Positions 1 to 64,000 of a stretch of 64,000 nucleotides of DNA are shown here, one piece after another. Position 1 is the stretch's first letter, and each line of letters opens with the position of its first letter. The stretch lies in the NCBI RefSeq assembly GCF_000024725.1, contig NC_013960.1, positions 3,644,001 through 3,708,000 of the forward strand. Reading direction: 5' to 3'. The notes below the pieces were generated by a model. It was not told the origin of the DNA. It searched no databases and saw only the letters and a program-made list of their open reading frames with translations. The position numbers and the translations under genes were made by a program. The DNA comes from Nitrosococcus halophilus Nc 4 (GTDB taxonomy: Bacteria > Pseudomonadota > Gammaproteobacteria > Nitrosococcales > Nitrosococcaceae).

Positions 1-1
1 G

Positions 2-1252
2 GTCTATGGAGCATATGTCTATAATGCTCAAGGCAAGAAAGTGGCTGCCACAGGCGCCAAGGAGCCTAGCATGCAGAGCCACGAATTAACCCAGCTGGCG
101 GCCGAGGGAAACCGGCGCGGGCAATATGGTGAATTTGACGGTGAGGAGATCTATTCCTATTTCGTACCTTTAACCAATTCCAGTGGACTCATTATTGGTC
201 TGTTACAGCTTACCCGCCAGGGTAGTGATTTTCAGGACTATCTTGGCCAGGTGCGCTGGCAGGGTCTATTTCTCTTGGTGCTTCTTGCCCTTCTTCTCAC
301 CGGCGTCGTGATCTATGGCCAATATAGAGCTGTTGGCCGGTATCTTGCTGCTTTGATGAATACCATGGCAATGATAGAGCAAGGTGACCGCACCCATCGA
401 GCGCCTTTGCAAGGGCCACGGGAACTGGTCGTCCTGAGTGCTTGTATGAATAACATGCTCGACAGCATTGCCCATTCAGAGGCGGAGATCTCCCGTCGGC
501 GTGCCGAGCAATCAGCACTAGAGAACCGTTTGCGGCAATCCCAGAAAATGGCAGCCATCGGTCAACTGGCGGCCGGCACCGCCCATGAGTTGGGCACGCC
601 ACTCAGCGTAGTAGACGGCAAGGCCCAACGGCTGTTGCGCTTGCGAGATCTACCTCTACGGGTCACAGAGGGATTACAGGAAATCCGGGATGCGGTAAAG
701 CGGATGGAACATATTGTCCGCCAACTTATGGATTTTGGACGTGCCACCCCCTTAAGTCTGCACCCGGAGATGGCGGATCGGCTAGCCCAGGCTGCCGTTT
801 CCCAGGTCAGAGACGAGTTTGCCCATGCCGGAATGCAGTTAGAACTTGCTGGACCCCACCCTGCTCCCCTTATGCTCGTCGATCCGGTACGTATTGAACA
901 AGTATTGACCAACCTGCTGCGCAATGGAATGCAGGCAAGCCCTGGCGGTCATGTGCGACTTTCCTGGCTTCAGGAAGGAGAATTAACAGGGTTTTGCGTA
1001 GAAGACGATGGTCCCGGCATTGACGATGATATTTATTCCCGGTTATTCGAACCATTTTTCACGACTAAACCCGTCGGTCAGGGTACCGGCTTAGGACTTT
1101 CTGTCGTCCACGGAGCCATAGAAGAACACCATGGCAGCATTGAGGTGGGACGCAGTCTGCTTGGCGGAGCCGCGTTTTATATCTTTTTCCCTCCCCTGCC
1201 CAAACCACTCCAAGGAGACTATTTGAGTGACAAGAGAAGAGATTCGTCCTAA
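2..1252 (+). CDS. Sensor histidine kinase, 5' end cut by window edge
   Basis: The frame is open to the first codon of the window (reading VYGAYVYNAQGKKVA, which resembles the end of a Cache/PAS-type sensor fold), so the true start lies upstream. Counting from an internal GTG at 41, one membrane segment lies at about residues 74-92, followed by a HAMP-like linker (about 93-150). The phospho-acceptor is H182 in AHELGTPLS. The ATPase domain shows the N box LLRNGMQAS, G1 DDGPGID, F box FEPFFTTKP and G2 GQGTGLGLS. This is an inner-membrane kinase that should phosphorylate the regulator encoded next, whose start overlaps its end by 26 bases. The ligand cannot be told from the sequence. Confidence 0.93.
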   Translation, partial: VYGAYVYNAQGKKVAATGAKEPSMQSHELTQLAAEGNRRGQYGEFDGEEIYSYFVPLTNSSGLIIGLLQLTRQGSDFQDYLGQVRWQGLFLLVLLALLLTGVVIYGQYRAVGRYLAALMNTMAMIEQGDRTHRAPLQGPRELVVLSACMNNMLDSIAHSEAEISRRRAEQSALENRLRQSQKMAAIGQLAAGTAHELGTPLSVVDGKAQRLLRLRDLPLRVTEGLQEIRDAVKRMEHIVRQLMDFGRATPLSLHPEMADRLAQAAVSQVRDEFAHAGMQLELAGPHPAPLMLVDPVRIEQVLTNLLRNGMQASPGGHVRLSWLQEGELTGFCVEDDGPGIDDDIYSRLFEPFFTTKPVGQGTGLGLSVVHGAIEEHHGSIEVGRSLLGGAAFYIFFPPLPKPLQGDYLSDKRRDSS

Positions 1253-2624
1253 GGAACGGGTACTGATTGTCGAAGACGATGAAGCCCTGCGTCGCCTGCT
1301 AGAGGAAGAACTGACCGATTCAGGTTTGCAAGTACGCACTGCCGGGGAGGTGGATTCGGCTTGGCAGATACTCAAAACCTGGCTGCCTGAATTGATCCTT
1401 AGCGACTTATACTTGCCGGGTGCCAATGGCGTGGAATTACTAGAACGGGTACGTACCCACCCTGTTCCCCCTGGATTCATTATGATCACGGCATTCGGAA
1501 CCATCAACCAAGCAGTCGAGGCGCTCAAACTAGGCGCTGACGATTTTCTTACTAAGCCCCTGGATCTCGACCATTTGATGCTCTGCGTTATCCGTATCCT
1601 GGAGAATCGACGCTTAAAAGAAGAAGTGCAACATTTTCGAGAACTGCTGAACGACGATAACTTTCATGGCATTATCGGCCGCAGCATCCCCATGCAAACC
1701 CTTTTTGCAACCATTCGCCAACTAGCCCACGCGGCAGGTCCAGTATTAATTACCGGGGAGAGCGGCGTAGGCAAAGAATTAGTAGCACGGGCTATTCACC
1801 GGGAAAGCGGGCGGGCCGGAGGCCCCTTCATCGCTGTCAACTGTGCGGGCATCCCCACCGAACTGTTAGAGAGCGAATTTTTCGGGCATGCCGCAGGGGC
1901 TTTCACCGGCGCCAACAATGCCCGTAAGGGGTTATTTGCGGAGGCAGAAGGAGGAACGCTACTCTTAGATGAGATTGCAGAAATGCCGTTAGCACTGCAA
2001 GCCAAGCTGCTGCGTATCCTTCAAGATGGCCGTGTTCGACCTTTAGGGGCTAATCAGGAACGATGCGTGGACGTTCGGATCATAGCCGCGACTAATCGCA
2101 ACCTTGAGGAGGAGGTCAACCAGGGGCGGTTTCGAGAAGACTTGTTTTATAGGCTAGAGACCTTTGTCCTGCCGGTCCCTCCCCTGCGGGATCGGGGGGA
2201 AGATCTAGATCTACTTATAGCGCGGTTTCTCGATCTATTTCGCACCCAATTGAGACGAGAAGTGCGCGGTATCCATCCCTCCGCCCTTGCTCATCTCAAA
2301 GCCTATCCGTTTCCGGGTAATGTGCGGGAACTACGCAACACTATCGAGCGTGCTGTCGTCTTCTGTCACGAAAAAGAAATCAAATTATTCCATCTGCCTG
2401 AACGCATGAGAAGAGTGCCTAAATCCAAGTCTAGGGCGAAGAATCTATCGGAGTCCCTCTCCCCATCGGATGAGAGCATGCTGTCTACCCTAGGGGAAAT
2501 TGAACAGAGTTATATCCATTATGTCCTGGATCAAGTAGGAGGGAACAAACGCCGCGCCGCAGCCCTGCTCGGCATCAGCCGCCGCACTTTATACCGGCGT
2601 CTTGGCGAAGAAGAATCCAGTTAA
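1227..2624 (+). CDS. Sigma-54-dependent response regulator (NtrC family)
   Basis: 465-residue NtrC-type activator with three domains. The receiver domain (1-120) has acidic residues E16/D17/D18 and phospho-acceptor D60 in LILSDLYLPG. The AAA+ domain has Walker A GESGVGKE, the sigma-54 contact loop GAFTGA and Walker B GGTLLLDEIAEMP. The C-terminal Fis-type helix-turn-helix contains NKRRAAALLGISRRTLYRRL. All parts needed to activate RpoN promoters appear intact. The start is GTG 1227, with CAAGGAG nine bases upstream inside the kinase gene; the 26-base overlap suggests translational coupling. Target genes are unknown, and I found no convincing -24/-12 promoter nearby. Confidence 0.95.
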   Translation: MTREEIRPKERVLIVEDDEALRRLLEEELTDSGLQVRTAGEVDSAWQILKTWLPELILSDLYLPGANGVELLERVRTHPVPPGFIMITAFGTINQAVEALKLGADDFLTKPLDLDHLMLCVIRILENRRLKEEVQHFRELLNDDNFHGIIGRSIPMQTLFATIRQLAHAAGPVLITGESGVGKELVARAIHRESGRAGGPFIAVNCAGIPTELLESEFFGHAAGAFTGANNARKGLFAEAEGGTLLLDEIAEMPLALQAKLLRILQDGRVRPLGANQERCVDVRIIAATNRNLEEEVNQGRFREDLFYRLETFVLPVPPLRDRGEDLDLLIARFLDLFRTQLRREVRGIHPSALAHLKAYPFPGNVRELRNTIERAVVFCHEKEIKLFHLPERMRRVPKSKSRAKNLSESLSPSDESMLSTLGEIEQSYIHYVLDQVGGNKRRAAALLGISRRTLYRRLGEEESS

Positions 2625-2635
2625 TATTTAACTGG
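2617..2635. repeat. Perfect palindrome at the 3' end of the regulator gene
   Basis: CCAGTTAATATTTAACTGG is an 8-bp perfect stem with a 3-base loop, overlapping the stop codon (2622-2624). No T-run follows, so it is not a classical intrinsic terminator. It lies between two convergent genes and may protect or end their transcripts. Confidence 0.5.
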
Positions 2636-2670
2636 TAGGGTCTACTCTTGCTTCGTGATCTTTACTGTGA

Positions 2671-5600
2671 TCATATGTTCATTCTTTTATTACGCACTTG
2701 ACAAGACCTGACCCTTTTGATGTGATCAATAAAAGTAGCTTTAATTCTTGTACTCAATCCGGAGGGGTGGAAAAAATTGATGCTAATAGGTATCCGATGA
2801 GTCTCTAACTCCTGAAAACCCGTGGATTGTGAGAGGTTTTTGCCCTGTTCTAAACGTTTAAAATGATATTCTGTGCTGGTGGCAATCCGGGGATGCAGAG
2901 TCCAATAGAAATAAGCACGCCCTAAATATTCATCCCAATTCTCTACTACCGCTCGGCTATCCATAGTACCTTGGATCCGCAGGTCTCGTTTAGAAAACTC
3001 AGTGCCAGCATAAAAACTAGAAGAAAATCTTTGATCAATCGCGACCCCATAGTGCCACACATCAAGGCCTTGGCGGTTCACATTCTGAATATCCTGTTCG
3101 AAGGTGGTACCAAAAAACTGAGTGAAGCCTGCTATCTAGATCGGCTCGATTGTTTGCCCTATACTGAGACCAGGTTCCAGTACTCTAAAGGCAGCAGCCC
3201 GCAATATCGTTTCCGAAGATGGCCTCCACATCAAGCCAATTTTAGGATTGAATTGGTTCCGTTCTACCAAGGTTCCTTTGAAGAAGTTTCCACTTGCCCC
3301 AAGGATCAACGTTAGAGATTCCCCGTAATTAAAATAGGAGTATAGGTAAACATTAGTATGCTGAATATTAGCCTCTGTTTCATCTAGGGTGGAACGAGGA
3401 AAGGGGATAAAAAAATCTGCCACTATTTTTTCTTGGCGGCCGAGTGTGTCGAAATGGCCTGCACCGCTAACAAGGTTTAGCCCTGCCCACCGGACTAAAT
3501 GCTGGCCTTCGATTAAATAGGCCTCTTCCTTTAATTCTCCTGAAAAATTAATCGATGGATGAGTTGTTTGGAAGCCTCCTTCCACCTTCTTGTAAATAAA
3601 GAAAGCAAGGAGATCCGATCGGGGGGAAAAGCCATGGTGGAACCCAAGCCGAGCGGTTTCTGTTTTTCGATTCTGATGAAAGTTAGGATCGAAATTATCT
3701 AGGAAAAAATTGAGTCTTCTTTCTCCCTCTTCGACTTCTGTGGATCGCAACTCTGCCTGGACACTGCTGTTAGGAGACAAGGCGCCCTGGATAAACAAGT
3801 TATAGATATCCTGTTGAAAATCGTTATTGGGTCGAAACCCGTCTGTCTCAAAATGATACTGCCCTAGACTGTAAGAGAGCTTTTCTAAGAGGCCGGACTG
3901 GACAACTTCATCCCCCCAGGTGCCATTTCCCCCCACAATCCCCGAAGCCAGCAGGGCAAACCGGTCTCGGAGAAACAGGGGATTAAATTCATTTAACGAC
4001 GGCGCTGCCGGCCCCAAACCACCTAAGAGAAACAAATCACTCTCCGCCAACTGGGGCTGCACGGGGGTAATGTTAATGGGTTGTAGCAGCTGAGACTGCA
4101 ATAACTCACTCACGCGTGCAATTCCGCGTCGCGGTGAAAAAAAATAAGAATCTGCTAGAAGCCGATGAGCAGAATAGTTCGCAGGATCAGTATAAATAGA
4201 TTTCCAACCTTCAACTAAGCCCCGGCTCTCAAATCCAAGCTCGTTATACATACGACCTATGGTGGCACTGCGAGCGGCCAAATCCTCATCAAGCAACAAC
4301 TTCGACCGATAAACGGCTCTATTATCGTTCAGCTCAATGGCTTTTTGCATGTCATGCAAGGCTTCCACCGGCCGGTTGGCAGTTTGTTTGCGGATGGCGT
4401 CATAAAACCAGGGGGTGGGATCGTTGGGATCCAGCTCCTTGGCCATAGCTAACTCCGTCCCTGCTAATCCCCCCCCGCTTCTGCTCGTAATAGGCTTTGC
4501 CCAGATAGCTTCTAATCAGTGAATTATTGGGGTCCAGGCTCGCGGCAATCTCGATTTCCTGGGTACCTTCCTTCAGATCGCCCTGGCGAATCTTGGCCAG
4601 CCCTAGCCCAAGGCGCGATAAGGGATCGGCCGGATCGAGCGCAATGGCCTGTTCAAAAGCCGTCTTGGCTTGATCGATTTTGATTTCCGTTAAATAAGCA
4701 AAGCCCTGCACGGTTTGGGTCCGGGCCAAATCGGGCTCAAGTGCCACCGCCTGTTGCGCGGCCTTGGCGGCCTCATCCAAATCACCCAGGGAAAGCTGCA
4801 GTTCAGCAACCCTGGCCCACGCTAAAGCCTCTCCGGGAAAAAGCTCGATGGCCTGCTCTGCGTGTTTTAACGCTTTTTCGATATTGAAAGCTGCTTGATG
4901 AGCATAGGAAAGGGCGATTTGGGGAATGGGTGATTGGGGGTCAAGATCCGCCGCTTGTTGAGCAAGTCGCAAAGCTTGCTCTTTTTGGTTTTGCACTAGG
5001 GCAATGATGGACTGCAGGGCGTAGGCGGTTCCATAGTCAGGATTGAGTTGCAACGCGCGCTGGATCTTGGGGCGGGCTTCATCCACACGGCCCACTACCA
5101 GGAGCAAGGCCGCCTGCAAGGTGAAATAACTCGCTTCTCGAACCTCTGTCGGTACCTGCTCCAAACGGGCCAAGGCAGAAAGCAAATTTCCAGCCTGGTA
5201 ATCACGCAACGCCGCGTGAATCTCTTGGGCTTCTGGGCCCCTTGGATAAATATTCGACCGCAGGTCAATAAGCGGCGGATAATAAAGGGTCCATTGCACG
5301 GCTTCTCGGGGTTCAATAACCAAACGCCGCCTCGGCGCCTGACCGGCCTCAGCCACCGCCGCTTCACCATTGGTTAAAGTAAGGCGGCCAGCCGGATTGT
5401 GGAATAGAACCCGTCCCTCAAAGACCCAGAGCAACGCTTGTTCCGGTTCTACCCGGATCACAAATTCGGTACCTTCTACCGCCGCATTCACAAAGGGCGT
5501 TTTGACTTCCAGCCGATGGGGAAAGCGGCTGATGAGGTGAATAGCACCTTTTAAGAGTTCAAACCAGGAGGGCTGTTCCGGTTCAATGTTGGAAAAAGTC

Positions 5601-5869
5601 ACGAGGGTGCCGGCATCCAGGTGCAGGATGGTATCCTCTTGAAGCTGTACCACGGCACGGCTATAGGCTTCGATGCGGACCCTATCCCCCGCACAGAAAC
5701 TCTCCCGCAACTGCACTGGCCGCCAACGCCTCTCACCCACTGGAGTCACTTTCACCTGCCCTTGTAGTGAAACAACCTGGGCCACCGGGGATACGCAACG
5801 CTCTTCAGCTAATGCCCAGGAGTGCAACACAGAAAGCACTACCAAAAGCATAGGAAGCCGCAAACCCAT
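2671..5869 (-). pseudogene. FecR-TPR-outer-membrane beta-barrel protein, broken by a frameshift and an amber stop
   Basis: Three pieces on one strand form one gene. Residues 1-22 are a signal peptide. A FecR-type domain follows (about 28-170), then TPR repeats (about 215-480). The remainder is rich in alternating polar/aromatic residues typical of a beta-barrel. The first piece (5869 to 4400) runs out of frame at a run of eight G residues (C on the plus strand, 4469-4476). With seven, the reading continues as KRGGLAGTELAMAKELDP into the second piece (to 3136). That piece ends in an in-frame TAG at 3136-3138, after which the same frame continues as IAGFTQFFGTTFEQD to 2671. Repaired, the protein would have 1065 residues. 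It lies 157 bases downstream of the CHASE2 cyclase on the same strand, probably in one operon. The GAGGGAGG ribosome site and ATG at 5869 look intact. A sequencing error at the G run cannot be excluded. Confidence 0.85.
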
Positions 5870-6026
5870 ACCAGCCTCCCTCTATTAATAATTATCGTTT
5901 TAATTTTCTAAGTGGCCGATTTCAATGAGAATACACGGCCTACTTGGGCGCTAGTCTACCCTTTATCAGAACATCCCCCTCCTAGGAAAACCCCTCTTTG
6001 TTTATACCTTTATAATTTTATGTAGC

Positions 6027-8318
6027 CTACATTGAAGTCTTCTTCCAGCTTTTTTCCCTATGCTCGGCTGTGACCGTCAGCCCCGATCGGGTTGCCTTAC
6101 GGCGTTCCTCTACATAACCCAAATCAATAATGCCGTCCCAGGAAGTAGCAGGGGGCTTTTGAGCATAATGCCCGGCTAAGCGCAGATAAAAATAGGAAGG
6201 GCCATCATTACCATAGCTTGCTAATAACGCTCTGAAAGCCAACAAAGCCTCTTGCCACCGTTGGCGCTGGAATATCCGAAGGGCTGCTTCGAATTGCTCA
6301 CAGTGGTCTCGTAGAGTCTTGTTTACCTCTTCTGTGCGGCAGACCAGCTCATGAATGGCTAAGGGCTGGCTTCTTCCCCTTACACGGAAACATCCGACCT
6401 TCCGGGTAAAGATGCTTTCTAGCCCTGCAATGACTTCACCGGAGGTCAACACGCAGGTCCCTAGGATCTTGTTTAAATTCTCAATTCTACTGGCCACATT
6501 GGCCACATCCCCCACTGACCGATATTCGAGATGATCCCTGGAACCTACCTCACCAATGACCATTTTGCCGTAATGCAATCCTATCCGGGTAGGCAGAGAA
6601 ACTTCGGGGGTACGGTGGTTGAATTCTGCAACGGCGTCAACAATATCGAGAGCAGCTAAACAGGCCTGCTCTCGGAGGCTCTGTTTGCGAACTGCCTCTA
6701 CCCATATGGCCATTATCGCATCGCCTCTTATATCCGAGATTTCCCCTCCCCGAAACTTTACGGGTTCAAAGATATTTTGGAAATATTCATTAAGGAGTAA
6801 GTACAACTGATTAAGCTCAAGGCGCTCCGCAAGAGGTGTATACTGCTGGACGTCTGTGGCAAGGCAAACCCCCTTAGCAATTTGCGCTGGCGGTGGTTCG
6901 GAATGCCGATTCCACCTTCTCCAAAACCAATCTGGAAGATAAGGTCTAATGGCCTTCCCAATAGTCAGATACCGCCATAACAAGGCCCCTAGCAATCCAA
7001 ATGGCAATTGCCACAGTAAAGGTATTACCAGGGGCAGCCATAGTCCCTCACTTACAAATAAGTGATAGGCCACACTCATATAGCCTACTGCCAGGGCCAC
7101 CGCGGTAGGAATCAAAGCATAAGCATTCAGAAACAGGAATAAAAATCCTATCGCCACTCCCCACAGCACAATCACAAGGTAATGGAGAAAAAGGGGCAAG
7201 GGAGTCACGCTGCGACTTTCCAAAAGATTGGCAAAGACCGTAGCTGCAATCTCTACCCCACTGATATCTAAGCCATCCGGCTGGGAGTAAACAGTATAAA
7301 ATCCGTCTTTTTGCTCCGGTTGAAATTGCTCACTAAAACCTACAAAAACAGCTTTGCCTTTAAATGAAACAGGCAAAGAAGCCTCCCCCTCTCCCGCCAA
7401 TATCCGGTGATAGGGGATAGTGCTGATACTGTGAGGGGGGCCATAAAAATCCAGGAAAAGGCTCTCTGGAGAGCTAAAGACCCTAATCAAAGCGGCAACT
7501 ACAGAGTGCCCTTGAGAGTGAGTAAGGGACTCAGAGCTCTGCAAACGAGCCAACAGGCTTTGGGGCAGTTGAGCCTCCCCCTGAAATAGTTTTTGCAGAT
7601 GTATAGCTAGCGCCGTAAGGTCTGATTGGCCTGGAGCAGTTTCCCATTCGCTTTTCAGCCGCTGGGTTTCTCCCGTAGCCATTTCCACCTCATTGAGTAA
7701 ACGCAAGAAATCTTCATAATAAGGACGTGCATAGACCTGTAAAGCGGTAACCGGCAACGTGGGTATGCCAAGTTTAAAAAGCCAGGCTTGATTAACCCTA
7801 ACCGGCACTTTAGGGAGTGGAAACGGTGCTGTCATGGCGGCAGCACTGGCGAGTTCAGAAACAGGGGGTAGCCGTTCCTCGATTTCGATCTCTGCTTGCT
7901 TGCCTCCGATTGCAACCCGTTTCCGCTTCTTTTTTAAATACTCAAATAAGACCACATTGCCCGCTTCCCGGATAGCTTCTGCAAAAAGTTGGTCCTGGTC
8001 AGGGTTGCGGGGCTCATCGAAAATAACGTCAAAGGCAATTACCGCCGCACCACTCTGGGTAAGGCGATGTACGAGACGGGCATGAAGTTTTCGCGGCCAT
8101 TTATCCGGCTCGTTTGGCAAACCAAACCAATCCGAGGACTCCCGGTCAATAGTGACAATAACCACTTCTTCAGGTGCCGCACGAGGCCCCCGCAATTTGA
8201 AAAGCCAAAGGAGTCCCAAATCAAGTTCGAGGCGGCCTAGGGATGGTGCTATCGTTGCCAGGAAGCCCCCCCACGCCGTGAGTAGTCCTAGTACGGCAGC
8301 CTTAGCTGGCCTTGACAT
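6027..8318 (-). CDS. CHASE2-domain class III adenylate/guanylate cyclase
   Basis: 763 residues. An N-terminal membrane segment (about 7-25) leads into a periplasmic CHASE2 sensor domain (about 30-370), then three membrane helices (about 376-450) and a cytoplasmic class III cyclase domain (about 483-650). Metal-binding aspartates D489 (CLATDV) and D533 (IRGDAIMA) are 44 residues apart, the usual class III spacing, and SVGDVANVASRIE is the conserved helix near the base-binding site. A short C-terminal tail (about 665-763) may be TPR-like. It should make cAMP or cGMP in response to an extracytoplasmic signal. GGGGAG precedes the ATG by six bases. The FecR-TPR-barrel gene follows on the same strand and a CRP-type regulator is divergent, which favours cAMP as product. 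Confidence 0.92.
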   Translation of the reverse strand: MSRPAKAAVLGLLTAWGGFLATIAPSLGRLELDLGLLWLFKLRGPRAAPEEVVIVTIDRESSDWFGLPNEPDKWPRKLHARLVHRLTQSGAAVIAFDVIFDEPRNPDQDQLFAEAIREAGNVVLFEYLKKKRKRVAIGGKQAEIEIEERLPPVSELASAAAMTAPFPLPKVPVRVNQAWLFKLGIPTLPVTALQVYARPYYEDFLRLLNEVEMATGETQRLKSEWETAPGQSDLTALAIHLQKLFQGEAQLPQSLLARLQSSESLTHSQGHSVVAALIRVFSSPESLFLDFYGPPHSISTIPYHRILAGEGEASLPVSFKGKAVFVGFSEQFQPEQKDGFYTVYSQPDGLDISGVEIAATVFANLLESRSVTPLPLFLHYLVIVLWGVAIGFLFLFLNAYALIPTAVALAVGYMSVAYHLFVSEGLWLPLVIPLLWQLPFGLLGALLWRYLTIGKAIRPYLPDWFWRRWNRHSEPPPAQIAKGVCLATDVQQYTPLAERLELNQLYLLLNEYFQNIFEPVKFRGGEISDIRGDAIMAIWVEAVRKQSLREQACLAALDIVDAVAEFNHRTPEVSLPTRIGLHYGKMVIGEVGSRDHLEYRSVGDVANVASRIENLNKILGTCVLTSGEVIAGLESIFTRKVGCFRVRGRSQPLAIHELVCRTEEVNKTLRDHCEQFEAALRIFQRQRWQEALLAFRALLASYGNDGPSYFYLRLAGHYAQKPPATSWDGIIDLGYVEERRKATRSGLTVTAEHREKSWKKTSM

Positions 8319-8436
8319 GTTTGTCTCCCCTGCTTAGAGATAGGGTAATTGCCTATAATTTTGTACAGTAGTCTAATTAAGGAATATTTCCATTTGAACT
8401 ATGGCGACAGGGGTACCCCCATTAGGATGACATTCA
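8319..8436. promoter_or_regulatory. Divergent control region between cyclase and CRP-type gene
   Basis: The 118 bases between the two divergent starts must hold both promoters. A TATAAT hexamer lies at 8354-8359 on the plus strand, but I see no well-placed -35 box. No TGTGA-N6-TCACA site is visible, so autoregulation by the adjacent CRP-type protein is not supported by a consensus match. Confidence 0.3.
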
Positions 8437-9081
8437 ATGCCTTTAAATACATTATCCCCCTTAGAATTCTCTCCAGAAGACCTAGAGTTGCTTTGCAGTT
8501 GCGGAGTCACTAGGAGCTACCCGAAGCATACAGTCTTGATTCACGAGGGGGATCTCAGCGACTCGCTTTATATCATCTTGAGCGGTAAGGTGAAGGTTTA
8601 TGTCAGCGATGAAAATGGCAAAGAAGCCATTCTCCGGACCCAGAAAGAAGGAGAATACTTTGGCGAGTTAGCACTGCTTGATGAGAGACCCCGCTCAGCC
8701 TCCGTGATGACCCTTGAAAAATCCCGTCTATCGGTGGTCTCAAAAGCCGTATTTAGCCGCTGCCTTAAAGAACATCCTGATTTCGCGCTCAAGCTCCTTT
8801 GTACTTTAACCCACCGAGTCCGTTCTCTCACCGAGAGTGTCAGGAACTTAGCATTACTGGATGTCTATGGCCGGGTCGCCCGCACTCTTTTGGACCTTGC
8901 CACTGAAAAAGACGGTAAGCTGATCATCGAAGAACGTCCCACCCATCAGGAGATTGCGCAAAGAGTAGGCGCCTCCCGGGAGATGGTCAGCCGTATCATG
9001 GGGGATCTTGCCACTGGGGGCTATATCGAAGTCACTTCCAAAACCATTGTTATCCCTCGAAACTTGCCGCCTGCCTGGTAA
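8437..9081 (+). CDS. Crp/Fnr-family transcription regulator with cAMP-type binding pocket
   Basis: 214 residues. The cyclic-nucleotide-binding domain (about 15-125) carries the phosphate-binding cassette GELALLDERPRSASV, with E77, R86 and S87 in the positions of E. coli CRP E72, R82 and S83. The C-terminal winged helix (about 140-210) has a recognition region HQEIAQRVGASREMVSRIM close to that of CRP. There are no FNR-type N-terminal cysteines. It is therefore expected to bind cAMP and DNA. It is transcribed divergently from the CHASE2 cyclase, suggesting that the cyclase product is its ligand; this is an inference. A class I adenylate cyclase gene also lies in this window. Confidence 0.93.
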   Translation: MPLNTLSPLEFSPEDLELLCSCGVTRSYPKHTVLIHEGDLSDSLYIILSGKVKVYVSDENGKEAILRTQKEGEYFGELALLDERPRSASVMTLEKSRLSVVSKAVFSRCLKEHPDFALKLLCTLTHRVRSLTESVRNLALLDVYGRVARTLLDLATEKDGKLIIEERPTHQEIAQRVGASREMVSRIMGDLATGGYIEVTSKTIVIPRNLPPAW

Positions 9082-9260
9082 TCTTTACCATCACCCAGGG
9101 CCAGGCAAACAAGTAACAGCCTTGGGGAAAAATATTTCATTACTTATCCCCTACTTGGAAGAAAAATTAAATTTATTAAAATAAAGAGAGCTTAATCTCT
9201 CCGAGACAAGCATTACGGACCCTATTGATTTCCAACCTAAAACTGTCAAACACCAGGATA

Positions 9261-9719
9261 ATGCTGACATCATCTAACGAAGAGTCCCTCCATCTGCATG
9301 AGAACGAATTCAAGAATATCCTTGCCGCCCATCAACAGTGGCTACGATCAGAGGGAAAAGAAGGTCAACAAGCCCACCTTGATGGGGTTATCCTTCGGGG
9401 GGCTAATCTGAAAGGCGTTAATCTCCAGCGAGCCAACCTGACCTTGGCCTGCCTAGAGGGGGCCAATCTAGAAAATGCTGACCTTCAAGGATGCACCCTC
9501 ATCCTTGCCAGCCTAAAAGAAGCGAACCTGACCAATGCTAGGCTTCGGGGAGCGGACCTCAACAGTTGTAAATTACAGGCGGCTGATCTTCAGGGAGCTG
9601 ATCTATCCGCTGCCAACCTAGAATGGACCGACTTATCCCATGCGAACCTTTATCAGACCAACCTCCGCGGTGCCAACCTAGACAATGCTAACCTCAATGA
9701 CGCCAAAGGCCTTACTTAG
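9261..9719 (+). CDS. Pentapeptide-repeat protein
   Basis: About 152 residues. After a 40-residue non-repetitive start, the protein is a series of A(D/N)Lxx pentapeptides (GANLKGVNLQRANL, ENADLQGCTL, GADLSAANLEW and so on) that should fold into a right-handed quadrilateral beta-helix. Some relatives mimic DNA and protect gyrase, but nothing here shows that role. I prefer ATG 9261; a TTG at 9225 would add 12 residues, and neither has a good ribosome site. No signal peptide is evident. The gene stands alone between the CRP-type regulator and the His-rich periplasmic protein. Confidence 0.85.
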   Translation: MLTSSNEESLHLHENEFKNILAAHQQWLRSEGKEGQQAHLDGVILRGANLKGVNLQRANLTLACLEGANLENADLQGCTLILASLKEANLTNARLRGADLNSCKLQAADLQGADLSAANLEWTDLSHANLYQTNLRGANLDNANLNDAKGLT

Positions 9720-9760
9720 AAACCGGAACTAAAGCCCTTACTTAGAGGTCGGAACTAACT
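9711..9760 (+). repeat. Imperfect 26-base tandem duplication across a stop codon
   Basis: CTTACTTAGAAACCGGAACT (from 9711) is followed 26 bases later by CTTACTTAGAGGTCGGAACT (from 9737). The first copy contains the end of the pentapeptide gene and its TAG stop; the second lies outside the gene and repeats the same stop context. Confidence 0.7.
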
Positions 9761-9831
9761 GCCTTAATTTTAAGAGAGAAAGAATCCTTAATGTAGTTCC
9801 CTTATCCACCCTACCTTTTTGGAGGTCTCAG

Positions 9832-10317
9832 ATGAAAAAATCAATACTCGCTATTTCCGTTCTCATATTCGCCTTGGCTTTCCCTGTTATCTCCTTGGGA
9901 GGAGGAGACGATCATGGAAAATCTGATGAGCATCATAATCACGGGAAAAAACATTCGGGATACGCTCATATGGTGCTCTCAAAAGCTGAAAAGCTGAATC
10001 TCTCTAATGATCAATTAGGCAGTATCATGCGGATCCATCTAGACCATAAAAAAATCCGCAAAGAACTTATGAAAAAACTGCATAACAGTATGGTCGAGGC
10101 CCATAAAGGCTTGATGAACCCGAGCACCCAAGATAATGCCATACGCGCCGCTTCCAAAAACCACATCGATGCCTTAAACAAGATGGTAGACAATGCATTA
10201 AAAGAGCGCAGCGAAGTCAACAATGTGCTGACAAAAGAACAAAAAGATAAACTAATATCTATGAAAAAGGAACATAAAATGGAACATCATCATGATGAAG
10301 GTGGGCATGAAGAATAA
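9832..10317 (+). CDS. His-rich periplasmic protein of the Spy/CpxP (LTxxQ) type
   Basis: 161 residues with a clear signal peptide (about 1-22). Histidine-rich stretches lie just after it (DDHGKSDEHHNHGKKH) and at the very C-terminus (EHHHDEGGHEE). The middle is a long alpha-helical region with LNLSNDQLGSIMRIHLDHKK and LTKEQKDKLISM, the two LTxxQ-like motifs of Spy/CpxP periplasmic chaperones and metal-resistance proteins. It probably acts in the periplasm as a stress chaperone or metal buffer; the terminal His clusters favour binding of Cu, Ni or Zn. GGAGG lies eight bases before the ATG. The gene is monocistronic and ends at a strong terminator. Confidence 0.75.
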   Translation: MKKSILAISVLIFALAFPVISLGGGDDHGKSDEHHNHGKKHSGYAHMVLSKAEKLNLSNDQLGSIMRIHLDHKKIRKELMKKLHNSMVEAHKGLMNPSTQDNAIRAASKNHIDALNKMVDNALKERSEVNNVLTKEQKDKLISMKKEHKMEHHHDEGGHEE

Positions 10318-10340
10318 AATATCTTAAAATCAAATAATTA

Positions 10341-10375
10341 AACAAGGAACCCCGCTTCAGCGGGGTTCCTTGTTT
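10341..10375. terminator. Strong bidirectional intrinsic terminator
   Basis: AACAAGGAACCCCGC, loop TTCA, then GCGGGGTTCCTTGTT: a 15-bp perfect stem with T-rich ends in both directions. It sits between two convergent genes (His-rich periplasmic protein and porin) and should end both transcripts. Confidence 0.93.
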
Positions 10376-10403
10376 AAGAGCCCTTTTCTAAATTTTCCCG
10401 CCG

Positions 10404-11726
10404 CTAGAACTGTAATTGAGCGAAGGCCCAAAATTTAGAGATATCTTTATCTAGGCTGCCCCCATTACGGAGGGTGTTTTGAGTGTTATTATCTGCCATG
10501 TAGTCCGCATATTTCAGGCCTACCGTATAGTGCTTCATAAAAGTATACGTTGCCAACAAATCAATCTCACTGCCGTAGTCATAATCAAGATTATCTGACC
10601 AAAACTCATGATAGACCGCCATAAACTTGGCGCCAAAAGCGGTAGCACTCACGGTAAAATAAAGATCCTGAATACCGTCACGGGGGGTCTTCAAAAACTT
10701 ATCCGCCCACCCCTGGAAAGCATGGCCGGTGGCGAGTTGCGTCTGAAAACCGTAAGTACCATCCCCGCTTAGCCGCTCATAATCGACCTTGGCAGTCAGT
10801 ATTTTATAACTGCCACCTAGCTGCAAATGGATATAATCGGAATCGTTTGGCTCCCGATCATCTCCGGGATTCCGACGGCCATCGGCAAAATCACTTTGGT
10901 TAGCATATTCAGCTTGATACAGAACCCGAATATTCTCCGTCACCGGCGGTGCGCCATAAACCCGAGCACCAAAGGTTTTGGTGGAATCTAGTTCATCAAA
11001 ATCCACTCCCGGTTCATCCTCATTTTGATTGTCAATCAGATAACCATAAGCCTCCATTTTGGCGTGAGCTAGCCCCGTATATTGGGCATTGAAGAGATGA
11101 GTATTCATCTCGGTATCACTTCGAAGGGAGTTATCTTCACCGAAGATGCGGTTGCTGTTCCAGATGAAAGCGTAGCTTAAGGTCGTCTCGGGCAAAGACT
11201 GATTCGCCACTGAAAAGGCATCAAAAGTTTGCCAATTCTGCCGCCATAAAACAGTGCCAATAAAGCGGTGCAGGGGAGCCTTGCGATAGGTAATGATCTG
11301 CCGACCTGCCCTGAAAACAGTTTTATCAAGCCCCTGATAACTGAGATAGGCTTGATTAACTTCGGTATCTTCGGGATCAATCACTGCGGGGAATTGGGTT
11401 TTACCGTTCACACCATCAAAGAAGTCATCCCCCCCTAAATGCCTGACATCTTCAAGTTCAAGATAAGCGCCAAAATCATAGAATAACCCCGTACGGTACC
11501 CCAAAGCCGTCCGCAAGGTATTGGCATTGGCGTCCTTATTTTTATTTTCATCATCCACATGCTCGAAGCGATAACGGAGATAGAGAGTAGGCTTACCCCC
11601 TATAAGGGCTTGCCATAGGCTATCTTCCCCATAGACTGGAGTAGGGCTAATGAAACCTGCCGTGGCAACAATAAACATCAAAGCTTGAACAAAAGAGTAT
11701 AAGTATAAATTTCTCAATAGCTTCAT
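10404..11726 (-). CDS. Alginate-export-type outer-membrane porin
   Basis: 440 residues with an N-terminal signal segment (about 1-34, ending near PVYGED). The rest is a beta-barrel pattern of alternating residues with aromatic girdles (LYLRYRFEHVDDENKN, FRAGRQIITYRKAPLHRFIG, WRQNWQTFDAF) and a terminal phenylalanine typical of outer-membrane barrels. The opening YLRYRFEHVDD and the AGRQ-type strand resemble the alginate export (AlgE-like) porin family. The substrate is unknown; no alginate genes are nearby. The gene is monocistronic: it ends at the bidirectional terminator and is divergent from the sorbosone-dehydrogenase-like gene. Confidence 0.8.
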   Translation of the reverse strand: MKLLRNLYLYSFVQALMFIVATAGFISPTPVYGEDSLWQALIGGKPTLYLRYRFEHVDDENKNKDANANTLRTALGYRTGLFYDFGAYLELEDVRHLGGDDFFDGVNGKTQFPAVIDPEDTEVNQAYLSYQGLDKTVFRAGRQIITYRKAPLHRFIGTVLWRQNWQTFDAFSVANQSLPETTLSYAFIWNSNRIFGEDNSLRSDTEMNTHLFNAQYTGLAHAKMEAYGYLIDNQNEDEPGVDFDELDSTKTFGARVYGAPPVTENIRVLYQAEYANQSDFADGRRNPGDDREPNDSDYIHLQLGGSYKILTAKVDYERLSGDGTYGFQTQLATGHAFQGWADKFLKTPRDGIQDLYFTVSATAFGAKFMAVYHEFWSDNLDYDYGSEIDLLATYTFMKHYTVGLKYADYMADNNTQNTLRNGGSLDKDISKFWAFAQLQF

Positions 11727-11893
11727 TTTTCTATTCGTTATTGAAAAGTTTTCCAGGAAACAGAAATAATATTGAATTAAGGACTATATTTGCTTATTTT
11801 GTCGATCTGAGGCTGTATTTGGCCTGGTTAAGGATAAACAGTAGAGTCTGCCCCCCGCATCCTTTGGAATCAACATACCCCAAAAGGGTTATG

Positions 11894-11973
11894 GCGCTAA
11901 TCTAGAAACTGAAGGGGGTAGGCTAAGTGGATTAGCCTCCTACAATTAGCGCAACATTGACAAAGCGTTTCTA
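11894..11973. repeat. Nested inverted repeats in a divergent promoter region
   Basis: An outer pair GCGCTAAT (11894-11901) / ATTAGCGC (11945-11952) encloses an inner hairpin AGGCTAA (11920-11926), five-base loop, TTAGCCT (11932-11938). A third pair TAGAAAC (11903-11909) / GTTTCTA (11967-11973) straddles them. The elements end 40 bases before the ATG at 12014, which suits an operator or 5' leader structure. Confidence 0.45.
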
Positions 11974-12013
11974 AACTAAGGTGTATAGTTATCACCATCA
12001 TCAGGAGTGCTCT

Positions 12014-14008
12014 ATGCCTATCCGCTACTTGATCTTGACCCTGTTTTTTTTACTCAGTGGCCCTGTGTGTGTTGCGGGCCTGGCGCCGGTTATCCCGATT
12101 CCGGCGGATCCTACGGCCAGGCTCAAGGCGCCCCCAGGGTTCGAGGTGGAAGTTTATACCCGTGGCCTAGCGCCGGCTGGTGCGGAATTCTATCGCGGCC
12201 CCCGCTTTATGGCCTTTGACGAGGAAGGCAATCTCTACGTTTCTCTGGGATTGACTCACAATAAAGTCGTCATGCTGCCCAAGGAGGGCGTCCAAGAGGA
12301 AAACACTCTTTGTCTTGTTGCCGATGGCTTGAATGGGCCTCAAGGCCTGGCCTTTTTAGAAGGGGACCTGCTGGTCGCCAATCAAGATGGCATCATTCGC
12401 TTGCAGCAGGAGGACAAAGCCTGCCCTGCAACCCGCATGGAAACAGTCGTCAGCGGCCTTCCAGGTGGGGGAAGGCATCCGATGAAGACCCTCAAAGTGG
12501 GACCAGATGGACTGCTTTATGTCACTGCCGGCTCCTCATGCAATGTCTGCGTGGAAGAAGACCCACGGCAGGGCGGTATCCTCCGCTTTTATCCTGATGG
12601 CCGCCCGGCGGGCGCTGACGATCTCCCCGAGGGGGTCTATGCGACCGGCCTACGAAACGCCGAAGGCTTTGCTTGGCACCCAGAGACGGGCGCCCTCTAT
12701 GCCACCAATAATGGCTCGGATAATCGCGCAGCCACCGCTGGCGGCCCCCCCCGTGATGATCTCCCCCCTGAAGAGATTAATTTAGTTAAGGAAGGCGCCC
12801 ATTATGGGTGGCCCTACTGTTGGGGCGATCGGGTTCCGGATCCCAATTTTTCCGCTCCTGAGTCTGATTTCTGCCAGGGTACTGAACCTCCGGCCTTGAC
12901 CCTGTCTGCCCATGCTGCCCCCTTGGGGATGACTTTTTATACGGGGGATCAATTTCCCGCCGAATATCGGCATGATGCCTTTGTGGCTCTCCATGGCTCT
13001 TGGAACCGCAATCAAAGCTATGCCGGCTATAAAGTCATCCGGATTCACTTTGAAGACGGCAAACCCGTACGGGCGACAGACTTTATCACCGGCTGGCTAG
13101 ACCCTGCTCAGGGAGCTTGGGGTCGGCCTGTGGATGTTATCCAAGGACCTGAAGGGGCTCTTTATATTTCCGATGACCGGGGTGGCATGATCTATCGAGT
13201 CCGCTATCGGGGCGAAAACCCCATCCACAGCACAGTCACCGATTTAGTTAATCCTGAATCCGCCTTGACCGGTCCAGATGATCGAGTCTATGTCTCCCAA
13301 ATCGGTGAATTTGATGTAGATGGTGACGGTGTCATTACAGTTATTGGCAGCGATGGGGAACCCCAAATTTTTGCTAAAGGTTTGAACGATCCTAAGGGGT
13401 TGGCGGTATGGGACGATCAAATTTATGTCACGGATCGGACCCGTATTGTCCGGATTGGCCCGGATGGAATAAGCGAGGAGTTTGTCACCGCGGCTGCTTT
13501 CCCCCATCCGCCCCGTTTTCTCAATGATCTGGAATTTGGGCCCGATGGAACCCTCTATGTTTCTGACAGTGGGGATCTCAAAGGCCAAGGCGGCGCCATT
13601 TTTAAGATTTCCCCAAGTGGTCAAGTAGCTCTACTAGCGGACGGCGGATCAGCCGTCGAAATTAAAGGCCCCAATGGCCTCTTAATGGATGGCAAAAACC
13701 ATCTATTAATGGTGGATTTTGTGACCGGCGAACTTTACCGAATAGCGCTTAAGACGGGGAGCTTAGAACGCATTAACGGCGGTTTCGGGGGCGGCGATGG
13801 CCTGGTCCAAGATACCCAAGGACGGCTCTATGTGAGTGATTATAAAAACGGAAAAGTATTTATGCTGGACTCCCCTACAGCCACTCCCCGTTTACTTAGC
13901 GATCAATTCCAGGCTGCTGCGGACATGGGTCTAGCCCCGGATGGGAACCATCTAGTGGTGCCGGATATGAAAGCTGGACGACTGATATGGCTGCCATTAC
14001 CCCACTGA
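12014..14008 (+). CDS. Secreted glucose/sorbosone-dehydrogenase-like double beta-propeller protein
   Basis: 664 residues. A signal peptide (about 1-21, ending PVCVAG) precedes a GSDH/sorbosone-dehydrogenase-type propeller (about 35-400). It shows FMAFDEEGNLYVSLG, GLRNAEGFAWHPETGALYATNNG and the late-blade motif AFVALHGSWNRNQ. A second set of NHL/SMP-30-like blades follows (about 410-664: GPDDRVYVSQIG, DPKGLAVWDDQIYVTD, FGPDGTLYVSDSGD). The first part places it among putative quinoprotein or Ca-binding sugar dehydrogenases of the periplasm; the substrate is unknown. ATG 12014 has CAGGAG seven to eight bases upstream and gives a proper signal peptide, unlike the GTG at 11981. Confidence 0.85.
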   Translation: MPIRYLILTLFFLLSGPVCVAGLAPVIPIPADPTARLKAPPGFEVEVYTRGLAPAGAEFYRGPRFMAFDEEGNLYVSLGLTHNKVVMLPKEGVQEENTLCLVADGLNGPQGLAFLEGDLLVANQDGIIRLQQEDKACPATRMETVVSGLPGGGRHPMKTLKVGPDGLLYVTAGSSCNVCVEEDPRQGGILRFYPDGRPAGADDLPEGVYATGLRNAEGFAWHPETGALYATNNGSDNRAATAGGPPRDDLPPEEINLVKEGAHYGWPYCWGDRVPDPNFSAPESDFCQGTEPPALTLSAHAAPLGMTFYTGDQFPAEYRHDAFVALHGSWNRNQSYAGYKVIRIHFEDGKPVRATDFITGWLDPAQGAWGRPVDVIQGPEGALYISDDRGGMIYRVRYRGENPIHSTVTDLVNPESALTGPDDRVYVSQIGEFDVDGDGVITVIGSDGEPQIFAKGLNDPKGLAVWDDQIYVTDRTRIVRIGPDGISEEFVTAAAFPHPPRFLNDLEFGPDGTLYVSDSGDLKGQGGAIFKISPSGQVALLADGGSAVEIKGPNGLLMDGKNHLLMVDFVTGELYRIALKTGSLERINGGFGGGDGLVQDTQGRLYVSDYKNGKVFMLDSPTATPRLLSDQFQAAADMGLAPDGNHLVVPDMKAGRLIWLPLPH

Positions 14009-14026
14009 TATCCCCGTTTAGTTCCC

Positions 14027-14878
14027 TTGTGGTCGCAAAATCTTGGCGCCACAGAGCAGCGAGTGCTGACAGTCTCTAATACCGAGGGGGGGCTTATTGC
14101 AAGTCTCCCTATCGGCATTGCCTCCGAGGATCCAGAGCAGAGAGATGCTGCCCGCCGATTAGCTCACCGGCTGGGTCTTCCCCTCCTTACTTCTCCCCTT
14201 GACCGGTCTACTATCGCCCTGGTCCTAACTGCCCAACGATTGGAAATACGCCACCCTGGCCTGGGATCTCCCCTCTTTGTAGACTTTGTCAAAGGGGCCA
14301 TGGGTTACCGTCGCCGCCGAGGAGAAGGACGTCAACAACCGCTGGCCCGAGCTATCGGCCTCAAGGGAAACATTTGCCCTACCGTACTAGATGCGACCGC
14401 CGGCCTAGGCCGGGATGCCTTTGTCCTTGCTTCATTAGGTTGCCAAGTGCTCCTGCTAGAACAATCACCCATCGTCGGGGCGTTGTTGGAAGATGGTCTG
14501 GAGCGCGCACGCCAAGCACCTGAAAGCGCGCCAGTAGTGGCCCGAATGGCATTCATTCAAGCAAACGCCATAGATTGGATGGCCAAACTCAGCACCCGGG
14601 ATCTTCCTGAGGTGGTCTACCTCGATCCCATGTACCCTGAACGCACTAAAAGCGCCTTGGTTAAGAAGGAAATGCGTCTGCTGCGAACCCTGGTAGGCGA
14701 CGGTGAAAATGCCCCCTTACTCCTTGAAGCCGCGCTGAAATGTGCGCGGCAGCGGGTCGTTGTCAAGCGTCCTCGCCTAGCCCCTACCGTGGCAGGCTTA
14801 AAACCAGACTTTGCTATTGAGAGCAAAAATACCCGGTTTGACGTCTACCTCCTTCGTAAGCGCTCAAAAAACCCTTAA
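14027..14878 (+). CDS. rsmJ: 16S rRNA (guanine-1516-N2) methyltransferase RsmJ
   Basis: About 283 residues, matching the RsmJ (YhiQ) family throughout: FVDFVKGAMGYRRRRGEGRQQPLARAIG is cut here into FVDFVKGAMGYRRR and ARAIGLKG, followed by the SAM site DATAGLGRDAFVLASLG and the catalytic-type YLDPMYP, then KSALVKKEMR and VVVKRP. It methylates G1516 of 16S rRNA using S-adenosylmethionine. The start is uncertain: TTG 14027 and GTG 14063 are both in frame without a clear ribosome site, and the recognisable family homology begins after the latter. It follows the propeller gene by 18 bases, probably by chance. Confidence 0.93.
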   Translation: MWSQNLGATEQRVLTVSNTEGGLIASLPIGIASEDPEQRDAARRLAHRLGLPLLTSPLDRSTIALVLTAQRLEIRHPGLGSPLFVDFVKGAMGYRRRRGEGRQQPLARAIGLKGNICPTVLDATAGLGRDAFVLASLGCQVLLLEQSPIVGALLEDGLERARQAPESAPVVARMAFIQANAIDWMAKLSTRDLPEVVYLDPMYPERTKSALVKKEMRLLRTLVGDGENAPLLLEAALKCARQRVVVKRPRLAPTVAGLKPDFAIESKNTRFDVYLLRKRSKNP

Positions 14879-14938
14879 ATTTATAGTCTAATCACCTGAT
14901 TTGCTCCCCATTAATAGATATAGATAAGGAGAAACTGT

Positions 14939-14947
14939 TGCTATAAT
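14939..14947 (+). promoter_or_regulatory. Extended -10 promoter for the DUF4389 gene
   Basis: TGC-TATAAT (14939-14947) is a perfect extended -10 element, 45 bases before the ATG at 14993. An 8-bp inverted repeat CCCCATTA (14906-14913) / TAATGGGG (14944-14951) overlaps it and could be an operator. Confidence 0.5.
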
Positions 14948-14992
14948 GGGGGTTGAAAGAATCTTAAAAACAATACTGACGGGAGCCTGCTT

Positions 14993-15451
14993 ATGACCCA
15001 TCAAGAAGATCATCATATTGCTCAAAACTTAAAAAATCCGACCTTCTGGAAACGCTTCCTATTCATGATGCTATTTGTCGTTGCCTATACCTTTGCCGAG
15101 TTTGCGGTGTGGGCAGCCATCATATTTCTCATTTTTTATAACCTGTTCACCGGGGGGAGCAATGAGCGGGCCGTCACATTTGGCAGGCAAGCCTCAGCCT
15201 ATATCTATCATCTGTTGCTCTATTTGACCTATAACACTGAGGAGCGGCCGTTTCCCTTCTCCGATTGGCCCAAACCAGAAAGCATGCCGACAGGACTGGG
15301 ACGCCCTCTTACCTCTAAGCCTGGAGAACCTGCTACAGGAAACCCTCCTTCGCCATCAGCGGATCCAGCTGGAGGGACCACTCAATCAGCACCTGAAGCA
15401 GCCAAAGCGAACCCGACCTCTAGCAGCGAAGAAGCTTCCCAAGCAGAATAG
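14993..15451 (+). CDS. DUF4389 membrane protein
   Basis: 152 residues. The N-terminal half (about 10-90) matches the DUF4389 pattern: NPTFWKRFLFMMLFVVAYTF, a membrane segment (about 20-55), then a conserved stretch ending in YLTYNTEERPFPFSDWP. The last 55 residues are low-complexity, rich in Pro, Ser, Ala and Thr. The function of the family is unknown. GGGAG lies about nine bases before the ATG. The cutA-dsbD-tlpA run follows, but the extended -10 element upstream suggests the gene has its own promoter. Confidence 0.8.
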   Translation: MTHQEDHHIAQNLKNPTFWKRFLFMMLFVVAYTFAEFAVWAAIIFLIFYNLFTGGSNERAVTFGRQASAYIYHLLLYLTYNTEERPFPFSDWPKPESMPTGLGRPLTSKPGEPATGNPPSPSADPAGGTTQSAPEAAKANPTSSSEEASQAE

Positions 15452-15491
15452 GATCCCTTTAATTTCCCACCCATTTGAAAAAACATGGATC

Positions 15492-15833
15492 ATGCATAAT
15501 CCTGGCGATACCCCTTACCAACTCATTTTCTGTACCTGCCCCGACCAAGAGGTGGCCAAGAAGCTCGCGGCTTTGCTGGTGGAAAACCGGCATGCCGCCT
15601 GTGCGAATATTGTCCCGGGATTGACTTCAGTGTACCGTTGGCAGGGAAAAATCGAAACCGACAGTGAATGCTTACTATTGATTAAGTCCCGCGCTGATCA
15701 TTATTCAGCAGTAGAGCAGATTATCAGGGAACAGCACCCCTATGAACTTCCCGAAATCATCGCTGTCACTATCGGCAGCGGCCTGGATGGCTATTTGCGT
15801 TGGATAGACGAAGAGTTACCCCAGCAATCATGA
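15492..15833 (+). CDS. cutA: Divalent-cation tolerance protein CutA
   Basis: 113 residues covering the whole CutA1 fold. It includes FCTCPDQEVAKKLAALLVENR, split here as FCTCPDQEVAKKLA and LVENRHAACANIVPGLTS, then YRWQGKIETDSECLLLIKS and the C-terminal HPYELPEIIAV. CutA forms a very stable trimer with a ferredoxin-like fold that binds copper; its cellular role is still debated. Its TGA stop overlaps the ATG of dsbD (ATGA). The cutA-dsbD order is also seen in E. coli, which supports both assignments. Confidence 0.95.
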   Translation: MHNPGDTPYQLIFCTCPDQEVAKKLAALLVENRHAACANIVPGLTSVYRWQGKIETDSECLLLIKSRADHYSAVEQIIREQHPYELPEIIAVTIGSGLDGYLRWIDEELPQQS

Positions 15834-17713
15834 GAATATTCCTTGCTTTCACTTTAATGCTACTCACCGGTACTTCAGCCACTGCCGGTCTGCTAGACCG
15901 GTTAGGGTTTGGTGAAACCGAGAAGCCTCCCCTGCTGAAGGTTGACCAAGCTTTTATCTATGACGCTGCGGTGGAAGATGGTAACACCCTAATGGCACGG
16001 GTGAATATCGTCGAGGGCTACTACCTCTACCGGGACAAGTTCGCCTTTCAGATCCTTGACGCGCCGGGAGTGAGTGTCTCCGCGGTGAAACTGCCGCCTG
16101 GCAAGGCCAAAGAGGATCAATTTTTCGGTTCTACAGAAGTTTATGAGGGCAAAACCGAGGTCCAAATTCCCATCAGTCTAAGCCGTCAAGGCACAGCGGC
16201 CGAAACAGTGACCTTGGAAGCATCCTTGCAAGGATGTTCCGAAATTCACGGGATTTGCTACCCTCCGACGACTCAGAAAATCAGCTTGGAGTTGCCTCCG
16301 CCTTCCGCCGGCGGAGTGAGTCCCATAGCCACAGACCCGGGGGCGGCAGCAGGGAAAACCCCGGATATTTCCCTTCCTTCCCAAGACCGCATTGTCCAGG
16401 CCCTATTTAATGACCAGAGTTGGCTTACCCTGGCCGCCTTTTTTGGTTTTGGACTATTATTAGCGTTCACCCCTTGCGTTTTTCCCATGATTCCTATTTT
16501 GTCAGGAATCATTGTCGGTCAAGGCAAAAACATCACCACCCAGCGCAGCTTTATGCTGTCCCTCATGTATGTCCTTGCCATGGCATTAACCTATACCGTG
16601 GCGGGCATTGTCGCCGGACTGGTGGGAGAAAACCTGCAGGCCACCTTCCAACATCCCGGTATCCTGGTAGGCGCCAGTTTGGTCTTTGTGCTGCTGGCCC
16701 TTTCCATGTTTGATTTATACCACTTCCAGCTGCCTACACGCTTACAGAATCGGCTATTTCATATCAGCCAGAACCAGAAAGGGGGCACTCTGTTAGGGGC
16801 AGGGCTCATGGGCTTATTTTCGGCCCTTATTGTCGGCCCCTGTGTCGCCCCCCCTTTAGCAGGTGCCTTGATCTATATCGGAGAGAGCGGGGATGCCCTA
16901 TTAGGAGGATCTGCCCTCTTTGCCTTGAGTATGGGCATGGGCACTCCCTTGCTAGTTTTTGGCACTTCAGCAGGCAAGCTTTTACCTCGTGCCGGTGGCT
17001 GGATGCAACCGGTTAAGTATCTCTTTGGAGTCTTGTTACTTGCCGTTGCCATCTGGCTGCTCTCACGCATTCTCCCCCACTCCGTCATCATGCTCCTGTG
17101 GGGAGCTCTATTTATTATCTCCGCCGTCTATCTCGGCGCCTTGGAGACACTAGGAGCCGATAGCATAGGCTGGAGCAAGTTGTGGAAGGGAACCGGGCTG
17201 ATTTCCTTAGTTTATGGGATCCTGCTCATTGTAGGCGCTGCCAGCGGCAGCGGCACCGAGTGGCAACCCCTACGGGGATTGACGGTAGCCCGCTCCGCCG
17301 ATACTCCAACCGCCGAGAGCCTAAATTTCCGCTCTGTAAAAGGACCCGAGGGTCTGCAACTTGCTCTCCAGGAAGCGGGAGATCGCTTGGTTATGTTAGA
17401 CTTCTACGCGGATTGGTGTGTGGATTGTAAGCGGATGGAAGTCACCACCTTCAGCGATCCCGCAGTGAGGAATGCACTCCGCAATACCGTATTATTGCAA
17501 ACTGATGTAACCGCTTACGACGCAAAAGATAAGGCGTTGCTTAATCAATTTTCTCTTTATGGTCCTCCCTCAGTGCTATTTTTTGGGCCGGATGGCACGG
17601 AGCTTAAGCGGGTACGGCTCATTGGCGAAGCCTCGCCAAAAGAATTCCTCAAACACTTGCAGCAAGTCAATGCTTTGCTGGCACAGCAAACACCAAAGGG
17701 GGCACGATCTTGA
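15830..17713 (+). CDS. dsbD: Thiol:disulfide interchange protein DsbD
   Basis: 627 residues with the three DsbD parts. After a signal peptide (1-19), the periplasmic N-terminal domain has C136 and C143 (GCSEIHGICYPP). The membrane domain (about 200-480) has C216 (FTPCVFPM) and C338 (VGPCVAPP). The C-terminal thioredoxin domain has the WCVDC site (C530, C533). It passes electrons from cytoplasmic thioredoxin to periplasmic partners such as DsbC and cytochrome-maturation proteins. The start is ATG 15830, overlapping the cutA stop and giving a normal signal peptide. A TlpA-type thioredoxin gene starts at its stop codon, so the two probably act in the same periplasmic reducing pathway. Confidence 0.96.
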   Translation: MRIFLAFTLMLLTGTSATAGLLDRLGFGETEKPPLLKVDQAFIYDAAVEDGNTLMARVNIVEGYYLYRDKFAFQILDAPGVSVSAVKLPPGKAKEDQFFGSTEVYEGKTEVQIPISLSRQGTAAETVTLEASLQGCSEIHGICYPPTTQKISLELPPPSAGGVSPIATDPGAAAGKTPDISLPSQDRIVQALFNDQSWLTLAAFFGFGLLLAFTPCVFPMIPILSGIIVGQGKNITTQRSFMLSLMYVLAMALTYTVAGIVAGLVGENLQATFQHPGILVGASLVFVLLALSMFDLYHFQLPTRLQNRLFHISQNQKGGTLLGAGLMGLFSALIVGPCVAPPLAGALIYIGESGDALLGGSALFALSMGMGTPLLVFGTSAGKLLPRAGGWMQPVKYLFGVLLLAVAIWLLSRILPHSVIMLLWGALFIISAVYLGALETLGADSIGWSKLWKGTGLISLVYGILLIVGAASGSGTEWQPLRGLTVARSADTPTAESLNFRSVKGPEGLQLALQEAGDRLVMLDFYADWCVDCKRMEVTTFSDPAVRNALRNTVLLQTDVTAYDAKDKALLNQFSLYGPPSVLFFGPDGTELKRVRLIGEASPKEFLKHLQQVNALLAQQTPKGARS

Positions 17714-18231
17714 ATAAAATTATCCGCTGGCCTTTAATTCTTGCCGCTGCCGTGCTAGCCAGTATCGGGGGGTATGCCCTATACCAAGCACAGCAAGACA
17801 ATTATCCCACCACGGGGCCGCTCCGGCCCGTGTTCCAACTCCCTGATGTCAACGGGGTAGAACATGATATCCGGGAATGGGATGGCAAGGTGCTGGTGAT
17901 AAACTTTTGGGCGACCTGGTGTCCACCGTGCCTAAAAGAAATTCCCGAATTCATTGAATTGCAAAAATCGCTAGGGGGAAAGGGCCTCCAGTTCATCGGA
18001 GTCGCTATCGACACGCCGGATAAAGTCAAAGCATTTATCGAGAAACATGGTATCAACTATCCCATCCTAGTGAGCCAGGAAAAAGGCACCTTGGTCACTA
18101 CCGATTATGGTAACGATTTAGGTGTCCTCCCCTATACTGCCTTTATTAACCGCGCGGGCCAGATTACTTATACCCATGCAGGAGCCTTAGACAAAGAAAC
18201 TACGAAAAACTTTATCTTGCCACTGCTATAG
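17710..18231 (+). CDS. TlpA-family membrane-anchored thioredoxin
   Basis: 173 residues with an N-terminal membrane anchor (about 7-25) and a periplasmic thioredoxin fold of the TlpA/ResA type. The active site is WCPPC (C71, C74) within VINFWATWCPPCLKE, and the cis-proline region is GVLPYTAFI. It is expected to reduce periplasmic disulfides, for example on apocytochrome c or copper-handling proteins, and could take electrons from DsbD encoded just before. The TTG start at 17710 overlaps the dsbD stop (TTGA) and has an AGGGGG ribosome site about eight bases upstream, which suggests coupled translation. Confidence 0.92.
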   Translation: MNKIIRWPLILAAAVLASIGGYALYQAQQDNYPTTGPLRPVFQLPDVNGVEHDIREWDGKVLVINFWATWCPPCLKEIPEFIELQKSLGGKGLQFIGVAIDTPDKVKAFIEKHGINYPILVSQEKGTLVTTDYGNDLGVLPYTAFINRAGQITYTHAGALDKETTKNFILPLL

Positions 18232-18452
18232 CCGAAGGACATTGCCCTCAGCAAGGTACCGTTAGCTCTAAGTTCCGCTTATCGGTGGGTTTTTAGGGAC
18301 AGGGGGAATAGGGGGAGCATCTCGATTATCGGTCCCAAATCGCCAATATCTAGACATTTACCTGCAAAAAGTGCACAATTCGCGGCAAATTAATAATCTG
18401 CCTAGGGAAAATAGTGTGCTGCTGACCCCATTAACCCAATCATATCCAGATT

Positions 18453-18896
18453 ATGGCGAAGCTACTGGTCATCCACGGCCCTAATCTTAACTTACTGGGC
18501 ACTCGGGAACCAAAACACTATGGCTCCACGACCTTGGAAGCTATTAATGCCCGCCTGGAGCAGCAGGCGCTCCAAGCAGGCCATTGCTTAACCTGCTTCC
18601 AGGCCAATGGGGAGCATGTTCTTATCGAGCGCGTCCAGTCGACCGTTCACGAGGACATCCATTTTATTATTATTAACCCGGCGGCGTTTACCCATACCAG
18701 CATCGCCTTGCGGGACGCCCTAGCCGCTGTAGCGATACCTTTTATTGAAGTGCATTTATCAAATATCCACGGGCGAGAAGCATTTCGTCGTCATTCCTAT
18801 TTCTCTGATATTGCCGAAGGGGTTATCAGTGGGTTGGGACCTATGGGCTATGAATTGGCTTTACAAGCAGCGCTCGCGCGGCTCTTACCTCCTTAA
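18453..18896 (+). CDS. aroQ: Type II 3-dehydroquinate dehydratase
   Basis: 147 residues matching AroQ along its length: [16 protein letters not shown] (active-site loop with the catalytic Arg/Tyr), [31 protein letters not shown] and [18 protein letters not shown] with the catalytic His. It dehydrates 3-dehydroquinate to 3-dehydroshikimate in the shikimate pathway and normally forms dodecamers. It begins the aroQ-accB-accC run found in many gammaproteobacteria. The 221 bases upstream hold no recognisable element apart from a weak hairpin near 18285. Confidence 0.96.
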
Positions 18897-18950
18897 AGCC
18901 CAGTACTTCTGCTGATTAACGGTGTTTTTGCTGATTTAGACGAGACATTT

Positions 18951-19397
18951 ATGGACATACGAAAGATCAAGAAGCTGATTGAATTGCTCGAATCCTCCGG
19001 TATTGATGAGCTCGAAATCCATGAAGGAGAGGAGTCAGTCCGTATTTGTCGCCATAGCCAGTCTACGGTTCTCCCCCCGACCCCGGCGGCACCAGCCATG
19101 ACTCCTCCTGAGCCTCCCCCCCCCAAAGAGGCCCCCTCCAAAAAGGAAGAAGAAATCCCTTCCGGCCATCTCGTCAAGTCACCGATGGTTGGCACTTTTT
19201 ACCAATCCCCAACACCAGGGACGAAGCCATTCGTAGAGATTGGGCATCAGGTTGCGATGGGTGACGTGCTCTGCATCATCGAAGCCATGAAAATGTTCAA
19301 TCAAATCGAGGCTGATCAAGCGGGAACCATTGCTGCCATTCTCGTTGAGAATGGACAACCCGTGGAATATGGTCAGCCCTTATTCGTCATAAAGTAG
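18951..19397 (+). CDS. accB: Biotin carboxyl carrier protein of acetyl-CoA carboxylase
   Basis: 148 residues. An N-terminal oligomerisation segment ([20 protein letters not shown]) is followed by a Pro/Ala/Glu-rich linker (about 40-70) and a biotinyl domain (about 72-148). The biotin attachment site is K114 in [11 protein letters not shown], and the thumb-type segment [14 protein letters not shown] is present. It carries carboxybiotin between AccC and the AccAD transferase in the first step of fatty acid synthesis. It lies four bases before accC. Confidence 0.97.
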
Positions 19398-19401
19398 TTC
19401 C

Positions 19402-20742
19402 ATGCTGGATAAGGTTGTTATCGCTAACCGGGGCGAAATCGCCCTGCGTATTTTACGGGCTTGCCGGGAGTTAGGCATCAGGACAGTAGCTATCCACTCC
19501 GAGGTGGATCGCGAGCTCAAGCATGTCTTGCTTGCAGACGAAACCGTCTGTATCGGACCCGCGGCATCATTTCAAAGTTATTTAAATATCCCCGCAGTAA
19601 TCAGTGTCGCCGAAATTACCGATGCCATTGCCATCCATCCAGGTTATGGCTTTCTGGCTGAAAATGCTGATTTTGCTGAACGAGTTGAGCAAAGCGGCTT
19701 TGTGTTCATCGGTCCACGGGCCGAAACCATCCGCCTAATGGGCGATAAAGTTTCTGCCATTAAAGCCATGAAATCCTCGGGCGTGCCTTGCGTACCTGGC
19801 TCTGAAGGACCACTGGGAGAAGATGACGAGGAAAATCTAGCGATTGCCAGAGAAATCGGCTATCCAGTCATGATCAAGGCTGCAGGCGGTGGGGGCGGCC
19901 GGGGTATGCGGGTGGTTCATTCTGAAGCACACCTGTTAACGGCGATTTCCCTTACTCGGACGGAAGCCGGCGCCGCTTTTAGCAACGACATGGTTTACAT
20001 GGAAAAGTATTTGGAAAATCCTCGCCATGTGGAATTCCAGGTTCTGGCCGATGCCAATGGTCAGGCCATCCACCTTGGTGAGCGGGACTGTTCTATGCAA
20101 CGTCGCCACCAAAAAGTGATTGAGGAAGCACCTGCCCCCGGCATCACCGATGAACAACGGCAACGTATGGGTGAAGTCTGCGCCGAAGCCTGCCGCAAGA
20201 TCGGTTATCGAGGAGCGGGTACCTTCGAGTTCCTCTATCAAGATGGGGAGTTTTATTTCATTGAGATGAATACCCGCGTCCAGGTGGAACACCCGGTGAC
20301 CGAAATGATCACGGGTATTGATATCGTCAAAGAGCAACTCCGTATTGCCGCCGGGGAGAAATTGAGTTATCGCCAGGAAGATATTGAAATCCGAGGCCAT
20401 GCCATTGAGTGCCGGGTTAACGCCGAAGATCCTCGCAATTTCATGCCCAGTCCAGGGACAGTCGCCATGTACCATGCACCCGGAGGCCCAGGAATAAGGG
20501 TCGATTCCCACCTGTACACGGGCTATACGGTCCCGCCCCACTACGATTCTTTGATTGGCAAAATCATCGCCCATGGGGAAACCCGGGAATCTGCCATCGC
20601 ACGCATGCAAACAGCCCTCACTGAACTGGTCATCGAAGGCATTAAGAGCAATGCTCCCCTCCACCAAGATATCCTGAGAAACGCCCACTTTCGGGCAGGG
20701 GGCACTAACATCCACTATTTAGAACGAATGCTCGGGCTATAA
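19402..20742 (+). CDS. accC: Biotin carboxylase subunit of acetyl-CoA carboxylase
   Basis: 446 residues, the standard AccC length, with an N-terminal pre-ATP-grasp domain ([17 protein letters not shown]). The ATP-grasp domain shows the Gly-rich loop [49 protein letters not shown] and [14 protein letters not shown] with the catalytic Arg. The C-terminal domain runs from [13 protein letters not shown] onward. It carboxylates the biotin on AccB using ATP and bicarbonate. prmA follows after 17 bases. Confidence 0.98.
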
Positions 20743-20759
20743 TCTCCTGCAGATATTCG

Positions 20760-21638
20760 ATGGCTTGGATTCAGCTTTACTTCGAGGTCAATGCCGACAA
20801 GGTCGAGCACTTATCAAACCAATTAAGCGAGATAGGCGCGGCGGCGGTGACACTACTAGATGCCGCCGACCAACCTCTTCTCGAACCACCGCCAGGAGAT
20901 ACCCCCTTGTGGACCCAGACCCGCGTTAGCGCCCTCTTCCCCGTGGGCACTGATCTGGACGCTCTACTGGAGGGGTTAAGACAGGATTGGGCCCCGGGAA
21001 CGTTTCCTAGCCACCGCTGGGAAATCCTAGCAGACCAGGATTGGGAACGGGCCTGGATGACCCACTTTAAGCCGATGCAGTTTGGTTCGCGGCTTTGGAT
21101 TTGCCCCAGTTGGCTCCCTCCCCCTGATCCCACGGCAGTAAATATCTTGCTTGATCCTGGCCTGGCCTTTGGTACGGGCACCCACCCCACCACCGCGTTA
21201 TGCCTGGAGTGGCTAGCCAACACCAACCTCAGTCAAGCCCAGGTCATTGACTATGGCTGCGGTTCCGGCATCCTGGCAATTGCTGCCCTTAAGCTGGGGG
21301 CTGCTGCGGCTTTTGCGGTGGATTATGATCCCCAAGCCCTGATGGCTACCCGGGAAAATGCTGCCTGTAATGGAGTGGCCTCTCAGCTTCAAGCTTTATC
21401 ACCGTCTGAACTTGCAGAAACCCAAGCTGACTTCTTGGTAGCGAATATCCTGGCTGGTCCTTTGCAGGAATTAGCCCCTTGCTTTGCTAAATTAGTTCAC
21501 CCGGGTGCTCGTCTCGCTTTGTCAGGCATCACTTCGGAGCAAGTCCAACCGCTTATTCAGGCCTACCATCACTGGTTCACCTTCGATGTTCCTGTAGTCA
21601 GAGAGAATTGGGCCTTGCTAGCTGGCTACCGTCACTAA
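20760..21638 (+). CDS. prmA: Ribosomal protein L11 methyltransferase
   Basis: 292 residues. An N-terminal substrate-recognition domain (about 1-60) and linker lead into a class I SAM-methyltransferase domain. Family motifs are DQDWERAWMTHFKPM, LLDPGLAFGTGTHPTT, the SAM site VIDYGCGSGILAIAA and the NPPY-like VANILAGPL. It trimethylates lysines and the N-terminus of ribosomal protein L11. The accC-prmA-fis order fits gammaproteobacteria. Confidence 0.97.
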   Translation: MAWIQLYFEVNADKVEHLSNQLSEIGAAAVTLLDAADQPLLEPPPGDTPLWTQTRVSALFPVGTDLDALLEGLRQDWAPGTFPSHRWEILADQDWERAWMTHFKPMQFGSRLWICPSWLPPPDPTAVNILLDPGLAFGTGTHPTTALCLEWLANTNLSQAQVIDYGCGSGILAIAALKLGAAAAFAVDYDPQALMATRENAACNGVASQLQALSPSELAETQADFLVANILAGPLQELAPCFAKLVHPGARLALSGITSEQVQPLIQAYHHWFTFDVPVVRENWALLAGYRH

Positions 21639-21725
21639 AATAAGTTTAGACCTTTATCCAATTTGCAGTCAGGGGTATGATGATTGCCCCTCAGGTAATC
21701 CCTTCTGGTATCTGGAATAGAACTT

Positions 21726-21741
21726 GCGAGCAACAGCTCGC
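21726..21741 (+). other. Hairpin in the fis leader
   Basis: GCGAGC-AACA-GCTCGC forms a perfect 6-bp stem with a four-base loop, about 54 bases before the fis start. There is no T-run, so it may affect RNA stability or be incidental. The rest of the 156-base gap shows nothing recognisable. Confidence 0.35.
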
Positions 21742-21794
21742 CGAAGCACAGGAAATTTTGATAGTTGATGTTACAAGCCGAGAGTGGTGGCCGC

Positions 21795-22091
21795 ATGACC
21801 GACGAGCCTACACAAACCGAACCCTGCAAACTGACCATCAGCGAGGAGCATCGTGATTCACCCATTAGAGAATGCCTCCGGCATGCGCTCGACGAATATT
21901 TCGATCGTCTCAATGGGCACGACCCTGCCGACCTCTATGAAATTGTGATGAGGGAGATTGAACCTCCATTGTTGGAAGCAACGTTGAAGCGTACTGGTGG
22001 CAATCAAACTAAAGCTGCTAAATTCCTGGGTATGAACCGCGGCACCCTTCGCAAAAAACTAAGACAATACGGTATTAACACCATTAATTGA
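21795..22091 (+). CDS. fis: DNA-binding protein Fis
   Basis: 98 residues from ATG 21795, the normal Fis length. The C-terminal helix-turn-helix is GGNQTKAAKFLGMNRGTLRKKLRQYG, recognised by its parts GNQTKAAKFLGMNR and LRKKLRQYG; the upstream helices include DLYEIVMREIEPPLL. Fis bends DNA, organises the nucleoid and controls rRNA promoters and growth-phase genes. TTG 21765 and ATG 21768 would add about ten residues not seen in the family. It lies between prmA and purH. Confidence 0.95.
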   Translation: MTDEPTQTEPCKLTISEEHRDSPIRECLRHALDEYFDRLNGHDPADLYEIVMREIEPPLLEATLKRTGGNQTKAAKFLGMNRGTLRKKLRQYGINTIN

Positions 22092-22181
22092 TACAATCCC
22101 GGGCCGATCTTTTAGGATTTGAAGTGAATCACTAACTCCCTAACTTGGAAATTCCAGGTCAGAACCTCACTAAGGAAGTCT

Positions 22182-23750
22182 ATGAAACCTATAGCCCGCG
22201 CCCTTATCAGCGTCTCCGACAAAACCGGAATAGTGGCGCTTGCACAGCAACTCCAGACACAGGGTGTCGAAATCCTATCTAGCGGCGGCACCGCCCAACT
22301 ACTCCAAAAGCACGGCATTAGCGTCATAGAGGTCTCAACCTATACGGGTTTCCCAGAGATGATGGGAGGACGCATCAAAACCCTCCACCCCAAGATCCAT
22401 GGAGGCATCCTGGGGCGAAGGGAAATTGACACCGCCACCATGGCTGAGCACGGCATCAACCCCATCGACCTGGTGGTCGTCAATCTTTATCCCTTCGAAC
22501 AAACGGTGGCAAAACCAGATTGCGACCTAGCTACCGCCATTGAGAATATCGATATCGGTGGACCGACCCTGCTTCGGGCTGCGGCCAAAAACCATGCCGC
22601 AGTCACCGTCATCGTCGATCCAGCCGACTATGAGCAAGTCCTCACCGAAATAGCGGCCAACAACGGCGCTGTTTCCCCTTCTGCCCGCTTCCAATTGGCA
22701 GTAAAAAGCTTCGAACACTGCGCCCGCTACGATGCCGCTATTGCCAATTACCTGGGGACAATTAACCCGGAAGGTGAAAAAAGTGCGTTTCCCCACAGCT
22801 ACAGCATCCAGTTTGCCAAAAAGCAAGAAATGCGTTACGGGGAAAACCCTCACCAGCAGGCAGCCTTCTATGTGGAGCATGCTCCTCCAGAAGGCACTAT
22901 CGCCGCCGCCCAACAACTACAAGGAAAAGCCCTCTCCTTTAATAATATCGCTGACACAGACGCCGCTTTGGAGTGTGTAAAAGCTTTTCACGAGGCCCCC
23001 ACCTGCGTCATTGTAAAACATGCCAACCCCTGTGGAGTCGCCACCGGAGAAAATCTGCAAGCAGCTTATGAACGAGCCTATAGCGCCGATCCTAGCTCTG
23101 CGTTTGGCGGCATTATTGCTTTCAACCGACCACTGGATGCCGCCACCGCAAAAACTATCCTTGAGCGTCAATTTGTTGAAGTGATCATTGCCCCTACAGT
23201 GGAAGCCGCAGCCCAGGCAATCCTCGCCACTAAGCCTAATGTCCGGGTATTAGCCTGTGGTGAATGGCCGCCCCAGGCAAAGGCCGGATTGGATTACAAG
23301 CGGGTTGTTGGCGGTCTATTACTCCAGGAGCAGGATATCAGCACGGTAGCTTTGGAAGCGCTTCGTACCGTAACGGAACGATCACCCACCCCTCAGGAGT
23401 TCAAGGATCTCATATTTGCCTGGCGGGTAGTAAAATTTGTCAAATCCAATGGGATCGTCTATGCCAAAGACGAACAAACAATAGGAATTGGGGCTGGACA
23501 AACCAGCCGAGTGATGAGTAGTCAAATTGCAGGACTTAAAGCAAAGGAAGCTGGCTTCTCGGTCCAAGGCGCAGTTCTCGCCTCAGATGCCTTTTTTCCC
23601 TTTCGAGATGGCCTGGATGCGGCTGCTAAAGAGGGTATCAGTGCTGTTATCCAGCCAGGCGGCTCCAGACGCGATGAGGAAGTCATCGCTGCTGCCAATG
23701 AACAGAATATTGCAATGATTTTTACCGGAATGCGTCATTTCCGCCACTAA
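22182..23750 (+). CDS. purH: Bifunctional AICAR formyltransferase/IMP cyclohydrolase
   Basis: 522 residues. The N-terminal IMP cyclohydrolase (MGS-like) domain has [16 protein letters not shown] and [14 protein letters not shown]; the C-terminal AICAR transformylase domain has [32 protein letters not shown] and [11 protein letters not shown]. It performs the last two steps of IMP synthesis. In many gammaproteobacteria purD follows purH; here the next gene is cyaA, so purD must be elsewhere. The upstream gene is fis, 90 bases away. Confidence 0.98.
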
Positions 23751-23885
23751 GCCCTAGCCCCAATAGGCACCAGGCTAGACTGGAAATCAACTCCTGGAGG
23801 GATAAGGAATTTTAGGGTTTTCCCAAGGACTATAAGCTCTGGCCGTGGATGACACCAGCGCTTACCTCCCCTTACCTCTACCAAG

Positions 23886-23927
23886 GCCACAGCACCCTGT
23901 ACCATGCTTGCCACAGTACCCTGTACC
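23886..23927 (+). repeat. 18-base direct repeat flanking the cyaA start codon
   Basis: GCCACAGCACCCTGTACC (23886-23903) and GCCACAGTACCCTGTACC (23910-23927) differ at one base and are 24 bases apart. The proposed cyaA ATG (23904) lies exactly between them. There is no ribosome-binding sequence before that ATG. Confidence 0.7.
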
Positions 23928-26738
23928 CTACTCCATAAGGATATCCGGCAACGCTTCTTTGCCCTCAATCGCCATCGCCTAGGCCGGGTTCGCGAATCGT
24001 TGCGGCCACGGCAACGGGTTTTCCTCGATGCATTGCCGCTGTTATTCCATACCAACCACCCTCTCTTACCTGGTTTTTCAGGCACCCGCACTCCTTGTGG
24101 AATTTCTAATTATTCTCCTCCAGTCACTGCCATCCGGGCCGGGCAATCCATTAGCAAGGGTTTCTCCTACAAAAAATGGACCCCTCCCATCCATCCGATT
24201 TATGGGCTTTTCCTTATGGGAAGCAGCGGCACCGTGGCCCAATCCAAGCAAAGTGATTTCGATATCTGGGTTTGTTGCCGCCCTGGATTGCCACCCACTG
24301 ACAGAAAAATCCTCCAAGATAAATCCACTCTCATTGAAGCCTGGGCAGCAAACCTTGGAATAGAAGTGCACTTTTTTTTGGTTGACGAAGAGGAAATCAG
24401 GGAAGGACATTTTGAGTCCCTATCGAGAAGCAGCAGTGGTTCTGCTCAACGCTATTTATTACTGGATGAATTTTATCGGACTGGACTGCTAGTTGCCGGA
24501 CGTTCGCCCTTGTGGTGGCTTATTCCACCCGAATACGAGCTTCACTATGAGAACTTAGTACAAGAGCTCTCGCGCAAACATCTGCTCCGAACAAATGATT
24601 ACCTGGATTTTGGTGGTATTCCACAGCTACCGGCAGCAGAGTTTTCTAGTGCTGCCCTCTGGCAACTCAATAAAGCCATCGACTCGCCCTACAAGTCATT
24701 GCTCAAATTACTGCTGATGGAATGCTATGCTTCCGAGTACCCCCATATCGACCTGCTTTGCCGGCATTATAAACGAGCAGTCTATGCAGGCAAAACCAAC
24801 CTTGATGAGCTGGATCCCTATGTCATGATGCTACATAAAGTGGAAACTTATCTGCAGCATCGAGGAGAAACCGAGCGTCTCGAATTAGCCAGATGCTGCT
24901 TCTATTTTAAAGCCAATGAACCCTTGAGCCGACCAGGGCGAGCCGACCGCCCTGCCTGGCGCCGGCAACTCCTACGGATGTTGAGCGCTTCATGGGGCTG
25001 GGATCAGGCCCGACTGCTCCAATTAGATAGCCGTTCAGAATGGAAAAGCCCTCAAGTTATGAAAGAGCGGCAACGGTTAGTGGATCAATTGACCCATAGT
25101 TACCGCCAACTCTCCCATTATGTCGGTACTCAAGCGAAGCAAACCCCCCAAACCCAGCGGGATTTGCATATCTTGGGACGCAAACTTTATGCGGCTTTTG
25201 GGCGTAAAACCGGGAAAATTGAATACATCAACCTAGAAATCTCCAGTAATCTGAGGGAAGAATGGTTGTCCCTTTATCAATTAGATCAGCCCAACTCTCC
25301 TGCAGGGTGGATTTTATACCAGGGGCGGTTCACCCCCGGAGACCATGGCGGCACCGCTCTAAAACATGGCCATAATGTCACAGAACTACTGGTCTGGGCC
25401 TATTTTAATGGCCTTATCAGCCACGCTACTCACCTTGCAGCCTACTCTAAAAACGGCATGCCTAAACCCGTTGAGCTGCAAGCTTTGCAGGCACAGTTAC
25501 AAAAGCTATTCCCCCATCCTGGTCTCCACGGGCAAACTTTGGATAACTATACTATTCCTCCCACCATTGAACGGGCGGTGGTTTTTATCAACGTGGGCAT
25601 TGATCCCATGGCCCACCGCACCCGCCAAGGAATACACCTCACCAGCACCCAGGCCGATCCCTTGAGTTATGGCGGGGCGAGGGAAAATCTCGCCCTTTCC
25701 CTTGAGATGGTGTTGCTGTCAAGCTGGAAGGAAGTTCTGGTCATCCCCTACAGGGGAAGCCAAGGCATCTTAGATTGTCTCAGTGAATATCTCCGCTGGG
25801 CCCCCCTTTCAGAGGGGCAACCACCACCAGCGCTCACTACCGGCTGCTACTCCACAAGCCACGGGCGGCATATTGCCGAACGGATCGAAATCCTCTTCCA
25901 GAATATCGTGAGCTGCTATTATCAAAACTATCCTCCCCATACGCGATATGTACTGGGGATAGGACAAGATTATTTTATCTTGTGGTTTGAAAATGACAGT
26001 TTATATACCGAAAAATGGCCTAGCAGGGAAGCGCTGCTAAAAGCCCTAGGGCGCCCTCAACCCATTTTTACCCCTGTAGTCTTGGATCGGCATCTTTCCC
26101 ACTGGGCCTTTTTACATCGCTTGTTTGAAGCTAATTTACCAGGGCAAGTACAGTGCTTCTATCGCACTCAATCCAAAGGAACAGAGCTTTTTATCTTAGA
26201 CGAGCGCGGATCACTATTTCACCAGATTTATCCAGAAACAAACGCAAAAACCCTGTTGGCTCACTACTCACGTTTTCTTGATACCACCGTCGAACGCCTC
26301 AATTTGACGCTTTCACCGGGACACCACAATATAATTGTGGATAAAGCAGTCTATTACCGGCTACGTCAAAGTAACCACGGACCTTGGATACTCGAACGCA
26401 TGCAACCCGCCCCTCCTCCCCAACCCAGCACCTATTTTCAGGTTCAGGTGCTAGGCGACGTGCTAGGTAATGACAAGATTTTTACGGTTTTTTGCGATAA
26501 TCGGGAATTTTCCGCCTTTGAATATGGTGCCGACCTCTACCGAGAGGTGGCCCACCACATACTCCGGCAACGAAGCGATCATGAACCGTATCCTATTTAT
26601 ATCACCGATTTGGATCTCTCACCTGCCTTGCTCGATCGCGAATCCCTGGGTTCTATCCAAACCGTACACCTTCTTAACTATAAGCGTGTTATTGAAGATC
26701 AACTCAATCAAGCACTTGCCGAACTCACCTCCGATTAA
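23904..26738 (+). CDS. cyaA: Class I adenylate cyclase CyaA
   Basis: 944 residues, related to enterobacterial CyaA (about 850 residues). The nucleotidyltransferase-like catalytic part has [20 protein letters not shown] with D118 and D120, followed by [33 protein letters not shown] and [18 protein letters not shown]. The C-terminal half, the regulatory part in E. coli, is present and about 100 residues longer. It converts ATP to cAMP in the cytoplasm. The start is uncertain: ATG 23904 has no ribosome site and lies between two direct repeats. The gene follows purH. It is unrelated in fold to the class III cyclase at the left of this window. Confidence 0.95.
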
Positions 26739-26806
26739 GGCTTCCGCTCCCCCCTGCTCAGCTTTTATTATTAGCTAATCATTTCTCAATGAAGGGCCAA
26801 AAAACT

Positions 26807-27838
26807 ATGATCAGAGCGGGTATCGTGGGTGGAACAGGATACACAGGAGTTGAGCTGCTACGCTTGCTTGCGAACCATCCAAATGTTGAAATCGCCGCCA
26901 TCACCTCACGCACAGAGGCCGGCGCTGCAGTGAGCGAACTGTTTCCAAACCTCCGAGGTCACTTGGAACTTTGCTTTACCGAACCTGAACCTACCCGTTT
27001 AGCTGATGAGTGCGATGTGGTCTTCTTTGCTACCCCCCATGGAGTAGCTATGGATATGGTACCGGCACTGTTAGCGCAAAATACTCGAGTGATTGATCTA
27101 TCCGCTGACTTTCGTCTCTCTGATCCGGTGGTATGGGAGCGCTGGTATGGGCGTCCCCACGCGGCGCCTGACTTATTAGCTGAGGCGGTCTATGGTTTAC
27201 CGGAAATCAATCGAGAAACAATCGCCCAGGCGCGCCTAGTCGCCTGCCCAGGATGCTATCCTACCGCGGTACAACTGGGATTTCTGCCCCTGTTAGAGCA
27301 ACAGCTAGTGGACCCCGGCCAGCTTATCGCTGATGCGAAGTCGGGTGCCAGTGGGGCTGGCCGTAAAGCGGCCCTAGGGACCCTCCTTTGCGAAGCGAGT
27401 GAAAATTTTAAGGCTTACGGGGTGAGTGGGCATCGCCACCTCCCTGAGATTATTCAAGGACTTCATCAAGCCAGTCAATCCCCTGTAGGCTTAACTTTTG
27501 TCCCCCATCTCACCCCCATGATTCGGGGAATTCATGCCACCCTCTACGCTCAGCTTCAACGAGAGACCGATCTCCAGGCCGTTTATGAACAACGGTATGC
27601 CACGGCTCCCTTCGTGGATGTATTGCCGCCAGGAAGTCATCCAGAAACGCGCAGCGTCCGGGGCAGCAATATGTGCCGCCTCGCTGTCCACCGTCCATCA
27701 GCGGGCAACACGGTCATCGTCCTCTCAGTGACCGATAATTTGGTAAAGGGCGCCTCGGGCCAGGCCGTCCAAAATATGAATCTCATGTTTGGCCAAGAGG
27801 AAACCTGTGGGTTGACCCACATTGCTGTCATCCCTTGA
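26807..27838 (+). CDS. argC: N-acetyl-gamma-glutamyl-phosphate reductase
   Basis: 343 residues from ATG 26807. The NADPH-binding start is [20 protein letters not shown] and the catalytic cysteine is C150 in [14 protein letters not shown]. The family motifs [19 protein letters not shown] and [15 protein letters not shown] are also present. It reduces N-acetylglutamyl phosphate to the semialdehyde, the third step of arginine synthesis. An upstream ATG at 26789 would add six residues, but [14 protein letters not shown] is the usual family start and AAGGG lies upstream of it. No other arg genes adjoin it. Confidence 0.97.
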
Positions 27839-27876
27839 TCTTCGCTTCCCTCTGCTCTAAGGATTCCCAAGCATAG

Positions 27877-28599
27877 ATGGCAAAACGCACGGACCCCCGT
27901 ATTGTCATCAAGGAACACCGTCCTTGGCGGGGATGGCTCTTTAGCATTGTCTTAATCACCGTGAGTGGGATTGGGGGTTGGCTGCTTTCCTCCCGCCTCC
28001 CTCCTCTCCTCCTAGAACAAACCCAAGGTACTCCCCAGTCGCCGGCATTGAGTTCCCAGGAACAACTTCCCCATCTACAACAAGAAAATATCCGTCTGCG
28101 GGAACGTCTAGCCCGGCTTCAACGGGAATTGGAAGTGGAACAGCATGCACGTGCTGATCTCAGCGCCAATTTAGTGAACTTACAAGACGAGATTCTGGGA
28201 CTCAAACGTCAACTGGCCACTTATAAAGGACTGGTGAAATCCCTTGAAGAGAAGGGCCTCCATATCCAAGATCTCACTTTGAGTAAGACGGCAACAGAGC
28301 GCTTGCTCCACTACCGTTTGGTCCTTACCCAAGGCCGCAGAGTGGACCGGTTGACCCAAGGCCAAGTGCATTTGGCCATCCAAGGTGTATTAGATGGAAA
28401 ACCGGCCCGGTTGGGACTCGATACCCTCTCCAAGGGTATCCCCCTTATGTTTAAGTTCAAGTATTTTCAAATCCTAGAAGGGGAATTATTGCTACCAAGA
28501 AATTTTAAACCAACTCAGGTTAAAGTTGCCCTAATCCCCAAGGACAATCCTTCCCAGCTAGTAGAGCAGACCTTTGACTGGAGATCATTAGGAGGCTAG
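27877..28599 (+). CDS. DUF6776-like coiled-coil membrane protein
   Basis: 240 residues. One membrane helix (about 21-38) follows a basic N-terminus. A coiled coil (about 60-130: LPHLQQENIRLRERLARLQR, then LQDEILGLKRQLATYKGL) and a C-terminal beta-rich domain (about 145-240) complete it. This layout and the position next to a bactofilin gene match the family now called DUF6776, whose function is unknown. It is probably a periplasmic coiled-coil protein anchored in the inner membrane; a role with the bactofilin in envelope organisation is only a guess from context. The bactofilin start follows 55 bases later. Confidence 0.75.
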   Translation: MAKRTDPRIVIKEHRPWRGWLFSIVLITVSGIGGWLLSSRLPPLLLEQTQGTPQSPALSSQEQLPHLQQENIRLRERLARLQRELEVEQHARADLSANLVNLQDEILGLKRQLATYKGLVKSLEEKGLHIQDLTLSKTATERLLHYRLVLTQGRRVDRLTQGQVHLAIQGVLDGKPARLGLDTLSKGIPLMFKFKYFQILEGELLLPRNFKPTQVKVALIPKDNPSQLVEQTFDWRSLGG

Positions 28600-28654
28600 C
28601 CACTATACTTCAAGGCCCACAATCCAAATTGACCATCCCTTGCCAGGAGAGCTT

Positions 28655-29104
28655 ATGATGTTTAAACGTCAGAAAAAATCTAAGTGCAGCGCCCAACTCG
28701 ATACTTTAATTGGAGAGCATACTCGGATTGAAGGCGATATCACCTTTAGTGGAGGACTACGGGTGGAAGGCTATGTAAAAGGAGATATCCTCGCCGAGGA
28801 GGAGGACTCCCTATTGACGATCAGCCAGGACGGGGCCATTGAAGGTCAAGTCAAAGTTCCCTATATCATTCTTAACGGTTCGATCACAGGCGATGTCCAC
28901 GCTCGCGAGCGCATTGAACTGGCGCACCAAGCACAGATCCATGGAGATGTCTATTATCACTTTATTGAAATGGCGGTAGGCGCCAAAATCAATGGGAGTT
29001 TGATCCATATGGAAGAAAAGCAGATTCCCAACCTAAAACTAGCGACTGGAGCCGATAGGGAAACTACCTCCCCCATACAGGGTCTTAAAGAAAGCAATAC
29101 TTGA
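28655..29104 (+). CDS. Bactofilin
   Basis: 149 residues. The central beta-helical bactofilin domain (about 17-115) begins LDTLIGEHTRIEGDITFSGG and continues with rungs such as LRVEGYVKGDILAEE, GAIEGQVKVPYIILNGSITG and GDVYYHFIEMAVGAKINGSL. Short, unstructured ends flank it. Bactofilins form nucleotide-free filaments that act as scaffolds for cell shape, stalks or wall enzymes. ATG 28655 has CAGGAGAG five to seven bases upstream. The DUF6776 gene before it and erpA after it are on the same strand. Confidence 0.92.
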   Translation: MMFKRQKKSKCSAQLDTLIGEHTRIEGDITFSGGLRVEGYVKGDILAEEEDSLLTISQDGAIEGQVKVPYIILNGSITGDVHARERIELAHQAQIHGDVYYHFIEMAVGAKINGSLIHMEEKQIPNLKLATGADRETTSPIQGLKESNT

Positions 29105-29166
29105 CTGTTCCAGTAGGTTTTAGATAATAAAAGGTTAATCTTTAAAATTTTGGAGATCACGCGATC

Positions 29167-29526
29167 ATGAGCACAACTAACGCCATTAACGCCATGCCAA
29201 GTCCGTTAATATTTACCGATGCTGCCGCCAGCAAAGTCAAGGAGCTTATCGAGGAGGAAGGTAACGATAAACTAATGCTGCGGGTGTTTATTAGTGGTGG
29301 CGGGTGCTCAGGCTTCCAGTATGGATTTACCTTTGATGAAACCTGCCACGAAGGCGATACTCAGGTAGAAAACGGCGGGGTCACCTTACTCATTGATCCC
29401 ACCAGCTATCAGTACTTGGTAGGAGCGGAAATCGACTATACCGAGGGCTTGGAAGGCGCTCAGTTTGTGATCCGTAACCCCAACGCGGCAACCACCTGTG
29501 GCTGTGGTTCCTCGTTCTCGGTTTAA
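29167..29526 (+). CDS. erpA: Iron-sulfur cluster insertion protein ErpA
   Basis: 119 residues of the A-type carrier family with the three conserved cysteines: one in [12 protein letters not shown] and two in [11 protein letters not shown]. The end SSFSV and overall length fit ErpA. It transfers [2Fe-2S] or [4Fe-4S] clusters to targets such as IspG/IspH and complex I. GGAG lies upstream of the ATG. It ends at a strong terminator, so the ferredoxin gene that follows probably has its own promoter. Confidence 0.95.
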
Positions 29527-29561
29527 AAATCCCCCGCTACTCTTTTGGTATGATTGCAGCG

Positions 29562-29585
29562 CGCCCGCATGCTGCGGGCGTTTTT
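29562..29585 (+). terminator. Intrinsic terminator after erpA
   Basis: CGCCCGCA, three-base loop, TGCGGGCG, then TTTTT: an 8-bp GC-rich stem with a T-run, 36 bases after the erpA stop. It should separate erpA from the ferredoxin gene. Confidence 0.93.
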
Positions 29586-29617
29586 GTACCCCCAGCTAGG
29601 TTTCAGAAACATTGCCC

Positions 29618-29932
29618 ATGAGTGAACCTTACTATCGTTATCACGTATTTTTCTGCACTAATCAGCGGGATAATGGTCGCCCCTGTTGCCAGAACCATGA
29701 TGCTTTAGCACTTCGAAACTATGCTAAAGAGAAAGTAAAAGCCCTCGGGTTGGCCCAGCAGCGTCAAGTGCGCATTAACACTGCGGGCTGCCTTAACCGA
29801 TGCGCCCAGGGACCCACCATTGTGATCTACCCTGAGGGAACGTGGTATACCTATGCCAATCGTGAAGACATTGATGAAATTATCAATGAACACCTGATGA
29901 AGGGTCACCCCGTTGAGCGCCTGCGGATTTAA
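29618..29932 (+). CDS. Thioredoxin-like [2Fe-2S] ferredoxin
   Basis: 104 residues from ATG 29618. It has the thioredoxin-like [2Fe-2S] ferredoxin pattern: cysteines in FFCTNQRDNGRPCCQN and in TAGCLNRCAQGPTIVIYPEG, with WYTY and a C-terminal helix DIDEIINEHL. Such proteins (Shethna-type, also found as a domain in NuoE of complex I) carry a [2Fe-2S] cluster. The partner is unknown. The gene lies between erpA, a cluster donor, and a squalene-synthase-like gene 27 bases downstream with which it probably shares a transcript. Confidence 0.9.
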   Translation: MSEPYYRYHVFFCTNQRDNGRPCCQNHDALALRNYAKEKVKALGLAQQRQVRINTAGCLNRCAQGPTIVIYPEGTWYTYANREDIDEIINEHLMKGHPVERLRI

Positions 29933-29959
29933 GAGGAGCTCCCCTGAGGAGAAGTGATT

Positions 29960-30826
29960 ATGGATCCGGCTACCTATTGCCAAAATAGGGCAACCCAGCA
30001 AGGGACGAGTCTTTACTATAGCCTCCTCTTTCTGCCTGAACCTCAACGGCGGGCTGCCACCGCACTCTATGCTTACCAAAAAGAGATCGTTGGCATCGTA
30101 GCCGAGTGCTCCGATCTAGGCGTTGCCCAAACTAAACTCCAATGGTGGCAAGAGGAAATTACTCGGTTATTTACCGGTCATCCCCGGCATCCTGTCACCC
30201 AGTCCCTCGCTACTCCCATCAGAAGCTATCATCTCCCCCAACAATCCTTCCTGGAGGTAATTGAAGGCGTCAGCAGTGATTTAGGGCAATGGACTTATCC
30301 CTCTTTTCAGACCCTCATCTCCTATTGCCAGCAAGTCGCCGGGATCATTAGTTCAATGGCAGCCGAGATCTATGGTTACCAGGACCCAAAAACTCGACAA
30401 TATGCTAAAAATCTGGGAGTTGCCTTACAATTGACCCATATCCTGCGCAATATACGCCAAGACGCTGCCCAAGGCCGTATTTACCTCCCTCGGGAAGAAT
30501 TCACCCGTTTTAAGGTCCCGGTGGAAGATATCCTCTCTGGAGGAAGTGACAATTCCCAAGGGATGGCAACTCTCCTCGCCCAGCACGCAAGCCGGGCCCG
30601 TCAGTATTTTCACAGTGCCCTAGCTGAACTTGGCCAGCGTGATTACTATGCACAGCGCGCCGGGCTAACCCAAATAGCGCTAGGTCTGAGTCTTCTGAAT
30701 GCCATCGAAGAAGAGGGCTACCCGGTCCTCAAACAACGAATTTCTTTAACCCCCTTGCGTAAGCTTTGGATCGCTTGGCGCACCTCACATCGTGCCCGCC
30801 GAGGCCTTGCTCCCCAGTATCAATAA
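29960..30826 (+). CDS. Squalene/phytoene-synthase homologue lacking key aspartates (probable pseudoenzyme)
   Basis: 288 residues from ATG 29960 (GAGGAG eight bases upstream), full length for HpnC/HpnD-type trans-isoprenyl diphosphate head-to-head synthases. Family signatures are clear: YYSLLFLPEPQRRAATALYAY, CSDLGVAQTKLQWWQEEI, YCQQVAGIISSMAAEIYGY and DAAQGRIYLP. However, the first aspartate motif, normally EVDDVVDE, reads EIVGIVAE (residues 42-49), and the second, normally LRDVxxDA, reads LRNIRQDA, leaving only D168. These aspartates bind the Mg-diphosphate groups, so the usual reaction looks impossible. No other hopanoid or carotenoid genes are near. The neighbours erpA and a [2Fe-2S] ferredoxin suggest another role. 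Confidence 0.85.
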   Translation: MDPATYCQNRATQQGTSLYYSLLFLPEPQRRAATALYAYQKEIVGIVAECSDLGVAQTKLQWWQEEITRLFTGHPRHPVTQSLATPIRSYHLPQQSFLEVIEGVSSDLGQWTYPSFQTLISYCQQVAGIISSMAAEIYGYQDPKTRQYAKNLGVALQLTHILRNIRQDAAQGRIYLPREEFTRFKVPVEDILSGGSDNSQGMATLLAQHASRARQYFHSALAELGQRDYYAQRAGLTQIALGLSLLNAIEEEGYPVLKQRISLTPLRKLWIAWRTSHRARRGLAPQYQ

Positions 30827-30850
30827 CTCTCCCCTCCATGGAGGGAAAAA

Positions 30851-31654
30851 TCAGCGTTGCCCTCGGCCTTGTCCTCCCCTCCGTTGGCTGCTCGGTCGGG
30901 ACTGGGTAGGACGCGGCTCCATTCCCGCCGCCTCTAATAAAGCTTTGAGCTCTGGTCGCTCAAGAAAACGCCAGCGCCCCAAACGCAATCCAGGGGGTAA
31001 GCGGATAGGCCCGAAGCGGATGCGTATTAGCCGACTCACTCGAACCCCTTGGGATTCCCAAAGACGTCGAACCTCCCGATTACGTCCTTCCCGGAGAATA
31101 ACATGATACCAGTGATTGGCGCCCTCGCCACCAGCATCAAGTATTTGCTCAAAACGGGCCAGACCATCTTCTAATGTCACCCCCCCCTGTAGGCGCTCAA
31201 TAACGTCCTCCGCCACGGTACCTAAAACCCGAACCGCATATTCCCGCTCTACTTGGGTGGAAGGATGCATCAAACGGTTAGCAAGTTCACCATCGGTCGT
31301 GAGCAACAAGAGACCGGAGGTATTGATATCCAAGCGCCCAACACTGATCCAGCGGCCCTGCTGGGGGCGTGGTAAAGACTGGAAAACATTGGGGCGCCCC
31401 TCCGGATCCTTGCGGCTACAAACCTCACCGGCCGGCTTATGATAAATAATGACTTGAGAAGAAGGGGGCTGCAACCGCTTGGGCGATATGGGCCGGCCAT
31501 CAATAGTCACCCGATCCTTAACCGACACCTTATCCCCGAGCTGAGCTGGAACACCATTGACCCGAACCCGACCCGCTTTGATCCAAGCTTCAATCTCCCG
31601 GCGAGAACCTAGTCCCCCCCGAGCCAATATTTTTTGCAGGCGCTCTGCCACCAA
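30851..31654 (-). CDS. rluB: 23S rRNA pseudouridine synthase RluB
   Basis: 267 residues. An N-terminal S4 RNA-binding domain (about 3-60: RLQKILARGGLGSRREIEAWIK) is followed by an RsuA-type synthase domain with the catalytic aspartate in VGRLDINTSGLLLLT and the motif REGRNREVRRLWES. The basic C-terminal tail (SRPSSQRRGGQGRGQR) is typical of RluB, which makes pseudouridine 2605 in 23S rRNA; the close relatives RluE and RluF lack this combination. The start is TTG 31654 (AAGG upstream) or GTG 31651. It follows scpB on the minus strand, a common arrangement. Confidence 0.93.
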   Translation of the reverse strand: MVAERLQKILARGGLGSRREIEAWIKAGRVRVNGVPAQLGDKVSVKDRVTIDGRPISPKRLQPPSSQVIIYHKPAGEVCSRKDPEGRPNVFQSLPRPQQGRWISVGRLDINTSGLLLLTTDGELANRLMHPSTQVEREYAVRVLGTVAEDVIERLQGGVTLEDGLARFEQILDAGGEGANHWYHVILREGRNREVRRLWESQGVRVSRLIRIRFGPIRLPPGLRLGRWRFLERPELKALLEAAGMEPRPTQSRPSSQRRGGQGRGQR

Positions 31655-31678
31655 ATAAATACCTTTCTTTTCAGCAAA

Positions 31679-32347
31679 CTACTGCTTGCGCAGGCCTTCA
31701 TCAGGAGTGGGTACAGGCTCAGCGGAAATCTCTTCAGAGGGTGGCAGTTCTTGTTCCCGGACCGTATCCTCTTTCCCTAACCCCCCCTCGACCAAAGTGA
31801 GTTCTATTTGCGGTTCACCCAGAGTTTTTATTTCCGCCAGGGGTGGCAATTCATTCAAGCTCCTAAGATTAAATTGGTCTAGGAACTTGCGGGTGGTACC
31901 ATACAAAGCAGGTCGTCCAGGGACTTCCCGGTGCCCAAGGACCCTGACCCACTCCCGCTCCTGCAAGGTCTTCATAATAGAACTGCTGACGGAAACGCCA
32001 CGAATCTCTTCGATTTCCGCGCGGGTGATCGGCTGACGGTAAGCGATAAGGGCTAAAGTCTCTAAGAAGGCCCGAGAATAGCGGGAGGGCCGCTCTTCCC
32101 AGAGGCGGGAAATCCAAGGGGCTAATTCCTGTCGGATCTGGAAACGATAACCGCTATGGATCTCCTTCAACTCAATCCCCCGGCCTTCCCACTCTGCTGC
32201 AAGGTCCTCAAGCACCTTGCCTACCTGGTCTCGAGATGGCCGCCTCCTTTCATCAAACAGCTTACCCAACTGCTCCACCGACAAGGGCCGATCCGCTGCC
32301 AACAGCGCAGCTTCAATAATATTTTTTAGGGAACACAACTCACTCAT
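31679..32347 (-). CDS. scpB: Segregation and condensation protein B
   Basis: 222 residues, with two winged-helix domains (about 8-90 and 95-165) typical of ScpB: IIEAALLAADRPLSVEQLG, then SRAFLETLALIAYRQPITRAE and RGVSVSSSIMKTLQERE, ending VLGHREVPGRPALYGTT and KFLDQFNLRSLNELPPL. It dimerises and joins ScpA and SMC in the condensin complex that compacts and separates chromosomes. The acidic tail (about 180-222) is variable. Its ATG overlaps the scpA stop by four bases, so the two are translationally coupled. Confidence 0.95.
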   Translation of the reverse strand: MSELCSLKNIIEAALLAADRPLSVEQLGKLFDERRRPSRDQVGKVLEDLAAEWEGRGIELKEIHSGYRFQIRQELAPWISRLWEERPSRYSRAFLETLALIAYRQPITRAEIEEIRGVSVSSSIMKTLQEREWVRVLGHREVPGRPALYGTTRKFLDQFNLRSLNELPPLAEIKTLGEPQIELTLVEGGLGKEDTVREQELPPSEEISAEPVPTPDEGLRKQ

Positions 32348-33153
32348 GCCGCCACTGCCCTCACATGTAGCGGACCATAAGCCTCAGCCTGGACGACTTC
32401 CAGCAGGGACTCCTTCATCAGTTCCAGGATGGCTAGAAAAGTGACGACTACCCCCAAACGCCCCTCTTCTGGGCGGAATAAAGCGGTAAATTCGCAAAAA
32501 CTATCGCCACTCACCCGGCTTAGCACTTCCCCCATACGCTCCCGTACCGATAAGGCTTCTTGAGTCACATGGTGGTGGCTGAACATTTCCGCCCGAGCCA
32601 ATACCCCCTTAAGGGCAAACAAGAGATCGGCCAACTCAAGTTTGGGCTGAGGCTTGACCACCTGTTCAGGTGGAAGGTGGGCTCCCGTCGCGAAGACATC
32701 CCGGCCCACTCGAGGCAGCGAATCTAAATCCTCGGTGGCCTTCTTATAACGCTCATACTCTTGGAGGCGGCGAACCAATTCCGCCCGGGGATCCCCCTCT
32801 TCTTCAGCGGCCTCCTGGGGACGGGGCAATAACATCCTTGACTTAATTTCAGCGAGCCAAGCCGACATAACCAAGTACTCTGCCGCTAATTCTAGACGTA
32901 GCTCGCGCAGAATCTCAATGTATTCCATGTACTGGCGGGTAATCGCCGCGATAGGGATGTCCAAGATATCCAGATTTTGCCGCCGGATCAGATAGAGCAA
33001 CAAGTCCAATGGTCCTTCAAAGGACTCCAGAAAGACTTCCAAGGCATCAGGGGGGATATAAAGATCATGGGGCAACTCGGTAATGGGCCGCCCTTGAACG
33101 ACAGCAAGCGCTGGGACTACTGAAGGCGGCGTTTGCTCCGGTGTTTCACCCAT
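32344..33153 (-). CDS. scpA: Segregation and condensation protein A
   Basis: 269 residues of the kleisin ScpA. After a short variable start (about 1-35), FEGPLDLLLYLIRRQNLDIL and IPIAAITRQYMEYIE form the SMC-contacting N-terminal domain. AAEYLVMSAWLAEIKSRMLL follows, and the C-terminal winged helix includes FRPEEGRLGVVVTFLAILEL. It bridges SMC heads in condensin. The stop overlaps the scpB start. trpS lies upstream on the same strand, 52 bases away, likely in one transcript. Confidence 0.95.
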   Translation of the reverse strand: MGETPEQTPPSVVPALAVVQGRPITELPHDLYIPPDALEVFLESFEGPLDLLLYLIRRQNLDILDIPIAAITRQYMEYIEILRELRLELAAEYLVMSAWLAEIKSRMLLPRPQEAAEEEGDPRAELVRRLQEYERYKKATEDLDSLPRVGRDVFATGAHLPPEQVVKPQPKLELADLLFALKGVLARAEMFSHHHVTQEALSVRERMGEVLSRVSGDSFCEFTALFRPEEGRLGVVVTFLAILELMKESLLEVVQAEAYGPLHVRAVAA

Positions 33154-33205
33154 GACTCCGAATCCTAGTAGTTTTCCAGTTAGCCTACTTGGTTTTCAGG
33201 GCTAT

Positions 33206-34423
33206 TTATCGATAGGACAACCCCATCGCCTGACGCACCTCCTCCATCGTTTCTCGAGCCACCTCGCGGGCCGCTTCATTACCCTCATTGATAATCCGCT
33301 GGACTTCATCAGGATGACGGGCATACTCTTGCGCCCGCTCCCGAATGGGCTTTAATTCCGACTGGATGGCCTCAACAATGGGTTGTTTGCAATCCAAGCA
33401 ACCAATGCCTGCTGTCCTGCATCCTTTTTGGACCCAATCTTTGACTTCTTCATTAGAGTACACCAGATGAAATTGCCAGACAGGGCACTTGTCCGGATCG
33501 CCGGGATCCGAGCGTCGCACCCGGGCCGGATCCGTAGGCATGGTTCGCAGCTTATGCTCCACCTGCTCCGGCGGCTCACGCAGGGCGATAGTATTGCCAT
33601 AGGATTTAGACATTTTCTGCCCATCAAGCCCTGGCATGCGAGCGGCCGGGGTCAACAAGGCTTGCGGCTCCGGCAGAATGGTTTTACCGACCCCTTCCAG
33701 ATAACCAAAGAGACGCTCCCGATCACCAAGGGTAAGGTTTTGCTGATTTTCCAGGAAAGCTCGGGCCTTCTCCAAGGCCTCCACATCCCCCTGTTCCTGG
33801 AAACGTCGGCGCAGCTCCCGATAGAGCTGAGCGTTTTTCTTGCCCATTTTTTTTATGGCCGCTTCCACTAATTCCTCAAAACCTGGCTCACGGCCATAGA
33901 GATGGTTAAAACGCCGGGCAATTTCCCGAGTAATCTCCACATGGGGAACTTGATCTTCCCCTACTGGGACCTTAGTTGCCCTGTAAATAAGGATATCAGC
34001 GCTTTGCAACAGCGGGTAGCCTAGAAAACCATAGGTCGCCAGATCCTTCTCTTTCAACTTTTCCTGTTGGTCCTTGTAGGTCGGCACCCGTTCCAACCAC
34101 CCCAAGGGGGTCACCATGGAGAGTAGCAGATGCAGCTCTGCATGCTCCGGCACCTTCGACTGGATAAATAAAGTCGCTGCCGAAGGCTCAATACCTGCGG
34201 CCAACCAATCGATAACCATATCCCAGACGCTCTCCGTAATCACCTGGGGGTTTTCGTACTCCGTGGTCAAGGCATGCCAATCGGCCACGAAAAAAAAACA
34301 ATTATATTCGTGCTGCAATTGAACCCAATTTTTTAGTACGCCATGATAGTGGCCAAGGTGTAGCTGCCCCGTTGGACGCATCCCTGAAAGCACGCGCTGG
34401 GACTGCAGGGAACTCAAAGCCAT
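33206..34423 (-). CDS. trpS: Tryptophanyl-tRNA synthetase
   Basis: 405 residues, class I aminoacyl-tRNA synthetase. The HIGH-type motif is in GQLHLGHYHGVL and the KMSKS loop in LDGQKMSKSYGNT; the tryptophan-binding region includes LLQSADILIYRATKVPVGEDQ. An insertion of about 65 charged residues (about 205-270, from EELVEAAIKKMGKK) separates the two halves, as in the longer bacterial TrpRS form. It charges tRNA-Trp. It lies between the M50 protease gene and scpA on the same strand. Confidence 0.96.
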   Translation of the reverse strand: MALSSLQSQRVLSGMRPTGQLHLGHYHGVLKNWVQLQHEYNCFFFVADWHALTTEYENPQVITESVWDMVIDWLAAGIEPSAATLFIQSKVPEHAELHLLLSMVTPLGWLERVPTYKDQQEKLKEKDLATYGFLGYPLLQSADILIYRATKVPVGEDQVPHVEITREIARRFNHLYGREPGFEELVEAAIKKMGKKNAQLYRELRRRFQEQGDVEALEKARAFLENQQNLTLGDRERLFGYLEGVGKTILPEPQALLTPAARMPGLDGQKMSKSYGNTIALREPPEQVEHKLRTMPTDPARVRRSDPGDPDKCPVWQFHLVYSNEEVKDWVQKGCRTAGIGCLDCKQPIVEAIQSELKPIRERAQEYARHPDEVQRIINEGNEAAREVARETMEEVRQAMGLSYR

Positions 34424-34445
34424 CCTCTTTCTCTCCCCCTTACCC

Positions 34446-35147
34446 TTATTGGGCTCCCATCAGAGTTAATAACCCGCCAAAGAATTCCCGCTTTGGCACC
34501 CCCACAAAATATACCAATCCGGTTAAAAGCCCATCCACCAAAGGCCACAGAACATACCACAAGATACCGGTAAACAGCAGGCCAAGGAGTATAAAAAAGC
34601 CGTAAGGCTCAACCCGGCTTACCTGATAGGCGAGAGGTCCAGGGAGCACCCCAACCAACACCCGTCCCCCATCGAGAGGGGGCAGGGGAATGAGGTTCAA
34701 CATCATTAGAATGGCATTAATGAACATGCCGGCAATCCCCATATAGGCCAGAGGCACACCAATCATGGGAAAATCTAGCGCCAGGGCAATTCCAATGCGC
34801 GAGATAATCGCCCACAAAATCGCCATGACAAGGTTGGCCAAGGGTCCTGCCAAAGCCACAATGGCCATATCTCTCTGAGGATTGCGAAGTTTATCCCAGG
34901 ATACAGGCACTGGCTTAGCCCAGCCGAAAACCACGCCACCGAGCATGAGCAAAATGCCCGGAACCAGCAAGGTGCCAATAGGATCAATATGATTGATAGG
35001 ATTAAGCGTTAACCGCCCCATCATCTGGGCGGTGTGATCACCAAACCGAAGCGCCATCCAGCCGTGAGCCACCTCATGGACAGTAATAGCGAACAGTATA
35101 GGCAACACCCAAATGGCAATGCGCTGTACTACTGATAACTCTTCCAT
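34446..35147 (-). CDS. Site-2 protease family (M50) membrane metalloprotease
   Basis: 233 residues, with five or six membrane helices. The zinc site is ITVHEVAHGW (H24, E25, H28), and the second metal-binding segment is NLIPLPPLDGGRVL. This is the compact rhomboid-like-length group of site-2 proteases without a PDZ domain, often found next to trpS and scpA in Proteobacteria. It is expected to cut substrates within the inner membrane; the substrates are unknown. The trpS start is 22 bases downstream. Confidence 0.92.
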   Translation of the reverse strand: MEELSVVQRIAIWVLPILFAITVHEVAHGWMALRFGDHTAQMMGRLTLNPINHIDPIGTLLVPGILLMLGGVVFGWAKPVPVSWDKLRNPQRDMAIVALAGPLANLVMAILWAIISRIGIALALDFPMIGVPLAYMGIAGMFINAILMMLNLIPLPPLDGGRVLVGVLPGPLAYQVSRVEPYGFFILLGLLFTGILWYVLWPLVDGLLTGLVYFVGVPKREFFGGLLTLMGAQ

Positions 35148-35214
35148 AACCCCATTATACCTACAATTGAGATAACATCAGGCGCTTCAAGAATAAAAGT
35201 AATGAGCTAGGCCC

Positions 35215-36624
<1,410 letters not shown>

Positions 36625-36698
36625 TCACCATTTTAAAGATAACAGTCAGTTACCGATAATAATAACATTAGAAGGTGGAAATTATCTTTAATAAGAAT

Positions 36699-36725
36699 AA
36701 GGCGCCATTTTAAAGCGTCTTTTTT
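36699..36725 (+). terminator. Terminator-like hairpin just upstream of a start codon
   Basis: AAGGCGC, nine-base loop, GCGTCTT (7-bp stem with one G-T pair) followed by TTTT, ending 14 bases before the ATG at 36740. No gene on this strand ends upstream; serS reads away. It could be an attenuator in the leader of the zinc-ribbon gene run. The rest of the 235-base gap is AT-rich without other recognisable signals. Confidence 0.45.
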
Positions 36726-36739
36726 GTTAGAGCAGAAAG

Positions 36740-37159
36740 ATGAAACCCTGTCGAGAATGTCAACATCCCATTTCAGAGCAAGCCTTCTCCTGTCCCCGGT
36801 GTGGTGCGCCCTTCCCGGCACGAGACCAATGGGATGGCTGGGGGTTTGAATATAAATCGAGCGCCACCCTCCTTGGACTCCCCCTACTTCACATCTCTTT
36901 CAAGTACCGTCCCAACAGAGTACCGGTTCCCGCCAAGGGAGTTATCGCCATCGGGCAATTCGCTTGTGGTTTCATCACCCTCTCACAGTTTGGCATTGGA
37001 ATCATCAGTATCAGCCAGTTTACAATTGCCGGGTTTGCCTTGGCTCAGTTTGCCATAGCTTATTCGCTCATTGCCCAGTTTGGATTATTTATCCATGAAG
37101 GACGCGGACAAATCGTGCTAAGTCTGATGGAATTCATTGGAATGCTTTACAGCGAGTAG
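36740..37159 (+). CDS. Zinc-ribbon membrane-associated protein with Q-F repeats
   Basis: 139 residues. An N-terminal zinc ribbon has two CxxC knuckles (CRECQHP and CPRCGAP). A middle segment GFEYKSSATLLGLPLLHISF is followed by about five ten-residue repeats, each with a Gln-Phe pair (AIGQF, TLSQF, SISQF, ALAQF, LIAQF), between about residues 70 and 120. The repeats are hydrophobic and Ala/Ile/Gly-rich and could form membrane hairpins or a beta-solenoid. I have seen this ribbon-plus-repeat layout in other bacterial hypothetical proteins; the function is unknown. It heads a run of five closely spaced genes. Confidence 0.75.
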   Translation: MKPCRECQHPISEQAFSCPRCGAPFPARDQWDGWGFEYKSSATLLGLPLLHISFKYRPNRVPVPAKGVIAIGQFACGFITLSQFGIGIISISQFTIAGFALAQFAIAYSLIAQFGLFIHEGRGQIVLSLMEFIGMLYSE

Positions 37160-37167
37160 AGTATAAA

Positions 37168-37734
37168 ATGGGGAAAAATATAACTAAAAATAGATTGTTA
37201 CTCGTCATATTTACCCTGATCAATATCGGAGGCTGTGGCACCCCCCCGAGCAAAGTGGATGGGCAGGCTAGAATAGTTCCCCAGAAAGCCACAGTTAATC
37301 TCGCCAATCCGGATAGGGTTACGAAACTACTTTATGCACAGTTCAATCATTGGAGAGGCACCAAGTACCGCTTTGGTGGTCTGAGCAAAAAAGGGATTGA
37401 CTGTTCAGGTTTTGTGCATATTACATTTAAATCAAAGTTTGGCATACACCTGCCCAGGAATACCCAATTACAGTCAAAAACTGGATTAAAAATACCGAAA
37501 GCTGAATTGAGAGCAGGTGACCTGGTATTTTTTAAAACGAGCAAACGTAGCAGGCATGTAGGAATCTATGTGGAAAATAAAAAATTTATACATGTATCCA
37601 CAAAAAAAGGAGTAATGATCTCCAAACTCGACAATATCTACTGGAAACCCAGATTTTGGATGGCAAGGAGATTAAAATATAAAAAAGTGGCAGGAACCCC
37701 CTACCATCCAGGGAAGCCAAATGGCGTGGATTAA
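37168..37734 (+). CDS. NlpC/P60-family lipoprotein (cell-wall hydrolase)
   Basis: 188 residues. The N-terminal signal ends in a lipobox-like NIGGC (C23), so it is probably a lipoprotein. The NlpC/P60 domain (about 55-165) has catalytic C79 in GIDCSGFVHI, H130 in RHVGIYV and H142 in FIHVS, the standard Cys-His-His triad of gamma-D-glutamyl-diaminopimelate endopeptidases. It should cut peptide stems in peptidoglycan. Codons are more AT-rich than in neighbouring housekeeping genes. Its last 14 bases overlap the start of the SMR gene, suggesting coupled translation. Confidence 0.9.
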   Translation: MGKNITKNRLLLVIFTLINIGGCGTPPSKVDGQARIVPQKATVNLANPDRVTKLLYAQFNHWRGTKYRFGGLSKKGIDCSGFVHITFKSKFGIHLPRNTQLQSKTGLKIPKAELRAGDLVFFKTSKRSRHVGIYVENKKFIHVSTKKGVMISKLDNIYWKPRFWMARRLKYKKVAGTPYHPGKPNGVD

Positions 37735-38038
37735 TCTTGTAGTCGCTGGATTATTAGAGATTATTTGGGCCATCGGGCTAAAATATACCGAGGGATTTAC
37801 GAGGCCCTGGCCAAGCATTTTTACTATTGCGGCGATGGTTGCCAGTTTCTATTTTCTTTCCCAAGCCCTGAAAATTATTCCTATAGGCACAGGATACGCT
37901 ATCTGGACAGGAATTGGGGTAGCAGGCACAACTATTTTAGGCATTATTCTCTTCTCTGAGTCGGCCGCCCTGCCCCGCCTAGGGTGTATCGCACTGATTG
38001 TGATCGGCATTATGGGGTTGAAATTAACATCACCTTAA
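37721..38038 (+). CDS. sugE: Small multidrug resistance transporter, SugE/Gdx type
   Basis: 105 residues, four membrane helices, with the essential glutamate in AGLLEIIWAIGLKYTEGF. The pattern WAIGLKYTEGFTRPWPS and GTGYAIWTGIGVAGT is that of the SugE/Gdx group, which exports guanidinium in exchange for protons, rather than EmrE-type multidrug pumps. No guanidine riboswitch is visible; the gene starts inside the NlpC/P60 gene and is presumably read from the same transcript. The TrkA-C gene begins four bases after its stop. Confidence 0.93.
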   Translation: MAWINLVVAGLLEIIWAIGLKYTEGFTRPWPSIFTIAAMVASFYFLSQALKIIPIGTGYAIWTGIGVAGTTILGIILFSESAALPRLGCIALIVIGIMGLKLTSP

Positions 38039-38042
38039 TAAA

Positions 38043-38783
38043 ATGATTGCCATCATTTCTTTACTTGTCATTATCTCCCTTTCAATTCTTATTACCAGAG
38101 TTGCAACCATAGCGCTTGCCCATACAGGACTATCAGAGGAAACCGCCCGCTTCCAAGCCCGCTCTGCATTTACCGGCTCAGGTTTTACAACTGATGAAGC
38201 GGAGAGAGTGGTTAAGCATCCGGTCCGACGCCGGATCATCATGCTATTAATGTTACTTGGCAATGCCGGAATCGTTACCGCTGTTTCCTCGCTAATATTG
38301 GCCTTTGTTAATCAGGGTAATCCGGAACTGCTGGCAATAAAGATAACGTTGTTAGTGGCAGGTATCGTCACCCTCTGGGCCATTGCCTCTAGTCAATGGG
38401 TTGACCGCCATTTGGCGCGTTTAATCAATCAGGCGTTAAAACGCTATACCCAATTGGAAATAAAAGATTACGCTGATCTTATCCATCTAGCAGGCGATTA
38501 CCGATTAGTGGAACTTCAGGTACGACCTCATGATTGGATTGCTAACAAAACCCTTGCAGAATCCTCATTATGGGAGGAAGGTATTGTAGTGCTTGGAATT
38601 GAGCGCCCCGATGGAACTTACTTAGGTGCCCCTGTCGGCACAACCAAAATTCTTCCTGGAGAGATCCTGATCCTTTATGGGCGAATTTCAGCGCTTAAAG
38701 AAATCGACAAGAGAAAAAATGATAAAAAAGGCGATCGAGAACACCAAGCAGCGGTAGCCAAGCAAAAGAGAATAATTCAATGA
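38043..38783 (+). CDS. Membrane protein with TrkA-C (RCK_C) regulatory domain
   Basis: 246 residues. Three membrane helices are apparent (about 2-25, 60-85 and 95-118), separated by a loop with ARFQARSAFTGSGFTTDEAE, a segment that resembles the pore signature of Trk/Ktr potassium transporters (TGSGFTT). The cytoplasmic RCK_C domain (about 140-225) includes LVELQVRPHDWIANKTLAES and VVLGIERPDGTYLGAP. It lacks a full transporter or RCK_N domain. It is likely a regulatory or partial transport protein in ion homeostasis. Its stop overlaps the amidotransferase start by four bases. Confidence 0.8.
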   Translation: MIAIISLLVIISLSILITRVATIALAHTGLSEETARFQARSAFTGSGFTTDEAERVVKHPVRRRIIMLLMLLGNAGIVTAVSSLILAFVNQGNPELLAIKITLLVAGIVTLWAIASSQWVDRHLARLINQALKRYTQLEIKDYADLIHLAGDYRLVELQVRPHDWIANKTLAESSLWEEGIVVLGIERPDGTYLGAPVGTTKILPGEILILYGRISALKEIDKRKNDKKGDREHQAAVAKQKRIIQ

Positions 38784-39469
38784 AAATCCATTATCTTCAA
38801 CACGTGCCCTTCGAGACTCCTGCCAATATTGAAAAATGGGCAAAAACCAATGGCCATCCACTCTCGGCCACTCAGTTTTATCGTGGCGACCCGCTGCCTG
38901 AAATAGGATCGATTGATTGGCTAGTGGTCATGGGTGGCCCCATGAACATTGACGAGGAAGACAAATATCCTTGGCTGCTACAAGAAAAAAAATTCATCGA
39001 ACAAGCCATCAAAGCAGAAAAAGTTGTGATTGGGATTTGTTTAGGTGCCCAATTGATTGCGGCGGTGCTAGGGGCGAAAGTATTTCAAAACCAATATAAA
39101 GAGATTGGATGGTTTCCTATCCAGTTCACAGAGGAAGCTAGGGCTTCGTCTCTATTTAATTTCTTGCCTCAAAAACTCAAGGTGTTCCACTGGCATGGGG
39201 ATACCTTTGATTTACCGCCTGACGCCACTCGATTGGCCCAAAGCGAAGCATGTGCTAATCAAGCCTTCATTTATAATAAGAAAGTACTGGCTTTGCAATT
39301 TCACCTTGAAGTCAGGCCGGAAAACGTGCGGCAAATCATTGCTCACTGTGAACATGAACTTACTGGGGGTCAATATATCCAGAAATCGGAAGAGATGTTA
39401 TCCCAGGAAGAAAACTTCAAAAAAATTAATGAGGCTATGGACGGTATTTTAAACAGGCTTCCAGGTTAG
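38780..39469 (+). CDS. Class I glutamine amidotransferase (GMP-synthase-like)
   Basis: 229 residues. The class I glutaminase fold has the oxyanion segment VVMGGPMNIDEE, nucleophile C87 in IGICLGAQLIA and the catalytic His-Glu in LQFHLEV. It matches stand-alone GMP-synthase-like amidotransferases, some of which act as gamma-glutamyl hydrolases or bind unknown synthetases. The partner is not obvious; no GuaA synthetase domain is present. It ends the accessory run and overlaps the ilvA gene on the other strand by four bases, tail to tail. Confidence 0.88.
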   Translation: MKIHYLQHVPFETPANIEKWAKTNGHPLSATQFYRGDPLPEIGSIDWLVVMGGPMNIDEEDKYPWLLQEKKFIEQAIKAEKVVIGICLGAQLIAAVLGAKVFQNQYKEIGWFPIQFTEEARASSLFNFLPQKLKVFHWHGDTFDLPPDATRLAQSEACANQAFIYNKKVLALQFHLEVRPENVRQIIAHCEHELTGGQYIQKSEEMLSQEENFKKINEAMDGILNRLPG

Positions 39470-40704
39470 TCTTTGCTCATGTCACCATCAGGCAAATAGA
39501 CCTGGTACTCTGCCTCATCCAATGCCTTTTTTATCCGGCAAACATGCTCCATCCCTCGGGTATGAACGATAAATTCGACTTCCGCTAACGGTAAGGATAA
39601 ATTGGTGAATGCCCGTTGATGGCGAATCTCTACAATATTAGCTTCTGCACTGCCCAATAATTGAACCACTTCCCCAAGGGCGCCCGGTTGGTCGGGCACC
39701 GAAACCCGAATCCGGGCTAAACGGCCAGAGCGCACTAGACCCCGCTGGATAATGGAGGAAAGGACAAGCAAATCAATATTGCCACCGGAAAGGATAAGCC
39801 CTACCTGGCGCCCCTTAAATCGATCACGATGATGAACCAGTGCCGCCAATCCTACCGCACCTGCCCCTTCAACCACGGTCTTCTCTATTTCAAGCAACAT
39901 CAGCACTGCCGCTTCTATGGCCTGTTCATCTACTAGCAAAATATCATCCACCCACTCGGTGATAGCGGCGAGGGTTATCTGCCCCGGTTGCTTCACCGCG
40001 ATTCCTTCCGCAATCGTGGTGTGGCCACATTTAACGGGCATTCCCTGGGTGGCTTGAAACATAGAGGGGAAACGTGCCGATTCCACACCCACCACTTCCA
40101 TCTCGGGTTTTAACCCCTTGGCGGCAATGGCCACACCAGAGATTAAGCCCCCTCCTCCCACCGGAACGACCAACGCCTCCAGGTCAGGATAAGAATCAAG
40201 CATTTCCAGGGCGATAGTCCCCTGACCTGCGATAATTTTTTCATCATCGTAAGGATGTACCAGCGTCAAACCCTGTTCCCTCGCTAGCTTCAAGGCATAG
40301 GTACTGGCTTCGCTCAAACCGGAGCCATAGAGGATAACTTCAGCCCCAAAGGCACGGGTGTGTTCCACCTTCACATTAGGCGTAAAACGGGGCATCACAA
40401 TGGTTGCCGGGATGCCTAACCGTTGGGCGTGGTAGGCGACCGCCTGGGCATGATTCCCCGCGGACATGGCGATTACCCCCACTTTGCGCTCTTCGGGGGG
40501 CAATGACAGCAATTTAACCAAGGCTCCCCGTTCCTTAAAGGCGCCTGTAAAGTGAAGATTTTCAAATTTTAGAAATACCTCTGCGCCGGTAATCTCAGAG
40601 AGGGTACGGGAATGGGCACAAGGAGTTACCTCAAGGCTATCGGTGATTAAATCCGCTGCCTCACAGATATCTTGCAGAGTCACTGTCACAGTTGAACTTC
40701 CCAC
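39466..40704 (-). CDS. ilvA: Threonine ammonia-lyase with one ACT domain
   Basis: 412 residues. The PLP-dependent fold (about 1-320) has the PLP lysine K57 in FTGAFKERGALVKL and the phosphate loop VPVGGGGLISG. A single C-terminal ACT domain (about 330-400: RIRVSVPDQPGALGEVV) follows. It deaminates threonine to 2-oxobutanoate, the entry to isoleucine synthesis. This is the shorter form with one ACT domain, so it could also be named tdcB; enterobacterial IlvA has two. The start is GTG 40704, or GTG 40689 with GGGAAG upstream. Confidence 0.9.
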   Translation of the reverse strand: MGSSTVTVTLQDICEAADLITDSLEVTPCAHSRTLSEITGAEVFLKFENLHFTGAFKERGALVKLLSLPPEERKVGVIAMSAGNHAQAVAYHAQRLGIPATIVMPRFTPNVKVEHTRAFGAEVILYGSGLSEASTYALKLAREQGLTLVHPYDDEKIIAGQGTIALEMLDSYPDLEALVVPVGGGGLISGVAIAAKGLKPEMEVVGVESARFPSMFQATQGMPVKCGHTTIAEGIAVKQPGQITLAAITEWVDDILLVDEQAIEAAVLMLLEIEKTVVEGAGAVGLAALVHHRDRFKGRQVGLILSGGNIDLLVLSSIIQRGLVRSGRLARIRVSVPDQPGALGEVVQLLGSAEANIVEIRHQRAFTNLSLPLAEVEFIVHTRGMEHVCRIKKALDEAEYQVYLPDGDMSKD

Positions 40705-40727
40705 AAAATCGACACATCAACTAATCT

Positions 40728-40770
40728 TAGAAACGGCAGCCCGCAGGGGCACATCCAACCACCGTTTCTA
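40728..40770. repeat. 9-bp inverted repeat in the ilvA/ATP-grasp divergent promoter region
   Basis: TAGAAACGG (40728-40736) and CCGTTTCTA (40762-40770) form a perfect inverted repeat with a 25-base spacer, ending 47 bases before the ATG at 40818. A similar CTAATCT-AGAAAC / GTTTCTA pair lies before the gene at 12014. It could be a protein-binding site. Confidence 0.45.
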
Positions 40771-40817
40771 GGATAATATTACGCAACTATCGCTACCCTG
40801 GCTATTAGGATTGACAT

Positions 40818-41756
40818 ATGCCGATTGTAGAAAAAGATCCCTGGCGCGCTCAGTATTTCGAAAACGTTCCCTGCCCCAAAGACTTGTTCATTCCAACCGA
40901 CGATGAGCTGGCATGGCAGCTCTATCCCCAATACCGCTGGATTTATAACAAGATATCGATTTGCGAAAGCCAGGGCTTAGATTATGCCCCCCACGACATC
41001 TTGCCGCCCACCTTTCCGGTGTTTAGCAAGCCGATTTACAACCTCCGCGGCATGGGAAGCGGTAGCAAAATCATTGAGTCTGCCGAACAATACGAGCGGG
41101 AACAGGCGCCAGGACACATGTGGATGCCCCTATTGGAAGGTGAGCATGTGAGCACTGACGTGATAGTGGTGGACGGGGAACCTAAATGGTGGCGTCACAC
41201 CATCGGTAAAGCGCTGGAGGGCGGCATCTTTGATTATTGGACGATCCTTGCCGAGCCCCGCCCCGTCATTGAAGATTATTGTGGACAGTGGCTACGCCAG
41301 CATCTAAAGGATTACACGGGAGCCCTCAACCTGGAAACCATCGGTGGCAAGATCATTGAGGCGCACCTGCGATTTGCCGATCAATGGCCCGATCTCTATG
41401 GCTCAGGTTGGTTGGACGCCCTTGTGGAACTTTATGCCCACCACCGTTGGCACTATCGGGATGAGCAACGCCGCACGGGCTACAGCGTCGTATTGTTTGG
41501 CGCCCATGGACTACACTATCCACACCTCAACCATAAGACTGTGGATGAAGTTTTGACCGAACCCGGGATTTCCAGCCTCCAGATTACCTTCCTGCCGGAT
41601 AAGCCTCCGGAAGTCCACGCCATGCCCCCCGGTGGCTTTCGGTTGGCCATAGTGAACTGCTGGGACCTAGAAGCCGGCCTCGCCGCCCGGGAACGATTGG
41701 CTTTAGCCTTCTGGTCAACCCAAGAGATCCGCGCGGACAGGATAAGTATAGAGTAA
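40818..41756 (+). CDS. ATP-grasp-like protein
   Basis: 312 residues, not close to any named enzyme I know. Segments consistent with an ATP-grasp fold are PVFSKPIYNLRGMGSGSKII (lysine and flexible loop), WMPLLEGEHVSTDVIVVDGE (central strand pair with the conserved Glu) and GALNLETIGGKIIEAHLRF (metal-binding Asn/Glu pair). The N-terminal substrate domain looks short. If active, it would join a carboxylate to an amine using ATP. The stop codon overlaps the start of the CocE-type hydrolase by one base, so the two form an operon. A Ddl-like ligase lies convergently two genes on. Confidence 0.65.
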   Translation: MPIVEKDPWRAQYFENVPCPKDLFIPTDDELAWQLYPQYRWIYNKISICESQGLDYAPHDILPPTFPVFSKPIYNLRGMGSGSKIIESAEQYEREQAPGHMWMPLLEGEHVSTDVIVVDGEPKWWRHTIGKALEGGIFDYWTILAEPRPVIEDYCGQWLRQHLKDYTGALNLETIGGKIIEAHLRFADQWPDLYGSGWLDALVELYAHHRWHYRDEQRRTGYSVVLFGAHGLHYPHLNHKTVDEVLTEPGISSLQITFLPDKPPEVHAMPPGGFRLAIVNCWDLEAGLAARERLALAFWSTQEIRADRISIE

Positions 41757-43792
41757 TGATGAAAGTCGTCACCTCATTCCCCCACCGGGTGCGGGAAATC
41801 GAAAACTGTTGGATCCCCATGTCCGACGGTTGCCGCCTAGCCGCCCGAATCTGGCTACCCGAGAATGCCACCCAATCTCCCGTCCCGGCCATTTTCGAGT
41901 ATATCCCCTATCGTAAACGGGATTTTACCCGCCCCCGCGACGAACCCATGCACTGTTACTTTGCTGGCCACGGTTATGCCGCAGTACGGGTCGATGTTCG
42001 CGGCTCGGGGGACTCAGACGGCCTGTTACTAGACGAGTATCTCCAGCAAGAACAAGATGATGCCATCGAGGTTATCCGCTGGATTGCCTCCCAGCCTTGG
42101 TGTTCCGGTGCCATCGGCATGATGGGCATTTCCTGGGGCGGCTTCAATTCCTTGCAGGTAGCAGCTTTACAGCCCCCGGAGCTGAAGGCGATCATCACCC
42201 TCTGTTCCACCGATGACCGCTATGCCGATGACGCCCACTACATGGGCGGCTGCTTGCTAAACGAAAACCTGACTTGGGGTTCAGTGCTATTGACTTTTAA
42301 TGCTTACCCCCCGGATCCTGAACTGGTGGGGGAGCGCTGGCGCGAAATGTGGATGGAACGGCTACACCATGCCGTTTTATTCCCCGAAGTTTGGCTACGC
42401 CACCCACGACGGGACAGGTACTGGCAACACGGCTCGGTATGCGAGGACTATAGCCGTATCCGCTGCCCCGTATATGCCATTGGCGGCTGGGCCGATGCCT
42501 ATTCCAATGCCATCCCCCGGCTATTAAAAGGGTTGTCAGTGCCCCGTAAGGGATTGATCGGCCCCTGGACCCACACTTTCCCCCATGAGGGCACCCCTGG
42601 ACCCACTATTGGCTTCTTACAGGAAGCCCTACGCTGGTGGGATCACTGGCTCAAAGGGATTGATCGAGGAATCATGGAGGAACCCCTATACCGGGTATGG
42701 ATGCAAGAAAGCCTGCCCCCCCAACCCTTTTATGAAGAACGTCCCGGTCGTTGGGTGGCGGAACAGCACTGGCCTTCTCCACGGATTACACCCTTGCGGC
42801 TGATATTGAACCCCAATCGTCTAGAGCGGGAGGCAACCGCCGAAACAAAACTGATGTTCCAGTCTCCTCAGACCACCGGCCTCACTGCCGGCGACTGGTG
42901 CGGCTTTGGCGCGGATGGGGAAATGCCCATCGACCAACGTGAAGATGATGGTAAATCCCTGACCTTTGATTCTGCCCCTCTGGACCAGCGCCTGGAAATT
43001 CTGGGAGCTCCCCTAGTCGCCTTGGAGCTTGCCCTAGATCAACCCGGCGCCCTCATCGCCGTACGCCTGAATGATGTCGCTCCCGATGGTGCTTCAACCC
43101 GAGTGACTTATGGTCTGCTCAATCTCACCCATCGCCACAGCCATGAGTCTCCTGAACCTTTAAAACCAGGCAAACGCTATACCGTCCAAGTCCAACTCAA
43201 TGACATCGCCCATGCTTTCCCTCCAGGTCATACCCTCCGGTTGGCGGTCTCTACCAGCTATTGGCCGGTGGCATGGCCCTCTCCGGAGCCGGTTCATCTG
43301 ACCCTATTCACGGGTAATAGTCACCTAGACCTACCGGTGCGCCCCCCCGACCCCCAAGACCCATCGCTGCGCCCTTTTGAAAAACCAGAAAAGGCGCCTG
43401 CCCCCGCGCACCTCACCTTGCGGCCGGCAAAATTTCAACGCACTATTGAGCGGGATCTTTCCACCAATGAAACCTTGTATACCATTTTCAGTGACGGCGG
43501 TGATTTCGATGGGGCGGCAGTCGCCCACCTCCACGCCATTGACTTAGACCTTGGCCATACGATCCTAAAACGTTTTCGCATCGGCGAGACCGATCCCCTA
43601 TCAGCCCGTGCGGAAAACGAGCAAAATGCCTTACTCCGCCGCGGTGACTGGGAAATCCGCATTAAAGCCCGAACCTGCCTGTCCTCAGACCAAGATAGCT
43701 TTCACCTCTACGCGGACCTGGAGGCCTATGAAGGGAAAACATTGGTTTTCTCTCGCCGCTGGGAGGAGACCATCCCCCGGGATCGGGTTTAA
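41756..43792 (+). CDS. CocE/NonD-family (S15-like) hydrolase
   Basis: 678 residues. The alpha/beta hydrolase domain (about 10-330) has its nucleophile S126 in GMMGISWGGFNSLQ, and the acid/base residues probably lie in GGWADAYSNA and GPWTHTFPHEG. The C-terminal beta-sandwich of the X-Pro dipeptidyl-peptidase type (about 345-560) includes LEILGAPLVALELALDQP and FPPGHTLRLAVSTSYWPVAW. An extra C-terminal region (about 570-678) is not typical. It hydrolyses an ester, acyl or peptide bond of unknown substrate in the cytoplasm; no signal peptide is seen. It is coupled to the upstream ATP-grasp-like gene. Confidence 0.9.
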   Translation: MMKVVTSFPHRVREIENCWIPMSDGCRLAARIWLPENATQSPVPAIFEYIPYRKRDFTRPRDEPMHCYFAGHGYAAVRVDVRGSGDSDGLLLDEYLQQEQDDAIEVIRWIASQPWCSGAIGMMGISWGGFNSLQVAALQPPELKAIITLCSTDDRYADDAHYMGGCLLNENLTWGSVLLTFNAYPPDPELVGERWREMWMERLHHAVLFPEVWLRHPRRDRYWQHGSVCEDYSRIRCPVYAIGGWADAYSNAIPRLLKGLSVPRKGLIGPWTHTFPHEGTPGPTIGFLQEALRWWDHWLKGIDRGIMEEPLYRVWMQESLPPQPFYEERPGRWVAEQHWPSPRITPLRLILNPNRLEREATAETKLMFQSPQTTGLTAGDWCGFGADGEMPIDQREDDGKSLTFDSAPLDQRLEILGAPLVALELALDQPGALIAVRLNDVAPDGASTRVTYGLLNLTHRHSHESPEPLKPGKRYTVQVQLNDIAHAFPPGHTLRLAVSTSYWPVAWPSPEPVHLTLFTGNSHLDLPVRPPDPQDPSLRPFEKPEKAPAPAHLTLRPAKFQRTIERDLSTNETLYTIFSDGGDFDGAAVAHLHAIDLDLGHTILKRFRIGETDPLSARAENEQNALLRRGDWEIRIKARTCLSSDQDSFHLYADLEAYEGKTLVFSRRWEETIPRDRV

Positions 43793-43833
43793 GCTAAGGA
43801 TTACTCCCTAGCTGGTTTGGTAGATACCTGCCT

Positions 43834-44886
43834 TTATCTATATCGAACTTGGGCAGCATGGAGGATTCTTTCCAATAGCTCGGCATAATGGTATCCGGCA
43901 AATCCCGCCATCAAATTCAACTTGCCATCCCAACACCAAGCAGGATTAGGATTGACCTCTAACAATTTAATTTCACCCTGGGCATCGGTGCGGAAGTCGA
44001 ACCGGGCATAATCCCGGCAACCCAACCGTTCGAATAAGAACAGGCAATAATCCACCAAACGCTGGCGCAGATCCTCCTTCAGGGAGGCCTCACAATATTT
44101 AATATCGGTCCAGTAAGGTGATTGAGGATCGATTTTAGAAGCATAGGCCAGGATGGGGGGTAAACGACTGGCCACCAGCTTACTATAGTCCACCGCTAGG
44201 ATAGGCAATATCATAAAACCAGAGGCTGGATTACCCAGTACGCCAACGCTATATTCCTCGCCGGGTAAAAATTCTTGGATCAGCAAATCCCAGTTCGGGA
44301 ATTCCATAGCGAGCTTATTGAGATAGGCGCGGGCTTGCTGTTCGTCGTGGACCAGGGAGTCTTTGGTGATCCCCAAACTGCCATCTGCCCGGTTAGGTTT
44401 GATTAAAACAGGAAAATTTTGGGATACTGCCCCATGGCGGTCATTGCCGCGAACAAAGGTTTCGGCAGGCACAGGAATGCCATGGGTCCTCGCCACCGAC
44501 CGCACTAAGGACTTGTCATAGCACATCCCCAGACAAGTGGGCCCTGCACCGCTATAGGGGATTCCAAGCATTTCCAGCAGTGCCGGGATATGGAGTTCCT
44601 GACGAGCTTGGTTTTTATAGCCCGTATCACAAAAATTGAGGACAAAGTCCGGAGGATCGGCGGTGAGATTGGCGATCAGCGTCGAATGGTTATCCAAATA
44701 AGTAAAGCGGTAATCCTGCAACTCTCCCAAGGCCTCTTTAACTCTGTCAACCGCTTCTATATCCTCGGCACTAAAGCGGCCGCCGATTTTGGATTCATCC
44801 GGCAAGCGCGGATCACCTAAAATGACTGTGATATGGGGGAAAATCAGCTCCCTAGGGGGGCAAAAATCATCCCTAACTGCAGGCAT
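43834..44886 (-). CDS. D-alanine-D-alanine-ligase-like ATP-grasp protein
   Basis: 350 residues. The Ddl-type layout is clear: IPYSGAGPTCLGMCYDKSLV with the ATP-grasp entry, FPVLIKPNRADGSLGITKDS (lysine and flexible loop), LLIQEFLPGEEYSVGVLG and the metal-binding end ARFDFRTDAQGEIKLLEVNPNP. It differs from true Ddl at the substrate loops and does not lie with cell-wall genes, so I would not call it ddl. It probably ligates an amino acid to another acid or amine. It is convergent with the ATP-grasp/CocE operon, 41 bases apart. Confidence 0.82.
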   Translation of the reverse strand: MPAVRDDFCPPRELIFPHITVILGDPRLPDESKIGGRFSAEDIEAVDRVKEALGELQDYRFTYLDNHSTLIANLTADPPDFVLNFCDTGYKNQARQELHIPALLEMLGIPYSGAGPTCLGMCYDKSLVRSVARTHGIPVPAETFVRGNDRHGAVSQNFPVLIKPNRADGSLGITKDSLVHDEQQARAYLNKLAMEFPNWDLLIQEFLPGEEYSVGVLGNPASGFMILPILAVDYSKLVASRLPPILAYASKIDPQSPYWTDIKYCEASLKEDLRQRLVDYCLFLFERLGCRDYARFDFRTDAQGEIKLLEVNPNPAWCWDGKLNLMAGFAGYHYAELLERILHAAQVRYR

Positions 44887-45003
44887 GCGAGTTCCTTAAA
44901 ATATTTAACTGCGTAACCCTAGCCATTTCTTGGATTATTACGGCAGGTAAACCTAGTTTAGCAACAAAATCTACTCATTATTATCTCTCAAGGTCTTCCC
45001 ATC

Positions 45004-45648
45004 ATGGTTAAGCAAGCCCGTGTAATAGGAAATGTCATTTTCCTAGGTGCAATATGCAGTAGCCTATTATGGCTTCGGTGGGGAGATATTCCTGCCCATC
45101 TTGATGCCCTTGTCCTCGGTATTTTGGGAGGTGCTGTCCACGGAGGGCTCTATTGGCGGCGTTTGTCCCATCGCATCACACGCCAAGACCGGCGCTTTGG
45201 GCGAAATCGGATTTTTGTCCATTATTTATCTTTATTTGAGTTGCTATTAGCTGCTGCCACTTGGAGTCTTTATCTTCTTATTGCCTTGGCTCTTTTAGTA
45301 TTGGCAGGCTTTCTCTTGGATCTCTTTTCCGGACACTGGTGGAGTATTTTAATGGGGAGTTTCGGCACCACGGCAACCCTGGTCTTGGGGGGCAATATTA
45401 TTCGCTATGAGCGCCATTATGGAACGCTTTATTACCAATACGATAGTCGCTCTTGGCTTGGAGGAGAAGGGCTGCTCTATCAGCGGGGAAAGACGGTCCA
45501 GCCCCTCACCCCCAAAGGCAAAATCATGATCAATGGGGAGTTATGGAATGCGATCTCTCTAGGTGGCGAAAACATCGAAGTCGGAGCGTATGTGGAAGTG
45601 ATTTCCCGGGAGGGACTCACCCTCTATGTGGATAGTCTCCCTCAATAG
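45004..45648 (+). CDS. NfeD-like membrane protein
   Basis: 214 residues with membrane helices at about 8-24, 31-50 and two in 72-135. A C-terminal OB-fold-like segment (about 155-212) reads GKIMINGELWNAISLGGENI and then VGAYVEVISREGLTLYVDSL, the pattern of NfeD C-terminal domains. NfeD proteins usually work with stomatin-like partners in membrane-quality control, but no stomatin gene is adjacent. The N-terminal half is not typical of NfeD, so the assignment rests on the C-terminal domain. Confidence 0.6.
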   Translation: MVKQARVIGNVIFLGAICSSLLWLRWGDIPAHLDALVLGILGGAVHGGLYWRRLSHRITRQDRRFGRNRIFVHYLSLFELLLAAATWSLYLLIALALLVLAGFLLDLFSGHWWSILMGSFGTTATLVLGGNIIRYERHYGTLYYQYDSRSWLGGEGLLYQRGKTVQPLTPKGKIMINGELWNAISLGGENIEVGAYVEVISREGLTLYVDSLPQ

Positions 45649-45655
45649 CCTTCTT

Positions 45656-47689
45656 TCAAGGTTTTCCAGTCAGCAAGCGCCGATCGGCGCGCTGGAGTGC
45701 CTCGGGGGAACCATGCAGGATTAAGGCATCTTCAGCTTCAATACGCATTTCCGGCGTCGGGTTAGCCCTTCTAATCCCCTGGCGACGCACGGCAGTCACG
45801 GTAACCCCGTGGCGACCAAGGGCAAGTTCTTGTAATGTACGCCCTACGGCATAGCCCCCTTTCGGGACCCGAAAGACTTGCAACCGCTCGCGCCGACGGG
45901 GAGATCGGCGGCCATGGAAAAAAGTCCGTAACAAACTATAGCGATCGGCCCGAACCTCGGTGCTACGTCTGAGTACTCTTCTGATCGGAACGCCAAGCAA
46001 CAACAAAATATGAGCGGCTAGGGTCAGACTAGCTTCCAAGGCATCGGGGATCACTTCCGTGGCGCCGGCATTCAAGAGTTCTTCTAAATGGGTATCGTCT
46101 ATAGTTCGCACCAGAATAGAAATATCCGGCCGGGAAGCATGGATATGGCCTAGGGCCTTCAGCGCCGAGCGCGTGTCATTAAAGGTGATGACCACAGCCT
46201 GGGCCCGCTCCAACCCCGCAGCATGCAGTATATGTTCACGAGTCACATCACCATAGCTGACCGGCTCACCTGCCTCAGTAGCAGCCCGTACTCGATAAGG
46301 GTCCAAGTCCACGGCAATATAGGGAAAATTTTCTTCGGCCAGAAATCGCCCAATATTCTGCCCCACACGACCATAACCACAGAGGATAATATGGGACTCT
46401 AAACCCTTCGCCGTTTCCGCCACTTGTTGAGCAATACCGGTGCGAATTCGTTGCAGGCTGCCGGCAAAAAAGTATTCAGCTAACGTCGTATTAAATCGAA
46501 TCAACACCGGCGCCACGGTCATGCTCAACAGCACAGCGCTCAATATCACTTGCCCAACAGCCCCCCCCAACAATCCCATATCCAGCGCTAGAAACAGAAT
46601 GACGAGGCTAAACTCCCCCCCTTGCGCAAGGACGATCCCTACCCGTAATGCCGTACTAGCAGGCAAATGGCTGGCTTTGGCCAGCCCCGCAATCACCCCC
46701 CCCTTTACCACTATCAGGCCGGTAGCCAACAAGACCGCTGCTGGCCAAACCTGAACCAGAACTTTCAGATCCACGAGCATGCCCATGGTAATAAAAAATA
46801 AGCCTAGCAGGACGTCTTGGAAGGGACGAATATCCGCCTCAACTTGGTGTCTGAATTCCGTCTCCCCTAGCACCATTCCCGCCATAAACCCTCCCAGAAT
46901 CAGCGATAGCCCCGCCTTTTGTCCAAACCAGGCTGCCCCCAGGCTCACCAGGAGAATAGCCAACATGAACAACTCCGGGGAATGGAGGGAAGCAATGTGG
47001 CGAAAAAATGGCCGCACGCCCCAACGTCCTAAAAAGAGCAGAATAAAAAACACCCCGGCTCCCTGGGTCAAGACTGCTACCATGTCCGAAAAACGCAGCC
47101 AGGGGGTTCCTTCCGCCAATACCGGCAAAATCAATAACAGGACGATTGTGGCCAGATCTTGAAACAACAGAATACCCACTGCGGTATGGCCCAGCCGAGT
47201 GTGAATTTCCGTTTGCTCAACCAATTGCCGGCATACGATAGCTGTCGAGGACATCGCAAGCGCTACTCCCACGGCAAATGCCGCCGCCGGCTGGAGGCCA
47301 AAGAAGCCAGCCGCCCCCCCTATCACCAGGGTCGTCAGCCCCAGTTGCATCCCCCCCAGACCCAACACCGTAGTTTTGTCTGCCAATAAGCGAGGGAGGG
47401 AGAACTCCAGGCCAATAGTGAACATTAAAAAAATCACCCCCAGCTCTCCCAACCGACGAACAGCTTCTAGGTCCTGCACCCACCCCAGCGCATGGGGCCC
47501 CACAATCACCCCCACCAGCAAATAGCCGACAATGGGGGATAAGCGCGCCCGCTGGATCAATCCAACGACCACGAGAGCAGTGCCCAGAAGAATTAAGATA
47601 TTATCGATTAGCAATTGTCTTACCGGTTTGCTCGCTAGAGGTGAGAAGAAACGTGAGCGGCCCAAAGCAATGACAAAATCGCCGTCCAA
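45656..47689 (-). CDS. KefB-type cation:proton antiporter with TrkA domains
   Basis: 677 residues. A CPA2 antiporter domain of about 12 helices (about 25-410) includes LSPIVGYLLVGVIVGPHALG and ALAMSSTAIVCRQL, and an RCK_N domain with the nucleotide site IILCGYGRVGQNIGRFLAEE (about 435-550) follows. An RCK_C domain forms the end (about 590-670). Such proteins exchange K+ or Na+ for H+ across the inner membrane. The KefB/KefC/YbaL type cannot be fixed from motifs alone. The start is TTG 47689, with weak ribosome signals. It is divergent from the EF-G paralogue, and its stop lies seven bases from that of the convergent NfeD-like gene. Confidence 0.93.
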   Translation of the reverse strand: MDGDFVIALGRSRFFSPLASKPVRQLLIDNILILLGTALVVVGLIQRARLSPIVGYLLVGVIVGPHALGWVQDLEAVRRLGELGVIFLMFTIGLEFSLPRLLADKTTVLGLGGMQLGLTTLVIGGAAGFFGLQPAAAFAVGVALAMSSTAIVCRQLVEQTEIHTRLGHTAVGILLFQDLATIVLLLILPVLAEGTPWLRFSDMVAVLTQGAGVFFILLFLGRWGVRPFFRHIASLHSPELFMLAILLVSLGAAWFGQKAGLSLILGGFMAGMVLGETEFRHQVEADIRPFQDVLLGLFFITMGMLVDLKVLVQVWPAAVLLATGLIVVKGGVIAGLAKASHLPASTALRVGIVLAQGGEFSLVILFLALDMGLLGGAVGQVILSAVLLSMTVAPVLIRFNTTLAEYFFAGSLQRIRTGIAQQVAETAKGLESHIILCGYGRVGQNIGRFLAEENFPYIAVDLDPYRVRAATEAGEPVSYGDVTREHILHAAGLERAQAVVITFNDTRSALKALGHIHASRPDISILVRTIDDTHLEELLNAGATEVIPDALEASLTLAAHILLLLGVPIRRVLRRSTEVRADRYSLLRTFFHGRRSPRRRERLQVFRVPKGGYAVGRTLQELALGRHGVTVTAVRRQGIRRANPTPEMRIEAEDALILHGSPEALQRADRRLLTGKP

Positions 47690-47777
47690 CTATTGATTAG
47701 ACAGACGGCCTATGGGTTTATTTCCGTCTTTTTCAACGCATTCTTCCCGTTGTCATTTGTCGGCTATACTTTTAATT

Positions 47778-49811
47778 ATGGCTGCCTACAGAACGGAAGA
47801 CATCCGCAATATTGCCCTAGTCGGGCATAGCGCCTGTGGTAAGACCACCTTGGTCGAAGCGCTGCTCTACCAATCGGGGATACGCAGTACGTTGGGGAGT
47901 GTGGAAAAAGGCGATACAGTCAGTGACTTTGACCCTCAAGAACAACGCCATCAGCACTCTTTGAATGCTTCGCTTATTGGACTGGATTATCAGGGCTGCC
48001 ATATCAACCTCATTGACACCCCCGGGGACCCGGATCTTGTCGGTCGAACCTTAAGTGTTCTACCCGCCGTAGAGACAGTGGCGATGGTGATCAACGCCCA
48101 GTCTGGCATCGAAACCATGACTCGGCGCTTGATGGAGCAGGTGATCAGCCATCGAATGGCCTGCATCCTTATCCTCAACAAAATTGATACGGCACCTGCC
48201 CATCTGCAAACAGGCTTGGAGGAAATTCAAACCCTTGTTGGTCCTGAATGCCTGCCTATCAATCTTCCTGCCGAGGGCGCATCCAGGATTATTGACTGCT
48301 TTAACCGAGACTCCGGCGAAACCGATTTTTTTTCGGTTGCCAAGGCCCATACGGCCCTCTTGGACCAAGTGGTTGAAGTCGATGAGGCAATGATGGAACA
48401 TTACTTGGAAAAAGGGAGTATTACCGCCGAGCAACTCCATGCCCCCTTCGAGACGGCCTTGCGTGAAGGGCATCTGATTCCTGTTTGCTTTACCTCGGCC
48501 CGTACGGGCGCTGGAATCCAGGAGCTGCTTGACATCTTTGTGAATCTTGCCCCCAATCCCCGGGAAGGGACACCCCATATTTTTGTGAAGGGCTATGGAG
48601 AGACCACCCAACGCCTGCTGGCGTTACCGGAGGCGGATAAACCCGTACTTGCCCATGTATTTAAAGTGGAATACGACCCCTTTGTAGGCAAGATGGGCAC
48701 CATGCGTATCCATCGCGGCACCATCCGGAAAGGCCACCAACTCCTTATTGATGAGGGGGAAAAAGCCTTCAAAGTCTCTCATTTATTCCGGCTACAAGGC
48801 AAAGAGCATCTGGAGATGGCAGAGGCTATTCCAGGGGACATTTGCGCGGTGGCCAAAGTGGAAGACTTGCACCTCGACGCCATTTTGCACGGTTCCCATG
48901 AGGAAGATGAGGTCCATGCCGAACCCATGGATTATCCCATACCACTGGCAGGACTAGCTCTGGAACCTCAAAGTCGCAGTGACCAACAAAAGGTATCCGA
49001 TGTGCTGCACAAGCTTGTCGCCGAGGATCCCTGCCTGCGGATTGAACACGACATCGCCGCCAATGAGACGGTCCTGCGAGGTCTTGGCGAATACCATCTG
49101 CGGATGGTTCTCGAAAAAATGGATGATCGCTACCATGTCCGGGTGGCGACCCATCCCCCCAGCATTCCCTACCGGGAAACCATTACCCGAGCCGCACAGG
49201 GGCATCATCGGCATAAGAAGCAAACAGGAGGGGCCGGCCAATTTGGGGAGGTATTCCTCGAAGTAGAACCTTTGGCACGGGGGGCCGGCTTCGAGTTTAT
49301 GAATAAGGTCACTGGAGGGGCTATTCCCTCCCAATTTATCCCTGCGGTGGAAAAGGGTGTCCGACAGGCCCTGGAGTCCGGCGCTATCGCAGGCTATCCT
49401 TTGCAGGATTTACGGGTCACTGTCACAGATGGCAAATATCATCCGGTCGATTCCAAAGAAATCGCCTTTATCATTGCGGGCCGAAAGGCCTTTTTGGATG
49501 CTGTCATTAAAGCAGCCCCCATCGTGCTGGAACCTCTAGTCAATCTGGAAGTGGCTGCACCCAATAGCAATATGGGGGATATTACCGGGGATTTGGCCGC
49601 TCGCCGTGCCCGCATCAATCAGACCACCCCCCATGCAGATGGCCAGGTCGTTATCATTGCCCAGGCTCCCCTTGCTGAACTCAGCGATTACGCCTCTCGC
49701 CTCAAATCCCTTACCGGAGGGGCTGGCGCCTACTCCATGGAGTTCAGTCATTATGAGCCGACCCTCGCCAATGCCCAAAAGGAGTTGGTGGCACGCTATA
49801 GGGCAGGATAA
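47778..49811 (+). CDS. Elongation factor G paralogue (EF-G2 type)
   Basis: 677 residues from ATG 47778. The GTPase domain shows G1 GHSACGKTT (16-24), G3 DTPGDPD and G4 NKID. Domains II to V follow (FKVEYDPFVGKMGTMRIHRG, LRGLGEYHLRMVLEKM, KKQTGGAGQFGEVFLEVEPL, EPLVNLEVAAPNSNMGDITG), and domain IV keeps the EF-G layout. It diverges from canonical fusA and is not in the rpsL-rpsG-tuf operon, so it is a second EF-G-like factor, possibly in translocation under stress or ribosome recycling. An in-frame ATG at 47712 would add 22 residues without EF-G homology. Confidence 0.9.
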   Translation: MAAYRTEDIRNIALVGHSACGKTTLVEALLYQSGIRSTLGSVEKGDTVSDFDPQEQRHQHSLNASLIGLDYQGCHINLIDTPGDPDLVGRTLSVLPAVETVAMVINAQSGIETMTRRLMEQVISHRMACILILNKIDTAPAHLQTGLEEIQTLVGPECLPINLPAEGASRIIDCFNRDSGETDFFSVAKAHTALLDQVVEVDEAMMEHYLEKGSITAEQLHAPFETALREGHLIPVCFTSARTGAGIQELLDIFVNLAPNPREGTPHIFVKGYGETTQRLLALPEADKPVLAHVFKVEYDPFVGKMGTMRIHRGTIRKGHQLLIDEGEKAFKVSHLFRLQGKEHLEMAEAIPGDICAVAKVEDLHLDAILHGSHEEDEVHAEPMDYPIPLAGLALEPQSRSDQQKVSDVLHKLVAEDPCLRIEHDIAANETVLRGLGEYHLRMVLEKMDDRYHVRVATHPPSIPYRETITRAAQGHHRHKKQTGGAGQFGEVFLEVEPLARGAGFEFMNKVTGGAIPSQFIPAVEKGVRQALESGAIAGYPLQDLRVTVTDGKYHPVDSKEIAFIIAGRKAFLDAVIKAAPIVLEPLVNLEVAAPNSNMGDITGDLAARRARINQTTPHADGQVVIIAQAPLAELSDYASRLKSLTGGAGAYSMEFSHYEPTLANAQKELVARYRAG

Positions 49812-49900
49812 CGGCTAAGCCAACAAACTAACGCAAATCACTGCTAACATGTTATAAAGAAACTCCAATAAAACAGTTCACAGTTATTTAAGGTGCCAGA

Positions 49901-50242
49901 ATGGAAGATTTATCCACGATGCAATGCGAAGCCTGTCGTGCAGGGGCGCCACAGGTGACAGAAACAGAAATCCAGGAACTCCATCCGCAAGTGCCTGAAT
50001 GGGAAATTATTGAAGAAAATAATATTCGTCGCCTGCAACGAATTTTTAAATTTGGCAACTTTGCCGAAGCACTGGACTTTACCAATAAAGTTGGCGCCCT
50101 AGCAGAAGAGGCAGGGCATCACCCTGCCATTTTAACGGAATATGGACAAGTGACTGTGACCTGGTGGTCCCATAAAATTAAAGGGCTTCACAAAAATGAT
50201 TTCATCATGGCAGCTAAAACAGATCAATTGCAGCAGTATTAA
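49901..50242 (+). CDS. phhB: Pterin-4a-carbinolamine dehydratase
   Basis: 113 residues, full-length PCD/DCoH fold: the conserved [20 protein letters not shown] holds the active-site His residues, followed by [20 protein letters not shown]. It dehydrates the 4a-hydroxy pterin that forms in aromatic amino-acid hydroxylation, or serves in molybdopterin metabolism; no phenylalanine hydroxylase gene is nearby. Its last 29 bases overlap the 3' end of the YdjM-like gene on the other strand. Confidence 0.94.
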
Positions 50243-50945
50243 ACCACCCGTCTACGGGAAACAGCCGCTCAACCAATAACTGATGCACCCGAGAATTGAA
50301 GATAAAGGCTAAAAAATCATCTACAGGAGGGGCTAAATAAAACAAAGCCCCTATTAGCAGATAGAGCAACCCGGTCTTAAGCGGGGCGCGGAAACTGCCC
50401 AAGTTTAGGGCAGTGCCGAAAGAGCGCTTCACACTCATCCCCATCAGATCTACACTGTAGAGTTCATCCAAAATTAAGTGAGTGAGAAAACCTAGAAATA
50501 CAAAAGCGCCACAGAGCCAAGCGTTGAGCACCGGGACCTCAAGTGCCTGCACCATCAGCACCACGGTGCCTAACGAAAAAAACAGCGCCGCAGGAATGGA
50601 ATGAATAAGACCACGATGAACAGTGAGCTGGGTAAACAAGGAAAATATTCCGTAGCGGATAATAATAAAAGAAGCCCCCCATAAAAGCACCAATTCTATA
50701 AGAGAGTAATGGGCCCCCAAGTATAAAACCAAGAAAAAACCGGTCATGACCCCGAGCACATTAAACGTCCAGCGAACGGGTATGGAACTGTCAGAATCAA
50801 TATCAGGAAGTATCCCACCGACCACACCTAAGACAAAATAGGTCATCAGTATCTGTGCTGGGAAAGTCTGCGTTACCATAAGCACGGTAGCCCCGATGCC
50901 GCTTACCGCCGCCGCACCAATCATATGGGTATTAAAGTCTGCCAT
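50214..50945 (-). CDS. YdjM-like membrane-bound metal-dependent hydrolase (DUF457)
   Basis: 243 residues from ATG 50945. The start [11 protein letters not shown] and the segment [12 protein letters not shown] (acidic metal ligands) match the YdjM/DUF457 inner-membrane proteins, with [14 protein letters not shown] and [16 protein letters not shown] as further conserved His/Asp sites. There are about seven membrane helices. E. coli YdjM is LexA-controlled; I see no LexA box here. The product is probably a membrane hydrolase of unknown substrate. Its start lies eight bases from that of the divergent DUF1499 gene, so each gene's promoter must lie within the other. Confidence 0.85.
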
Positions 50946-50953
50946 TGTCAATC

Positions 50954-51757
50954 ATGATGAAAATAAAAAAAGATACCGCAAAAAGTCAACATTCCTCGCC
51001 CCATCCCCTGGACCGAATTGCACTCTTGGGGATTACGATTGCTATTCTAAGCGCATTTGCAGCGGCCTTATCAGGATTCGGACATCGTCTAGGTTGGTGG
51101 CACTTTGCGACTGGCTTTTCAATCCTGCGTTGGGCAGCTCTCGGTGCCCTTGGTAGCACTGTTCTCTCCTTGTGGGGCGCTTTTCGTGCCCGACCACGAC
51201 GGCAGCGGAGGGGGTTCTGGCCGGCCTTGCTAGGCCTTACCCTCAGCTTGGCAGTGCTCTCCATCCCCCTTTACTGGTTGCTCACGGCACGCTCGGTGCC
51301 TCCCATCCACGATATCACCACTGACACCCAGAATCCGCCTGCCTTTTCAGTGCTTCTTCCCCTCCGTGCCGATGCCCCTAATCCCTCTCACTATGGAGGT
51401 CCTAATATTGCTGCCCAGCAACAAGAAGCCTATCCAGAGATTAAACCTCTTCGCCTACCCCTAAATAGTAAAGCCGCACTGGATGAAGCACTAGCCGTCG
51501 CCCATAGCCTGGGGTGGAAAGTAATCGGGGTCGAATCACCTGAGACGGAAAAAGGTAATATCCACATCGAAGCTACCGATTCGACATTCTGGTTTGGCTT
51601 TGTCGACGACATCGTCGTTCGCATCACGCCGCTTGACAAGGGTTCTAAAATTGATGTGCGCTCCGTCTCCCGGGTAGGCCGCAGTGATGTAGGCACCAAT
51701 GCGCGCCGGATCCACGCTTTCTTAACGGCACTAAAAGAGCGCGCAGCAATAAAATGA
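50954..51757 (+). CDS. DUF1499 membrane protein
   Basis: 267 residues. Three membrane helices (about 23-45, 55-75, 90-108) precede a DUF1499 domain (about 115-265): YPEIKPLRLPLNSKAALDEA, LAVAHSLGWKVIGVESPETE and IRVTP-like VVRITPLDKGSKIDVRSVSR with GRSDVGTNARRIHAFL. The family is common in proteobacteria and of unknown function. ATG 50954 (or 50957) is preferred over TTG 50945. No strong ribosome site is present. Confidence 0.8.
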   Translation: MMKIKKDTAKSQHSSPHPLDRIALLGITIAILSAFAAALSGFGHRLGWWHFATGFSILRWAALGALGSTVLSLWGAFRARPRRQRRGFWPALLGLTLSLAVLSIPLYWLLTARSVPPIHDITTDTQNPPAFSVLLPLRADAPNPSHYGGPNIAAQQQEAYPEIKPLRLPLNSKAALDEALAVAHSLGWKVIGVESPETEKGNIHIEATDSTFWFGFVDDIVVRITPLDKGSKIDVRSVSRVGRSDVGTNARRIHAFLTALKERAAIK

Positions 51758-51819
51758 CAAAAAATAAACGTCCAAAATTTATAGCCCTTACCGTTTAAAT
51801 GGGGCAACAATCTGGCCAA

Positions 51820-54800
51820 TTATTCCATTGCCCTGAGAAGCTGGGGAGGTTCTATACCATATCCTTGAGCGAAATCAACCCCAATTTCTTGGAGTTTTGC
51901 CAAAATAGCCTTGTTTTCCACATATTCAGCAATAACCTTCTTACCCATGAAATGGCCAATTTCATTAATAGATTTGACGACGGCGTAATCATTAGGGTTA
52001 GTGGTGATATCTTTTACAAAAGTCCCATCGATCTTGAGATAATCCACCGGAAGGTTTTTCAAGTATGAATAGGAAGACAAGCCGCTGCCAAAATCATCTA
52101 GAGAGAAATAGCAGCCGAGGGTTTTCATTTCCTGAATAAACCGGGCGGAGCTAGAGAGGCTTGCCACACCAGCAGTTTCTGTGGCCTCAAAGCAGACTCT
52201 GTGTGGGGGGGCACCTGTTCTATGAAATTCGCGTTTGACAAACTCTGCTAGCCTCTCATCACTTAGGGATTGCCCCGAAAGATTGATAGCCACCCCCCCA
52301 AGCTGTTCTAGCCTCTCCCGGTGATCAGCCATCCACTGGAGTACGGATTGAACCACCCATCGATCAATAGCCGCCATCCGGTGATAGAATTCTGCCGTCT
52401 GAATAAATTCACCGGCAGCAATCCATTGCCCATCTTGGTCCCGGAAGCGCAGCAAGATCTCATAATGGGGTTCCATTGCTGAATGAATCGCAATAGGTAT
52501 AATCCGCTGACACCATAACTGTAAGCGGTTATCTTCTAATACCTCACCGATTCTTGCAACCCACTCCACCATACTATGGCGACGTACAAACTCCTCATCA
52601 TCGAGCTCGCAAACGCGAATGCGGTTTCTTCCCGCCTCCTTTGCTTTCGTACAGGCGGTCTCTACCCGTTGCAACAAAATGGCAGCATCCCGGTTTTGAT
52701 CAGATACCGCCACCAAACCAATACTGACACCTACGGAAAGACGTTTGTTATTCCAAGCTAGCTGATAGTTTTCAATGGCGATGCGTTGTTGCTCTGCAAT
52801 CTTATAGCCTTCCCTTAGGGAACATTGAGTTAACAACACCCCAAATTCATTGTCTCCTAAACGAGCCAGAATGCCTCGATCCGCCACAAATTGTGCCAAC
52901 AACTGGGCAATTTCTTTCAATAATGCATCCCCTGCCTCATAACCACAGGTGCTATTGATAATTTTAAACTGATCTAGATCCAAGTAGAGTAAGACATGCT
53001 GGTGATGTTCGTGCTTTGCCCTAACCAAGGCATGATTCATTCGCTTTTCAAATTCTTTGCGGTTAATCAACCCGGTGAGCGGATCATGAGTCGCTTCATA
53101 AGCGATATGATTATGGAATCTTTGGAGTACCGCGTATTGCGCCCGATCTAAAAGAGGCACATTAGCATCGTCCAGCATGGTGGCCGTTCCGCGGCGGAGC
53201 TGCATTGCCACTTCATTAAGACTGAGAGTAGCCGCTTTCTTACCTTTAGCATCCACAAAAACAAAGGTAGTAAAATCTTCAGCCACCCACACTAGCTGCA
53301 AGCGTCGTGGGCAACCTTGGCGATCAGTAAACTGTACCCAAGAATTCAAGGGCAACCGTTTGGCCCGATTCACCCAATTCTCTGAGTCCTTCTCCTGGTC
53401 TTTTAGGGTCGGGGCCTGGTGGCCCCAAACCTTACCGCGGCTAGCCCCTGCCTTTAGCCCCTGCGGTGTTTCAGCGATCATCCGTCTGTTTTTTTTTAAC
53501 TGTTGCTGAGCCTGGTAGCTTTCAACCACTTGAGCAATATTGCTAGAAACGGACTGGGTACGCTGCTCAGCAATCCGCTTAAGCTCCTTTAAGACCTTAG
53601 AAAAGATGCCAACGTCATGTTCAAAATCGTGGGCAATATAATTGACTAGATGAGCGATTCTAGCCTCAAATTGGGCATCAGCCTCATCACGCTCCTCGCT
53701 AGGAGGAATTTCAAACTGCGCCAGCAGGTTAAGAACCTGCCGTGCAGGATGGGTTTCCTTATCTACAAAAGCTTTATCCAGGACAGCGAGCCGCAATAAG
53801 GGAATTTCCAACTGCCTGATCCAGCTCCTGGCGTTCTCCGGCAAGGCTTTGTCTTCAAGAATGGAGACCAACAGATTACCCACAATTTCAATGAGATCGT
53901 GGGCCTCGCTGCTGCTAGGCTCATCATGAGCAGCACGTTCCTGGGGGGTTATCTTGGGTGATAGCTGTGCTAGCAAATCAGCAACCCTATCCTCGCTGCC
54001 GGTATTTGCCTTCTGATCAGGGCTAAGATCTGCAAGCGCCTCAAGCAACTCCTCTTCTCTTTTCAATGAGCCAGCAGAAGTGTAGCTCCCTCTCGAGCGT
54101 TGACCACGCAGTTTATATAATCCAAGCAATTCTCGAGTCACCCTATAAGCCTCCGCGGCAGCTAGGGCAGGGACAGGTTCTTGGGGGCGTTCAAGGCCGA
54201 AAGCTTCCTGGGGCACTGATTTCTGAACCGGGGATGGAGGCATTGCCTCAGGGGTAATACGGCCCCTTGATGGCTCTTCCTGTTCACTAGGCGGGGAGGA
54301 AGTAACTCCATGAGGTGCAACTGGCTGCTCGCTAAATGACGCTGCTCCATTTTGAGCGCTCTGGCCCTGGGGGGTAGCAAATTTACGCTCTAATGATGGC
54401 AGGATACCTTCCGCCTTTAACAACTCGTTTAAACGGTTATATAACACCCCCAACTTATCTTCAGCAGCCTCCTTAAATACCTTGTAGATACGCTGCTTGA
54501 TATAATGTCCTATCTCTAAATCTCGGATTGCATCTTGCAATGCACGGCAAATAGCCCTTGGGCCTACAGGGTTATTCTCCTTGTCAACGGAGATCCCCAG
54601 AAGGCGAGCGAAGCGCTTCTCAACCTCGAACAATGGGTCGGCATAGTAAGCTTCCATTTTCGATACGGCTTCAGCAATTGCTAGCCAATCTTCAAATTCC
54701 TCCTTACCGACGACGGCAAGCTTGGAGGATTCCGCCTGATTTTCCTGTGGGGGCAGAGTGCCCCTCGTATTAGCGCTTAAATCCTCCAACTGTGCTAAGA

Positions 54801-55434
54801 GGGTTTTTTGACACTTTTCCTCCACCTGCTGGCGATGGCCCTTTATTTCTTCAATCGCCTCAAGATAGAAAGTCTGCTCCAAATTATTTTCCGCATCCCT
54901 GGCACAAAGAAATAGGGTTTCATCCAGCTGCTCAAAGAAATCCTTTAAAATTATAGGGAAATAATCTGCCACTTGTTTCCGACAAGCTTCTAGAAGAGCA
55001 TTGCTTCCTTCCCTGTTTTTTGGCTCATTGAGGGAACGGGTTTGTTTTGTGCCCAGTTTTGGTTTGGAGGGCGTTTGCCGCGCCTGGGCGGTAAGAAAGT
55101 GGAGGGCTTGCAGTACCGCGGGCCCAGTCTCAGAAAATGCTGCCCCAATTCCCCCTTCAGAAACCCGGACTATACGTACGTTGAGGGAAAAATTCTTATT
55201 GCCCGCAGAAGTTGCACAAGAAAAATGAACAGTGATTGTTTCACCCGTATGCTCTCGAAGCTGGATATAGGTTGCCTGAGGATCCCTAGGAACTAAAAAA
55301 AATCCACCCAGACAAAAATCTCGGATTTCCACGTCGCACCGCATTAATCGTGGACTGCTGATATAGGCGTCCATTTGTATGGGCTGGCGCGGAAAGGCAC
55401 GGCGATCTAAGTTACTCCCCTGGGATGTATACAT
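51820..55434 (-). CDS. Large PilZ-DUF1631-GGDEF-EAL cyclic di-GMP protein
   Basis: 1204 residues. The N-terminal PilZ-like domain (about 10-110) has RRAFPRQ and DFCLGGFFL, the R-xxx-R and D-x-x-G-G-type c-di-GMP sites. A long DUF1631-like helical region follows (about 150-690), with a low-complexity Pro/Ser/Glu stretch near 375-430. The GGDEF domain (about 780-960) is degenerate: LGDNEF replaces GGDEF. The EAL domain (about 985-1200) reads EIL at the signature but keeps INLSGQ, FEATET, LDDFGSGLSS, YLKIDG and VIAEYVEN. It therefore probably degrades c-di-GMP, with the GGDEF domain as a GTP or ligand sensor. No membrane helices are seen. Confidence 0.9.
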   Translation of the reverse strand: MYTSQGSNLDRRAFPRQPIQMDAYISSPRLMRCDVEIRDFCLGGFFLVPRDPQATYIQLREHTGETITVHFSCATSAGNKNFSLNVRIVRVSEGGIGAAFSETGPAVLQALHFLTAQARQTPSKPKLGTKQTRSLNEPKNREGSNALLEACRKQVADYFPIILKDFFEQLDETLFLCARDAENNLEQTFYLEAIEEIKGHRQQVEEKCQKTLLAQLEDLSANTRGTLPPQENQAESSKLAVVGKEEFEDWLAIAEAVSKMEAYYADPLFEVEKRFARLLGISVDKENNPVGPRAICRALQDAIRDLEIGHYIKQRIYKVFKEAAEDKLGVLYNRLNELLKAEGILPSLERKFATPQGQSAQNGAASFSEQPVAPHGVTSSPPSEQEEPSRGRITPEAMPPSPVQKSVPQEAFGLERPQEPVPALAAAEAYRVTRELLGLYKLRGQRSRGSYTSAGSLKREEELLEALADLSPDQKANTGSEDRVADLLAQLSPKITPQERAAHDEPSSSEAHDLIEIVGNLLVSILEDKALPENARSWIRQLEIPLLRLAVLDKAFVDKETHPARQVLNLLAQFEIPPSEERDEADAQFEARIAHLVNYIAHDFEHDVGIFSKVLKELKRIAEQRTQSVSSNIAQVVESYQAQQQLKKNRRMIAETPQGLKAGASRGKVWGHQAPTLKDQEKDSENWVNRAKRLPLNSWVQFTDRQGCPRRLQLVWVAEDFTTFVFVDAKGKKAATLSLNEVAMQLRRGTATMLDDANVPLLDRAQYAVLQRFHNHIAYEATHDPLTGLINRKEFEKRMNHALVRAKHEHHQHVLLYLDLDQFKIINSTCGYEAGDALLKEIAQLLAQFVADRGILARLGDNEFGVLLTQCSLREGYKIAEQQRIAIENYQLAWNNKRLSVGVSIGLVAVSDQNRDAAILLQRVETACTKAKEAGRNRIRVCELDDEEFVRRHSMVEWVARIGEVLEDNRLQLWCQRIIPIAIHSAMEPHYEILLRFRDQDGQWIAAGEFIQTAEFYHRMAAIDRWVVQSVLQWMADHRERLEQLGGVAINLSGQSLSDERLAEFVKREFHRTGAPPHRVCFEATETAGVASLSSSARFIQEMKTLGCYFSLDDFGSGLSSYSYLKNLPVDYLKIDGTFVKDITTNPNDYAVVKSINEIGHFMGKKVIAEYVENKAILAKLQEIGVDFAQGYGIEPPQLLRAME

Positions 55435-55720
55435 ACTTTTAACTCAATTAAAGTTCTGTCTATATTGACTAACGGAAGGCGCCCTAAAATACCTTATGGG
55501 TATCGACCGTAGCCAGTCACTCCTTTAATGAGCTGATATCCAGCACTCATTCGATTTTGATCATCTTTAGTGAACCGTTTTGCCTCGATCGGCCTGCTCG
55601 GCTTGGAGGCTTCTCAAACCGTCTTTTAAAACCTTAGGGTTGGGTAGTCGGTAATTAACTGTCTATATTTATTATTTAAGCAAGCCTGCCGCATTCAGCC
55701 CCCCATAAAAGGAGAACAAA

Positions 55721-56449
55721 ATGGCTCAGGCGAATAGCGACGACCGCACCAATGAGTGGTTTGTCCCCTCTTTTGGTCCATTGAAGCTCCGAGTCCTGAT
55801 AGGGCTGTTGTTTCTGCCATACACCAGCATGGTTCTCGCTTATACGGTGATTGGTTCAATGCTCGCCCAGACGATACACTGGGACCGGGTAGTTGCTATC
55901 CTGCTCATTTATTTTCTCGCTTTAGGCATTGGCGCCCATGCCCTGGACGCCCTAGGCAGCAAGAATATCAAACCCTGGGGCCATGTCTTTTCAGTGAACC
56001 AACTCCGTATCCTCGCCACTTTCTCCCTCATCGCCGCCTATGGGATTGGCATTTACTATATGCTCGTCCATACCCCCCTGCTCTGGCTCATTGCTATCCC
56101 CGAAGGTTTTTTTGTCCTCGCTTACAATCTAGAGTGGTTCAAGGGACGATTTCATAGCGATGGCTGGTTTGCATTATCCTGGGGAAGCCTACCCGTCCTT
56201 GGAGGCTATATTCTGCAAACCAACCAAATATCCCTGGCGGCTCTGCTCGTAGGCGCTGCCATGGGCTTTTTAAGCCTGGTGGAAATCAAGGCTTCCCGTC
56301 CCTATAAAGCGCTCAAACGGGCCCGCACCTTGGATAGAGTTGATAAAGATCGGGCCCAAGCTCAGACGCTAGAAAGTATATTAAAGAGTATCAGCCTAGG
56401 GGTTATCTTACTTGGCGTTGGTATGGCGGTCTGGCGCGGGTGGGCCTAA
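55721..56449 (+). CDS. Multi-pass membrane protein, possible UbiA-like fold
   Basis: 242 residues with about seven or eight membrane helices. The conserved-looking motifs are LGIGAHALDALGSK near residue 70 and EGFFVLAYNLEWFKGRFHSD near residue 130. The typical UbiA aspartate motifs (NDxxD) are not present, so a prenyltransferase role is not shown; the helix layout and the polyprenyl synthase 18 bases downstream are the only hints. I do not recognise a named family. AAAAGGAG lies upstream of the ATG. Together with the next two genes it may form a prenyl-lipid cluster. Confidence 0.65.
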   Translation: MAQANSDDRTNEWFVPSFGPLKLRVLIGLLFLPYTSMVLAYTVIGSMLAQTIHWDRVVAILLIYFLALGIGAHALDALGSKNIKPWGHVFSVNQLRILATFSLIAAYGIGIYYMLVHTPLLWLIAIPEGFFVLAYNLEWFKGRFHSDGWFALSWGSLPVLGGYILQTNQISLAALLVGAAMGFLSLVEIKASRPYKALKRARTLDRVDKDRAQAQTLESILKSISLGVILLGVGMAVWRGWA

Positions 56450-56467
56450 AGAAAAGGAGTAGATTGG

Positions 56468-57457
56468 ATGAATTTTCTCAACTACTGGAGAGAGACCCGT
56501 AGCCGGCTTGACCAAGAGCTACGCTGCCAAATACCTATGCTTTTTTCTGCCCTCCCTCCGCCGCAGATAAAGACTATCCAGCAAATTATTAGGGACGGCA
56601 AGCGTGTTCGAGGCTGCTTGGTCTGTCTTATCAACAATGCTCTGGGAGGAAAGACCGAAGATGCCCTACCAAGAGCAATAGCCATCGAGTGCATTCAAGC
56701 GGCCTCGCTTATCCATGACGATTACGTAGATGAGGACATCATCCGCCGCAAGCGTCCTGCGACCTGGACCGTGGAAGGGCCACGAAGGGCGGTGCTGCTG
56801 GGGGATGTCATATTTGCAACCGCAATCCAGAGTATGGTGGAATTAGGTAACGAGGACGGTGCCACGGTAGCACGTGCCATTGCTACGGTAGCTAACGGTG
56901 CCTACCAAGAACTTTCCTGGCAGATGGATGGAGGGGAAGCTAATCTGCTCGAGGCAGGCATTTACGATCGCATTATCTATCTCAAAACGGGAGCGCTTTT
57001 CGGCGCGGCATGCCAATTAGGCGCCATTGCGACCGGTGCTCCCCAAGAAACCTCAGCCTCGGCCTACGCTTTCGGCACCCGAACGGGGGAAGCCTATCAA
57101 ATTGCTGATGACCTTCAAGACTTTATCACCTTGTGGGAACATCCCCAAGAGGGGCTCAAAAAACTCTCTCCGCTGCTCCCTGCTCTCAATTACTTCTGCC
57201 ACAGAACCGGGTTGGCCCTTCCCCACTACCCTCCCCATCGGCAAAAAGCCTGGCATGACTGGTGCCAGCGCATTGGAGAAGACTTCATCAACTGCATGGA
57301 AGGGGAGCTCAATCTACGCTTGCAGCAAGCGGAATCTTATATTGAGTCTCTTCCCGACAACCCGTACACAAAGATGTTAAGCAAGGCACCGGCCAAAATC
57401 GCCACCATGATGTATCGCTCCGTTCCCCTTCCCAGTACTGTGTACCAGGCTTTATAA
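56468..57457 (+). CDS. Polyprenyl synthase (trans-isoprenyl diphosphate synthase)
   Basis: 329 residues of the all-helical polyprenyl synthase family. The first aspartate motif is DDYVDED in SLIHDDYVDEDIIRRKRP, the second DDLQD in AYQIADDLQDF, and DGKRVRG forms the substrate-binding basic loop. Both motifs are intact. It adds isopentenyl units to an allylic diphosphate; product length cannot be read from the sequence with confidence. The ORF follows the membrane-protein gene by 18 bases (GGAG upstream) and is convergent with the methyltransferase gene, nine bases apart. Confidence 0.93.
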   Translation: MNFLNYWRETRSRLDQELRCQIPMLFSALPPPQIKTIQQIIRDGKRVRGCLVCLINNALGGKTEDALPRAIAIECIQAASLIHDDYVDEDIIRRKRPATWTVEGPRRAVLLGDVIFATAIQSMVELGNEDGATVARAIATVANGAYQELSWQMDGGEANLLEAGIYDRIIYLKTGALFGAACQLGAIATGAPQETSASAYAFGTRTGEAYQIADDLQDFITLWEHPQEGLKKLSPLLPALNYFCHRTGLALPHYPPHRQKAWHDWCQRIGEDFINCMEGELNLRLQQAESYIESLPDNPYTKMLSKAPAKIATMMYRSVPLPSTVYQAL

Positions 57458-57466
57458 ATGGCTTGT

Positions 57467-58162
57467 CTATTTCCGGGCTGAAACAATGGCTGAACCATAA
57501 AGAGTCAAATATTCCATTCGAATATCGCTTAACCCCTCTTGCTGGAGCGATTCTTTGAGCTCTGACAGCCAAGGGCTCTCCTCAATCAACTGGGGCAGCC
57601 CATAATAGATTTCTCGCCAGGAGGGAAAAAAAGGAGTGCCAATAGCCTGGAGCATCTTAAAGTAAAAACGCCAAATCCGGACAAGGTAAGGTTTGGGAGG
57701 AAAAGTAAAGTCATGCATTAAGAGCAGTCCCCCCTCTTTCAGCATGGTCTTGCTGCTATGGGTAAGAGCCTTCAAATCAGCATACTTAGCCAAATAGGAA
57801 GAACTGATGCAGTCAAAAGGCTCTTTCGAACGATAATCTTCTGCTCGACTTAACACCCATTCAATGTTATTTACCCCTAATTTCTGAATCTTGCGGCGTG
57901 CAATATTCAGGTATTCTTCCCGCAACTCTACTCCAACCACCTGGCAGTCAGGATAGCGGTTAGCAATGGCTAACGTGGAAATCCCCGTCCCGCAGGCAAG
58001 ATCTAAGATGCGCCTAGGATTCGGCGGCATCATCTTCACCATTTTGCGTTTCCAGAGACGATCAATTCCAAAGGTCGCCCCATTGACCATAAAATCATAG
58101 CTCTTGCCGGTCCCAGCAAAAAACCGCTGGACCAACATCAGTCTTGGATCAGCTTGCTTCAT
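57467..58162 (-). CDS. UbiE-like class I SAM-dependent methyltransferase
   Basis: 231 residues. The SAM site is ILDLACGTGISTLAIANRYP, followed by the acidic VVGVELREEYLNIARRKI and the post-motif MLKEGGLLLMHDFTFPP. The N-terminal RFFAGTGKSYDFMVNGATFG and the MxxHDF-like segment recall UbiE/MenG-type C-methyltransferases, but the similarity is moderate, and a canonical ubiE would normally lie elsewhere. It is convergent with the polyprenyl synthase gene. A quinone or prenyl-lipid substrate is a reasonable guess. Confidence 0.82.
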   Translation of the reverse strand: MKQADPRLMLVQRFFAGTGKSYDFMVNGATFGIDRLWKRKMVKMMPPNPRRILDLACGTGISTLAIANRYPDCQVVGVELREEYLNIARRKIQKLGVNNIEWVLSRAEDYRSKEPFDCISSSYLAKYADLKALTHSSKTMLKEGGLLLMHDFTFPPKPYLVRIWRFYFKMLQAIGTPFFPSWREIYYGLPQLIEESPWLSELKESLQQEGLSDIRMEYLTLYGSAIVSARK

Positions 58163-58337
58163 CGTGTTATTCCTGAAAATGTATAATCTCCAGCGATTAC
58201 AACCGGCAGCCTACCGGCCTCGCTTGGATCCGGGTCCCCGCTTATACACTATAATTAGTAAAAACAGGGATGATTTCTCTTCTTGATAGGAAAGAGCTTA
58301 AATGTCAGAATTCCATTAGTTAAGCATAGAGGAAAAT

Positions 58338-58610
58338 ATGATGAGAGATGATAAAGATGCCCTTGATGAATTACTAGATGGCCTAAAACAACAGCGTGAT
58401 GAGTTGCGTGTGCAAATGCATCTAGCAAAACTTGAGGCTCAAGAAGAGTGGGAAGAAATAGAAAAAAAGTGGGATCATGAAGTCAAACCTAAGCTGGATG
58501 CAATCCAGGATGACACCATGGAGAGCTCGAAGAATATTTTCAATTCTTTAAGGTCAATCGCTGAAGAAATCGAAAACGGATATAATCGTATAAAAAAACA
58601 CTTGGAGTAA
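58338..58610 (+). CDS. Small coiled-coil protein
   Basis: 90 residues, highly charged and almost wholly alpha-helical with heptads (DELLDGLKQQRDELRVQMHL, LEAQEEWEEIEKKWDHEV). No signal peptide or membrane segment. GAGGAAA lies upstream of the ATG. I recognise no named family; it resembles apolipoprotein- or phasin-like helical proteins only in composition. It stands alone, between the methyltransferase (divergent) and the TerC gene. Confidence 0.7.
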   Translation: MMRDDKDALDELLDGLKQQRDELRVQMHLAKLEAQEEWEEIEKKWDHEVKPKLDAIQDDTMESSKNIFNSLRSIAEEIENGYNRIKKHLE

Positions 58611-58636
58611 AGACTCCACTCTATCTAGGAAAGGGT

Positions 58637-58682
58637 TTCTAGCTCGGATGTTGACTAGGAGGGAGAAGCATTCGAGCTAGAA
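58637..58682. repeat. Long imperfect inverted repeat
   Basis: TTCTAGCTCG(G)ATG at 58637-58650 pairs with CAT(T)CGAGCTAGAA at 58669-58682: 13 of 14 bases, with an 18-base loop. It sits within the 343-base gap before the TerC gene. There is no T-run on either strand. Apart from this and the small possible gene next listed, the gap (58611-58953) shows only a stop-free stretch without a start codon just before TerC. Confidence 0.6.
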
Positions 58683-58785
58683 CCGCCAATAGCAGCCCCA
58701 TTGATAAAACAAGAACACCTAAAATTTCATAAGCGAAAAGTTTATAGGTAATTTTTTTGCAACTTTTCTCAAATAGTTTGAGCAT
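58639..58785 (-). CDS. Possible 48-residue single-helix membrane protein
   Basis: Begins at an ATG (complement of 58783-58785) and ends at TAG. The N-terminus is basic (MLKLFEKSCKKITYKLF), followed by one membrane helix (EILGVLVLSMGLLLAVLARM) and a short PPSQHPS tail. No good ribosome site is visible. Its 3' end carries the long inverted repeat. It may be a real small membrane protein or a chance frame. Confidence 0.3.
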   Translation of the reverse strand: MLKLFEKSCKKITYKLFAYEILGVLVLSMGLLLAVLARMLLPPSQHPS

Positions 58786-58953
58786 CAAACAAGGACTTTT
58801 GCCCTGCTGATGAAATTCTCATTGCCTATGAAGTGGAAAACACTCATAGGCAGCTATTGGCCTTACAGTTACTTTCCCTGCTTGCAATTGCGACTGCTGC
58901 AGGACGAAACCTTCAAGAAAAGCTCACCATAAACATAAAATAACGGTAAAACT

Positions 58954-59691
58954 ATGATGGAATGGATTGCTGAACCTCAAGCGTGGATAGCCTTAGCAAC
59001 GCTTACCACGCTTGAAGTTGTTCTCGGTATAGACAATATCATTTTTATTTCCATTCTTGTCTCTCGATTACCTGATCAACAACGCCATAAAGCAAGGATA
59101 ATGGGTCTATCGTTGGCGATGGGTATGCGTATTGCCTTATTGCTATCTCTGGCTTGGGTCATGCGTCTGACGACTCCTCTGTTCTCCCTACTGGGAGAAG
59201 AAATATCAGGACGGGATATTATTCTTATTGGCGGCGGACTCTTTTTACTGGCGAAAAGCACCCTTGAAATCCATAACAGCCTTGAAGGAGCTGAAGAACA
59301 CTCGCAAGGATTGCAAGTAGCCAGTTTTGGGGCAATACTTGCTCAAATTGCAATTTTAGATATTGTATTCTCCCTTGATTCGGTGATCACCGCCATCGGC
59401 ATGGTAAGCCAGATTCCAGTGATGGTCATTGCTATCGTTATTGCAGTTCTTATCATGATGGTGGCCTCAAAATCTATTGGGGAATTTGTGGATGCTCATC
59501 CTACCGTCAAAATGCTCGCCTTAAGCTTTTTGGTATTAATAGGTGTAACGTTGATTGCGGAAGGCTTCGATCTCCATATTCCAAAGGGATATATTTACTT
59601 TTCCATGGCCTTTTCCGTCACGGTGGAAATGCTCAACCTGCGCCTCCGGAAAAAAGCAAGAGCTCCAGTCAAACTCCATAAACCGCTTTGA
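58954..59691 (+). CDS. TerC-family membrane protein (YgdQ/YoaE type)
   Basis: 245 residues, with about seven membrane helices. The family acidic sites are present: LEVVLGIDNIIFISILVSRL in the first helix and ILDIVFSLDSVITAIGMV in the fifth. TerC proteins are linked to tellurite resistance and, more recently, to manganese export and co-translational metal loading of secreted proteins. It ends head-on against the MscS-type channel gene, 21 bases away. A second TerC-type protein lies beyond that channel. Confidence 0.92.
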   Translation: MMEWIAEPQAWIALATLTTLEVVLGIDNIIFISILVSRLPDQQRHKARIMGLSLAMGMRIALLLSLAWVMRLTTPLFSLLGEEISGRDIILIGGGLFLLAKSTLEIHNSLEGAEEHSQGLQVASFGAILAQIAILDIVFSLDSVITAIGMVSQIPVMVIAIVIAVLIMMVASKSIGEFVDAHPTVKMLALSFLVLIGVTLIAEGFDLHIPKGYIYFSMAFSVTVEMLNLRLRKKARAPVKLHKPL

Positions 59692-59712
59692 AGAACCAGA
59701 AGTTATCTTTAC

Positions 59713-62700
59713 CTAAGAAGAAGGCCTGCCTGTAGTGCCTGACCATTGCTCCTGGGAAGTTTGAGGAATCTCCTTGGCGGCAACTTCGGGAACCATACTT
59801 GACGCTTGGCTTTCCCCCTGTGTTTTGGGGGAACTCAATTCGCTCAATTCCGATAGGGTCATAGACCGGACATGGATGTCCCGTTGGGGAAACGGTATTT
59901 CAATCCCATGCTCGCGCAGGGCCTGATTGATAGCCGTATTCAACTCATGCATCAAGGGAAAGCGGTTACCTAACTCCCTCACAAAGGCCCAGACAACAAA
60001 ATCCAGGGAACTTTCCCCAAACCCCACAAAAAAAACGCTGGGTTGGGGGTCATCCAACACCAGGGGGTTTGCATTGACTTCCCTTAAAATGACCTGATGG
60101 GCAAGGGTGGTATCCGATCCATAAGCAATCCCTACCTTGATCGTGATCCGAGTGATCGGATCAGATAGAGTCCAGTTGACTAACCTATCGGTAATAAATG
60201 ATTTATTGGGGACAATTAATTCTTTGCGATCAAAATCCGTTACCGTCGTCGCCCGGATTCGAATTCGAGAAACCGTTCCGGAGATATCCCCCACTGTGAC
60301 CACATCGCCAACCCGGACCGGCCGCTCAAATAAAATAATCAAACCCGAGACAAAATTGGCAAAAATTTCCTGCAACCCAAACCCTAATCCCACGGTGAGG
60401 GCAGCCACTAGCCACTGTATCTGGGACCAACTCCCCCCGATAGCATCAACGACTAAGATAATACCGGCAATGGCAATGGCATAGCGGGATAAAGTCGTAA
60501 TGGCATAACGACTGCCCGGCTCTAGGGGAAGCCGCCGCAGCACCACTATCTCCAAAACACCGGGAAGATTTCTTGCTGCACCAAAGGCTATCAAGGCCAA
60601 AGCCAAGGCTAGCGCCAAGTTAGCTAAGGTAAAAGGTTTTTTCACTTCTTGGCCTTCTACAACCATAGTATGGTGCCATAAGGTAATATCGTTAAGGATA
60701 CCCAAGGCGGGAAAAGTGGGCGCCCAAATAAACCAGAAGCCAATGATGACGGATAAACCAATCACCGTATGGAGTAATTGCCGGGTTTGGGCATCAATCG
60801 TTTGGATATCTACCTGATGAATATCCAGTTTAGCGGGCATTCTTTCACCAAACCGACTGGCTGCTTCTCGCTCGGCTTCCCGCCTCTCCCGCATCTTAAA
60901 GAGTGCCAGCTTGCGTTGTGTCACCTCAAGCCAGCGGATGACTAAATCGTGAGTCAGAACTGCAGCAATAACCAGCCGTAAAGTGGCAATAATTTCATTT
61001 TTAAGATGGAGCGCCGTATAGAAATACCCTGCTGCCGCTAAACCAAGCAAAAACAGGGGAAAAGCGACAATAGCGGGATACCAAACATAGCGGAAACGGG
61101 ACAACCAACTTTTCGGTTGCTCGGCTAAATAGCATTCAACAATCCCTCCTTTAGGCCTTAACACCCGCTGAGAAAAAACCGCAAGCGCCACCATACTCAC
61201 CATAAACCCTACCCGGCCCAGGCTTTCAGCGTAGCTTTCTTTGACCTGGTCCTCGGCCCCCGCCATTCCGGTCACAAACAAAGCTGGCAGCACAATGGGA
61301 ATCGCCCAGGCGAGATTTCGCCACCAGAGCATCACGACCTGCTGTTGCCAACCAAAATGAACTTCAGCCACGCCCTTTCGGCGGCACAAAAGCCGAAATC
61401 CATGCATTAACAGCAGCGGCAAGGAAATGGCTGTCAGTCCCACACCTACCGCTTTAGAGAAGTCCGGGACTTGCTCAGAAGTTTGTAAAAGCCACCCTGT
61501 AAACCCTGCGAGCAGAGGCCAAGGCGCTGCCGCCAACAAAGTAGCTATTAGGGCCCGGAGGGTAAAGCCAAAACGATCCGCGTAGGGCATGGTTATCCGC
61601 TCTGCAGTCGCCTCTAAAATCTTGCGTAAGTTATAGCGAACTTGCAGCAGCCCAATAAAGATTAATAGTACCGTAATAACCCACAGGGGCTCATCCATCG
61701 CGATGGCTCCCAGTGCCCGGACGGTATCTAGCCAATGGTCTAGGGACAGCAGCCAGCCCACACCTGCGAGCAAATCGTGCCACGCCTGTAAGCCTAAAGG
61801 AGAGGCGCTAGGAATCCACAGCAGATGCTCATCTAAGAATGTGGAGTATTGCTTGACCGTCTCTATAAGCTGGCGCTGCACAAAATCCAATTCCCCTATT
61901 ACACGCAAGTACTGGGTTTGGGTTGCGCTCAGCTTATCCAACAAATCCTTCCTATCTCTCAGCAGGTTACGCACCTCTGCTTTAATCTCTTCCCGCTGAT
62001 AGGGGAGCAATCCCGGCTCCACTCGTTCCGCCATCACCTGGGTTGCCGCCTCATCAAGCTTACTGAACTGGCGGCGCTGTTCATCGATTCGAAGTTGATT
62101 AAGGCCGACTTCGGCCATTTCCTCCTCGGATTGTTCAGCCTCTTGCCGATAGTGGCTAAGATCGGGCAGACTACGGCGTTGATCCCGCAAAATTTGCTGC
62201 AGTGCCTTATTCAATCCGGCAATTTCTAATCTTTGCTGGGTACTTTGAAAATCCTGCTGCATCTGTTTTAGTTGGGCTTCTGCGACTGCATGTTTAGCCC
62301 TCATACGGCTCAAATTTGCAGCCAGTGAGGCAAGTTCCTTGCTGAGCTGGGCATTCTGCTCCGCTAGCGCCTGGATAGCAGGATGTTTACCTGCGGCTTC
62401 CTGTTCAGCACGGGCGGCAGCTTCCTGGGCCTCCCCCACTTCGACTTGGCGCCGCTGGTCAACCAGCTCTTGGAGGTCATTAACCCGTGCTTGGGCTTGG
62501 GAAACCTGCTGTGCCGTCAGGTCACGCTGCGTCTTCAGTAACTGTAACCGGATACTGTGGCTGAGTAGTTCCTGCTCGAGCATGTGGATTTCGTTCAGGC
62601 ATGCCTCTAGCTGGGCCTTTAATGCGAGCTGACGGGCTTCGGCAAAAAGGGAGGTCTCTTTCGGTGGCGGCAGTGCTTTAAGGTCATTTTCTACTCGCTC

Positions 62701-63261
62701 TTGCCGCTGTTTGGCCTCTGTCAATTGATCCCGTGCCTGCCGAGGCCGATGCTGTTGCTCTTGCAACTGCTTGTCTAGCCCAACCAGGGTACTTTCTAGG
62801 GCTGCTAATCTAGCTTGCTCTTTCGCTAGGTGCTGTTCCAACTCAGAAAGTGGGCTTTCATCGGCGATCTGCTCCAGGGCCACCATGGCCTTATCCGTAC
62901 CGGGAGAAGCGAGATGCTCATTGATCTCCTCTATTTGAGTCGGCCCGGTCTCAATCACCTGTCTATAGGTTTTAGCGCTGCTCCTATAGGAATTGGCGGC
63001 TTGCAAACGCTCCTTGGCCAACCGGTATAAATCCAATAGCTTCTTCTTCTCTGCCTCCTCTAACCCTTGAGCCTCTTCTACTTCCCTTATTTTGCTCTGG
63101 ATTTGCTCCACAGTCACCGAAGAATTTAAAGGGGTCAGTTCTTCTGCCCCCACAGACGGAAGAATCGATACCATGGCCAACAGGAAGCAAAAACTCAAAA
63201 CGCGAGATGGCCTTAAGGCCCAAAAAGCACCGATACCAGTTAGGATTGGGGTTGGCTTCAT
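59713..63261 (-). CDS. Large MscS-family mechanosensitive channel (MscK/KefA type)
   Basis: 1182 residues. A signal peptide (about 1-39, ending VGAEEL) leads into a long periplasmic coiled-coil region (about 45-490, rich in Gln, Glu, Ala and Leu). About eleven membrane helices follow (about 520-990), and the C-terminal MscS pore and vestibule domain (about 985-1130) has GLGFGLQEIFANFVSGLIIL and FERPVRVGDVVTVGDISGTV. The tail (1130-1182) is variable. The channel opens under membrane tension to release ions. The length and layout match E. coli MscK. It follows the TerC-PGPGW gene by 34 bases on the minus strand, so the two are probably co-transcribed. Confidence 0.94.
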   Translation of the reverse strand: MKPTPILTGIGAFWALRPSRVLSFCFLLAMVSILPSVGAEELTPLNSSVTVEQIQSKIREVEEAQGLEEAEKKKLLDLYRLAKERLQAANSYRSSAKTYRQVIETGPTQIEEINEHLASPGTDKAMVALEQIADESPLSELEQHLAKEQARLAALESTLVGLDKQLQEQQHRPRQARDQLTEAKQRQERVENDLKALPPPKETSLFAEARQLALKAQLEACLNEIHMLEQELLSHSIRLQLLKTQRDLTAQQVSQAQARVNDLQELVDQRRQVEVGEAQEAAARAEQEAAGKHPAIQALAEQNAQLSKELASLAANLSRMRAKHAVAEAQLKQMQQDFQSTQQRLEIAGLNKALQQILRDQRRSLPDLSHYRQEAEQSEEEMAEVGLNQLRIDEQRRQFSKLDEAATQVMAERVEPGLLPYQREEIKAEVRNLLRDRKDLLDKLSATQTQYLRVIGELDFVQRQLIETVKQYSTFLDEHLLWIPSASPLGLQAWHDLLAGVGWLLSLDHWLDTVRALGAIAMDEPLWVITVLLIFIGLLQVRYNLRKILEATAERITMPYADRFGFTLRALIATLLAAAPWPLLAGFTGWLLQTSEQVPDFSKAVGVGLTAISLPLLLMHGFRLLCRRKGVAEVHFGWQQQVVMLWWRNLAWAIPIVLPALFVTGMAGAEDQVKESYAESLGRVGFMVSMVALAVFSQRVLRPKGGIVECYLAEQPKSWLSRFRYVWYPAIVAFPLFLLGLAAAGYFYTALHLKNEIIATLRLVIAAVLTHDLVIRWLEVTQRKLALFKMRERREAEREAASRFGERMPAKLDIHQVDIQTIDAQTRQLLHTVIGLSVIIGFWFIWAPTFPALGILNDITLWHHTMVVEGQEVKKPFTLANLALALALALIAFGAARNLPGVLEIVVLRRLPLEPGSRYAITTLSRYAIAIAGIILVVDAIGGSWSQIQWLVAALTVGLGFGLQEIFANFVSGLIILFERPVRVGDVVTVGDISGTVSRIRIRATTVTDFDRKELIVPNKSFITDRLVNWTLSDPITRITIKVGIAYGSDTTLAHQVILREVNANPLVLDDPQPSVFFVGFGESSLDFVVWAFVRELGNRFPLMHELNTAINQALREHGIEIPFPQRDIHVRSMTLSELSELSSPKTQGESQASSMVPEVAAKEIPQTSQEQWSGTTGRPSS

Positions 63262-63295
63262 AATACCTGCTTAATCTTGTTGATTTTCAAATCAA

Positions 63296-64000
63296 TTAAT
63301 TTCGTATGCGTTGCCTAAATTCTCCAGCCGTTTGCCGCATTTTTCGTAACCACCGTCTCGCCCATGCAAATTCAATGGCTAAAATACCTAAACCAACCGG
63401 GATCACCACGACAGCAGGGCCTGGCAGTACAATCATTGCGACCCCCACTAACAGCACCGAGGTACCAAGAACGAGCACCACAATCCGTCGCGCTTGCCGG
63501 TAGCTGAGCACTGCTAAAGTCACCAAATCGGTAAATAGCGGTGCGGCACGCCTGTCAACATCCAGGGGGGGAACCCACAATGAGGCGAGAACACCTAGGG
63601 TGAGAATACTCCCGATAGTCACTAAGGAAACGATATTTGGAATGGGATAAGTGTGGATCAACATCATTTTGGCAGCAAAATAAACTAAGACAAAAACTAA
63701 GCTCAGCTTAATGTAGCGGAATCGATCCACATAGCCGGCAATCGTAAAGTAAAGAGCCCGAAGGCCCAGCACTGAGAACACATTACAAGTAAATACTAAG
63801 AAGGGATCTTGGGTGACGGCAAAGATAGCAGGAATGGAGTCTAATGCGAACATTAGATTAGTGCTGACCACCAGAATTAGCGCAAGCAACAAAGGCGTTA
63901 TTGCACGGTTTCCATTTAGGGTGCTAAAGAAATTCCCGTCTTTATAGTTATCGGTAATAGGATAAAACTTTTTGATCAAAGGCAACAACGGACTGTGGCC
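63296..64000 (-). CDS. TerC-family protein with C-terminal PGPGW-like segment, cut by right window edge
   Basis: The frame is open to the window end (…GHSPLLPLIKKFYP), so the N-terminus lies outside; 234 residues are visible. The TerC part has ATPLLL-like AITPLLLALILVVSTNLMFA followed by LDSIPAIFAVTQDPFLVFTCN and VLGLRALYFTIAGYVDRF. After about residue 165 comes a second, two-helix segment (VLVLGTSVLLVGVAMIVLPGP and GLGILAIEFAWARRWLRK), the pattern of the PGPGW membrane-protein family. The Alx/TerC type is implied by the TDxxFALDS-like region, here STNLMFALDS with one acidic residue replaced. The MscK-like gene follows. Confidence 0.88.
   Translation of the reverse strand, partial: GHSPLLPLIKKFYPITDNYKDGNFFSTLNGNRAITPLLLALILVVSTNLMFALDSIPAIFAVTQDPFLVFTCNVFSVLGLRALYFTIAGYVDRFRYIKLSLVFVLVYFAAKMMLIHTYPIPNIVSLVTIGSILTLGVLASLWVPPLDVDRRAAPLFTDLVTLAVLSYRQARRIVVLVLGTSVLLVGVAMIVLPGPAVVVIPVGLGILAIEFAWARRWLRKMRQTAGEFRQRIRN

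Follow-up and report, generated by a model that had tools for sequence, protein, structure and literature searches.

An HpnD orthologue with an erased active site in Nitrosococcus halophilus and the recurrence of such proteins across the Gammaproteobacteria

Results

The hpnD locus and its product

In the window, by which we mean the whole 64,000-nucleotide stretch of Nitrosococcus halophilus Nc 4 DNA that was analysed (contig NC_013960.1, positions 3,644,001 to 3,708,000), a complete open reading frame on the forward strand (29960..30826) encodes, in frame, a protein of 288 aa. Upstream lie the genes of an ErpA/IscA-type Fe-S carrier (29167..29526, +) and, adjoining it, of a thioredoxin-like [2Fe-2S] ferredoxin (29618..29932, +), which has a weak NuoE-like match and is situated 27 bp upstream of the frame. 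An RluB-type pseudouridine synthase (30851..31654, −) and scpB and scpA (31679..33153, −) follow on the opposite strand and are anchors of the ancestral locus described below.

The initial annotation had called the product full length and built on the squalene/phytoene synthase framework, and the profile searches bear this out. The Pfam SQS_PSY domain (PF00494) is matched in full (residues 12-267, E=6.5e-69), and the score against the NCBIfam equivalog HpnD (TIGR03465) is 331.2 bits with a cut-off of 278.6; the score against one-step squalene synthase (TIGR01559) stays at 23 bits, below the cut-off of 286.75, and the catalytic motifs are absent. The predicted fold is of the HpnC/CrtM type (pLDDT 83, pTM 0.84), and the structure search with this model returned HpnC (4hd1, E=7e-11) and CrtM (TM 0.84). 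YisP of Bacillus is a member of the SQS_PSY family that is not a squalene synthase, and its likeness to the window protein goes no further than this, its structure (3we9) being only a distant match to our model. By sequence, fold and locus, and together with its family orthologues (L003-L008), the gene is an orthologue of hpnD (presqualene diphosphate synthase). It differs from HpnD in that four metal-binding aspartates are replaced, so that neither of the two aspartate-rich motifs (DDxxD, DxxxD) is intact, and in that the partners HpnC and HpnE are absent from the genomes of its family. We refer to its product as pseudo-HpnD.

The former active site

In intact HpnD the two motifs read EVDDxVDE and LRDVxEDA. 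As had been reported from the sequence, the first has become EIVGIVAE in the window protein (residues 42-49; 30083..30106, +), the codons at 30089, 30092 and 30101 encoding V, G and A in place of D44, D45 and D48, and the second has become LRNIRQDA (residues 162-169; 30443..30466, +), with the changes D164N and E167Q and with D168 kept. In the alignment with Staphylococcus aureus CrtM (3vjd), D48, D49, D52 and D172 of the latter are the positions replaced, which agrees with the earlier count of at least four lost metal-binding aspartates (D44, D45, D48 and D164), and CrtM D176, the last aspartate of the second motif, corresponds to the retained D168. Further departures from all intact HpnD are R41K, N160H and E167Q, the equivalents of CrtM R45 and N168 being K and H; R173 and Y175 are present, as is D168. 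These residues lead us to expect that the protein has lost the ability to condense farnesyl diphosphate and would be inactive in vitro, and residual metal or diphosphate binding may persist through D168.

Age of the replacement and squalene supply in the family

Asp-less hpnD is found in all six genomes of the window family, which we take to be the Nitrosococcaceae; its sister family is presumably the Methylophagaceae. The first motif is lost throughout, reading EIVGIVAE in the four genomes of the window genus and EISDIVIE and EIINISLE in the other two, and the second contains LRN, in the form LRN(I/V)RQDA or LRNTRQYA. The initial annotation had named retention of DDxxD in related strains as the observation that would speak against its reading; the relatives share the replacements, and all 4 of the window-genus copies have the same first motif. 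A sequencing accident or a recent mutation was considered and rejected, as the five further family genomes show the same or further loss, and the replacement is old. The reading frame is open in 6/6 members, including those with genomes of 1.8 and 2.0 Mb. The dN/dS comparison proposed earlier gave 0.12-0.17 for hpnD in pairs within the genus and 0.21 in the most distant family pair, with neighbouring genes at 0.02-0.23; the gene is under purifying selection in this family.

Both families share the gene order fdx-hpnD-...-rluB-trpS-M50-serS, the ferredoxin gene being directly upstream of hpnD in each. In the sister family hpnD is intact (EVDDxVDE / IRDVREDA), hpnE follows within ~60 bp at the same locus (fdx-hpnD-hpnE-...-rluB-trpS-M50-serS), and an ispB-type prenyl synthase gene lies just upstream of the locus. 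HpnE occurs in 13 of the 14 sister-family genomes sampled and is absent from all six of the window family, whereas squalene-hopene cyclase (SHC) shows the opposite distribution (0/14 versus 6/6); hpnC and hpnE have been lost in the window family. Besides pseudo-hpnD, each window-family genome contains exactly one SQS_PSY gene, which is SQS-like. In the window genome (G000) its product is a one-step squalene synthase, intact and 366 aa long (L002; motifs ADTIEDE and KDIWDD), encoded directly upstream of SHC at G000:C2:1302835-1305873, outside the window and ~2 Mb from hpnD, and the SQS and SHC matches are close together in the other five genomes as well. HpnD catalysis would be dispensable here because the one-step synthase independently supplies squalene for hopanoids. 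In the order of events that we propose, a one-step SQS beside SHC would have taken over the squalene supply in the family ancestor; hpnC and hpnE would then have disappeared, and HpnD would gradually have lost its Mg-binding aspartates.

Occurrence in other Gammaproteobacteria

In a sample of 369 genomes of Gammaproteobacteria, whose matches were read by alignment, 43 further genomes belonging to 34 families carry an Asp-less HpnD-type protein, and a profile search added more, so that the phenomenon is class-wide and not confined to the window gene. The ancestral locus of most of them is ubiG-gph-rmuC-[hpnC]-hpnD-[hpnE]-yciK-like SDR-nth/GGDEF-rluB-scpB-scpA-trpS, and in other genomes the same locus still contains intact hpnC-hpnD-hpnE. 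In no genome examined do intact and degenerate HpnD-type copies occur together. Where a second SQS_PSY match is present, it is one-step SQS-like by length and score (part of these matches were aligned), and about half of the other degenerate-copy genomes have no second SQS_PSY gene. HpnE occurs along with the degenerate copy in one case out of 49 and with the intact copy in 24 out of 35 (p=1e-11). No clear degenerate copy was seen among the plasmid matches listed, part of which were aligned, and our literature search found no description of Asp-less HpnD in bacteria.

Several single cases deserve mention. Intact HpnD was met without HpnE in 11 of 35 genomes (e.g., G394, G185 and G235), and there the protein may either serve another pathway from (hydroxy)squalene or be kept for a second function. 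Degenerate hpnD still adjoins hpnE at L114 (G367) and L185 (G326), apparently in transitional states, and at L093 it adjoins an hpnC-like remnant, HpnC having perhaps gone the same way there. Very short HpnD remnants of 227-247 aa occupy the ubiG-gph locus at L188, L190 and L189, and those of L188 and L190 retain little beyond the W-W and H-P signature described below. Neisseria, considered as a carrier of the degenerate form, was rejected, its copy being intact and adjoining hpnE.

Residues retained after loss of the aspartates

Residues were compared among 45 intact HpnD, 39 degenerate HpnD and 12 HpnC representatives. R41, D44, D45, D48, Q157, N160, D164, E167, Y175 and Y242 are conserved in ~100% of the intact proteins and scattered in the degenerate ones. 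A second group is kept in both (74-100% in the degenerate set) and comprises S16, Y20, E42, W62, W63, E66, H77, P78 and G153, and likewise R267, K268, W270, A272 and W273; most of the residues common to the two types of HpnD are not kept in HpnC. Within this group the signature L60..W62-W63-x-x-E66..H77-P78 (30137..30193, +) is retained across the degenerate set, W63 and H77 in 100% and W62 and P78 in 97% of the 39 representatives, and, with the exception of P78, the W62-W63-x-x-E66/H77-P78 part is absent from HpnC. The C-terminal signature LTPLRKLWIAW (residues 263-273; 30746..30778, +; family form LTPLRKLWxAW) is retained as well. HpnC and CrtM/CrtB share their fold with the window protein, but are catalytic, have the aspartate motifs and show little of the W-W/H-P and C-terminal signatures.

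On this comparison, HpnD is subject to two separable sets of constraints, of which the non-catalytic set alone survives the loss of the aspartates, and this is our principal argument for a second, non-catalytic function that would predate the loss of catalysis. The retained signature might in part be structural to the HpnD subfold.

Co-occurrence with complex I

NDUFAF6/C8orf38 and its orthologues (Candida NDU1) are SQS_PSY proteins without the DxxxD motifs that have a non-synthase role, acting on ND1 as complex I assembly factors (PMC8007014; PMC12470011). Our literature search found no other DxxxD-less SQS_PSY protein with a known role. The window protein resembles them in lacking both DxxxD motifs and in being retained, and complex I is present in the same organism, the window genome having two genes for NuoH, the ND1 homologue. 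NDUFAF6 and NDU1 differ from it in being eukaryotic and mitochondrial, and the likeness is one of description, not of sequence alignment.

A NuoH gene was found in 49 of 51 degenerate-copy genomes versus 74 of the 100 genomes that gave no match (Fisher p=7e-4), and in 49/50 versus 64/85 at completeness of at least 90% (p=4e-4), both values being uncorrected for phylogeny. This comparison leaves out G224, G332 and five other small genomes, whose proteins are intact and CrtB/CrtM-like. Retention in G224 and G332 (0.28-0.35 Mb) had been considered as proof of essentiality and was rejected for the same reason; the 0.28 and 0.35 Mb genomes (L175, L176) hold an intact phytoene/squalene-synthase-like gene and NuoH. 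G222 has both degenerate hpnD and NuoH versus neither in the congeneric G073, and G354 has both versus neither in G111 of the same family. Two carriers (G230 and G105) are without a clear NuoH, many genomes have NuoH without degenerate hpnD, and E. coli, among the control genomes, has a NuoH match and no SQS_PSY match, that is, complex I without hpnD. No nuo gene was recognised beside the hpnD locus. A role of degenerate HpnD in complex I assembly is weakly supported by these data.

Discussion

An enzyme relative that persists in inactive form is usually a sign of a hidden second function. We consider the window gene to encode a retained pseudoenzyme with a second, non-catalytic function, with a probability of roughly 0.8, and the suggestion of the initial annotation that the protein is under selection for a non-synthase role and is not decaying is thereby supported by the open frames of all six family members, the low dN/dS, the preserved non-catalytic signature and the independent recurrence of the loss discussed below. 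The second function was probably already present in active HpnD. The protein would be kept because this function resides on an HpnD-specific surface independent of the active site, and the candidate surface is formed by W62-W63-x-x-E66, H77-P78 and the C-terminal LTPLRKLWxAW helix.

As to the nature of this function, our best guess, tentative as it is, would be a membrane-associated role in complex I assembly or as a chaperone, by analogy with NDUFAF6; we rank it ahead of a passive role, our second choice, in which prenyl lipids or prenyl diphosphates would be bound and not turned over. More speculative still is the proposal that HpnD was ancestrally bifunctional, combining presqualene diphosphate synthesis with complex I assembly, the Asp-less copies being bacterial counterparts of NDUFAF6. 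If this were true, NDUFAF6 would have lost its aspartates in a further instance of this repeated conversion.

The protein might alternatively still act on prenyl diphosphates, through YisP-like binding or a phosphatase activity. The fold class is kept, as are D168, R173 and Y175 in the window protein, and the surroundings would suit such a role, the sister family having the ispB-type synthase immediately before the locus and many loci being preceded by ubiG; the first motif, however, has no acidic residue at any metal position, and Q157, N160, D164, E167 and Y175 are not kept across the degenerate set, which makes this possibility an unlikely one.

A further question is whether a single inactive paralogue of ancient origin gave rise to all degenerate copies, which would place the window gene in a separate family of old standing. 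The first trees did group them all, with support of 96 (starred) when the motif columns were included and 88/97 when they were not, but this early grouping is probably due to long-branch attraction. When the motif columns were taken out, constraining the window family to group with its intact sister family gave a likelihood 21.8 above that of the free tree, and in the smaller set this grouping was not rejected (p-AU 0.37), whereas a single clade of all degenerate copies was 49 units lower and disfavoured (p-AU 0.034). Two same-family pairs of an intact and a degenerate copy are well supported (100/99 and 98/96), the former within one genus, where the intact copy of G204 and the degenerate copy of G315 share their locus. 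The absence of any genome with both types among those examined and the single shared locus also speak against the paralogue. Seven changes are required on the tree, starred branches forcing three or more of them, and the aspartates were lost several times independently across the Gammaproteobacteria; we regard descent from one paralogue as improbable, and a single ancient pseudo-family was rejected once the one-clade tests had been run without the motif columns.

That the gene is a slowly decaying relic, full length by chance, is an explanation to which we give very little weight. It would agree with the loss of hpnC and hpnE, with a dN/dS somewhat above that of most neighbours and with the shrinkage of some copies elsewhere to 227-247 aa, but not with frames open in 6/6 members down to genomes of 1.8 and 2.0 Mb, with dN/dS of 0.12-0.21, or with the near-invariance of WW and HP (97-100% of 39 degenerate representatives) and retention in 34 further families. 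Equally hard to credit is regulation or scaffolding of the one-step SQS and SHC of the same genome, which both occur in 6/6 family members but at a chromosomal distance of ~2 Mb. Among the other genomes with a degenerate copy, about half have no second SQS_PSY gene at all.

The TIGR03465 model matches all 32 Asp-less proteins of our alignment A1, the window protein above the cut-off, and is thus a source of misannotation. Its equivalog match notwithstanding, the window protein should not be listed as a presqualene diphosphate synthase; equivalog models give this name to inactive proteins and so mislead the prediction of squalene and hopanoid synthesis from genome sequence. With regard to the pseudoenzyme reading that we prefer, the recurrent loss amounts to a natural separation of the residues for squalene synthesis from the residues for something else, and bacteria offer a way to approach what the SQS_PSY fold does biochemically in NDUFAF6, a human disease gene.
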